Below are positions 1 to 35,418 of a DNA stretch of 35,418 nucleotides, piece after piece. Origin of the DNA: a virus. The notes beneath the pieces are model-generated. The model had not been told where the DNA came from. It made no database searches and worked only from the letters and a program-made list of their open reading frames with translations. The position numbers and the translations under genes are program-made. The number at the start of each line of letters is the position of its first letter. Position 1 is the stretch's first letter. Location: IMG/VR virus record IMGVR_UViG_3300020125_000100, positions 1 to 35,418 of that record; one strand, written 5' to 3'.

Positions 1-127
1 AAAATGGAATATCATCATTGAATTCATCTTCAATCTTAGCGCTAGGTAATGGCTTGCCAAGTATCGAAATGACTTTTTCTGATTTAACATAATCTTTTAC
101 TGCATTCTTATCTGCATAGAACCCACC
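1..127. repeat. Terminal direct repeat, left copy (circular contig overlap)
   Basis: These 127 bases are identical to 35292-35418. An exact repeat of 127 bases at contig ends is the usual sign of a circular molecule assembled with a 127-mer graph. A true phage terminal repeat of that size is possible but less likely, because P22-like phages package headfuls from circularly permuted DNA. An open reading frame continues smoothly through the join, which supports circularity. Confidence 0.93.
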
Positions 128-460
128 ATCTGGCTTCGGTTGTCCAGGCTGCACGATGATCTCGGCTTTGCCTTCACGACCAATACAATCATCAGCACCG
201 AAACAGCCCATATTATATTTATCGATCAACCCACTGCATTCAGCAAAGTGTCTTAACTTGTAAGCTGCCTTCTCTAGCAGATAATCAAACAAAGTATGCG
301 TGCCACCTTGCTTGTCCCATATAATCAAAGTTAACTTAATCATTTCATTGCCAGACTTTGATATTTGATCTTCTGCATTTGAAACTCTGAAATTGTAAAT
401 TCCTTTTTCTAGTAATGAAAAGCTATTAACTTCTTGTTCTGATTTTGGTGCAAAGTTCAT
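1..460 (-). CDS. DUF669-like single-stranded-DNA-binding protein (5' part, crosses the contig join)
   Basis: The frame starts at 458-460 and reads leftward off the window. The visible 153 residues begin MNFAPKSEQEV and contain the pattern GIYNFRVSNAEDQISKSGN..IKL, typical of the DUF669 family of phage proteins that accompany Sak4-type recombinases. It ends with EDEFNDDIPF, which matches the acidic tip of bacterial SSB used to recruit partner proteins. The start codon overlaps the stop of the recombinase gene by ATGA, so the two are translationally coupled. Role, inferred: binding single-stranded DNA beside the recombinase. Oddly, no stop follows DDIPF. On the circle the frame continues through LLPSTKESTK into the 121-residue segment at 34897-35262, giving a possible 284-residue product. 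Confidence 0.72.
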   Translation of the reverse strand, partial: MNFAPKSEQEVNSFSLLEKGIYNFRVSNAEDQISKSGNEMIKLTLIIWDKQGGTHTLFDYLLEKAAYKLRHFAECSGLIDKYNMGCFGADDCIGREGKAEIIVQPGQPKPDGGFYADKNAVKDYVKSEKVISILGKPLPSAKIEDEFNDDIPF

Positions 461-1329
461 GCTACATCTCCTTGTATTTTAGATTTAAGACTATCAATGC
501 ATTTTTGGATAATATCGGTTGGCATCTCTTCAAACTTTGATGAATTGGCTTTGTCTAACCATTTTTGCCAGACATCTTCTGAAATCTTTAAAAGGTCTAT
601 CAAGCGTAAACATTCTGTTATTTGCTCTGGTGTTGCAAGAATCTCAGCAATTGCATCGCGTTCTAATATTTCACGACCATATCTGTTGGCTATTTCATCA
701 TAGCTAAAAGGGAATTGATCGCCATCGGGAAATGATTCAATGCGGGATTTCTTGATAAGACCGATACGATCCTTTCCGCGTTTCTGGATTTCAAATACCA
801 GATCAAATAGATAATCTAGCTTTTTATAACAATCGAATGTCTGTCCCAGTACCACTAAGTTGCTTCCATATTCATTCTTGGCGTGGGCTGTGATAATAAC
901 GTTCATATCAAGTCTAAGCAATAAGTTAAGCAACTGTTTCATCTTTTTATTAGCGGATCCATAGTGTCCACCAAATGCAGTGCCATCAGGATCTTTATCG
1001 CTTATACGTTCCTTGGATGACTTGTCTAACAGATCATGATATAGCGTAGTTAATGGATCTATTACTAAAGTTTTGTATTCATGCTTCTCTGTCAATAAAG
1101 ATTTAACTTCTTTCAACAACTCATCAAAGCATGATGTCTGAAATATTGCACCGCCATTGTCTTGCAGGATTTTAATATATTGATCATTCTCAGCACCCTT
1201 TTCGGTATCGATCAAATATGGCCTTGGGAATTGTATACTTGCTGTGGTTTTACCAACACCGGCCATACCATAAAACAATGCTTTCAAACGTTTTTCAATC
1301 TTTTCAGGTTTCTTCGCACGCAACGCCAT
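457..1329 (-). CDS. Sak4-like RecA-fold ATPase (phage recombinase)
   Basis: This 290-residue AAA/RecA-type NTPase has a Walker A motif GMAGVGKTT at residues 21-29 and a Walker B motif TLVIDPLTT around 87-95. A short one-domain RecA core with an N-terminal basic segment, coded next to an SSB-like protein, is the arrangement known for Sak4 single-strand annealing/recombination proteins. It would act on replicating phage DNA. The start at 1327-1329 is preceded by GAGGTG. The end overlaps the downstream SSB-like start by 4 bases. Related phage ATPases are often annotated only as AAA family or NTP-binding, so the Sak4 label rests on size and neighbour. Confidence 0.75.
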   Translation of the reverse strand: MALRAKKPEKIEKRLKALFYGMAGVGKTTASIQFPRPYLIDTEKGAENDQYIKILQDNGGAIFQTSCFDELLKEVKSLLTEKHEYKTLVIDPLTTLYHDLLDKSSKERISDKDPDGTAFGGHYGSANKKMKQLLNLLLRLDMNVIITAHAKNEYGSNLVVLGQTFDCYKKLDYLFDLVFEIQKRGKDRIGLIKKSRIESFPDGDQFPFSYDEIANRYGREILERDAIAEILATPEQITECLRLIDLLKISEDVWQKWLDKANSSKFEEMPTDIIQKCIDSLKSKIQGDVA

Positions 1330-1337
1330 TCAACACC

Positions 1338-1448
1338 TCATAAACTGATATTAGATATCTCAATAATGCAGACATAAACCGCCACGCTGACCACAAATAG
1401 CAAAGCAATGGTAATTAATATATCCAGCATATTTGAACTTTTTGACAT
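1338..1448 (-). CDS. 36-residue single-pass membrane peptide
   Basis: A short frame starts at 1446-1448 with AAGGA seven bases upstream and ends just 8 bases before the recombinase start. It encodes a short polar head (MSKSSN) followed by a hydrophobic stretch LDILITIALLFVVSVAVYV, about one membrane span, and a short tail. Function unknown. Position in a tight leftward operon and a good ribosome site support it as a real gene. Confidence 0.6.
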   Translation of the reverse strand: MSKSSNMLDILITIALLFVVSVAVYVCIIEISNISL

Positions 1449-1468
1449 TCTTAAATCCTTATAATCTT

Positions 1469-1876
1469 TTAGGCTTGTGCTGACCATGTGACCTCTCCAT
1501 TATCTAAATGTCTGATGGGTTGCAATCCAGCTTCTATGAATGTGGCTATGCGTCTATCTGCAACACGCTCTGCAAATAATTGATCCATTTCATATGTGAA
1601 ATGTTCCACTGCATTGTTTCGCATAGTTTCAGCCAACGCATAAGCTTGGGAATGCGAACCTTTTAAGAGATATCTAACAAAATGTTCTACGGTTTGTTCG
1701 AAATTATCATGTTCTATGATGGCATTGTAACAATCAGTGCCAAGTGCTTTCATGCATTCAGCGGTCAGGAAATCTTTGTCATGATCTTCTAATCCTGCGT
1801 AAGATTCATATCCGCAGCGTATTAGTGAGTCTACCAGACCGGTTATTTCTTTTTTGTACATGTATTTAGGTATCAT
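1469..1876 (-). CDS. Hypothetical early protein, 135 residues
   Basis: I do not recognise this protein. It is acidic and mostly helical in appearance, with HDKDFL, CYNAIIEHD and ENA-like helices and no membrane span. An in-frame ATG exists 36 bases further upstream (1912), but the start at 1874-1876 is preferred. It overlaps the upstream stop as ATGA and has AAGGATGG at the right distance. Position between two small genes and the recombinase suggests an early accessory role. Confidence 0.7.
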   Translation of the reverse strand: MIPKYMYKKEITGLVDSLIRCGYESYAGLEDHDKDFLTAECMKALGTDCYNAIIEHDNFEQTVEHFVRYLLKGSHSQAYALAETMRNNAVEHFTYEMDQLFAERVADRRIATFIEAGLQPIRHLDNGEVTWSAQA

Positions 1877-2079
1877 AAACCACCATCCTTGATTAATGAA
1901 TATTCGATCCATCCTTCTACTGACTTGAACATGCTTTTAAGTTCTGCATGGCTTAAGTCTAGAGTTTCATAATCCCAATTCTTTGAGAGTTTTAGCTTTA
2001 CTATTTTGTCTATTAAATCCACAGCACAACTATGTGCTTGATCTCTAACTGATAATTGTTGTAACCTTTGCGTATTCAT
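1873..2079 (-). CDS. Hypothetical early protein, 68 residues
   Basis: Small soluble protein starting MNTQRLQQLSVRDQ, with a likely helical middle (VDLIDKIVKLKLSKNW) and no recognised domain. Its stop overlaps the next start by 4 bases, so it is coupled to the 135-residue gene. A hairpin at 2107-2138 lies in the gap just upstream and may affect how much message reaches it. Confidence 0.62.
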   Translation of the reverse strand: MNTQRLQQLSVRDQAHSCAVDLIDKIVKLKLSKNWDYETLDLSHAELKSMFKSVEGWIEYSLIKDGGL

Positions 2080-2106
2080 AATCTACCTACTCAGTTGTTT
2101 ATGATA

Positions 2107-2138
2107 GACCCACCAAGGCTTGCACGCTTTGATGGGTC
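2107..2138 (-). other. Hairpin between two early genes
   Basis: GACCCA (2107-2112) pairs with TGGGTC (2133-2138). A second short pairing (CAA with TTG, GC with GC) inside it gives a roughly 32-base hairpin. No T-run follows on either strand, so it is not a standard terminator. In a leftward transcript it sits between the CCDC90-like gene and the 68-residue gene and could be an attenuator or RNA-processing site. Confidence 0.45.
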
Positions 2139-2148
2139 ACCTGATTAA

Positions 2149-2415
2149 TTAATGTCTAATAATAAACCCCAATATCGAAATAACAACTCCAGAACAAACT
2201 ATTAGCATTCCGCCTAATTTTATTATTAACTTATTTTGTATATCTTCTATCTTTTGTTGAATAGATTTTTCCAACCAAATAATATCAGCCTTAGTAACCA
2301 ATTGGTAATCAACCATTTTAGCTATTTGTTCAGCTTGATATTCCGCTTGTTCTCTAGGTATTCCAACTAGCACAGCTCCTTTTGTGTATTGTAAAGTATC
2401 AAATATTGCCGACAT
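2149..2415 (-). CDS. CCDC90/DUF1640-like coiled-coil membrane protein
   Basis: 88 residues. The head FDTLQYTKGAVLVGIPREQAE, then EQIAKMVDYQLVTKADI, a coiled coil (LEKSIQQKIEDIQNKL) and a C-terminal hydrophobic segment GGMLIVCSGVVISILGFII match the layout of DUF1640/bacterial CCDC90-type proteins. These are common small proteins in phages and proteobacteria and have no settled function. It probably anchors in the inner membrane as a coiled-coil oligomer. The start is preceded by GAGGAA, which overlaps the end of the upstream regulator gene. Confidence 0.68.
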   Translation of the reverse strand: MSAIFDTLQYTKGAVLVGIPREQAEYQAEQIAKMVDYQLVTKADIIWLEKSIQQKIEDIQNKLIIKLGGMLIVCSGVVISILGFIIRH

Positions 2416-2420
2416 TTTAT

Positions 2421-2591
2421 TTATTCCTCGTGTACATCATTACTAAACTTTTTATTCTGTACCGCACGTTCCAGCATCTCTCTTACTTGTTCTAATAAAC
2501 TTATTTCTCTTTGTATGGACATTATTTTTATTTTCTTCCAGCACTCATTGCTCACACTTACTGATATGTTTTTTAAAACTTCTTCTTTCAT
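2421..2591 (-). CDS. Ribbon-helix-helix (Arc-like) protein, 56 residues
   Basis: The pattern KNISVSVSNECWKKIK (beta strand then helix) followed by REISLLEQVREMLERAV (second helix) fits the ribbon-helix-helix fold of phage P22 Arc and Mnt, which bind DNA as dimers through the strand. It ends 5 bases before the CCDC90-like start. AAGGA lies 11 bases upstream of the start. Likely a repressor of its own operon or of a neighbouring promoter; the target is not known. Confidence 0.6.
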   Translation of the reverse strand: MKEEVLKNISVSVSNECWKKIKIMSIQREISLLEQVREMLERAVQNKKFSNDVHEE

Positions 2592-2626
2592 GGTCTAGCT
2601 GTCCTTGTTGTTAATGTGAAATGCAA

Positions 2627-2797
2627 TTATAACTTAGCATCATCTAACTGTAAAGGAGTTTCTAAGCTTTTTTTATATTTCTTTAATAACGAACACAATA
2701 TAGAATTCATAGGCATCTCCACATCAACGGATCTTTTCTTCAAAAACGACCATAATTCTACTGGAACGCGTATATTAAATGTCTTTAGATCTTCCAT
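2627..2797 (-). CDS. Ribbon-helix-helix (Arc-like) regulator, 56 residues
   Basis: First gene of the leftward operon. LKTFNIRVPVELWSFLKKRS shows the alternating strand (F.I.V) and first helix of a ribbon-helix-helix protein. MPMNSILCSLLKKYKKSL forms the second helix. A strong ribosome site AGGAGAG precedes the start. It lies about 50 bases downstream of a good sigma70-type promoter (2846-2873), the normal place for a self-controlling repressor. It is followed by a second protein of the same fold and length but little sequence identity. Confidence 0.7.
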   Translation of the reverse strand: MEDLKTFNIRVPVELWSFLKKRSVDVEMPMNSILCSLLKKYKKSLETPLQLDDAKL

Positions 2798-2814
2798 TGC
2801 ACTCTCCTTTTCTT

Positions 2815-2841
2815 TTGAGTTATTTTCAGTTAAACTATACT
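2815..2841 (+). promoter_or_regulatory. Candidate rightward promoter for the replication block
   Basis: TTGAGT (2815-2820), a 15-base spacer and TATACT (2836-2841) read rightward toward the 40-residue gene and helicase. The spacer is shorter than ideal. It overlaps the leftward promoter region, so the two transcripts would be divergent and could share control by the ribbon-helix-helix proteins. Confidence 0.35.
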
Positions 2842-2845
2842 TCGC

Positions 2846-2873
2846 ATCATATCACATATAGTAGTATTTTCAA
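2846..2873 (-). promoter_or_regulatory. Sigma70-type promoter of the leftward early operon
   Basis: On the minus strand TTGAAA (2868-2873) and TATGAT (2846-2851) are separated by 16 bases. Transcription would start near 2840 and run into the two ribbon-helix-helix genes. The spacer holds the repetitive ACTACTATAT, a possible operator half-site. Confidence 0.6.
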
Positions 2874-2890
2874 CATTTATAAAGGATTTT

Positions 2891-3013
2891 ATGACATACG
2901 GATATAAAGAATACGAAGAAATACTAAGATTACTTTTCAAGTATAATATTGTTCTTACTGATAAAGTTTATGAGGATTATGTTAAAGATTTAACTAAGAT
3001 ATTTAAAATTTGA
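2891..3013 (+). CDS. 40-residue hypothetical protein
   Basis: Short frame MTGY-like in composition (MTYGYKEYEEILRLLFK...) ending DLTKIFKI. AAAGGA sits five bases before the start. It is rich in Tyr, Lys and Leu and probably forms two helices. First gene of the rightward block, divergent from the regulators. Function unknown; too short for family assignment. Confidence 0.55.
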   Translation: MTYGYKEYEEILRLLFKYNIVLTDKVYEDYVKDLTKIFKI

Positions 3014-3016
3014 ATA

Positions 3017-3039
3017 TAGGGGATCTAGTAAATCCCCTA
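3017..3039 (+). other. Perfect 8-bp hairpin
   Basis: TAGGGGAT pairs with ATCCCCTA around a 7-base loop, just after the 40-residue gene. No T-run follows, so it may protect or process the message or act as a protein site rather than terminate transcription. Confidence 0.5.
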
Positions 3040-3073
3040 CAAATATTACACACACAAAAGGTATAAGTATTAT

Positions 3074-3427
3074 ATGTCATCACAGAATAATTGCAAGCTT
3101 CCTGCTTATTCAAAGCCTTTATTTGACTTGATTCAATCAGGTCAGCGTCCAAATAATTCTATTAATGTATTTATAGGTCAACTTGCCTGGCAGAAGGGGA
3201 GGGTGTTTTCTGTAAGCTATCCAACAAGAACCATTGTTTTGCCGCCCTGGGATGATCCTTTGCCATTCTATTGGCCAGTTCCGACATGTGATGTTTTGGT
3301 GCATGATACTGGATACGCAGAAACAAATTACCTAGAAGATTTAGTGTTTAGTTTGCTCAGGGACGGAGCTTCTATTGTCAGAACTGTGTCACCTGAATTT
3401 TTATTAACCGTTTTCCACAAGGAATAG
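3074..3427 (+). CDS. Hypothetical protein, 117 residues, next to the helicase
   Basis: Not recognised. It is rich in Pro and Trp (PPWDDPLPFYWPVPTCDVLVHD) and has no membrane span. Its stop lies 4 bases before the helicase start, so it is probably co-expressed and may help replication start. Its ribosome site is weak (AAAGG about 13 bases upstream of the ATG). Confidence 0.65.
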   Translation: MSSQNNCKLPAYSKPLFDLIQSGQRPNNSINVFIGQLAWQKGRVFSVSYPTRTIVLPPWDDPLPFYWPVPTCDVLVHDTGYAETNYLEDLVFSLLRDGASIVRTVSPEFLLTVFHKE

Positions 3428-3431
3428 TGTC

Positions 3432-4583
3432 ATGACTCATCCTAATGATAAAGTTATAAATATGGGCGATAAAAGAAAATCACAACACCAATCTGGTGTA
3501 ATTGATTTATATAAATTAAATGTATTAAATGCTGATGAAATTATACCAAAAAAACAACCTTGGTTATGGCAAGATTATATACCATTAGAGACCTGCACGC
3601 TTCTCGCTGGAAAGGGTGGAATTGGTAAAAGTCAGTTATTAATGTTTATGGCTTCAATGGTAAGTAATGGCAGTCAATTTGAGATTAACTCTAACAAACA
3701 TTCTATTCAAAAAGGTAAAGTATTAATTTTATCAGCCGAAGATCACAATGCTTATACTATTGTTCCACGTTTAAAAGCAGCAAAAGCAAATTTACAAAAT
3801 ATTAAAATCATCGATTCAGCTGTGAATGCAAATGACGGTCTTAATGAAAGATTCATTACTTTAGATAATGATATTAATTTATTGCAATCAACTATTAATG
3901 AAATAGATGATGTTCGTTTAATCATCATAGATCCGATTACAGCTTACATTGGCAATATAAAAGAAAATCGTTCATCAGAAGTTAGGGCTTTTATTTTAAA
4001 GCTTAATCGTCTTGCAGAACGTAATAATTTAGCGATCATTCTTAATACCCATACTAGAAAATCTTCTGGAAGTGGCGATGGTCCTACATCTGCGGCTGAT
4101 GAAATCATGGGATCTAGTGCCTGGGCCAATACTGTTCGATCGTCTTTTTCTGTCAGTAAAGATCCTGAAAATGAAGATTCCTTCTTGTTCATATCATCTA
4201 AAACCAATTACAAAAAACCTGAAGGTTTGTCATACAAAATTGAATCTTTTGATCTTATAGAAGGAGAAGAATCTATCGTTACATCCAATATCCAATGGAA
4301 AAATTGCAAAGTTGATATAACAGCGGATGAGGCTGTAAATATTAAATCTTATGAAAATAAATTAGCTATTGATGAAGCTAAAGAATTCATTTTAGATCAA
4401 TTAAAGTTCGGAAATAAAGAATATAAAATAATTTTAGCTCAAGCATTTGACGAAGGAATTACTGCAACGACCTTAAAACGTGCTAGACAGGCTCTTTCTA
4501 AAGAAGGAACGCCAATAATTATGGACTCCTCCAACTTGGACGCTAGAAAAAGAATCTGGTACATAGGAAATGTAAAAATATAA
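3432..4583 (+). CDS. RepA-like (AAA_25) replicative helicase/ATPase
   Basis: 383 residues. A RecA-type core shows Walker A GKGGIGKS at 60-67, Walker B RLIIIDPITAY around 162-172, and LNTHTRK at 204-210, which resembles the sensor motif of RSF1010 RepA-type hexameric helicases. The region around 345-383 (TATTLKRARQALSKEG) looks like a winged-helix tail. It would unwind DNA for phage replication. The repeat-rich AT stretch directly downstream (4593-4947) is a natural origin candidate. AAGGA lies eight or so bases before the ATG. A recombination ATPase role cannot be excluded, but the genome already has a Sak4-like protein. Confidence 0.75.
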   Translation: MTHPNDKVINMGDKRKSQHQSGVIDLYKLNVLNADEIIPKKQPWLWQDYIPLETCTLLAGKGGIGKSQLLMFMASMVSNGSQFEINSNKHSIQKGKVLILSAEDHNAYTIVPRLKAAKANLQNIKIIDSAVNANDGLNERFITLDNDINLLQSTINEIDDVRLIIIDPITAYIGNIKENRSSEVRAFILKLNRLAERNNLAIILNTHTRKSSGSGDGPTSAADEIMGSSAWANTVRSSFSVSKDPENEDSFLFISSKTNYKKPEGLSYKIESFDLIEGEESIVTSNIQWKNCKVDITADEAVNIKSYENKLAIDEAKEFILDQLKFGNKEYKIILAQAFDEGITATTLKRARQALSKEGTPIIMDSSNLDARKRIWYIGNVKI

Positions 4584-4592
4584 TACATATAA

Positions 4593-4947
4593 TAGCGATC
4601 ATTAGCGATCATTTAAGCGGTTTCAATGCATTTTGAGCCGCTTTTTTTTTATACAAAAATATTTTCTAAACATAGATACACATGATCGCGATCGCTATCT
4701 CTCAAACAGGCGCCAATCCTCAATAAATAGCGATCTTCTGCATATATTATATGCGATCATTTTAAGATATGATCTCTATTATGTGCAATTAATTAACGAT
4801 CACCATATGTATATGATCGCTATATATATATACAATGATCTCTATTATTATTATATATATTAATATGTTATATATAGCGATCAAGATCATCATCCCTGAG
4901 GGTGTTAGAGAAAAAAGAGTTAATTGTATAATTAATTGACGATCATA
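4593..4947. repeat. Iteron-like GCGATC repeat array, candidate replication origin
   Basis: Variants of TAGCGATCAT recur in both orientations: 4593 and 4603 (tandem), 4682-4697 (back to back), 4728, 4752, 4796, 4814 (reverse), 4875 and 4939. Thirteen GATC sites fall in about 350 bases, far above chance. Between them lie long AT tracts (TATATATATA, TTATTATTATATATAT). No gene covers 4584-4967. Repeats plus an AT-rich unwinding zone next to a helicase gene are the usual make-up of an origin. GATC is also the Dam methylation site. The array could instead be a regulator-binding cluster. Confidence 0.68.
4615..4650 (+). terminator. Rho-independent terminator after the helicase gene
   Basis: AAGCGG (4615-4620) pairs with CCGCTT (4638-4643) with extra TCAA/TTGA pairing inside, followed by nine T residues. 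It lies 31 bases after the helicase stop and inside the repeat region. Confidence 0.75.
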
Positions 4948-4967
4948 GTTGTTTATGAGGATATTTC

Positions 4968-5180
4968 ATGATTTTTAAATTTGGCATTGTTTATCTAAAT
5001 TCCGATAAAATAATAAAAATTCATTTTATTAAAGGAAAAGGTCAATACGGAATAAGAATTCATTATCAAGATGGATCTGATAGTGGGTATGAAGATGTTC
5101 TTCATGAATCATTACAGGATGCTGAAGAAGATTTAAATGATCTTTTATTATTATTATCAACAGGAAATTTATTGAAATGA
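4968..5180 (+). CDS. Hypothetical protein, 70 residues
   Basis: Begins MIFKFGIVYLNSDKIIKI and ends with an acidic helix ESLQDAEEDLNDLLLLLS. The first half looks like beta strands. GAGGATA precedes the start. The stop overlaps the next start (ATGA), so the following gene is coupled. First gene right of the repeat array. Not recognised. Confidence 0.65.
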   Translation: MIFKFGIVYLNSDKIIKIHFIKGKGQYGIRIHYQDGSDSGYEDVLHESLQDAEEDLNDLLLLLSTGNLLK

Positions 5181-5356
5181 AATTTGAATGGGAAAATATT
5201 TATTCAGATGGTGAATTATTTACCATGAGAGCAAAAGTATTTGGCGGTTGGTGCATTTTAAATACTAAATTTGAACCAAATGAAATAGGAAATGTAATAA
5301 GCGAATCAATGGTATTCGTTCCCGATCCTAATCATGAATGGGTAATAAATGGATAA
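5177..5356 (+). CDS. Hypothetical protein, 59 residues
   Basis: Overlaps the previous gene by 4 bases. Sequence MKFEWENIYSDGELFTMRAK then FGGWCILNTKFEP suggests a small all-beta protein with many aromatic residues. No known domain was recognised. The tight operon position supports it. Confidence 0.6.
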   Translation: MKFEWENIYSDGELFTMRAKVFGGWCILNTKFEPNEIGNVISESMVFVPDPNHEWVING

Positions 5357-5408
5357 ATACACACCCTGCCTAAAATGCGGCTACCGCAGGTTATTCTGTA
5401 GGTGTTAA
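5349..5408 (+). CDS. Possible 19-residue zinc-binding micropeptide
   Basis: A very short frame, overlapping the previous gene by 8 bases, encodes MDKYTPCLKCGYRRLFCRC. The CxxC plus CxC pattern is a compact metal-binding arrangement. It may be a genuine phage microprotein, but its size means chance cannot be excluded. Confidence 0.35.
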   Translation: MDKYTPCLKCGYRRLFCRC

Positions 5409-5438
5409 TGTTCCACATAGAACTATCAAGGATGATAC

Positions 5439-5618
5439 ATGCTAGAAAAAATCGAATGGTCACAGCGAAGTAAGCGCTATAAGACAAAGTACATGGACGA
5501 ACTGAAGAATCTATACGGAGCAGCCAAGGATGGCAGCAATACGACCCAAGAAAGAACCGTCGACAATTTGTCCGACAGAGGATGCGGAGCAGACGAAGCT
5601 GGTAGCATGGCTAGATAA
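5439..5618 (+). CDS. Hypothetical protein, 59 residues, overlapping the VRR-NUC gene
   Basis: Starts with a good AAGGA site (six bases upstream). The first 35 residues (MLEKIEWSQRSKRYKTKYMDE...) are basic and helical. The last 30 are read from the other frame of the nuclease gene and look low in structure. The 89-base overlap with the next gene is unusually long for this genome. The product might be a small regulator, or its stop might simply fall late. Confidence 0.5.
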   Translation: MLEKIEWSQRSKRYKTKYMDELKNLYGAAKDGSNTTQERTVDNLSDRGCGADEAGSMAR

Positions 5619-5931
5619 AAACCATATTATCCATTACGCCATACCCAATGGTGGAAAGCGATCTTTTGCGCAAGGCTGCAAATTAAAGCGTACAGGCGTT
5701 AAAGCCGGAGTCCCTGACCTTTGCATTCCCGTTCCGTCAAATACGTACCACGGGCTTTATATTGAGCTTAAGAGAATATCTGGCGGTGTATTGTCACAAC
5801 CGCAACGCGATTGGCTGGTTAGATTGCGTCGTCAAGGTTACTGCGCAGAAGTTTGTAAGGGATTTAATGAAGCGAAAGCAATTGTCATGGAATATCTTAA
5901 TATGTACAATGACATACATCTGTGTTCCTAG
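5530..5931 (+). CDS. VRR-NUC domain nuclease
   Basis: 133 residues carrying the virus-type replication-repair nuclease pattern: E20-Q21 near the N terminus, AIPNGGKR at 37-44, GVKAGVPDL at 56-64 with the key Asp63, YIELK at 77-81 with Glu79 and Lys81, then LSQPQRDWLVRLRRQGY. This is the PD-(D/E)XK fold known in phage nucleases and Holliday-junction resolvases. It probably resolves branched DNA before packaging. The start is set by GGAG nine bases upstream; the first 15 residues are outside the domain and might not all be used. Confidence 0.85.
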   Translation: MAAIRPKKEPSTICPTEDAEQTKLVAWLDKNHIIHYAIPNGGKRSFAQGCKLKRTGVKAGVPDLCIPVPSNTYHGLYIELKRISGGVLSQPQRDWLVRLRRQGYCAEVCKGFNEAKAIVMEYLNMYNDIHLCS

Positions 5932-6022
5932 CACGGCTAACCTTTCCTTGGGTTTGAGTTGATGTCGACATTGTTTTGCATATTTATCCTGTAATCAGTT
6001 TTTTGTTGCTCCTTGTTGTTAC

Positions 6023-6047
6023 CCCGGTTGTCGTGACCGGGTTTTTT
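6023..6047 (+). terminator. Rho-independent terminator after the nuclease gene
   Basis: CCCGGT (6023-6028) pairs with ACCGGG (6036-6041) around a 7-base loop, then six T residues. It separates the replication block from the lysis block. Confidence 0.85.
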
Positions 6048-6060
6048 ATGGAAATCATGG

Positions 6061-6219
6061 ATGATTGTCTCAAATTGCTGCAACCAAGATGTGGAAGTTG
6101 TTCTCGAATGTTTTGTATGTAATTATTGTGGTAAGCCCTGCCGAACAAGATTCAGTTTGCAACTTACGGATGATACGCATGACCATAATGAGCATGATGC
6201 CCGATCAGATTTTTGTTAA
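6061..6219 (+). CDS. Zinc-ribbon microprotein, 52 residues
   Basis: Encodes MIVSNCCNQDVEVVLECFVCNYCGKPC, a CC...CxxCGKPC pattern seen in many small phage zinc-ribbon proteins of unknown role. The tail is His/Asp-rich (TDDTHDHNEHD). GGAAA lies six bases before the ATG. It overlaps the lysozyme frame, which supports placing the lysozyme start late. It may bind a host protein or nucleic acid. Confidence 0.7.
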   Translation: MIVSNCCNQDVEVVLECFVCNYCGKPCRTRFSLQLTDDTHDHNEHDARSDFC

Positions 6220-6625
6220 GCTTAAGCGCTCTCTTACTCTGCATGAAGATAGACAAAAATTCCCCTATATTGACACGCTTGGAAATCTAACAATCGGAAT
6301 TGGATATAATTTATCTGCTCGCGGGATATCTGATGAGTGGATTGATAAGCAATTTTCTGAAGATGTCAGTTATTTTTACGATAAATTGATGGAAGATTTC
6401 AGCTGGTTTAAAGAATTAAATGATGATAGACAGATAGTTTTATGTGACATGGCATTCATGGGTTACAAGAAATTCTGTGAATTTACGAAGATGTTAACAG
6501 CGCTTTCTGACCATGCTTATGCAGAAGCTGCCTGGGAAATGTTGAATAGTGATTGGGCTCATCAAGTCAAAGGTCGTGCGCAAATACTATCTGATGCTAT
6601 GCTAATGGGAGTTTATAATGTTTAA
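6179..6625 (+). CDS. T4-type lysozyme (endolysin, glycoside hydrolase 24)
   Basis: Cleaves peptidoglycan glycan strands at lysis. The motif HEDRQKFPYIDTLGNLTIGIGY carries Glu, Asp and Thr with the same spacing (9 and 6) as T4 lysozyme Glu11-Asp20-Thr26. With the start used here they are E23, D32 and T38. The frame is open further upstream (to 6065), but that part overlaps the zinc-ribbon gene and looks non-coding. Possible starts are 6179, 6188, 6194 and 6197. No signal peptide, so it needs a holin. The stop overlaps the next gene by 8 bases. Confidence 0.85.
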   Translation: MTIMSMMPDQIFVKLKRSLTLHEDRQKFPYIDTLGNLTIGIGYNLSARGISDEWIDKQFSEDVSYFYDKLMEDFSWFKELNDDRQIVLCDMAFMGYKKFCEFTKMLTALSDHAYAEAAWEMLNSDWAHQVKGRAQILSDAMLMGVYNV

Positions 6626-6944
6626 AGAAATCCTAGCTGACGCATGGCCAATCATTGAAGCAGCATCACCAATTGTCGCAACGGCATTAGGTGGACCGCT
6701 TGGCGGAACTGCAAGTATTGTTTTTAAATTATTGGGAAATGCTTTCAATTGCCCGACGCATGACATACCAACTTTAGTTAAAAATATCATAGAAGATCCA
6801 GAAGCCCATGCAAAACTGCTCACCGTACAATCAGGTATTCCTGATGCTTATAAGCAAATGCTTAAGGATATTTTGCGATTACCTGACGAAGCAGAAATCA
6901 ATATTAAGATGAAATGGGAATCACAAAATAAGGCTGAAGGTTAA
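6618..6944 (+). CDS. Holin-like protein (GTA 3TM-holin type N terminus)
   Basis: 108 residues. The N-terminal half ADAWPIIEAASPIVATALGGP then LGGTASIVFKLLG is a small-residue-rich hydrophobic region like the start of the GTA_holin_3TM family. The rest (DPEAHAKLLTVQ...) is polar and helical. Overlap with the lysozyme and the gene order fit a lysis cassette. The hydrophobicity is modest and it lacks three clear membrane spans, so it may be a divergent or short form. Confidence 0.6.
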   Translation: MFKEILADAWPIIEAASPIVATALGGPLGGTASIVFKLLGNAFNCPTHDIPTLVKNIIEDPEAHAKLLTVQSGIPDAYKQMLKDILRLPDEAEINIKMKWESQNKAEG

Positions 6945-6945
6945 A

Positions 6946-6988
6946 TTGACTAGACACATTGCAATAAATATACACCATATCATATAAT
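6946..6988 (+). promoter_or_regulatory. Two overlapping sigma70-type promoters
   Basis: TTGACT (6946-6951), 17 bases, TATACA (6969-6974) is one match. TTGCAA (6959-6964), 18 bases, TATAAT (6983-6988) is a second. Both read toward the 69-residue gene, giving a short leader that holds the hairpin at 7006-7030. Confidence 0.6.
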
Positions 6989-7005
6989 CCAATTCCTTTT
7001 ATTGC

Positions 7006-7030
7006 CACCGGACGGCATAACTATCCGGTG
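7006..7030 (+). promoter_or_regulatory. Hairpin that covers a ribosome-binding site
   Basis: CACCGGA (7006-7012) pairs with TCCGGTG (7024-7030), loop of 11 bases. The GGTGAG ribosome site of the 69-residue gene (start 7035) lies partly in the right arm. The folded leader would limit translation until opened by a protein, ligand or heat. Confidence 0.55.
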
Positions 7031-7034
7031 AGCT

Positions 7035-7244
7035 ATGTTAAAGTTTGAAAATCCAAATAACGGGCGATATTATTACATTTCATTAGAAAATGATATGTTC
7101 AATAGCCCAATTATTGTTCTACATCGTGGTGGTCAACAGAAGAATGTTATCAAGCGATATCATTTTGTTTCTGAAGCAGAACGTAAGGTAAACCTCCAAG
7201 TGATGGTGAAGAATCGTCTTTTGAATGGTTATGTTCAACTTTGA
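7035..7244 (+). CDS. Hypothetical protein, 69 residues
   Basis: MLKFENPNNGRYYYISLENDMF, then IVLHRGGQQK and ending VKNRLLNGYVQL. The strand-rich pattern ending in a helix resembles a WGR-like small fold, but I do not assign it. It has its own promoter pair and a hairpin over its ribosome site, so it may be controlled separately. Its 3' end overlaps the converging regulator gene by 95 bases. Confidence 0.62.
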   Translation: MLKFENPNNGRYYYISLENDMFNSPIIVLHRGGQQKNVIKRYHFVSEAERKVNLQVMVKNRLLNGYVQL

Positions 7245-7398
7245 TATTTAAATATTCCTCTGTTAGATCATAGGTATTTTGTATACAGCGAGTGATTGAT
7301 TGGGTGTAGTTTTCTCCTGTCTTCTGCATAATATAATTCAATTGTTCTTCTGTTATTTTAGTGAGATTTATGTTGATTCTTTTAGTTGTTGATTTCAT
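7150..7398 (-). CDS. Ribbon-helix-helix protein, 82 residues
   Basis: MKSTTKRININLTKITEEQLNYI forms a strand plus first helix, and NYTQSITRCIQNTYDLTEEYL the second helix, so the first 50 residues fit a ribbon-helix-helix DNA-binding domain. The last 30 residues are low in structure and overlap the converging gene. The start at 7396-7398 is chosen for its AAGGG site; the frame is open 48 bases further upstream. Last gene of the leftward block, so it may repress the promoter at 8308-8335. Confidence 0.62.
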   Translation of the reverse strand: MKSTTKRININLTKITEEQLNYIMQKTGENYTQSITRCIQNTYDLTEEYLNIKVEHNHSKDDSSPSLGGLPYVLLQKQNDIA

Positions 7399-7399
7399 T

Positions 7400-7549
7400 T
7401 TATCCCTTGTAACAAGATTCACATTCAGATATTGAGTATTCGCCACATGCGCTACATGATGGCAACTCAGGCCACATTATCGGTGATCCGCCTGGGCAGC
7501 ATTCAATCCAGCCTTCTCCTCCGCAATCTAGACATTCAGTATTCATCAT
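7400..7549 (-). CDS. Cysteine-rich zinc-binding protein, 49 residues
   Basis: CLDCGGEGWIECC, then CSACGEY and CESC make four Cys pairs, like a DnaJ-type (CxxCxGxG) zinc finger. AGGA precedes the first of two adjacent ATG codons. The stop is one base before the next start. Function unknown; probably a small metal-bound adaptor. Confidence 0.62.
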   Translation of the reverse strand: MMNTECLDCGGEGWIECCPGGSPIMWPELPSCSACGEYSISECESCYKG

Positions 7550-7698
7550 TTATCATCCTGATTTGAAAATATATTTTCAAACTGCATAGCGCATTGCTTT
7601 GCGTGATTCAAATCATCAAATCCTTCTTCGACAATTTCTTTTGTCATTCTGTCTTCGACATATATCCAACCGTTAACTTCTTTAGCCTGATAGCGCAT
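7546..7698 (-). CDS. Hypothetical protein, 50 residues
   Basis: MRYQAKEVNGWIYVEDRMTKEIVEE then a helix DDLNHAKQCAMQFENIF. AAGGAAG precedes the start and the stop overlaps the next gene (ATGA). It resembles small phage proteins with a strand-strand-helix layout but is not recognised. Confidence 0.62.
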   Translation of the reverse strand: MRYQAKEVNGWIYVEDRMTKEIVEEGFDDLNHAKQCAMQFENIFSNQDDK

Positions 7699-7700
7699 AG

Positions 7701-7844
7701 TTATTCTTCCTTTTCTGCTCTTTTGATAAGTTCTTTTTCAATGTTGTCATGCAATTCTTCTAAAAAATCTCTAGTGTAATGTCTAAGCTCTTTATTTAAT
7801 GACATTAGTAATTCTAGAGAAGAAACATTTACTTCAATTTTCAT
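7701..7844 (-). CDS. Hypothetical protein, 47 residues
   Basis: MKIEVNVSSLELLMSLNKELR followed by one long charged helix ending KRAEKEE. Probably a small helical or coiled-coil protein. AAGGAAAAG precedes the start; it ends 2 bases before the next start. Confidence 0.6.
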   Translation of the reverse strand: MKIEVNVSSLELLMSLNKELRHYTRDFLEELHDNIEKELIKRAEKEE

Positions 7845-7881
7845 TTTCTTTTCCTTGATGTTATGCTTCAGAAGGGGCTAT

Positions 7882-8070
7882 TTATTTACAACCATTAAAT
7901 TGGCCGGCCTTTTCGATTTCTGTAGATAATCTATCTATTGAAATATTTAAACTTTTTATTAAATCTTCATTTTTCATTAATTTTGCTTGAGTTAAACAAT
8001 ATTTTAATGCGCTTAACCAACCATTATTTAATCCTAATGAATAATTATCCATTTCTTCATACATTTTCAT
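7882..8070 (-). CDS. Hypothetical protein, 62 residues
   Basis: MKMYEEMDNYSLGLNNGWLSALKYCLTQ, then a helix with MKNEDLIKSLNISIDRLSTEIEK. Helical, soluble, not recognised. AAGGAAA lies upstream; the second Met (8064) is an alternative start. Confidence 0.62.
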   Translation of the reverse strand: MKMYEEMDNYSLGLNNGWLSALKYCLTQAKLMKNEDLIKSLNISIDRLSTEIEKAGQFNGCK

Positions 8071-8086
8071 TTTCCTTACTTGTTAT

Positions 8087-8100
8087 GCCCCCGAGGGGGC
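8087..8100. other. GC palindrome between leftward genes
   Basis: GCCCCCGAGGGGGC is a perfect GC hairpin with a tiny loop in an otherwise AT-rich area, in the 37-base gap between two leftward genes. No T-run follows on either strand. It could mark RNA processing or slow the polymerase. Confidence 0.5.
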
Positions 8101-8107
8101 GGTTGAT

Positions 8108-8269
8108 TTACAGTAAATTTAAGTCAAAGTTGTAAGTTTGGTTATTTTGTTCGCGCATTTTAATCATTCTTTTTTGCGCTGCATTGTGTGTTTTATATTC
8201 TTTAACTACCCAGAACGCTTTTACTTGCTTGCCTTCGTCTGATTTCTTAGTTGCTATTACTTGGTACAT
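8108..8269 (-). CDS. Hypothetical protein, 53 residues
   Basis: First gene of the second leftward block. MYQVIATKKSDEGKQVKAFWVVKEY forms strands and NAAQKRMIKMREQN a helix. Basic, soluble. GAGGAAAA precedes the start. It lies about 30 bases from a strong promoter. Not recognised. Confidence 0.62.
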   Translation of the reverse strand: MYQVIATKKSDEGKQVKAFWVVKEYKTHNAAQKRMIKMREQNNQTYNFDLNLL

Positions 8270-8307
8270 TTTCGTTTTCCTCAGTTGTTGTTGACTTGAT
8301 AAAAGTA

Positions 8308-8335
8308 ATTATACTCGCATTTGAGTATGATGCAA
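8308..8335 (-). promoter_or_regulatory. Leftward promoter with a built-in operator palindrome
   Basis: On the minus strand TTGCAT (8330-8335), 16 bases, TATAAT (8308-8313). The spacer and -10 box are spanned by the inverted repeat ATACTC-N6-GAGTAT (8311-8328). A palindrome there is the classic position for a repressor that blocks RNA polymerase. The ribbon-helix-helix protein of the same operon is a candidate binder. Confidence 0.72.
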
Positions 8336-8362
8336 CTATTAATTTACCTTATTTTAACAATA

Positions 8363-8389
8363 GGAGTGAAATCTATCAGATTGTACTCC
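8363..8389. other. Inverted repeat upstream of the terminase genes
   Basis: GGAGT (8363-8367) pairs with ACTCC (8385-8389) and AATCT (8370-8374) with AGATT (8378-8382). It lies in the 208-base gap before terS, the region where phages often keep packaging signals or late-gene control sites. No T-run follows. Nothing else clear was seen in 8270-8477. Confidence 0.45.
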
Positions 8390-8477
8390 CACACTTTTGC
8401 AGTAATTTGTGTTAGGAGCTATTTTCATTTGATATTTTATGGAGCATAATATTTGCAATTAGCAAAGGATTTGCAGA

Positions 8478-8888
8478 ATGAAAGCTCAAACCCCTCTTAA
8501 AGGTAGACCTCCTAAATTCAACCCTGAACGTTGCGCCGCAATCATTTCTTCAATTAGCAAACGTGTTCCATATGAAATAGCAGCTGAAGCGAATGGCATT
8601 ACATTCCAAACTTTATACAATTGGCTTAACGATGGTGAGCGAGATATAGCTAATGATGTCCATTCTGAAAAGGCAGTTTTTTTTGAGGCCATAAAGAAAG
8701 CAGAAGAAGCAAGAATCATTAAACATATGGAAAATATAGATGCTGGCATTGATAAATGGCAAGGTCAAGCATGGATATTAGAACGTCGTTGGCACAATCA
8801 ATTCGGCAACAATGCGATGGTCAAAGAAATGAATGAACGTCTAGATAAATTGGAGAGATCTAATGCCGCTAGTCAAATCGAAAAGTAA
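8478..8888 (+). CDS. terS: Terminase small subunit
   Basis: 136 residues. A helix-turn-helix around KRVPYEIAAEANGITFQTLYNWLNDGE (about 28-54) recognises DNA. A helical middle (VFFEAIKKAEEARIIKHMENI) and WILERRWHNQFG, followed by a C-terminal coiled segment, match many small terminase subunits. It would select viral DNA for packaging and feed it to the large subunit coded at 10293. AAAGGA precedes the start. In related phages the next gene would be the 47-residue one; here an antisense HNH gene lies between. Confidence 0.75.
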   Translation: MKAQTPLKGRPPKFNPERCAAIISSISKRVPYEIAAEANGITFQTLYNWLNDGERDIANDVHSEKAVFFEAIKKAEEARIIKHMENIDAGIDKWQGQAWILERRWHNQFGNNAMVKEMNERLDKLERSNAASQIEK

Positions 8889-8890
8889 TA

Positions 8891-9433
8891 TTAATGCGCT
8901 ATATGTTTCATGTGAGCTAATGAATGACAATTAGGACACAATACAGCAAGGTTGCTGAGATCATTGTTATTTCTATTTTCATCAATATGATGAATTCCAA
9001 GAATAGCAGGAACTTCATCGTATCCACATTGATGACACTTTTTAATAAGACCTCTTCTAAACATATTCTTTCGAACGGTTGTGAAACTACCTTTCCATAT
9101 CAAATGACTAGATTTGCTATTACATTCTTTAGAACAAAATTTTCTATTTTTACATGGCGAATCGTTAAATTTTTTATGACAGTGATGACAAGTGTGCTCA
9201 ACAGAACCTCTACCAATCTGAGATCGGTGATAACATTTTCTAGAGCAATATTTAGCTTTATCAATTCGAGTAGCGATAAAACTAAATATTGTCTGGCAAA
9301 TATCACATTCTTTTTCGAATTGCTTATGAGAGGATTTTCCTCGGCAAGTTGCGGAACAATATTTTGCTATTCCAATGCGATAAGGTTTAATTTCAAAAGT
9401 TTTGCTGCAAATAATGCAATGTATTTGAATCAT
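8891..9433 (-). CDS. HNH homing-type endonuclease with three zinc knuckles
   Basis: 180 residues. Three treble-clef modules in a row ([42 protein letters not shown]) at about 6-105 lead to a C-terminal HNH core: CHQCG, then [26 protein letters not shown] split over about 145-170, with HH, N and H as expected. It lies on the opposite strand to all late genes around it. It begins 2 bases after the terS stop and starts right at the next gene's ribosome site, so it looks like an inserted free-standing homing endonuclease. No strong ribosome site is visible. Confidence 0.85.
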
Positions 9434-9443
9434 GGAGAATTAT

Positions 9444-9587
9444 ATGCCTCTTAAAAAAGGGAAATCAAAAAAGGTTATTTCAGAAAACATTAAAGAATTA
9501 ATGCATTCTAATCCTAAAAGAAAGCAAAAGCAAGCAGTAGCTATCGCCTACTCTGAGGCTGGAAAAGCCAAGAAAGGTAAAAAGTAA
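9444..9587 (+). CDS. Small basic phage head-region protein, 47 residues
   Basis: [20 protein letters not shown] then [21 protein letters not shown] matches a widespread tiny lysine-rich family (DUF6496-like) seen near terminase and head genes in many phages. GGAG six bases upstream. Possibly DNA- or capsid-associated; role unknown. Confidence 0.78.
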
Positions 9588-9703
9588 TGAAATTATATAA
9601 TGGATATAGCTATTTTTGGAAAGCAAATTCCCTCTATTTGATCACAATATAAATAGCGACGCTAAAGCTAAAGATAACGAATTGTTAAAAAGGGAAAGAT
9701 TTT

Positions 9704-9940
9704 ATGGCTATTCTAACTACTGCTAAACGCAAGAAATTACCGAAATCAGAATTTGGTATGCCAGGTGAAAAGAAATACCCAATGCCTGATAAAGCTCATG
9801 CAGCCAATGCCAAATCTCGTGCATCACAGATGGCCGCTAAAGGGAAACTTTCTAAATCAAGTGAAGAAAAGATTGACGCCAAAGCCAATAAAATATTGGG
9901 AACTAACGCACATAAAACCTTAAGAGGTGTACGTAAATGA
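9704..9940 (+). CDS. Small basic phage protein, 78 residues
   Basis: MAILTTAKRKKLPKSEFGMP, followed by YPMPDKAHAANAKSRASQMAAKG and SSEEKIDAKANKIL, matches a common short phage family (DUF6582-like) with the LPKSEF and DKAHAANA signatures. Function not established. It overlaps the next gene by ATGA. AAAGG lies before the start. Confidence 0.8.
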   Translation: MAILTTAKRKKLPKSEFGMPGEKKYPMPDKAHAANAKSRASQMAAKGKLSKSSEEKIDAKANKILGTNAHKTLRGVRK

Positions 9941-10104
9941 CAGACATGACCCCAGGATGTGATATGCCCAACGGTGCTAAACCTGAAAATTATCCGCAAG
10001 ACTTTGTACATGCTGCCAATCCTAATAAGCCAGGACCAACAAATGCTAAGGCTAAAGTTGTGCCATCTGACGATTTAGCAATGCGTATGTTTAGAGGTTT
10101 GTAA
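9937..10104 (+). CDS. Hypothetical protein, 55 residues
   Basis: Coupled to the previous gene by a 4-base overlap. MTDMTPGCDMPNGAKPENYP, then FVHAANPNKPGPTNAKAK and a helix LAMRMFRGL. Pro- and Asn-rich and probably flexible. Not recognised. Confidence 0.62.
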   Translation: MTDMTPGCDMPNGAKPENYPQDFVHAANPNKPGPTNAKAKVVPSDDLAMRMFRGL

Positions 10105-10106
10105 GA

Positions 10107-10280
10107 TTGGAATGTATCTTTTGTAATTATCAAAAAACAAAAGTTCTAGATACCGCATTGATGCGCGATGGATCAGTGCGTAGATACAGAGAATGCAATG
10201 ATTGCAATTCCAGATTTACAACACTTGAGCAAATAAGATTGACAAAGCCATCATCAAAAGTTGTCAATAATAATCCATAA
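10107..10280 (+). CDS. NrdR-like stand-alone zinc ribbon, 57 residues (TTG start)
   Basis: LECIFCNYQKTKVLDTALMRDG, then VRRYRECNDCNSRFTTLEQI closely follows the N-terminal zinc ribbon of the ribonucleotide-reductase repressor NrdR (CPxC..T.V.DSR...RRRREC..C..RFTT.E). The ATP-cone domain of NrdR is absent. The first CxxC would be lost unless translation begins at the TTG 10107, with AGAGG upstream. It may bind DNA as a phage regulator or mimic NrdR. No phage nrd genes are in this window. Confidence 0.7.
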   Translation: MECIFCNYQKTKVLDTALMRDGSVRRYRECNDCNSRFTTLEQIRLTKPSSKVVNNNP

Positions 10281-10292
10281 GGTTGACAATAA

Positions 10293-11846
10293 ATGCTTAG
10301 CTCAATCAAATCACGCATAGAAGCATTGGAACATCAGCAGCAACAAGGATCTATGCAGCATATAAAATTTACCGATTCGGAGACTACAATTTATGGAACA
10401 GGCAAACCCAAGATCTATATACCGACTCGAACTGGTATTACTATGCATGGCAGTAGTGAATTTGTTAGGCTTATTATGGGTCCATATGGATCTGGAAAAA
10501 GCACGTGGTGCATTCACGAAATCGTTCGACGAACATGTAATATGCCAAATTGGTTTAACGGACGCAGAAAGGCAAGATGGGCAATAGTTCGAAATACATC
10601 TGGTGAATTACAATCAACAACATTGCAGACATGGCTCACATGGTTTGGCGAATTAGGTGATATTAGAAAGCGACAAAAGCCATTACTTACATATGAACAT
10701 ACATTCAATGACGGTCATGGTGTTGTTGAATTAGAATTAATTTTTATAGCACTTGACCGTGAACAAGACTTACGTAAAATCAAGTCACTTGAAGTCACAG
10801 GTGTTTATATAAATGAATTATCTGAAGTTCCGCAGGGTGCATTATCTCATCTCAAAGGCAGAACAAATCATCGTTATCCCAGTCGTAGTTTCTGCCCTAT
10901 GCCTTATTGGTCTGGCGTTATCGCTGATACAAATCCTCCCGATGTTGATCACTGGATTTATAAGGATTTTGAACTCGCGTCTCTTGAATCTTACAAGATA
11001 TTTAAGCAACCGCCTGGACTCTTAAAAGATGAGGATGGCAAATGGTATCAAAATTCTGATTGTGATAATGCTAACAATCTTGCTGACGACTATTACCTTA
11101 AGTTGGCTGAAGGACAGACAGAGGCATTTACCAAAGTATATTGTCTTGGTGAATACGGGTCAGTGGGTTTTGGTAAAAAGGTCTATCCAGAATATAATGA
11201 TGACTTCCATTCAGTAGAGAAAATACATGCCATACAAGGCGATCCTATACATCTTGGCTGGGACTTTGGGTTGACTCCGGCATGTGTAGTAATGCAGATA
11301 TCACCGCGTGGTCAAGTCAGGATATTGAAGGAATATACAAGTGAAGATATGGGGATTAGAACGTTTGCGAAGAATATTGTCTTGCCTCAACTTGCCATTG
11401 ACTTTCCATACAATAAGATTGGTATCAGTCGTGCTGATCCTTCTGGTATCGCTGGTGATGATATTATGGAAGAGTTGTCTTGTATTGGCGAGCTTAATAG
11501 CTTGGGCATTAGCACTCATGCTGGTAGAACTAATGATCTTGAACCAAGAATAGGATCAGTAAGATACTTTCTAAATAATATGATTGACGGCCAACCAGCT
11601 TATGTATTATCACGTGAAGGCTGTCCCATATTGCGTAAAGGTAAGCAGAAAGATTACATTTATAAGCGTGTGAATGTCGGTGGCGAAGAACGATATAAAG
11701 AAGTTCCGCATAAGAACTTTGCATCGCATATTGCTGATGCTGAGCAGTATATATTGATGGAGTTTGCGGCGGATAGGATCTTGGCGGATAAGGCGCCGCA
11801 AGAGAAGGTAGACATGTGGAATCCCGTTTTTAGGTGGCAGAATTAA
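10293..11846 (+). CDS. terL: Terminase large subunit
   Basis: 517 residues; the packaging motor. Walker A GPYGSGKST at 63-71, Walker B GVYINELSEV at 170-179 (catalytic E175), a linker, then the RNase H-like nuclease with WDFG (D324), ADPSG (D382) and HIADAEQY (D482). It pumps DNA into the prohead through the portal and cuts at headful. AAGG lies about 10 bases before the ATG. The stop is 1 base before the next start. Confidence 0.92.
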   Translation: MLSSIKSRIEALEHQQQQGSMQHIKFTDSETTIYGTGKPKIYIPTRTGITMHGSSEFVRLIMGPYGSGKSTWCIHEIVRRTCNMPNWFNGRRKARWAIVRNTSGELQSTTLQTWLTWFGELGDIRKRQKPLLTYEHTFNDGHGVVELELIFIALDREQDLRKIKSLEVTGVYINELSEVPQGALSHLKGRTNHRYPSRSFCPMPYWSGVIADTNPPDVDHWIYKDFELASLESYKIFKQPPGLLKDEDGKWYQNSDCDNANNLADDYYLKLAEGQTEAFTKVYCLGEYGSVGFGKKVYPEYNDDFHSVEKIHAIQGDPIHLGWDFGLTPACVVMQISPRGQVRILKEYTSEDMGIRTFAKNIVLPQLAIDFPYNKIGISRADPSGIAGDDIMEELSCIGELNSLGISTHAGRTNDLEPRIGSVRYFLNNMIDGQPAYVLSREGCPILRKGKQKDYIYKRVNVGGEERYKEVPHKNFASHIADAEQYILMEFAADRILADKAPQEKVDMWNPVFRWQN

Positions 11847-11847
11847 A

Positions 11848-12078
11848 ATGCAAATAAAAATAACGATGTCAAATATACCAGATACTGCGTTTCAGTATTT
11901 AAAAATAGAATGCTATAGAACTAGAGAAGCCTTTTTAAATCCGTCTGCATATGAAAATGATGTTTGTATCTCGACTCGAGTTATTGATGCAGATCATTCT
12001 TGTGAATTGTTATTAAAAATAATAGAAATACTGACCAATCAATGTTTAAGCGCATGGGAGAAACCTAATGTCGAATGA
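11848..12078 (+). CDS. Hypothetical protein, 76 residues
   Basis: MQIKITMSNIPDTAFQYLKIECYRT then STRVIDADHSCELLLKIIEIL. Looks like a small alpha/beta protein. ATG 11848 lacks a good ribosome site; 11866 (MSNIPD) is another start. It overlaps the next gene by 11 bases. Confidence 0.6.
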   Translation: MQIKITMSNIPDTAFQYLKIECYRTREAFLNPSAYENDVCISTRVIDADHSCELLLKIIEILTNQCLSAWEKPNVE

Positions 12079-12214
12079 AGTAGAGCATACAAAGATTAAA
12101 GAATGCGTTCCTGGAATAACAACAGAAAAAGAGAAAGCTTCTTTTGCGCATTTAGATCAGCATAAATCAGAGCTTAAGAATGAAGAGTTATATTATAGGG
12201 TGCAGCAACGATGA
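12068..12214 (+). CDS. Hypothetical protein, 48 residues
   Basis: MSNEVEHTKIKECVPGITTEK then a charged helix DQHKSELKNEELYYRVQQR. GGGAG sits seven bases before the ATG. The stop overlaps the next start (ATGA). Not recognised. Confidence 0.6.
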   Translation: MSNEVEHTKIKECVPGITTEKEKASFAHLDQHKSELKNEELYYRVQQR

Positions 12215-12447
12215 TAAGAAGTTCTGAAACTAAAGAAGCACTCTCAAATGAAGAAGTCTTCAAAACTGGTATGGATCATCTTGCTGAATCTGCCTGTTGG
12301 TTCTTCGAAGTTGAAACACCAGAAGGAAAAGCGATGGCATTTATGGTGGATTCATTGCTTAGATATGGTGAACGTGTTGTAAAAGGATTGGATATATTAC
12401 CAAGTTGTAATTGCTGTATGGTCGATGAATCAGAACAAAACAATTAA
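12211..12447 (+). CDS. Hypothetical protein, 78 residues
   Basis: MIRSSETKEALSNEEVFKTGM, then a helix-rich middle (MDHLAESACWFFEVE) and a tail with CNCC. The Cys triplet could bind metal. Coupled to the previous gene. Not recognised. Confidence 0.62.
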   Translation: MIRSSETKEALSNEEVFKTGMDHLAESACWFFEVETPEGKAMAFMVDSLLRYGERVVKGLDILPSCNCCMVDESEQNN

Positions 12448-12456
12448 GGAAAATGA

Positions 12457-12900
12457 ATGTCAGACGATAACGATTGGACGCCAGTTAAAAAGAGAAGAAC
12501 AATATTAAGATCATTAAATCCGTCTCAGGTGTATATAAGATTCGGTGAAAGCACGTCAAAATGCGGAAGAAAATCAAGATATATGACTGTGTATATTGGC
12601 AATGAGGTAGCTGATAAACTCAATCTTGCTGCTGCTGATTGTGTTGAAATTCTGACTAGCAAATCAAGACCTAACTTAATTAGGATTTATAAAGTAAATA
12701 CAGGTAATGGATATAAGTTAAATTCACCAAGATTATCCAATGCAAGAAGCTTTTCTTTCGGATGTGATGATGACTTTAATATATCTATTAAGAAAACAAG
12801 AGCGGCGCCTTTTAAAATTGTTGATGATGAATTAACAGATAAATATTTACTGATAGATTTTACGCGTGAAGTTGTAATGAGTTCGGATGCAAAAGTATGA
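12457..12900 (+). CDS. Hypothetical protein, 147 residues
   Basis: Begins MSDDNDWTPVKKRRTILR. The sequence is strand-rich (QVYIRFGEST, RYMTVYIGNEVADKLNL, RPNLIRIYKVN, KYLLIDFTREV) and soluble. The VYIGNEVADKLNL part vaguely resembles a SpoVT/AbrB-like swapped strand, but I do not assign it. GGAAAATGA precedes the start; the end overlaps the next gene by 4 bases. Confidence 0.65.
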   Translation: MSDDNDWTPVKKRRTILRSLNPSQVYIRFGESTSKCGRKSRYMTVYIGNEVADKLNLAAADCVEILTSKSRPNLIRIYKVNTGNGYKLNSPRLSNARSFSFGCDDDFNISIKKTRAAPFKIVDDELTDKYLLIDFTREVVMSSDAKV

Positions 12901-13085
12901 GCGGTTGCTTCAACTCAGAAACTGTATGCGAACATGGAATGATATTGAAGTTTGGTTGCATGCTATGCGAAAGAAATGAAGATGCGTCACCATTGGTTCA
13001 GCAGATACAGATATTGAGCGAAGGCTATTACAACCTTGAAAAGCGTGTAGAAGAATTGGAAAGAATTAATGGTATGGAGTTGTAA
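12897..13085 (+). CDS. Cys/His zinc-binding coiled-coil protein, 62 residues
   Basis: MSGCFNSETVCEHGMILKFGC followed by MLCERNED gives a C..CxxH..CxxC set able to hold a zinc ion. A coiled coil follows (ILSEGYYNLEKRVEELERI). Coupled by ATGA to the gene before. Unknown role. Confidence 0.62.
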   Translation: MSGCFNSETVCEHGMILKFGCMLCERNEDASPLVQQIQILSEGYYNLEKRVEELERINGMEL

Positions 13086-13091
13086 GGATAT

Positions 13092-13343
13092 ATGAGTAAA
13101 GAAATTGAAAATATCCGTTATTTAATACAAGACAATATGCTTCGTCAGATTGAACATAATAGAAAAGTATCTGAAAGAATGGATGTTTTGGAGGGCCTGC
13201 TTTCTGCTTTATCTCATCTGAGACATATAGATAAAAAACCTCACAAATGTCCTGTATGTGAAGGACAAGGTGGATTTTATATTAGTGGCACAATGGATTC
13301 TGAATGCCATGCTTGCGAAGGGAAAGGCATTGTATGGGGATAA
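13092..13343 (+). CDS. DnaJ-type zinc finger with coiled coil, 83 residues
   Basis: N-terminal helix (MSKEIENIRYLIQDNMLRQIE...), then CPVCEGQGG and CHACEGKG, the two CxxCxGxG halves of a DnaJ central zinc finger. Small phage proteins with this pair are common. It may aid folding or bind a partner. It is close in layout to the preceding gene, suggesting related functions. Confidence 0.7.
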   Translation: MSKEIENIRYLIQDNMLRQIEHNRKVSERMDVLEGLLSALSHLRHIDKKPHKCPVCEGQGGFYISGTMDSECHACEGKGIVWG

Positions 13344-13347
13344 TTAA

Positions 13348-13560
13348 ATGAAATGGCGAATCATACAAAGAGTTGATGGCAGATATGAAATAAAACGCAA
13401 AGATTATTGGTTTATGCCTTGGAAATATAGATACGGTTCTTTTAGTCAATTAGATGATGCGCGAATCACTCTTAATATGATGATAGCTAATAGACAATCA
13501 GAAATAATGGCAGAAAAAGGCATGAAATTTTTAAAAGTCATTGAAGAAATTGGAGAATAA
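13348..13560 (+). CDS. Hypothetical protein, 70 residues
   Basis: MKWRIIQRVDGRYEIKRKDYW then FMPWKYRYGSFSQLDDARITL and a helix. The strand-strand-helix plan with many Trp and Tyr (DGRYEI, DDARITL) is common in small phage proteins. Follows 4 bases after the zinc-finger gene. Not recognised. Confidence 0.62.
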   Translation: MKWRIIQRVDGRYEIKRKDYWFMPWKYRYGSFSQLDDARITLNMMIANRQSEIMAEKGMKFLKVIEEIGE

Positions 13561-13566
13561 TATTTA

Positions 13567-13743
13567 ATGAGCAAGTTACCTTCCCTTTGGAAATATGATC
13601 ACGCAGATCAAGCAACATGGAAATACAAATCATGCCACTACACAGAAGGCACTGAGCATCGTAAGTTTGTAAGATGGTATATTAATGAAAACTTTAAATA
13701 CAAAGATATCGATCCGACTTATAGGCAAGAGTGCACAATATGA
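13567..13743 (+). CDS. Hypothetical protein, 58 residues
   Basis: MSKLPSLWKYDHADQATWKY then HYTEGTEHRKFVRWYINENF. Rich in Trp, Tyr and His. The stop overlaps the next start by 4 bases (13740-13743), showing coupling to the MbcA/ParS-like gene. Not recognised. Confidence 0.6.
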   Translation: MSKLPSLWKYDHADQATWKYKSCHYTEGTEHRKFVRWYINENFKYKDIDPTYRQECTI

Positions 13744-13928
13744 CATTGAAGAAAGCCTTTAAATTTATGCTACTCTATTTCGATGGTGATTATGAAAAGA
13801 CTTTAGTTTGGTTCGCCACTAAAGTTCCAGGATTGGGCGATGTAGCGCCATTGGTTATGATATCTGCAGGAAGAACAGACAAACTATGTAAATTTATTGA
13901 TGCAGCTAGTAAAGGATATAATCCATAA
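13740..13928 (+). CDS. MbcA/ParS (DUF2384)-like small protein, 62 residues
   Basis: MTLKKAFKFMLLYFDGDYEKT then LVWFATKVPGLGDVAPLVMI and SAGRTDKLCKFIDAASKG follow the toxin-binding C-terminal domain of Xre/MbcA/ParS antitoxins (WL.T.NP.LGG..PL.ML..GR...L...I). The DNA-binding N-terminal domain of full antitoxins is missing and no RES-type toxin gene is next to it. It may neutralise a host toxin or serve another binding role. Start 13740 is chosen for the ATGA overlap; 13731 is also open. Confidence 0.6.
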   Translation: MTLKKAFKFMLLYFDGDYEKTLVWFATKVPGLGDVAPLVMISAGRTDKLCKFIDAASKGYNP

Positions 13929-13935
13929 TAGATGA

Positions 13936-13941
13936 TATAAT
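13936..13941 (+). promoter_or_regulatory. -10 box of a candidate portal-operon promoter
   Basis: Perfect TATAAT, seven bases before the structured leader at 13948. No clear -35 box is seen, so a phage or host activator may be needed. The expected start of RNA falls almost exactly at the first base of the leader stem. Confidence 0.5.
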
Positions 13942-13947
13942 ATACTA

Positions 13948-14022
13948 AACCAACACGCTGAAGGCTTCGAAACCTTTAACTCTCTGACTTATATTGTGCT
14001 AAGCACAGCGAACCAGTTGGTT
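13948..14022 (+). ncRNA. Structured RNA leader before the portal gene
   Basis: AACCAAC (13948-13954) pairs perfectly with GTTGGTT (14016-14022). Inside, CGCTG (13956-13960) can pair with CAGCG (14006-14010), AAGG with CCTT (13961-13976) and TGTGC with GCACA (13995-14007). That is a closed multi-arm fold ending 34 bases before the portal start, in a stretch with no gene. It could control portal synthesis. Structure is predicted by eye only. Confidence 0.5.
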
Positions 14023-14056
14023 AAAATAATACCTATTTGACAAGGATGTCATTAAT

Positions 14057-16261
14057 ATGGAACGTAAGTCTGATGATGTTAATAAAGAAAATCTCGAACC
14101 AGAAGAACTCAATGAAATGGAAGCTCGTCGTATTGACGAACTTAACCAGGCTGGCATTGATGAGCGGGATGTTCTGCATAAGGCAGGTGAAAACCTAAAT
14201 GCATGGAATAACTATTTCAATGAGAACATTGTTAGAGGCAAGGATGATGTAAATTTCGTCGTACGCGATCAGTGGACGGCAGTAGAGCGATCGGAGTTTA
14301 CAAGGCTATTTAAGCCTGCGATGACGTTTAACAAATTATATGACGCAGTAAAAAAAGTAGTTGGAGAGCAACGGAAAAACAAACCAGATCTGATAGTAAG
14401 ATCCCTGACTGGAAAGGCAACGCAAGAACAAATAGACTTGCGAGCAGATTTAGTCCGGACCATTTCATATCAATCCCAAAACGACCTTGTTTATCAAACT
14501 GCATTTAAAAACGCCCTCATGATGGGATTTGGATGTTTCCAAATTCTACTGGATTATGAATCACCCCGCAGCTTTAATCGTGTCATCAAATATGGATTAG
14601 TTAATGATCCGACGACATGCTCATGGGATCCAACGGCATTAAAACCTCATAAGGGTGATGGCAATTACTGCTCCAGGCGCTTCATATTCACACGTGATGA
14701 GTTTTTTGCAACATTCCCATATATAACCAATCCAGTTTCATTCAGTGATCCATACTTGGTATTAGATTTCCAGCGTACTACACGTGATACGGTCATTGTA
14801 TGCGATGAATTCATTAAAGAATGGTATCCATTAATTATTTATAAGCTATCTAATGGCGATGTTTGTACGGAAGAAGAATGGAAAGAACGCGAAAAATCAT
14901 TCGAAGATAACATGGAAATCGTCAGAGGATCGGCAGTTGAAGATATAGTAAAGCGCGATATTCCCAAAATCATTGGAAAGCGACAAACTCAAGATTACAA
15001 GATAATGCATTACCGCATGTTACAGAATCAGATCATTGATTTTTCAGAGTGGCCATCGCGTAATCTGCCAATTCCATTTGTTGATGGTGACAGTTATTAC
15101 ATTGAAGGTCGTCAATATACGAAATCATTCATTCATGAGGCCCGTGATGCGCAAAAGTGTGTTAACTACTTTAATAGCGAGATTGCGGCGGAGATTAAGA
15201 ATCGTCGTCGCGAGCAATGGTTGGGAACACCTGACAATATTATTGGTTATGAACAAGACTGGCGTAATCCAGAGCTTCAAATGGGTATCTTGCGTGCTAA
15301 ACCCGATCCTAAAACGGGGCAGATGCCCACTAAACAGTCTGCCTGGGATCTATCGCCTGCATTAATGGCGAACTCACAGCGTGCAACGCAGGATATAAAT
15401 GAGATTTTAGGCTTTTCAGAAGCAGAGCAGTTACAAGGCAAAGATATATCAGGCAAAGCACGACGGGAACGTAAATTGGAAGGGTCCATGTCCGCATATG
15501 TATTTTTTGATAACCTCAATCAAGCAATAGAGCAGGGTGGTAGGGTTGTTAATGATTTACTACCGTATATAGTAGGTGAAGATGAACGTCACATGATGCT
15601 ATCGAAAAAAGATGGCAAAACCAAGACAATGATCATGAATCAGAAGGATGAAGATGGCGAGATCATGAATCAGCTTGATAAAGGTGAGTATGATGTTGAG
15701 ATTGATACAGGTCCATCGTTCGCAGTGCAGCAAGACGTGGCCCTTGAGTTCCTGCAACAGACCTTGCAGACATTCCCGCAAGCCTTCCCATTGGTTGCAG
15801 ATCTATGGGCAAAGAACCTGGACGTTCAATTCGGCCCACAGATTGTCGAAAGATTAGAATCATTGGTTCCTCCACAAATATTGGCAAAAGAACGTGGCGA
15901 GCCTGCTCCACTACCGAAACCAGATCCGCAACAAATGATGATGCAGCAACAAATGATGATGGCACAGCAAGAGATGCAGCATAAAGAAGAGAAATTAAAA
16001 TTAGATCAACAAAAGCTTCAATTAGAAGCAGGACAAATACAGGATAGACAAGCTGAATTAGCGATAAGACAGCAGAAACATGAACTTGAAAAGCAAGAAA
16101 TGGCATTGAAAGCGCATGAAGTATTGGCGAAGCAACATATGGAACATAAGACGCATTTGCTTGATGCTGACAAGGCAGAAATGGATTTCACAGCCAAAGT
16201 AGCTAAGATTTATGCTGATTCGCATGCGAAAAAGATGCAACATGAAGCCAAACGTGAATAA
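14057..16261 (+). CDS. Portal protein, P22-like
   Basis: 734 residues, close to the 725 of P22 gp1. This dodecameric ring at one capsid vertex is the entry and exit for DNA and docks terminase and the tail. Recognisable parts: AWNNYFNENIVRGKDDVNFVVRDQW near the start, the core FDNLNQAIEQGGRVVNDLLPYIV, and a long Gln/Met-rich helical tail after residue 625 (MMMQQQMMMAQQ, EEKLKLDQQKLQLEAG) like the P22 barrel. AAGGATG precedes the start. Its own leader and possible promoter lie upstream. Confidence 0.92.
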   Translation: MERKSDDVNKENLEPEELNEMEARRIDELNQAGIDERDVLHKAGENLNAWNNYFNENIVRGKDDVNFVVRDQWTAVERSEFTRLFKPAMTFNKLYDAVKKVVGEQRKNKPDLIVRSLTGKATQEQIDLRADLVRTISYQSQNDLVYQTAFKNALMMGFGCFQILLDYESPRSFNRVIKYGLVNDPTTCSWDPTALKPHKGDGNYCSRRFIFTRDEFFATFPYITNPVSFSDPYLVLDFQRTTRDTVIVCDEFIKEWYPLIIYKLSNGDVCTEEEWKEREKSFEDNMEIVRGSAVEDIVKRDIPKIIGKRQTQDYKIMHYRMLQNQIIDFSEWPSRNLPIPFVDGDSYYIEGRQYTKSFIHEARDAQKCVNYFNSEIAAEIKNRRREQWLGTPDNIIGYEQDWRNPELQMGILRAKPDPKTGQMPTKQSAWDLSPALMANSQRATQDINEILGFSEAEQLQGKDISGKARRERKLEGSMSAYVFFDNLNQAIEQGGRVVNDLLPYIVGEDERHMMLSKKDGKTKTMIMNQKDEDGEIMNQLDKGEYDVEIDTGPSFAVQQDVALEFLQQTLQTFPQAFPLVADLWAKNLDVQFGPQIVERLESLVPPQILAKERGEPAPLPKPDPQQMMMQQQMMMAQQEMQHKEEKLKLDQQKLQLEAGQIQDRQAELAIRQQKHELEKQEMALKAHEVLAKQHMEHKTHLLDADKAEMDFTAKVAKIYADSHAKKMQHEAKRE

Positions 16262-16294
16262 CATGTTATCAAATGAAACATGAAATATAACATT

Positions 16295-16355
16295 CTTATC
16301 TAGTATTATAGTGACTTATCTAGCCTTATTCATAGGTTTGATAAGTCCACTTATC
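16295..16355. promoter_or_regulatory. Repeated CTTATC sites, candidate operator region before scaffold
   Basis: CTTATCTAG occurs at 16295-16303 and 16315-16323, exactly 20 bases apart. GATAAGT-CC-ACTTATC (16340-16355) is a perfect 7+7 inverted repeat. AGTCCAC also occurs twice (16344 and 16370). TTGATA at 16338 could be a -35 box but the -10 is weak. Repeats spaced by two helical turns beside a palindrome suggest binding of a regulator to the same face of DNA. No gene in 16262-16534. Confidence 0.5.
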
Positions 16356-16407
16356 GAATCTAATCATAAAGTCCACATTAAATAATATCATGTCGTGATT
16401 AATGCGG

Positions 16408-16526
16408 CACACCGTACCGGTACTATTGTCTCTAATATAGCCAAGCACTACCATAAGTTATACGCCACAGGATCGTGGCGGGGCTTGACGAACAGCCTTA
16501 CGTTCGGGGCAAAAATTGCCGGTGTG
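16408..16526 (+). ncRNA. GC-rich multi-hairpin RNA before the scaffold gene
   Basis: CACACC (16408-16413) pairs with GGTGTG (16521-16526) to close a 119-base element. Inside are CGCCAC/GTGGCG with a 6-base loop (16463-16480), CGAAC/GTTCG (16489-16506), GGCAA/TTGCC with a 3-base loop (16508-16520), and the palindrome GTACCGGTAC (16414-16423). The right closing arm abuts the ribosome site GGAGA of the scaffold gene (start 16535), so opening or closing it could switch translation. It is clearly more GC-rich than its surroundings. Confidence 0.55.
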
Positions 16527-16534
16527 GAGACAGT

Positions 16535-17326
16535 ATGGAAGCTCAGGATAGTGCCCAGGATGGGCAAGCAAGTGAAGTGTTAGATAGTGTTGGTGCATCA
16601 GAAAGTGAACAGCCTCAAGAATCAGAGGCAGAGTCTGATGGTCATACTCAAGATCCTCTTTATGTGCAGAAGCGATTGAAGCAACAGAAGAGGGCTCACG
16701 AAAGGGAAATTCGTGATTTGCATCAAAGGATTAATGATATGCAATCTATGGGACACGCCCAACAACCTGACCAATCACAAGCTTACAATCCCTATACAGG
16801 CTCGCCTGGTCAACAGGCTCCAGCAGGTATAGACGAGCAAATTCACAAGGCAGTTAGCTACGCGCTTCAGCACAAGGATATGCAAGAGCGCCATGCTAAA
16901 GAGGCAGAAAGCAAAGCGCATCTTCACAAGCAGTACTCAGAGTTGCAGCGACATCTGGACCGCACAGCTGACAAGTACGATGATTTTGAAGATGTGGTAA
17001 GAGGTGATGATGCTCCGTTCACCCCTCACATGCGAGATGCCGCTTTAATGCTACCGAAAACTGGCGCAGGAAGCGCAGGTGAAGTGCTCTACAAACTAGG
17101 CAAAAATCCCGAAGACTTAAACCGTATTGCAAAACTCCACCCACTAGATCAAGCGTCTGAGATGGTCAAACTGTCGCATGCTTTGATTAATGGCGGAGAT
17201 TCAAAAGGTTCAACTTCTCGTCCATTAGGCAACATCAAAAGCAATCCAGTAAACAATTCTCTAGGCGTAACGGAAAAGACTTCCGTAAGTGACTTAAGGA
17301 AAAGAATGCGGAACGGTTGGAAGTAA
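16535..17326 (+). CDS. Scaffolding protein, P22 gp8-like role
   Basis: 263 residues. A very acidic head (MEAQDSAQDGQASEVLDSVG) and a charged coiled coil (QKRLKQQKRAHEREIRDLHQ) are followed by a Gln-rich linker. A helical body and a basic C terminus (SDLRKRMRNGWK) complete the layout of phage scaffolds, whose basic C-terminal helix-loop-helix binds the coat. It lies between portal and coat, as in P22. It guides capsid assembly and is then released. The start at 16535 has GGAGA upstream; the frame is open 60 bases further to a GTG in the RNA element, which is less likely. Confidence 0.82.
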   Translation: MEAQDSAQDGQASEVLDSVGASESEQPQESEAESDGHTQDPLYVQKRLKQQKRAHEREIRDLHQRINDMQSMGHAQQPDQSQAYNPYTGSPGQQAPAGIDEQIHKAVSYALQHKDMQERHAKEAESKAHLHKQYSELQRHLDRTADKYDDFEDVVRGDDAPFTPHMRDAALMLPKTGAGSAGEVLYKLGKNPEDLNRIAKLHPLDQASEMVKLSHALINGGDSKGSTSRPLGNIKSNPVNNSLGVTEKTSVSDLRKRMRNGWK

Positions 17327-17387
17327 TTAAGAAATTCTTAATAACTGAAAATCGTATTGTTTTTATCAATGGATGGAGATGCCTAGG

Positions 17388-18599
17388 ATGGCTAATCAAT
17401 TTATTACAACTCAGCTCGTTTCTAATACAGCTTTGGCAATGTTTGCCAATAATGCTCCATTTGTCATGACTGGTTCAAGAATTTATCAAGACGATTTTCA
17501 GAATTCTGGTTATAAAATCGGCGATACATTACAAGTTCGCAGACAAAATAACTTCATTATTGGTGATGGTTCAACGGCAGTTCCGCAAGATATTATTGAA
17601 ACCGTTGAGAATATCACTGTAGCGCATCAATACCATGCTTTGATTGCTTACACCGTACAGGATTTATCTTTACGTATTGAAGATTTCTCTCGTATGTTTA
17701 TTCAACCTGCAATCCAAAACATTGTTACTCAAATGGAACGTGATCTTTCGGTTTCAGCTGAATTAGCATTGAACTTCTATTCGGGTGCTGCTGGCACGCC
17801 AATTAATAGTTTTGGCGCAGTCGATTTAGCGGGCGCAAAATTGCTCGAACAGGGCGTTAATATCTCATCTGATGCCTATCTTGCAATGACGGTTCGTGAT
17901 GGATCTTCATTGAAACAAGGCTTGCAAAACAATTTCACTCCAGTATTTAACGAAGAAATCGTAAGACAATCTGCAATTGGGCATTTGTCTTATTTTGACA
18001 TATTTCAATCCCAAAATATTGCTCGTCACGTTGCAGGTGCAGGTCCTACTTTGCATCCAGGCGATACATTGACGGTGAATGGTGCTGTTGGTTCGGGTAA
18101 TACAATCATTCTTGCGGGTGCTACCGCTTCTGTAACGAATTACTTCTTACCAGGTGATTTGATTACGATTGCTGGTGTTCAATCAGTTAATCCGCTTTCA
18201 CGTGCATCTACTGGTCAGGACATGCAGTTTGTTATTACAGCAGCTGCAAATTCTTCAGGCGGTGGCGCTGTAACGATTACTGTATCTCCAGTAATTATTA
18301 GTAGCACAAGCAGCCCATTACAGAATGTAAGCAATCCGATTCCAAGCGGCGCTGTTGTGACTGTTGTTCCAAGTTACAACGTCAACGTTGCTTATCCTTC
18401 ACGTGGATTGGATATTGTTTGCCCACCTCTCTATAAACTACAAGTTCCTTATTCCAGCGTTGCAATCGATCCTGAAACTGGATTGTCACTTGCAGTAACA
18501 CAGACTGGCGACATCTTAGGTTATCAAAACTTAATGCGTCTAGACATTCTTTGCGGCTTCCAATGGCATCCACAGTACGCAGTGAAATTGTTGTCATAA
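17388..18599 (+). CDS. Major capsid (coat) protein, P22 family
   Basis: 403 residues with HK97 fold expected. MANQFITTQLVSNTALAMFAN and GYKIGDTLQVRRQNNFI, later VEVENITVAHQY-like YHALIAYTVQDLSLRIEDFSRMFI, match the P22 coat family. An inserted middle region rich in small residues (VTVNGAVGSGNTIILAG) may be the telokin-like domain. It forms the shell of the head. The start at MANQF is used because GGAG precedes it; an upstream ATG adds 5 residues. Confidence 0.9.
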   Translation: MANQFITTQLVSNTALAMFANNAPFVMTGSRIYQDDFQNSGYKIGDTLQVRRQNNFIIGDGSTAVPQDIIETVENITVAHQYHALIAYTVQDLSLRIEDFSRMFIQPAIQNIVTQMERDLSVSAELALNFYSGAAGTPINSFGAVDLAGAKLLEQGVNISSDAYLAMTVRDGSSLKQGLQNNFTPVFNEEIVRQSAIGHLSYFDIFQSQNIARHVAGAGPTLHPGDTLTVNGAVGSGNTIILAGATASVTNYFLPGDLITIAGVQSVNPLSRASTGQDMQFVITAAANSSGGGAVTITVSPVIISSTSSPLQNVSNPIPSGAVVTVVPSYNVNVAYPSRGLDIVCPPLYKLQVPYSSVAIDPETGLSLAVTQTGDILGYQNLMRLDILCGFQWHPQYAVKLLS

Positions 18600-18611
18600 G
18601 GAGTTAACCCG

Positions 18612-18815
18612 ATGGGATTATGTTGTTTGTATCACGCTAATCTGCCCATGCAAGTCATGGAAGAAGATGATGCAGAGCGATATTTCACATCGGGTGAATG
18701 GTTTAAGCATCCTAGTTTATTAAACGGAATTAATGAGGTTAATTATGAAGAGCCGATACGACAACGCTCCAGGAAAAGACGCAGCAATGGCAAACACGAG
18801 ACAGTCGCGCCATGA
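18612..18815 (+). CDS. Hypothetical head-region protein, 67 residues
   Basis: MGLCCLYHANLPMQVMEEDDAER, then GEWFKHPSLL and a basic end (RQRSRKRRSNGKHE). AAGGAG precedes the start. It overlaps the next gene by 71 bases. Position just after the coat gene suggests a minor head or assembly protein. Unknown. Confidence 0.6.
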   Translation: MGLCCLYHANLPMQVMEEDDAERYFTSGEWFKHPSLLNGINEVNYEEPIRQRSRKRRSNGKHETVAP

Positions 18816-19011
18816 AGCGGAACATTCAGCTAGAAACGCATTTGTAAAGAAACAACAAGCTGAATTAGATAAATATGCAGGACGTGCGCCCAGCATGAAA
18901 GCGGAAGCTATGGAATTCAATGCTTACATGTGCAATGACGGCGAACACGCACAAGAACTTGCACGTGAATGCACGAAAGGCATGGATAAAGTTGCTTTCC
19001 CTTTAAAGTAA
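18745..19011 (+). CDS. Hypothetical head-region protein, 88 residues
   Basis: MKSRYDNAPGKDAAMANTRQSRH then helices EHSARNAFVKKQQAELDKYAG and MKAEAMEFNAYMCNDGEHAQELAR. Helical, soluble. The start at 18745 is preferred, with GAGG six bases before it. Perhaps a small structural or assembly protein. Confidence 0.6.
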   Translation: MKSRYDNAPGKDAAMANTRQSRHEAEHSARNAFVKKQQAELDKYAGRAPSMKAEAMEFNAYMCNDGEHAQELARECTKGMDKVAFPLK

Positions 19012-19029
19012 CATTACTGGGAGGCACGG

Positions 19030-19770
19030 ATGCCTCAGATACAACGGACTGTAAATGATTGCATTGTCAATTCTCTATACCTGTTGGGTGAACTTGGTGT
19101 TGGCGAACCTGCCGACCCCTTCATGCTCTCAACAGGTTTGGAATTGTTTAATGAACTATTGGATAAATTTTCTTCCGATAGCATTTACATTCCTTTTCTT
19201 ACTACGTTAAATTCGACTTTCATAGTTGGGAAGGCCACTTATTCTATATCTGATATTTTGCTTGGCACTGATATTGTTGCTGATAGAGTTGTGGATCTCT
19301 CGCTAGCCACCTATACCGTTCCTACGACGGGTGATACCAATTTAATTTATCCAATGCGTATCATCAATAAAGCACAATATTATGGCGTAGTCAGACAAAA
19401 TAATTTGCTTGCCAGACCTGGATTCATATTCCTGGATAAACAAGCTACTGAGAGTTTCATTACCGTTTATCCCGCACCTGATCAGCCTTATCCATTTTCT
19501 ATACTTGTTAAAAGTATGATTAATGAATTGCAAAGCCAAGATACGATGCAAGAATTGCCGCCAAATTATTATGGATTCATGAAATATGCACTAGCGCGTA
19601 AATTCAGATCCTATTATCCATCTGGAAACTGGCCAGATACGGCAGAAGAAGAATATCAAGACTATTACATGACTTTGAAGAACTCAAACGAAACGGATCT
19701 CACTATCAGACCATCCGTCACACTAACCGCGCCAGAGCCTTTCTACTGGCCTAATATTTTGAGTTATTAA
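19030..19770 (+). CDS. Tail accessory factor, P22 gp4-like
   Basis: 246 residues. MPQIQRTVNDCIVNSLYLLGEL, then DPFMLSTGLELFNELLDKFSS match the opening of the P22 gp4 family. This ring protein plugs the portal and starts tail assembly. The C-terminal part ends PEPFYWPNILSY. GGGAGG precedes the start. The P22 order (coat, gp4, gp10) is kept. Confidence 0.88.
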   Translation: MPQIQRTVNDCIVNSLYLLGELGVGEPADPFMLSTGLELFNELLDKFSSDSIYIPFLTTLNSTFIVGKATYSISDILLGTDIVADRVVDLSLATYTVPTTGDTNLIYPMRIINKAQYYGVVRQNNLLARPGFIFLDKQATESFITVYPAPDQPYPFSILVKSMINELQSQDTMQELPPNYYGFMKYALARKFRSYYPSGNWPDTAEEEYQDYYMTLKNSNETDLTIRPSVTLTAPEPFYWPNILSY

Positions 19771-19771
19771 T

Positions 19772-21877
19772 GTGGCAACTGAAAACTATGAGATTGTCGG
19801 CAGTTATAATAACCAACGCGTAACCTCATTAGATGGCGAAAGGTCGATTAATGTATTTGAATATGTTGATGCTCTTGCTAAAAAGCCAAAATCATTAATC
19901 AGTACTTCTGGATTGATCAATACTAACTTTAATTTTCTAGGTGCAAGTGGCGGATTTCGCGGTCAGTTTGTTTTTCAAGACGATATCTATAGCGTGATTG
20001 GTAATACTGTTATACGAACAGATTCATCAGGTACAAGTATTATATTGGGCACTATTATTGGATCATTATCTGGTTACGTAGGAATTGATGCGAATACTTT
20101 CCAAGTTATATTTGTTGACGGACATAATGGATATATCTGGGATACGATTGCAGCAACATTTAGGATAATTACTGATACGTCATTTCCTAAAGTGCCATTA
20201 GATGTATGCTATTTAGATGGATTCTTTGTTGTTGTAAATGGAAATACTAACAATTTTCAATTGTCTCAATTCAATCAAGGAATGGTCTGGGGTCCGGCAT
20301 CAGATACATTCACGGGAAGTAGTGCGACTAGCCAGTTAACATTAGCAACGACTGCTAATTATCCTACTGGGTTGGCAGTGACATTGTCTGTGACAGCTGT
20401 TGGCGGACCAACATTTACTGGAGATATGGGAACGGATTTATTGACTGTCCCATCTGGAGTGGCGCAATTTGGTCCTGCGGGATCACCTTTTGTCGTTGGC
20501 GCGGATGCTGGAGGTACGTTACCTACTCCACTTGCGCCTAATACTACCTATTACGTTACCGCTCCTTCTGGGACAACTATGAAAGCGGCAACGACAAAGG
20601 CTAATGCACTTGCTGGAGTTTTTATAGATTTAACATCAAATAGTATAGGCAGCGTAAGAATAGGCGCATTACCGGTTCCATTAGAAATTAGCACAACATA
20701 TTATGTTATTAATATTGATTCGACACATATTAAATTAGCAACATCATTCCAAAATGCTGAACTTGGGACTTTTATTACCTTAACAACTGATGGTTCTGGC
20801 ACAGAGACAATATTAAGTTCAGGTCAACTACAGCAAGCATCAGTCACAACTCATCCAGGAACGCTTGTTGCATGCAGAACATTGCATAGACGTTTATTCC
20901 TTTTCAGTCAAAACTTCACTGAAGTATGGGAAAACGCCGGTATAGGAACTAACTTACCTTTCAGACGCAACAATGCATTATTAATGGAATACGGTACCGT
21001 ATCGGCAAGTAGTATTTCGGTTGGCTTTGATAAGATGTTTTTCTTATCACAAGATCGCGACGGTCTAGGTGCGGTGATGCAGGTTATTGGTACTGAATCG
21101 ATGCCGGTAAGCACAAGAGCTTTGGATTTTCAATTAGCTCAATACGCTGCAGCACAACAGATAACGGATTGTCGTGGATTCTTGATAAAAGAAAATGGTC
21201 TTATATTTTATAGAATGAATTTCACGGCAGCGAATCATACTTATGTATACAACGTATCATTAAGCAATCCTGGGTCAGAAGAAGCTAGATTATGGCATGA
21301 AGAAGAAACGCTACCAGGTAACAGACATCCGTCACAGACACATGCTTATTTTAATGGTATTAATTATGTTGGCCATTATGCATTACCGATACTTTATATC
21401 TTAGATACCAACACTTATACAAACGACGGAGAAGCCATTGCAAGACGCAGAATTGGTAGACCTATAGTTCCAGCAGGATATCAAAGAACACGCATAGATC
21501 GATTCCAATTAGATCTCCTGCAAGGCAATGTTGCGTTGCTAAATACGACCATATTGCCTTCAAATATTGCCACAGAAAATGGCGATTTATTAGCGACAGA
21601 TAGCGGGCTTTTGATAGTAACAGAGCAAGGTGTTGAAGAACAAGATGAACAAGTACCAGTGATGTTTTTATCTTGGTCGAAAGATGGCGGACAAACATTT
21701 GGATTCCAATTGAAAGCGCCCATGGGTCGAGTAGGTCAAAGATCATATCGTACTATCTGGCGCAAGTTGGGTGTTGTTCCACGTGGACAAGCTTTTGTGC
21801 CCAAAATTGAATACTTCACCAACGGACCCTTTATTGTAATGGGCGCATCTTGGTCATATGAAGTATTGCCGGAGTAA
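19772..21877 (+). CDS. Packaged-DNA stabilisation protein, P22 gp10-like (GTG start)
   Basis: 701 residues against 472 in P22. MATENYEIVGSYNNQRVTSLDG and SINVFEYVDALAKKPKSLIST are typical of the gp10 family, whose ring extends the portal-gp4 conduit and supports the fibres. An inserted region of low-complexity strands (about 180-360, TSLTLATTANYPTG-like and ALPVPLEISTTYYVINIDSTHIKLAT) may account for the extra length. It begins GTG two bases after the gp4 stop. Confidence 0.88.
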   Translation: MATENYEIVGSYNNQRVTSLDGERSINVFEYVDALAKKPKSLISTSGLINTNFNFLGASGGFRGQFVFQDDIYSVIGNTVIRTDSSGTSIILGTIIGSLSGYVGIDANTFQVIFVDGHNGYIWDTIAATFRIITDTSFPKVPLDVCYLDGFFVVVNGNTNNFQLSQFNQGMVWGPASDTFTGSSATSQLTLATTANYPTGLAVTLSVTAVGGPTFTGDMGTDLLTVPSGVAQFGPAGSPFVVGADAGGTLPTPLAPNTTYYVTAPSGTTMKAATTKANALAGVFIDLTSNSIGSVRIGALPVPLEISTTYYVINIDSTHIKLATSFQNAELGTFITLTTDGSGTETILSSGQLQQASVTTHPGTLVACRTLHRRLFLFSQNFTEVWENAGIGTNLPFRRNNALLMEYGTVSASSISVGFDKMFFLSQDRDGLGAVMQVIGTESMPVSTRALDFQLAQYAAAQQITDCRGFLIKENGLIFYRMNFTAANHTYVYNVSLSNPGSEEARLWHEEETLPGNRHPSQTHAYFNGINYVGHYALPILYILDTNTYTNDGEAIARRRIGRPIVPAGYQRTRIDRFQLDLLQGNVALLNTTILPSNIATENGDLLATDSGLLIVTEQGVEEQDEQVPVMFLSWSKDGGQTFGFQLKAPMGRVGQRSYRTIWRKLGVVPRGQAFVPKIEYFTNGPFIVMGASWSYEVLPE

Positions 21878-21882
21878 AAAGA

Positions 21883-22155
21883 ATGGCGACTGATTTCGAT
21901 CAATTTCCCTATTACGATCCATTAGTGAAGAAAGAAAATCAAAAGATGTCAGATGTATGGACATCATCCATGTCGGCATTTTTGCAGAATTTACAATTGT
22001 ATTTATCTTCATTTGGAATGTTTGTACCGACTATCACAACAGCACAAAGAAATACAATACAATCGCCACAAAATGGTCAAATGATATATAATACAGATAC
22101 ACAAGCACCTCAGATATTTCAGAATGGGGCTTGGAAAACGTTTACTACTTCTTAA
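21883..22155 (+). CDS. Small tail-region protein, 90 residues
   Basis: Head MATDFDQFPYYDPLVKKENQ, a helix, then TTAQRNTIQSPQNGQMIYN and FQNGAWKTFTTS. The last part is a motif common in phage tail and fibre proteins. It may be part of a tail needle, or an adaptor. It follows the gp10-like gene by 5 bases. Confidence 0.6.
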   Translation: MATDFDQFPYYDPLVKKENQKMSDVWTSSMSAFLQNLQLYLSSFGMFVPTITTAQRNTIQSPQNGQMIYNTDTQAPQIFQNGAWKTFTTS

Positions 22156-22167
22156 GGATGAGAAGAT

Positions 22168-22827
22168 ATGTTTAGCAATCCAGCAGCAAATGCAACAACT
22201 GGCGCAAAAGGTGGATTAGGAAGCGGCAGCCCAAGTACTGGAAATTATCTGGCTCAATTATTTGGCGGATTATTTGGTAATGGTGGTGGTGGTTATGATG
22301 ACGCCATGAAAGAATTCGAAAAATATATGCAGCAAGCCATGCAAGGCTATCAGCCATATCAACAGGCTGGGCAAAATGCAATAAATCCCTTTCAAAAACG
22401 CATGCAAGAAATGTCAGATCCAACAGCATTTTATAAAAATATGATGTCTGGATACCAAGAATCACCATTAGCGCAGAATCAACAACGTGCGGGGATGCAA
22501 GCTGCAACTAATATGGGGTCTGCTACTGGAATGACTGGAAGCACTCCAATGATGCAACAAGCCCAACAAAACGCGCAGAATATATCTTCCCAAGATATGG
22601 GTAATTACTTCAATAATCTTAGTGGGATCAATCAACAATACACTGGTGGATTACAAAATCTAATGGGACAAGGAATGAATGCGCAAAATGGTATAGCAGG
22701 ATTGTTGGCGCAATTAGCTCAAGGTATGGGACAAGGCGCTTATGGTAAAGCACAAGGTCAGCAACAAAATCTTGGCGATATATTTGGTGGATTATTTGGT
22801 AGTGCTGGTAATTTTTTCGGATTTTAA
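22168..22827 (+). CDS. Gln/Gly-rich probable DNA-ejection protein
   Basis: 219 residues, about a third Gln, Gly or Asn, with GLFGNGGGGYDDAMKEFEK and repeated MQQAMQGYQPYQQAGQNA. It ends with hydrophobic GDIFGGLFGSAGNFFGF. Proteins of this kind, coded right after gp10 in podoviruses, are packaged and injected with DNA to form a channel. No clear similarity to P22 gp7 was seen, so the call rests on context and composition. Confidence 0.6.
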   Translation: MFSNPAANATTGAKGGLGSGSPSTGNYLAQLFGGLFGNGGGGYDDAMKEFEKYMQQAMQGYQPYQQAGQNAINPFQKRMQEMSDPTAFYKNMMSGYQESPLAQNQQRAGMQAATNMGSATGMTGSTPMMQQAQQNAQNISSQDMGNYFNNLSGINQQYTGGLQNLMGQGMNAQNGIAGLLAQLAQGMGQGAYGKAQGQQQNLGDIFGGLFGSAGNFFGF

Positions 22828-22840
22828 TAGGTGGTGATAT

Positions 22841-24139
22841 ATGTTTTCAGCTATTCCATTACCTGCTAGTCAGGGATTAGGTAGTCGCATTGTTCAAGGA
22901 ATGCGGAATACTAATGCTTTGACTGATGAGCAATTAGATACTCGTAAAAAACAATTATTATTGCCTTATGCTATTCCTGAAAGTTTAGCTAAAATCGCAT
23001 CTCAAACAACTTATTCAAATTTGATGGGTCCACAATTCATATCAAAATTAATAGCCAATGAGCCTATTTTGGCTAATATGCCAGAAGAACAAAAAAAGAA
23101 AGTAGTTGCAAGTTTATTTCAATCTGGAGCAGGTCAAGGTACCAATTCCATAATGAATCAGATTCAATCAGCATTGCCATCAAATCAACCTGAAAAACCA
23201 ACCAATTCATTATTAGATTGGGCAAAAAATGGATTGCAAAATATATTTGGTGGGTCAAACCAAGGCGCGCAGCAGCCACAACAACAAGCTCCACAAGCTC
23301 AACAAGCTCAACAACAAGTATCATCACCAATGACATCGGTGATGCCAACATCACCGCAGCCCACTATGCAGCCTGATATTTCTAATTTGCCACCACAAGA
23401 ACAGCAAGCTACTCAAAATATGAAGCCTGGCGAAACGGTCACTGTTCATCCTTTGACTCAAGAACCAATTTATCCTGAAAAACCCACTTTTGCTGAAAAG
23501 CTTGGAACTTTCAAAGGTGTTGCAAATGAAGGCGCAGAAGCAGGAAAAATTAGGGCAAAAAATGTTGAAGAATTAAATGACACGGTTTTTAATGGAGAAA
23601 CTAATCAAGCAACATTAGATAATATTTCTAATATTGTAAGTTCTCCTGAATTCGAACAAATCAGACAAGTTCCTGCATTGGGTAACCATGAGCTTTCATA
23701 TTATGCAAAATTTGGAACTCCGGCTCAAAAAAATATGGTTGGACAATATTATACTTTATCTGGAAATATCCTAAAAGATTCAGCTAGAGATTTTGGTGGA
23801 CAATTTAGAAAAGGTGAGCAACAACTTTTGACGGGCATGAAGCCAAATCCATCAGATACTGTTGATGTTGCTCGGGGTAAAGTTGAATCTTTATCACTTA
23901 TGAATAAAATGTTAACTGAAAGATCAAGATTAACATCTAAAATTATGAGTGAACATCATGTAGATAAATTACATGCAATGGAACAAGCAGATAAACAAAT
24001 TGATGGTATTGAAATACGGAATCAGATTCATGATAAATTAAATCCTGTAGTAACAATTAAAAATAAAAAGACGGGAGAAGTTATGACAGTTCCTATTGCA
24101 GAAGCTAGAAGAAAATACGGAGTAAGCCCAAATGTCTGA
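22841..24139 (+). CDS. Probable internal/ejection protein, 432 residues
   Basis: A helical head, a Gln/Pro-rich linker at about 130-200 (QQPQQQAPQAQQAQQQ) and a helical body with GQFRKGEQQLLTGMKP. The C terminus VVTIKNKKTGEVMTVPIAEARR resembles a motif at the end of some ejection proteins. It is coupled to the next gene by an 8-base overlap. Likely leaves the capsid with DNA; inferred from context. Confidence 0.62.
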   Translation: MFSAIPLPASQGLGSRIVQGMRNTNALTDEQLDTRKKQLLLPYAIPESLAKIASQTTYSNLMGPQFISKLIANEPILANMPEEQKKKVVASLFQSGAGQGTNSIMNQIQSALPSNQPEKPTNSLLDWAKNGLQNIFGGSNQGAQQPQQQAPQAQQAQQQVSSPMTSVMPTSPQPTMQPDISNLPPQEQQATQNMKPGETVTVHPLTQEPIYPEKPTFAEKLGTFKGVANEGAEAGKIRAKNVEELNDTVFNGETNQATLDNISNIVSSPEFEQIRQVPALGNHELSYYAKFGTPAQKNMVGQYYTLSGNILKDSARDFGGQFRKGEQQLLTGMKPNPSDTVDVARGKVESLSLMNKMLTERSRLTSKIMSEHHVDKLHAMEQADKQIDGIEIRNQIHDKLNPVVTIKNKKTGEVMTVPIAEARRKYGVSPNV

Positions 24140-25352
24140 TTGGGATATAGTTTCAGGAAATGAAGATACAACAACTGAATCTAAAAATAGTCCTGCATCT
24201 GATTGGGAAATTACTTCTGCGCCTGCAATTTCTAAACAAAAACAAATTCCCGAAAGTCTAAGTGCAGCATCAATTAAAGCGCCCGGCAGGATAATTGAAG
24301 ATATTGCGGGTGGAGCTATGAATTTAGCTAAAAATATCCCGCAATACTATCAGTCAGCTAAAACAGAGATCCCTGGCGCCTTACAAACAATGCAACAACA
24401 TCCTTTACATGCTTTAAAACAAGCAGCCGCTGGATTAGGTGAAGCAGGACAAAATATATTTAATACACCTCATGATATTATTAATTATTTATCGGGAAGA
24501 TTAAATTTAATTCCACAAAATATTAATGAAAAAGTTCAGATGGGAAGAATGCCGTCTGATACTTCTGGCATGATAAATGAAACTCTTGGGAAACCAGAAT
24601 ATCCTGGTGAATCCTTGATTCGTGGTGCCGGAAGAAATGCAGTTAATTTAATAGGCGGAGGAAGAATTGCATCTGCATTAAATCCCATGAATTTAACTGC
24701 AAGAAGTATAGCAAGAGATGTTGTTAATACTAGAAATACAAATAGAAATGTATATAACCATTTATATAATAATTTATGGAATGAAGCGCAAAACACAGGA
24801 TATGGAAACATGCATCATGTAGTTCCTCATGTAGATATAAATACAATAAGAGAATTTTCACCTCAAAGATCTATAGTTGGAGTTGAAGAGTTTTTGAATA
24901 ATCCAACATTACAAAATGCACATAGAGCAAAAAGTGATTTGTTGGCTATTCAAAGAAAATTAGATAAATTAACATCTTATAATACAGGTGAAAGAGCCCA
25001 AGCAAATGCAGTTAGAAATGGAATCACTAATATTCAAAATAATATGTTTAGAGATCCACAAGGAAATGTTAATCAAAATTTATTAAATAGATATAATGCT
25101 ATGCAACAAGGTTACGCAAATGAAGTTGTTCCTTATAATAACAAAGCTATTAGTAAATTTAGAAGAAATGAAATTTCTCCAAAAGAACTAATAAATTCTT
25201 TATCAAAAGGTGAATTTAGAGCTAGACGTGGTTATGCTCATCCTGAAATTGCTATGAGAGAATTAATAAAACCTTCATATAATAAACTAGGAGCTGCTGG
25301 AATTGCTTCATTAATTTATCAAAATATGATGGATAATAATAAACAAAAATAA
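24132..25352 (+). CDS. Probable internal/ejection protein, 406 residues
   Basis: MSDWDIVSGNEDTTTESKNSP opening is shared by many phage ejection proteins (SDWDIV, then ASDWEIT). There follow amphipathic helices, a PGRIIEDIAGGAMNLAKNI segment and a basic, Asn-rich end. It is AT-rich even for this genome. It probably forms part of the trans-envelope conduit. Third of three such genes, as in P22 gp7, gp20 and gp16, but sequence relation is not claimed. Confidence 0.65.
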   Translation: MSDWDIVSGNEDTTTESKNSPASDWEITSAPAISKQKQIPESLSAASIKAPGRIIEDIAGGAMNLAKNIPQYYQSAKTEIPGALQTMQQHPLHALKQAAAGLGEAGQNIFNTPHDIINYLSGRLNLIPQNINEKVQMGRMPSDTSGMINETLGKPEYPGESLIRGAGRNAVNLIGGGRIASALNPMNLTARSIARDVVNTRNTNRNVYNHLYNNLWNEAQNTGYGNMHHVVPHVDINTIREFSPQRSIVGVEEFLNNPTLQNAHRAKSDLLAIQRKLDKLTSYNTGERAQANAVRNGITNIQNNMFRDPQGNVNQNLLNRYNAMQQGYANEVVPYNNKAISKFRRNEISPKELINSLSKGEFRARRGYAHPEIAMRELIKPSYNKLGAAGIASLIYQNMMDNNKQK

Positions 25353-25372
25353 AATCAATATGATTTGATTTT
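25351..25372. terminator. AT-rich hairpin, possible weak terminator
   Basis: AAAATCAA (25351-25358) pairs with TTGATTTT (25365-25372) with a 6-base loop, ending in four T residues. It sits right after the ejection gene. A TATAAT box follows at 25382-25387, so transcription of the fibre cassette may restart here. Confidence 0.4.
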
Positions 25373-25416
25373 AACGAATAGTATAATGATTTAGCTATAT
25401 CACAAGGAAGTGATAA

Positions 25417-27276
25417 ATGACAATATCCGTCTCATTGGGTTTCGACCCAATATGGTCAAACTTTAACATATTTGGCGTCTCAGCAGGCGGAGCTCAGCTA
25501 TTCTCCTATGACAGCCTAAATCCAACTGTATTTAAACCGATTTTCAGCGATCCTGGGATGAATTTTCCTTATTCCCAGCCGATCTTATGGGATCAGAATG
25601 GAAACGCACCAGGGCCCTTCTATTTCACGTTAGACTCATTGAATCCAAGTAGCCTATATGATCTGTTTTTATATGATGCACAAGGCAATCTAATTTGGAA
25701 TGTGAATAGCTATTATCCATCAGGCGGTTCGGGTGGATCTGTTGTTACGGCAATTGATTTAAGTAATTTGATTGTAAATGGGACGATGTGGCGTAATATC
25801 GGTTCTGGAACGGGATCACCTCCAACTGATGTACCTATTACCACAAAAATAACGATGATAGCGCCAGGTACTCATGATGCTTTATCAGCAAATGTTGCAC
25901 CAACACCAATATCTACAACTGAAAATTCATTCGGTCCTGATATTCAATTTATAAAAACAAATACGACAGCTACTGATATTATTGCTTTTCCAGTATTTAT
26001 TCCGGGCGATACTCCATTTACTGGAGATGTAACGCCAGTTGATTACGTGGATTTCAGAACAACTTCTCCTGGTACATCTGAAACTTATAAATATTTTCAA
26101 TTCCCTGTTAATGCTAAAGCTCAGACATTATCAAATCAGCAAGTTACTATAAAATTATGGGCAAAAGGTATTTCAGGAACGCAGACCATTTCATTAAAAT
26201 GGGCGCAATTCTTTGGTGATGGAACAGCTGGAAGTCTAACTGTAGTTACAGATATAGCAACACTTAATCTTGCTACAACAACAGGTGTATGGACTCCATT
26301 TAATGTACCGGCAACTGTGCCTTCCGTTGCAGGAAAGACTTTAGGTGAATGTGGCAATGATGGATTATTTCTATTAGTTGGTATGCCACTTACAACAGTG
26401 TGTCGCCTTAATTTTACAAAAGTATCCTTATATCTTGGAACAATAGCTCCAGGTGCTGAATTAATAGAATATGATGTTATAGATTCAACAGTTAATTCAC
26501 CACGCACCGGCGACGTCAGAACCTCATTAAATAACTTCGCACCTTTCGGCTGGGTGCCAATGAATGATGGGACTATTGGTAACGTAGGTTCTACTGCCAC
26601 GACTAGAAATAAAATTGATACTTTCCCATTATTTAATTTACTTTGGAATTCTGTCAGCAATACATATGCGCCTGTATTACCATCAAGAGGTGCAAGTGCA
26701 ATAGCGGATTTCGTAGCTAATAAAACCATTGCTATTACTAAAGCGCTTGGTCGAGTAATGGCTGGTACAGAGCAAGTACAAACCATTGAGACTTTCACAG
26801 CTGCATCTGGGAGCGATGTTCTTACCTTATCTGGTGTTAATACGAATATTTTTAAAGCATCAGCAGTTAGAGTATTTAACTTAACAAATCAAACGGCTGG
26901 ATTAATAGAATCCCAAGTTTATTTTGCAACACCTGATCCGGTATTTAATAACTTAATTAGACTATCAACGACCGTAGCTAATTCTTATGCAAATATATTT
27001 ATTATTTATACTGGAGCTGGCGTAAATGGATCTGTTGCATCTCCGCCGCATATATTGGGCGAATTCTTTGGTGAAGAAAAACATCAGTTAAGTGTTGCTG
27101 AATTAGCAAGCCATACACATCCAACAATAACTGATATATCTGCTAATCCAGGTATTCCAACAAATGTCAGCGCTGGTCTTGCGATTATTAGTGGTGTTAC
27201 AGGACCAACAGGAAACGATATTCCACATAACACAGTACAGTTAACATCATATTTAAATATGTTCATGAAATTATAA
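25417..27276 (+). CDS. Tail fibre with collar domain, 619 residues
   Basis: Head MTISVSLGFDPIWSNFNIFGVS and GAQLFSYDSLNPTVFKPIFSD, a strand-rich body, then a tail-collar module from about residue 355 (RTGDVRTSLNNFAPFGWVPMN, TFPLFNLLWNSV). The end GEEKHQLSVAELASHTHP supplies the HxH pattern often metal-bound in collar fibres. It would mediate host adhesion. AAGGAAG precedes the start. First of seven fibre-type genes. Confidence 0.8.
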   Translation: MTISVSLGFDPIWSNFNIFGVSAGGAQLFSYDSLNPTVFKPIFSDPGMNFPYSQPILWDQNGNAPGPFYFTLDSLNPSSLYDLFLYDAQGNLIWNVNSYYPSGGSGGSVVTAIDLSNLIVNGTMWRNIGSGTGSPPTDVPITTKITMIAPGTHDALSANVAPTPISTTENSFGPDIQFIKTNTTATDIIAFPVFIPGDTPFTGDVTPVDYVDFRTTSPGTSETYKYFQFPVNAKAQTLSNQQVTIKLWAKGISGTQTISLKWAQFFGDGTAGSLTVVTDIATLNLATTTGVWTPFNVPATVPSVAGKTLGECGNDGLFLLVGMPLTTVCRLNFTKVSLYLGTIAPGAELIEYDVIDSTVNSPRTGDVRTSLNNFAPFGWVPMNDGTIGNVGSTATTRNKIDTFPLFNLLWNSVSNTYAPVLPSRGASAIADFVANKTIAITKALGRVMAGTEQVQTIETFTAASGSDVLTLSGVNTNIFKASAVRVFNLTNQTAGLIESQVYFATPDPVFNNLIRLSTTVANSYANIFIIYTGAGVNGSVASPPHILGEFFGEEKHQLSVAELASHTHPTITDISANPGIPTNVSAGLAIISGVTGPTGNDIPHNTVQLTSYLNMFMKL

Positions 27277-27299
27277 TTTATTAATAAGGAGCGCCAAGG

Positions 27300-27590
27300 A
27301 TGGCACTGATCGCAATTCAAGATGTACCCCCATTGGATGGGAATACCTACACAGGTCCTACACGAACGATGTCTGGTGTGGCACGTACAGCAGATGTAAC
27401 CACTAATGTTCCATACGGTGAAAAGATGCGCTGGTTATATGTAGGAACTACCGGAAATGTTTCATATGTTAAATGGGATGGAACAACACAAATATTAGTA
27501 GCATTGGTACCAGGTGTTTTTCATCCAATTTATTCTTTAATGGTGAATGCAGCAGGAACTACGGCAACTAGTATAGTGGTTGGCAGTTAA
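27300..27590 (+). CDS. Small beta-rich structural protein, 96 residues
   Basis: MALIAIQDVPPLDGNTYTGP then RTADVTTNVPYGEKMRWLYVG and NVSYVKWDGTTQILVALVPG. An all-beta pattern seen in a conserved small protein next to podovirus tail genes. Possibly a fibre or head decoration. GGAGCGCC before the start. Confidence 0.65.
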   Translation: MALIAIQDVPPLDGNTYTGPTRTMSGVARTADVTTNVPYGEKMRWLYVGTTGNVSYVKWDGTTQILVALVPGVFHPIYSLMVNAAGTTATSIVVGS

Positions 27591-27628
27591 AAAACGGAAT
27601 TAATTTTATTTATTACAGGAGTTTTACA

Positions 27629-28408
27629 ATGACAACATTTCAACAATTCTTAATCTCACCTTGGTTGACACCGGTGCGTGTTGCAGCAACTGCAAACGTT
27701 GCGGGAACATATAGCAATGGTCCATCTAATAATGGTGTAGGCGCAACATTAACAATAGCCGCAAGCTCTTTAACGGTAGACAGCGTTGTAGTTGTAGTTT
27801 CAGATAGAATTTTATTATCTCTTCAAACAAATGCTAATGAAAATGGTATTTATGTTGTTAATAGCATTTCTTCAACTGTTGTATTGCAACGCGCTGCTGA
27901 TCAACAAAATATTGAACAATTACATATTGGTCAATATGTAACAGCAGGCGCTGGCACAGTTAATGCAGGCGCAGCATTTGTAGTTGTTGAACCATTGCCA
28001 GCACATTTTGGAATCGATGGCTTAGTATTTGCATCAGCTGTTGCATCTGGTCTTGGCACCATGTCAACGCAGAATGCTAATGCTGTTGCAATTACTGGCG
28101 GATCAATCAGCGGTATCACTCCATTACCAGTAGCAAGTGGCGGAACTAACGCTGCTACTGGTCCATTGGCTTTGACATCATTAGGTGTTAAACGCGCAAC
28201 AACTGCAGCTTATGGTGGTGGTGGAACATCGAATGCTTTCACTGCTACGGGATTGGCAGCAACAGATATTGTTGTAGCAACTATTCTTGCTTCAACTAAT
28301 GCCGTTTCAATTGCAAAAGCAGTTCCAACAGCTGATACATTAACAGTGACATTCTCAGCAGATCCAGGCGCTGGTACAACTGTTCAATGGCATGCTCTAC
28401 CTGCTTAA
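27629..28408 (+). CDS. Tail fibre-like protein, 259 residues
   Basis: Starts MTTFQQFLISPWLTPVRVAA, with strands VDSVVVVVSDRILLSLQTNANE and NGIYVVNSISSTVVLQRAAD, the pattern of phage fibre head modules. Then PLPVASGGTNAATGPLALTSL, a motif common in fibres, and a small-residue-rich end ADPGAGTTVQWHALPA. Probably a trimeric fibre part. AGGAG precedes the start. Confidence 0.72.
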   Translation: MTTFQQFLISPWLTPVRVAATANVAGTYSNGPSNNGVGATLTIAASSLTVDSVVVVVSDRILLSLQTNANENGIYVVNSISSTVVLQRAADQQNIEQLHIGQYVTAGAGTVNAGAAFVVVEPLPAHFGIDGLVFASAVASGLGTMSTQNANAVAITGGSISGITPLPVASGGTNAATGPLALTSLGVKRATTAAYGGGGTSNAFTATGLAATDIVVATILASTNAVSIAKAVPTADTLTVTFSADPGAGTTVQWHALPA

Positions 28409-28432
28409 TTTTATGTTAATGAGGTATTAAAT

Positions 28433-28585
28433 ATGAGTAACTGGGGATCGGGATTTGTTGTAATCATAAATTATTCTACTCCAATTACAGGCGCGATCCC
28501 GCCTCCAGGAACTTTTTTTCGTATAACTGATGCTTCTGAAATAAGAATTACAGATACGAATGATATGAGAATAACTGATAGTTAA
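28433..28585 (+). CDS. Small protein with three RITD repeats, 50 residues
   Basis: MSNWGSGFVVIINYSTPITG, a Pro-rich turn, then FRITDASEIRITDTNDMRIT. The RITD unit occurs three times, spaced by 8, as in a tiny beta-helix or beta-roll. GAGG lies before the start. It may cap or join a fibre. Confidence 0.6.
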   Translation: MSNWGSGFVVIINYSTPITGAIPPPGTFFRITDASEIRITDTNDMRITDS

Positions 28586-28610
28586 TCCGCACACACAGCA
28601 GGGAGTTGTT

Positions 28611-31600
28611 ATGGCAGATAAAAAGATTATTGATTTAACAAGTATTGTTACTCAATCTACTAATGATCTTTATGAGGTCAGCGCTAATGGTACGGGAAGC
28701 TTTAAGGAAACTCGTGCTCAGGTAGCTGCATATGTAACGACGAACCCTACAATAACGGGTGGAACGATTGATGGCACTACGATAGGTCAATCAACTCCGG
28801 CGGTTGGTACTTTTACTGATTTAAATGCAATGAGTAGTATACTATTTCCTAATAATAACAAAAATGAAATTTATGTATCATCAACACCAGCAACAGGTAT
28901 TCCGGATGGCAGCATTTATAATCCATATCCAACAGTAGCAGCTGCATTAGCAGGAACTACCTCAACCGTAGGTAGTCCAGTAACTATTAAAATATCAGGA
29001 ACAATTACAGAAACATCTAATATTATTTGGAAGCCTTATTACGCTGTAGTTGGCACAGGTCCTTTTGCTTCCCAATGGCTAATACCTGCACCTTTTACGT
29101 TTACATTAGATCCCACTTGGGATGTAGCTGGATTTGCATTTAGCCAAATTGAAAATATGACGCTTCAAAGTGATAATGATCTAGTCTTTGATACCAGTGC
29201 TTTTGTTAATGGTGGTACTAAATTATTTTTTAATCAGAATGTATTTTTTAATTCAAATATTGATGTAACTGGTGATAATCTTACAATATTTGGAATGGTT
29301 AATACAAGTAATATACAATTTAGTTTTACATTAAATATAACTAATATCATACAGGCTTATATTGTAAGTTCAGTATTTAATGGAACTTTATTTGTTCAAT
29401 CCACAAGCTCTGGACATGATACAAATGTTTTTACTCAAGGAAACCTATTTTTACCCGGATCTACTATAAGTGTTGAAGCTTCAGGAACTGATAACGCTAA
29501 TTTATTTTTAAATTCTAATAACATTCAAGCTGGATCATTATCAGCGGATGGAACTAATGCAATAATATTCAGCGATATTTCTAGTTATAGCCCTGCTTCA
29601 CTGACGGGAGGTGCTCAACAAATAGTTACTCCTGTTCCGATTGCTTTAGGGGGGACCGGATTAACAACATCTCCAGCTCATGGAAATATATTAATTGGCA
29701 TGACAAGTGGGGCTTATGATATCTCTACTTTTACAGGTGCTAATGGGATCACGGTTGCATATTCTGAGCTATTTCATACAACTGTAGTTGATGGAACTGC
29801 ATTACAAAATAATTTACCTTTTGAATATTTTACTGGCCTGCATGTATCTTATGCTAGTGCAACGACTATTAATATGGCTGAAGGTGCGGCAAAAGATTCA
29901 ACGAATGCTTTTAATATTTATTCTGGCAGCAATGTTTTAGATATCACAACCACCGGGCCTGATGGTATCGACACAGGTACTGTGGCTGCTAATAGCCAAT
30001 ACTATATTTTTAATATAGGTGACTCAACAGGTGTCAATCCTGGTAGAGTTATAGCATCTTTAAACCCTGCGTCTCCTACATTATCAGCACCATATGACAT
30101 ATTCAGGGGCATAGGTTCATTTGCTACTAATGGATCATCACAAGTCATTCAAGCTTCTGTACTTGATTTAATAAACAAAGCGCCATTGAATGATCCGACA
30201 ATTACTGGAACATTAACAGTTGATACAATTGTTGGCCGAACAATGGATTTGAGAATAAATCCATCTGCTTCTGGTCAAACTATCTATCTCGGTCATGATC
30301 AAGCTGTTAGCAGTGTGATTGTTGGTGCGGGATCAACAACTTCTGAATTGCGTGTTGCCAATACATTAGGTGATAATTTTGTAGTTGATCCTACTGGAAA
30401 TACAACAGTATTAAAAAAGCTAATAGCCAATAACAATACACCAACGCTTGTCTTCCTTGATGGTTTAAATGGTGTAAATGCCGTTGGTAATGGTAATTAC
30501 TTAAATCCTTATTTAACCGTGGCATTTGCCCTATCACAAATAACAGATGCGGCTATTACTAAACCTTATGTTTTGATAATGTCTGGTACGATTAATGAAG
30601 CCCAAAATGTTTTATTAAAACCAAATATTTCTCTATTAGGCCAAGGAAGATTGTCGACACTATGGAATATTCCTAATCCATTTACCTTGAGCTTGGATGC
30701 TTCTTTTGGTACGGCTGATTGTTTATTCGAAATGCATGATTTTGCTTTGCTCAATTCCGCAGGTGCAATATTTGATTATAGTGCATTTACGAATAGCATT
30801 AAGAGCTCTATATCAAATATTAGATTCTTTAATTCTTTACAGATAAAAGGTGAGACTCTATTAGAACAATCTATTTCAGATTGCCTATTTGATATCGCCA
30901 GCTCATTGACCATCACTGACAGTCAATCCGTATTAAATATTAAAAGAACAACTATTTCAGGAAGTTATATAGTAGAAACGAACTCAACTGGGAATTCATC
31001 ATTTATTAATTCAGATGACTGTGATTTTTCGACTGCCACAACTCACACTGTTAGACTAAATGATGCAGATAGTGCTTCTGTTGTGTATAACAATTGCCCA
31101 ATGTCTTCGGTAAATAATTTTCAAGTATTGGGTGCTGATTTAGGTCAGGCATTATTTATTAAAGCCATAAACAACTCTGCTATGAATGTAATGAACTGGC
31201 AAGATGATTCCCCAGCAGGAACAAGAATTAATTTCCAAAGAGATGCAGATAGTGTTCCTTCTACTATAAATTTAATTTCTGGTAATGCGGATGCTCAAAT
31301 TTCACTAACTAATGTTTCAAGCGGAATTGATACTTATTTTGGATTTGCAGACAGTTCTCCGACATCTAGCTTAAATAATTTCAGATATACAGCTACTTTT
31401 AGATCCGATGGAGATAATTTTGTTCATGGATCTAATTGTAATCCAGGATCAGGTTTCTTAAATGATGTTGGTGGAGCAGGAGCGAATGCCAATGGATTTT
31501 CAGGTACATTATTGCGCGGTCAGCCAGGTGATACAATAGCTGCATCAGCCGATGGTCAATGGATTTACAGTCAGCTAGAAGCGGTGATGAAAGTTCCTAA

Positions 31601-32426
31601 GTTTGCTGTTGAGGGAACGCTATTTAAAAAAACAGCATTCACTACTTTAAATACTTCAGTAACAATAACTGCCGCTCAATTACTCAATGGTAACATATCT
31701 GGAACTCCAACTTCGGATATTGTTTATACATTACCAACTGCTGCATCACTATTTTCGGCATTAGGTAATTTAGTCTATGTAGGAAAAACATTCACTACTA
31801 AATTTACAAATACCACAGCAACTAATGGTGTGAAAATCACATTAGCCTCGTCTGACACGGATCTTCCCGTTACTGGTATATATACCACCATTGCTAAAGA
31901 TGTTTGTGCTGAAGTGCAATTTACTTTGACTCAGATATCGCCGCCGGTTTTCAGATTAGTAGGTGGTTTTGTACAGGTTGATTTGAGCAATGTTCCTCTT
32001 CTGAATGCTAATAATGTTTTCACAGGCGCTAATGAATTTGATGGGCTATGCTTATTTACAGAAAATACGTACTTTACTAATGATGTGACATTTGTTTCAG
32101 TGGAATCTACATACAATACAACCACCACTATTACGTCAGTAGATCTCGCTAATAAAACGATAGTATCAACTCCGGGTGCTGGCGGTATTAGCTTAACTTT
32201 ACCGACTGCGACAGATTTCAATACTGACTTGGCGTCACCTCCACCTAATACCGCCGTTGAAGGGATTTCAATAACAAACCTAAGTGCTGCTAATAGCATT
32301 ACACTTATTGCAAATACTGGGTTTTCATTAGCAGGTGTTCCTTCTCCTATTATACTACCTTTAACAACCAGATTCTTTAAAGCTAGAAAATCAACAACAG
32401 GTCCGACATTCATTTTATATGGATAA
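28611..32426 (+). CDS. Giant tail spike/fibre with a duplicated beta-helix, 1271 residues
   Basis: The largest gene. Residues 1-75 (KKIIDLTSIVTQSTNDLYEVS) are a fibre head module. Two long regions, about 80-330 and 605-840, resemble each other: GSIYNPYPTVAAAL with GNYLNPYLTVAFAL, IKISGTITE with IMSGTINE, WLIPAPFTFTLDPTW with WNIPNPFTLSLDASF. Both are strand-rich, like right-handed beta-helix spikes. GGTGLTTSPAHGN at about 346 and a C-terminal strand region complete it. It would bind or degrade a surface polymer; no catalytic residues were identified. Confidence 0.78.
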   Translation: MADKKIIDLTSIVTQSTNDLYEVSANGTGSFKETRAQVAAYVTTNPTITGGTIDGTTIGQSTPAVGTFTDLNAMSSILFPNNNKNEIYVSSTPATGIPDGSIYNPYPTVAAALAGTTSTVGSPVTIKISGTITETSNIIWKPYYAVVGTGPFASQWLIPAPFTFTLDPTWDVAGFAFSQIENMTLQSDNDLVFDTSAFVNGGTKLFFNQNVFFNSNIDVTGDNLTIFGMVNTSNIQFSFTLNITNIIQAYIVSSVFNGTLFVQSTSSGHDTNVFTQGNLFLPGSTISVEASGTDNANLFLNSNNIQAGSLSADGTNAIIFSDISSYSPASLTGGAQQIVTPVPIALGGTGLTTSPAHGNILIGMTSGAYDISTFTGANGITVAYSELFHTTVVDGTALQNNLPFEYFTGLHVSYASATTINMAEGAAKDSTNAFNIYSGSNVLDITTTGPDGIDTGTVAANSQYYIFNIGDSTGVNPGRVIASLNPASPTLSAPYDIFRGIGSFATNGSSQVIQASVLDLINKAPLNDPTITGTLTVDTIVGRTMDLRINPSASGQTIYLGHDQAVSSVIVGAGSTTSELRVANTLGDNFVVDPTGNTTVLKKLIANNNTPTLVFLDGLNGVNAVGNGNYLNPYLTVAFALSQITDAAITKPYVLIMSGTINEAQNVLLKPNISLLGQGRLSTLWNIPNPFTLSLDASFGTADCLFEMHDFALLNSAGAIFDYSAFTNSIKSSISNIRFFNSLQIKGETLLEQSISDCLFDIASSLTITDSQSVLNIKRTTISGSYIVETNSTGNSSFINSDDCDFSTATTHTVRLNDADSASVVYNNCPMSSVNNFQVLGADLGQALFIKAINNSAMNVMNWQDDSPAGTRINFQRDADSVPSTINLISGNADAQISLTNVSSGIDTYFGFADSSPTSSLNNFRYTATFRSDGDNFVHGSNCNPGSGFLNDVGGAGANANGFSGTLLRGQPGDTIAASADGQWIYSQLEAVMKVPKFAVEGTLFKKTAFTTLNTSVTITAAQLLNGNISGTPTSDIVYTLPTAASLFSALGNLVYVGKTFTTKFTNTTATNGVKITLASSDTDLPVTGIYTTIAKDVCAEVQFTLTQISPPVFRLVGGFVQVDLSNVPLLNANNVFTGANEFDGLCLFTENTYFTNDVTFVSVESTYNTTTTITSVDLANKTIVSTPGAGGISLTLPTATDFNTDLASPPPNTAVEGISITNLSAANSITLIANTGFSLAGVPSPIILPLTTRFFKARKSTTGPTFILYG

Positions 32427-32429
32427 TAT

Positions 32430-33332
32430 ATGACTGCTAAAATTCAAGCGCTTGAGGGAACAGCATGGGTATTAGATACCACGCTTAATACTATTGATGA
32501 CAACAGTATCCCAGTGTCTAAATTAGTCGGTAGTGATATAGTTTTAGTAGAATCTCAAGTTACTAATCTTGTAACGGATTTAGCCAGTAAGATTTCTGGC
32601 AATCAGTCTATAACGCTATCAGGTGATGCAACAGGCTCTGGAACTACTGCAATAGCTGTGACATTAGCAAATACTGCTGTCAGTGCTAATTCTTATGGTT
32701 CTGCAACCACATCTCCCACCTATACTGTAGATGCAAAAGGTCGTTTAACAGCTGCAAGTTCCGTCACAATTACTCCGGCGTTTTCATCTATTACTAGTAA
32801 ACCCACAACATTAGCAGGCTATGGTATTACTGATGCTGTTTCTACATCGACATCATTAAGCGGAGATGTTAGTGGGGCATATAATGCAACGGTATTAGCA
32901 AGTGTAGGAACTGCTGGCACTTACACAACTGTCACAACAGATGCTAAAGGTAGAGTTACTGCCGGAACAATGACAACACCTGCAACTGCAACAAGAACCA
33001 TTCAAACTGTTGCAGCTGCTGCTAATGGTTGGCAATTAAGTTCCACTCGTGTCTCCATGGCATCATATAGTGTAAGAATTACAGGCAATCTCAATGTCGA
33101 GGGAGTGGTAGTAATTGAAGTCAATCCTGCAAATACCGCAGTTGCCGCGGCATGGGTTGAGCAGGGACGTGTAGGAGTAGGTCAATCTGGCGGTATATCA
33201 GTGCCAACTAATATTGGAACAGTGCAAGTTAGCTGTTTTATACCCGCTGGATCTTTTGTAAGAATTAGAAGTATTAATGTTTCAGGAACACCAGCATTTT
33301 CATATCAAAGTGGACAAGAGACTTTATTTTAA
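32430..33332 (+). CDS. Tail fibre protein, 300 residues
   Basis: A helical head, then LSGDATGSGTTAIAVTLANT, TYTVDAKGRLTAASSVTITP and LSGDVSGAYNATVLASVGTAG, TTVTTDAKGRVTAGTMTTPA. The two VDAKGRLTAA / TDAKGRVTAG units form a repeat frequent in phage fibres. The end ASVNVSGTPAFSYQ-like tip (FVRIRSINVSGTPAFSYQSG) may be the receptor tip. It starts 3 bases after the spike gene stop. Confidence 0.78.
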   Translation: MTAKIQALEGTAWVLDTTLNTIDDNSIPVSKLVGSDIVLVESQVTNLVTDLASKISGNQSITLSGDATGSGTTAIAVTLANTAVSANSYGSATTSPTYTVDAKGRLTAASSVTITPAFSSITSKPTTLAGYGITDAVSTSTSLSGDVSGAYNATVLASVGTAGTYTTVTTDAKGRVTAGTMTTPATATRTIQTVAAAANGWQLSSTRVSMASYSVRITGNLNVEGVVVIEVNPANTAVAAAWVEQGRVGVGQSGGISVPTNIGTVQVSCFIPAGSFVRIRSINVSGTPAFSYQSGQETLF

Positions 33333-33344
33333 GGAAAAAATAAA

Positions 33345-33977
33345 ATGGCAACAGTAACTATTCCAAATTTACCACTTGTAACAACACCAACATTATCAGA
33401 TGTCATGCCATTAGATCAATCCGTAGTGACTTATAAAGTTTCATTAACACAATTGCAGACCACTATGGGGTTTAGCGGCGGGATATTGCCTTTGGCATCA
33501 GGTGGAACCAATAGCAACCTAACGGCTGTTAATGGTGGCATTGTTTATTCCAACGCATCCGGATTCCAGATAACATCAGCAGCTAATTATGGGCATCTTG
33601 TAACTACAAATGCAGGGGTTCCGTTTCTATCTGCAACAGGCGCATTGACTTCGTATGTTGCGGTAACAACTACATCCCATCAAATGGAAACCAATATTGG
33701 GTACATTGCCAACAATGCCGCATTAGTCACTCTTACGCTTCCTGTAACGGCCGCTGTAGGAACTCTGCTGTCAGTTCAGGGGTTAGGTGCGGGTGGCTGG
33801 CTAATATCCCAGAATGTCTCTCAGGTAATACATGACGGGGCATCTCCAACAACAGTCGGCGTTGGTGGCAGTCTTGCGTCAACCAATAGATATGATAGCT
33901 TAAATTTGATATGCATTGTTGCTGATACGGAATTTGCTGTATTAGGAAAAGAACAAGGTACCTTAACCATTGTATAA
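33345..33977 (+). CDS. Tail fibre protein, 210 residues
   Basis: MATVTIPNLPLVTTPTLSDV and a PLASGGTNSNLTAVNGGIVY then SNASGFQITSAANYGHLVTT repeat-like middle lead to a beta-rich end (LTLPVTAAVGTLLSVQGLGAG, FAVLGKEQGTLTIV) of a type seen in many phage and prophage fibres. AAGGAAAAAA precedes the start. Likely the receptor-facing part of another fibre. Confidence 0.78.
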   Translation: MATVTIPNLPLVTTPTLSDVMPLDQSVVTYKVSLTQLQTTMGFSGGILPLASGGTNSNLTAVNGGIVYSNASGFQITSAANYGHLVTTNAGVPFLSATGALTSYVAVTTTSHQMETNIGYIANNAALVTLTLPVTAAVGTLLSVQGLGAGGWLISQNVSQVIHDGASPTTVGVGGSLASTNRYDSLNLICIVADTEFAVLGKEQGTLTIV

Positions 33978-33995
33978 CTTAATAGGAAGATAATC

Positions 33996-34151
33996 ATGGC
34001 CCGTAAAACTGAACATCATAAACGCGCAGCGCATCATATGGAACAGGCTGCTAAGCATCATGAAAAAGCGAAAGAGCATATGGCTAAAGTGCATGAAGAG
34101 AAAGAAGTTAAGTTAATCAAGAAAATGGGGAACATGCACAAAGGTAAATAA
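33996..34151 (+). CDS. His/Lys-rich helical protein, 51 residues
   Basis: MARKTEHHKRAAHHMEQAAKHH, then EKAKEHMAKVHEEKEVKLIKK. One long charged helix with seven or more His residues. AGGAAG before the start. Last gene of the late operon; converges with the leftward set. Similar short His-rich proteins occur at the end of podovirus tail regions; role unknown. Confidence 0.65.
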   Translation: MARKTEHHKRAAHHMEQAAKHHEKAKEHMAKVHEEKEVKLIKKMGNMHKGK

Positions 34152-34182
34152 ATTGATGCCAGTAGGTTTAGGCTTGCTGGAT

Positions 34183-34272
34183 TCATTTAAGGACCATCCA
34201 TAACATTAAACATACTAAAAATGTAGAACAAATATATTCTGTGCATTTTACTATACATTCATATTCTGTCAT
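34183..34272 (-). CDS. Cys-rich membrane peptide, 29 residues
   Basis: MTEYECIVKCTEYICSTFLV then CLMLWMVLK: four Cys and a hydrophobic C-terminal half, able to enter the membrane. Its start overlaps the previous stop (ATGA). Last in the leftward operon. Small, so only moderately supported. Confidence 0.45.
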   Translation of the reverse strand: MTEYECIVKCTEYICSTFLVCLMLWMVLK

Positions 34273-34427
34273 TTTAACTTCTCTATTTCTAGATCAAAAA
34301 ACTTATCCATTTGTTGTTGATAATCTCGTAATAAATTAACTATTTGGTCAATAGAACGATTACGTCCATCTCGTTGGCCTTGGTTATATGATTGTAAATT
34401 CATATTTGTTATTTCTTCATTTGTCAT
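34269..34427 (-). CDS. Hypothetical protein, 52 residues
   Basis: MTNEEITNMNLQSYNQGQRDG, then NRSIDQIVNLLRDYQQQMDK and FFDLEIEKLK: soluble, helical, probably a coiled coil. Both ends overlap neighbours by 4 bases. Not recognised. Confidence 0.6.
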   Translation of the reverse strand: MTNEEITNMNLQSYNQGQRDGRNRSIDQIVNLLRDYQQQMDKFFDLEIEKLK

Positions 34428-34588
34428 TTAATCATCTCTATAAATTTTTCTAGTATATGACGTGGGATATCAATTTTAATAAGACAATCATTAGTGTTTT
34501 CAATAAATACTACTTTTCCATCATTACTGTACTTGAGTACAAATTCTCTCTCACGATCAGTTACTGATAATTCGTAAATCATTTTCAT
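34424..34588 (-). CDS. Hypothetical protein, 54 residues
   Basis: MKMIYELSVTDREREFVLKY, then DGKVVFIENTNDCLIKIDIP and a helix. Beta strands followed by one helix. Start 34588 overlaps the previous stop (ATGA); 34582 is also possible, and an earlier ATG at 34606 is less likely. Not recognised. Confidence 0.6.
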   Translation of the reverse strand: MKMIYELSVTDREREFVLKYSNDGKVVFIENTNDCLIKIDIPRHILEKFIEMIK

Positions 34589-34698
34589 ATTCCAAATAAA
34601 TAACAAATAGAAAACTTAACAAAGTCAGCCACTATAAATGTGCCCACAATAAGTGCACACACACCCCAATATAATTGTGCCGATTCTTCAATATCCAT
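34585..34698 (-). CDS. Membrane peptide, 37 residues
   Basis: MDIEESAQLYWGVCALIVGT then FIVADFVKFSICYLFGI: an acidic head and one or two hydrophobic segments. AGGAG lies six bases before the ATG at 34698. It opens the short set of four overlapping genes after the GC-rich gap. Perhaps an envelope-acting peptide. Confidence 0.55.
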   Translation of the reverse strand: MDIEESAQLYWGVCALIVGTFIVADFVKFSICYLFGI

Positions 34699-34705
34699 TT
34701 TCATC

Positions 34706-34896
34706 TCCTAAATGGCGACCACTACATCCGTAGGCTCTATGGTGCTGGGAAGTCTGCTGCAGCATATCTCAGGTAGTCATAGAGGTCGGCTCGATCTATT
34801 TGGCCCGATCTTCATGGTCATAATATGGCGAAAACACCCATCGGGAAGATTCTACGCGCAACGCAGCTTCAGTTTGATGGGTGTCTTCAATGCGCT
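34706..34896 (-). other. GC-rich structured gap within the early operon
   Basis: About 190 bases without a convincing gene, much richer in G and C than its surroundings. It has strong inverted repeats: ACACCCATC (34834-34842) with GATGGGTGT (34876-34884), 9 perfect pairs enclosing GAAG/CTTC and GCG/CGC; and CTCTATG (34735-34741) with CATAGAG (34778-34784), 7 pairs. Read leftward, the first stem ends GATGGGTGTTTT, a little like a terminator. It could be a small RNA, a processed leader for the four tiny genes, or a packaging or replication site. Confidence 0.5.
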
Positions 34897-35262
34897 TTAA
34901 TGTTTACTTTGCTTTTCTTCTTCTTGAATTTTCTTTAAAAAACTTTCTTTCAAATGATTCATAAGTTTATCGTCTTGTATTCTTTTTATTTCATTTTCGT
35001 ATTCTTCCATTTCATAATGCAATGGCGTATCTTTTATATCAGTTTTAAGATTATATTTATTAGTAACATCATTCGTTATCACTATTACGCGCATATCTAA
35101 ATCAAATATTGCAATAGTACCGCCATTGATTCTTTTACCTTCTTTATCTACAAGATTTAATATTATATCTTCATTTTTATCATAGATTAATTTTAAAAAG
35201 TATTGTGATTCATTGGTTTCATTATTTGCTTCTTCTGACCATACTTTTAATTTTGTGTACAT
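34897..35262 (-). CDS. 121-residue segment joined in frame to the SSB-like protein
   Basis: Read alone, it starts MYTKLKVWSEEANNETNESQ and ends EEEKQSKH. The first 80 residues look like strands (YFLKLIYDKNEDIILNLVDK, GTIAIFDLDMRVIVITND) and the rest is a charged helix (KRIQDDKLMNHLKESFLKK). The frame is open to the window end and, on the circle, back to the SSB-like start at 460 with no stop. AAGGAAAG sits eight bases before this ATG, so both a fused 284-residue protein and a separate 121-residue protein are possible. Confidence 0.65.
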   Translation of the reverse strand: MYTKLKVWSEEANNETNESQYFLKLIYDKNEDIILNLVDKEGKRINGGTIAIFDLDMRVIVITNDVTNKYNLKTDIKDTPLHYEMEEYENEIKRIQDDKLMNHLKESFLKKIQEEEKQSKH

Positions 35263-35291
35263 TTTTGTGCTTTCCTTGGTTGATGGTAATA

Positions 35292-35418
35292 AAAATGGAA
35301 TATCATCATTGAATTCATCTTCAATCTTAGCGCTAGGTAATGGCTTGCCAAGTATCGAAATGACTTTTTCTGATTTAACATAATCTTTTACTGCATTCTT
35401 ATCTGCATAGAACCCACC
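35292..35418. repeat. Terminal direct repeat, right copy
   Basis: Identical to 1-127; the same sequence read twice at the ends of a circular assembly. It lies inside the reading frame of the SSB-like protein. Confidence 0.93.

Follow-up and report, generated by a model that had tools for sequence, protein, structure and literature searches.

The window, meaning the whole stretch of 35,418 nucleotides of IMG/VR record IMGVR_UViG_3300020125_000100, is a phage genome in which a dense array of short repeats directly follows the gene for a RepA-type helicase. This array (4593-4946) is in all likelihood an iteron replication origin that is recognised by the C-terminal domain of the helicase encoded upstream, as comparisons of related sequences and a predicted structure suggest. 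We infer both origin function and binding from this material, and the repeat cluster is very probably the site at which replication of this phage starts.

The proposed origin would comprise about 12 iterons of ten bp, arranged in both orientations around an AT-rich tract at which the DNA would melt. The initiator would be the helicase encoded immediately upstream, whose C-terminal winged helix is proposed to bind the units. Such binding would assemble the RecA-fold motor domain, of the RepA/RadA type, on the origin; the motor would open the AT tract and then leave as the replicative helicase. No separate initiator would be needed under this scheme, and no recognisable RepC- or O-like protein was found among the helicase neighbours searched in this genome. 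Binding, melting, self-loading and the mode of replication, whether bidirectional or other, are the parts of the scheme that we infer.

Genome and repeat array

The genome is complete, as its two ends (1-127 and 35292-35418) overlap exactly over 127 bp, giving a unit of 35,291 bp. This terminal overlap is an assembly overlap of a circle-closing contig and not a phage repeat. A portal and a coat protein of the P22 type are encoded, together with terminase-like genes.

The helicase stop (4583) and the next gene (4968) are separated by 384 bp, which contain 13 GATC sites, and the array begins 10 bp 3' of the stop. At 4593-4946 there are 12 units resembling TAGCGATCAT (at most two mismatches), where the remainder of the genome would predict 0.35. 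Seven lie on the plus strand and five on the minus strand, and each GATC of the array falls within a TAGCGATCAT-like unit. The dense array of GCGATC-type repeats in two orientations that had been predicted from the sequence alone is thereby confirmed. The best exact 7-mer of the array has six copies, compared with 2.4 ± 0.5 (maximum 4) in dinucleotide shuffles, and an unbiased genome-wide k-mer scan placed the densest clusters, for k = 6-8, at the array. Summed over the whole genome, TAGCGATCAT (at most two mismatches) occurs 44 times against 40 by chance, meaning that its clustering, and not its total, exceeds chance. Similarly, the whole genome has only 147 GATC sites against 124.6 expected, so the GATC cluster is local. 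An isolated perfect copy of TAGCGATCAT is also present within the helicase coding sequence (4030-4039, plus strand), outside the array.

The array opens with two tandem perfect TAGCGATCAT units (4593-4612, plus strand), located between the helicase stop and a terminator, and a matching pair occupies the same place in two relatives, L167 and L170. The remaining units follow the terminator. This is the intrinsic terminator of the helicase operon (4615-4650, plus strand), which consists of a hairpin at 4615-4643 and a T-run (dG -12.6 kcal/mol, z -2.97); it was missed by a simple scanner. A terminator embedded in the array had also been anticipated, and its position is kept in L166 and L167 as a hairpin and T-run of different sequence. 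Further downstream are two overlapping inverted units, TCGCGATCAT and TAGCGATCGC (4682-4697, minus strand), followed by TAGCGATCTT and ATGCGATCAT (4728-4760, plus), TAGAGATCAT (4769-4778, minus), TAACGATCAC (4794-4803, plus) and a perfect TAGCGATCAT (4813-4822, minus).

The AT-rich tract (4819-4876), the proposed melting site, includes an uninterrupted A/T run of 24 bp (4843-4866). It is flanked by units, lies toward the right end of the array and itself holds an inverted TAGAGATCAT unit (4835-4844, minus strand). Beyond it come TAGCGATCAA and the partial unit AAGATCAT, which carries the 13th GATC (4875-4890, plus), and lastly TGACGATCAT (4937-4946, plus), which forms the right end of the array. 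When the origin is aligned with those of L170, L167 and L166, the AT-rich tract is the best conserved stretch. A 76-aa ORF that spans the array (4633-4863) was considered and found to have no support as a gene.

The helicase and its neighbouring genes

The gene upstream of the array (3432-4583, plus strand) encodes the proposed initiator-helicase, a protein of 383 aa with a RecA fold of the RepA/RadA type (AAA_25, PF13481; Pfam E 5.1e-30). Its profile matches in the PDB are RadA and RSF1010 RepA, and its AlphaFold model (pLDDT 85.6) has RSF1010 RepA (1nlf) as the best Foldseek match (E 8.9e-11), in agreement with the earlier description of the gene as a RepA-like helicase. Beyond the part that resembles RSF1010 RepA, the protein has an added C-terminal domain (residues 296-383; 4317-4583, plus strand), which is a winged helix in the predicted model and the proposed unit-recognition domain. 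The winged helix (residues about 304-378) has the order helix-helix-helix-strand-strand, with a pLDDT of 93 in the whole model and 89 when modelled alone. In a fold search, this domain resembled the winged helices of MarR/PadR proteins only weakly (best E 0.012).

An alternative is that a separate small initiator binds the iterons and that the helicase is recruited second. Such an initiator could be an RSF1010 RepC-like protein, the product of a 117-aa ORF or a host protein. RSF1010 RepA, which among solved structures comes closest to the motor domain of this phage and with which the phage protein shares the character of a RepA-type helicase, works with RepC at oriV and needs both RepC and RepB as separate proteins (PMC8965321). 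Since RepA is loaded with the help of RepC, an accessory initiator such as the 117-aa ORF may also act here. This ORF precedes the helicase gene (3074-3427, plus strand) and is common to this phage and L026, in which it is 61% identical; it has no PHROG match, and its L026 homologue has none in Pfam or PHROGs. However, in L011, L017, L002 and G002, which have arrays, the gene before the helicase encodes a Toprim primase instead. Furthermore, the helicase is the gene that adjoins every complete AAA_25 array, and the excess of change between L011 and L017 sits in the helicase C-terminal domain. A separate initiator is therefore considered unlikely, and recognition of the array by the helicase itself is preferred.

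No primase was recognised in this phage. Beside the replication operon, on the minus strand, are genes for a Sak4-like annealing protein and a DUF669 single-strand binding protein (457-1329 and 2-460). In a host search against genome contigs, the matches at 62% were short contigs from metagenome bins (Planctomycetota and Thaumarchaeota, one of them a whole contig of ~34 kb), and the remaining matches, at 35-43%, were in Coxiella, Gluconacetobacter and others.

Arrays among helicase relatives

Relatives were gathered from IMG/VR through alignments of the portal, TerL (terminase) and the helicase; a search of IMG/VR by helicase alone found little, the helicase being diverse. Among 14 close helicase relatives compared, an array right after the helicase gene is clear in 13 and degenerate in one. 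Loci with the conserved layout are that of this phage, L166, L167-169, L170, L171, L026, L011, L017, L074, L185, L186, L188, L002 and G002, and the association between array and helicase amounts to about 14 independent loci. This agrees with the original prediction of a plasmid-like iteron origin paired with the helicase. The refuting case named with that prediction, relatives that keep the helicase and lose the repeats, did not occur among these close relatives, in which the array keeps its place and the unit sequence differs.

Unit sequences across the relatives include TAGCGATAA, TAGCGACAT, TTGCGCTCAT, ACGGACAGA, ACCGACAGA, ACTTACAA, TTGGCACG, GGTTAA and others. For example, L167-169 (helicase 55% identical to that of this phage) have TAGCGATAA, L170 (47%) has TAGCGACAT, L171 (39%) has TTGCGCTCAT with AAGCTCAT, and L166 (56%) has a degenerate TAGNGATAAT with 15 sites against 2.3 expected. 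The units GGTTAA in G001 and CTTAACC in G002 both follow an AAA_25 helicase. Others are CGGACAG in G006 (L011), ACCGACA in G010 (L017), CGTGCCA in G012 (L026), GTGCGACAT in L074, ACCGAAT in L185, ACTTACAA in L186 and ACAGACA in L188. Within the clade of the phage studied here, the core TAGCGA is constant and the next two or three bases vary; within the L011 clade, AC..ACA is constant and bases three and four vary.

The k-mer cluster scan found a strong two-orientation cluster just 3' of the AAA_25 gene in this phage and in G001, G002, G006, G010 and G012; in G012, a one-orientation repeat elsewhere outscores the cluster behind the helicase. The best 7-mer in the relatives' arrays reaches 5-11 copies compared with about 2 in shuffles (maximum 4), with L166 at 3, and it never exceeds 3 copies in control intergenic regions. 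L186 and L011 are among the relatives that likewise have units on both sides of an AT-rich region.

Distant AAA_25 proteins (about 23-36%) are mostly without a downstream array. None was found downstream of the primase-fused AAA_25 protein of L190 or within the 252 bp downstream in L192, where the contig ends, and the arrays of L195-L197 are weak or uncertain. A TGGCACA cluster in both orientations does occur in L190 (85-500), about 2 kb upstream of the primase-AAA_25 fusion gene, and may be an origin of this kind that lies elsewhere relative to the gene. In L196, a 96 kb contig of a phage otherwise unrelated in size, a ATCTCGGG cluster (4255-4460; two plus, four minus) follows a distant AAA_25 gene. 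Arrays in both orientations were also observed at contig ends in L123 (GGAGACAA, 104-256) and L116 (ACTAAAC, 40-348), where a VRR-NUC-like region follows and the upstream gene is cut off.

Association with the replication module

The P22-like group has two alternative replication modules, namely an AAA_25 helicase with an array, or O/DnaD-like initiators without one. The latter module is present in G004, G005, G007, G008, G014 and L031, some of which also have a P-like loader. Of these sister phages, the five with large genomes (all but L031) have no two-orientation array, and a limited inspection of O/DnaD genes in sister phages showed no clear repeats within them.

Helicase and portal identities are uncoupled. 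The helicases of L166, L169 and L170 are 47-56% identical to that of this phage, with portals only 30-33% identical, whereas G001 has a portal 81%, a TerL about 80% and a helicase about 19% identical. Neither portal nor terminase similarity predicts the unit. This indicates that helicase and array move together between phage backbones. The layout is not bound to a single motor, since L095 (1860-2106) has an array of GGGTAACC in both orientations at the corresponding position of its genome, there behind a gene for a VapE-type helicase (PF05272).

These observations also bear on whether the array could be an operator, partition or packaging site built from repeated protein-binding sites rather than an origin. 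Short repeats in both orientations are also found in partition and operator sites, and two RHH genes lie near the array (2421-2591 and 2627-2797), whose products the original prediction had named as possible binders. However, the helicase phages L026, L011, L017 and L002 yielded no RHH homologue and array-less sister phages do have them, which does not favour RHH proteins as array binders. With regard to partition, no ParA was found among the proteins searched. The packaging reading was rejected, as the array does not follow TerL: G001 has the unit GGTTAA despite the high TerL identity given above. Instead, the presence of an array follows the type of replication gene. A role other than that of an origin is thus very improbable, and a replication origin remains the preferred reading.

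GC skew was dropped as evidence for the origin. Its cumulative minimum in this genome, at 2855, coincides with a divergent operon boundary, and there is no turn at the array. Array-less sister phages likewise show a skew turn close to where the replication operon begins, and the skew therefore speaks neither for nor against the array as an origin.

GATC sites and Dam methylation

At oriC, GATC methylation takes part in the control of initiation. With 13 GATC sites in about 350 bp, the array could by the same logic be present for methylation, with SeqA-like sequestration or the methylation state timing initiation, and Dam timing had indeed been suggested for it. Its relatives argue against this: they keep the place, the orientation pattern and the AT tract but have only 0-3 GATC sites in their arrays, GATC being frequent only in the phage studied here. 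The unit of the nearest relatives is TAGCGATAA or TAGCGACAT, and when the four origins (this phage, L170, L167 and L166) are aligned, units at matching places read GATC, GACA or GATA. Because the bases that make GATC vary between relatives, GATC is a by-product of the unit of this phage, and because the relatives' arrays have so few such sites, timing by Dam is not a mechanism conserved among them. The array thus differs from a Dam/SeqA-controlled origin, in which GATC is conserved, and no methylase was recognised among the proteins tested. The suggested Dam timing did not hold up and is highly improbable as an explanation of the array, although an effect of Dam in this phage alone could exist if its host has Dam.

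Coupled change of unit and C-terminal domain

The clearest case of coupled change comes from L011 and L017, whose helicases are 94% identical and whose flanking origin sequence can be aligned. Between them the unit core changes array-wide by one base, from ACGGACAG in L011 to ACCGACA(G/A) in L017, so that CGGACA stands throughout one array and CCGACA throughout the other. The helicases differ at 22 residues, with 16 differences in the 79 C-terminal residues against 6 in the 285 before them (P = 1.6e-7). Several of these lie where the proposed recognition helix begins (331, 333 and 337) and in the wing region (349-351). Silent change is equally dense in the two parts (13 of 79 and 39 of 285 codons), and the contrast between nonsilent and silent change gives P 2e-4. 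The primases differ as well (14 residues), and the contrast between C-terminal domain and primase is borderline (P 0.052).

Across eight helicases, unit similarity correlates with C-terminal identity (Mantel 0.67, P 0.007), as it does with the amount by which C-terminal identity exceeds that of the ATPase part (0.46, P 0.029). Part of this signal is due to phylogeny, since identity of the ATPase part is likewise correlated with unit similarity (0.56, P 0.01). The best explanation of these sequence patterns is that unit and winged helix change together between phages, which would give each its own origin specificity.

Comparison with known origins

The origins of SaPI/PICI elements lie immediately 3' of the rep gene and have short iterons in two sets with an AT-rich region between them (PMC6092414), and the C-terminal domain of SaPI Rep helicases recognises the iterons directly downstream of their own gene (PMC7581432). 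The phage studied here likewise has iterons directly 3' of the helicase gene and on both sides of an AT-rich tract. In contrast to the DUF927 or D5/Primase_Cterm helicases of SaPI/PICI elements, its helicase has the AAA_25/RepA RecA fold, with only PF13481 found, and the genome that carries it is not a helper-dependent satellite island but that of a complete tailed phage, which encodes its portal, coat and terminase itself. As both motor superfamily and carrier differ, this origin is not a PICI member, though by analogy the array would work like a PICI origin. Recognition of cognate iterons by the C-terminal domain, as in SaPI Rep, is proposed for this phage with indirect support from the structural model and the covariation described above.

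Other systems share some of these features. SCCmec Cch2 is a self-loading helicase whose C-terminal domain binds short iterons downstream of its gene (PMC7581432), but it belongs to another helicase family and has only three 5-bp iterons. In PLE elements, which are Vibrio phage satellites, the DNA-binding domain of RepA covaries with the iterons and cognate pairs are needed (PMC8263062); in these satellites, however, the initiator is a RepA_N protein and not a helicase, and the three iterons are semi-palindromic and ~30 bp long. Rep_3/RepE iteron plasmids have direct iterons of ~20 bp, unlike the 10-bp units in both orientations seen here, and no Rep_3 match was found among the proteins searched.

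The original prediction was wrong in its statement that iteron-type origins are not known from P22-like phages, since gene 18 carries four repeats of ~20 bp in P22 and six 11-bp repeats in phage L (PMC8022706). In these genes and in lambda O origins, the iterons differ between related phages along with the initiator (PMC8022706), as they do in the arrays studied here. In P22, L and lambda, however, the iterons (~11-20 bp) lie inside the initiator gene, and an O-type initiator is paired with a separate helicase or loader, whereas the array of this phage is intergenic and no O-like gene was found among its proteins tested. What is unusual compared with P22 and L is a short, two-orientation array outside the gene. 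The open-access literature, to which the search was confined, yielded no description of an AAA_25/RepA-type helicase combined with downstream iterons in a full phage.

Implications

There is perhaps an even chance that these loci represent a class of replicons widespread among tailed phages, in which one RepA-type helicase would serve as initiator, loader and replicative helicase through its own winged-helix origin reader. Such replicons would have the SaPI/PICI layout with an unrelated motor and would move between phage backbones as a unit, and their origin specificity would be repeatedly re-coded by concerted change of iteron and domain. If so, the origin layout of satellite islands, described as unique to PICIs, would also be found in full phages, combined with another helicase superfamily, and RepA-type helicases would become self-loading initiators.

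The natural variants, TAGCGA followed by TCAT, TAA or CAT, and AC followed by GG, CG, AG or TT and an ACA-like end, provide a ready set for studying co-evolution of winged helix and site. This series may reveal how a dozen sites change together, and whether competition with satellites or superinfecting phages drives the change. In addition, an array together with an AT tract would be a simple sequence flag for origins in uncultured phages.
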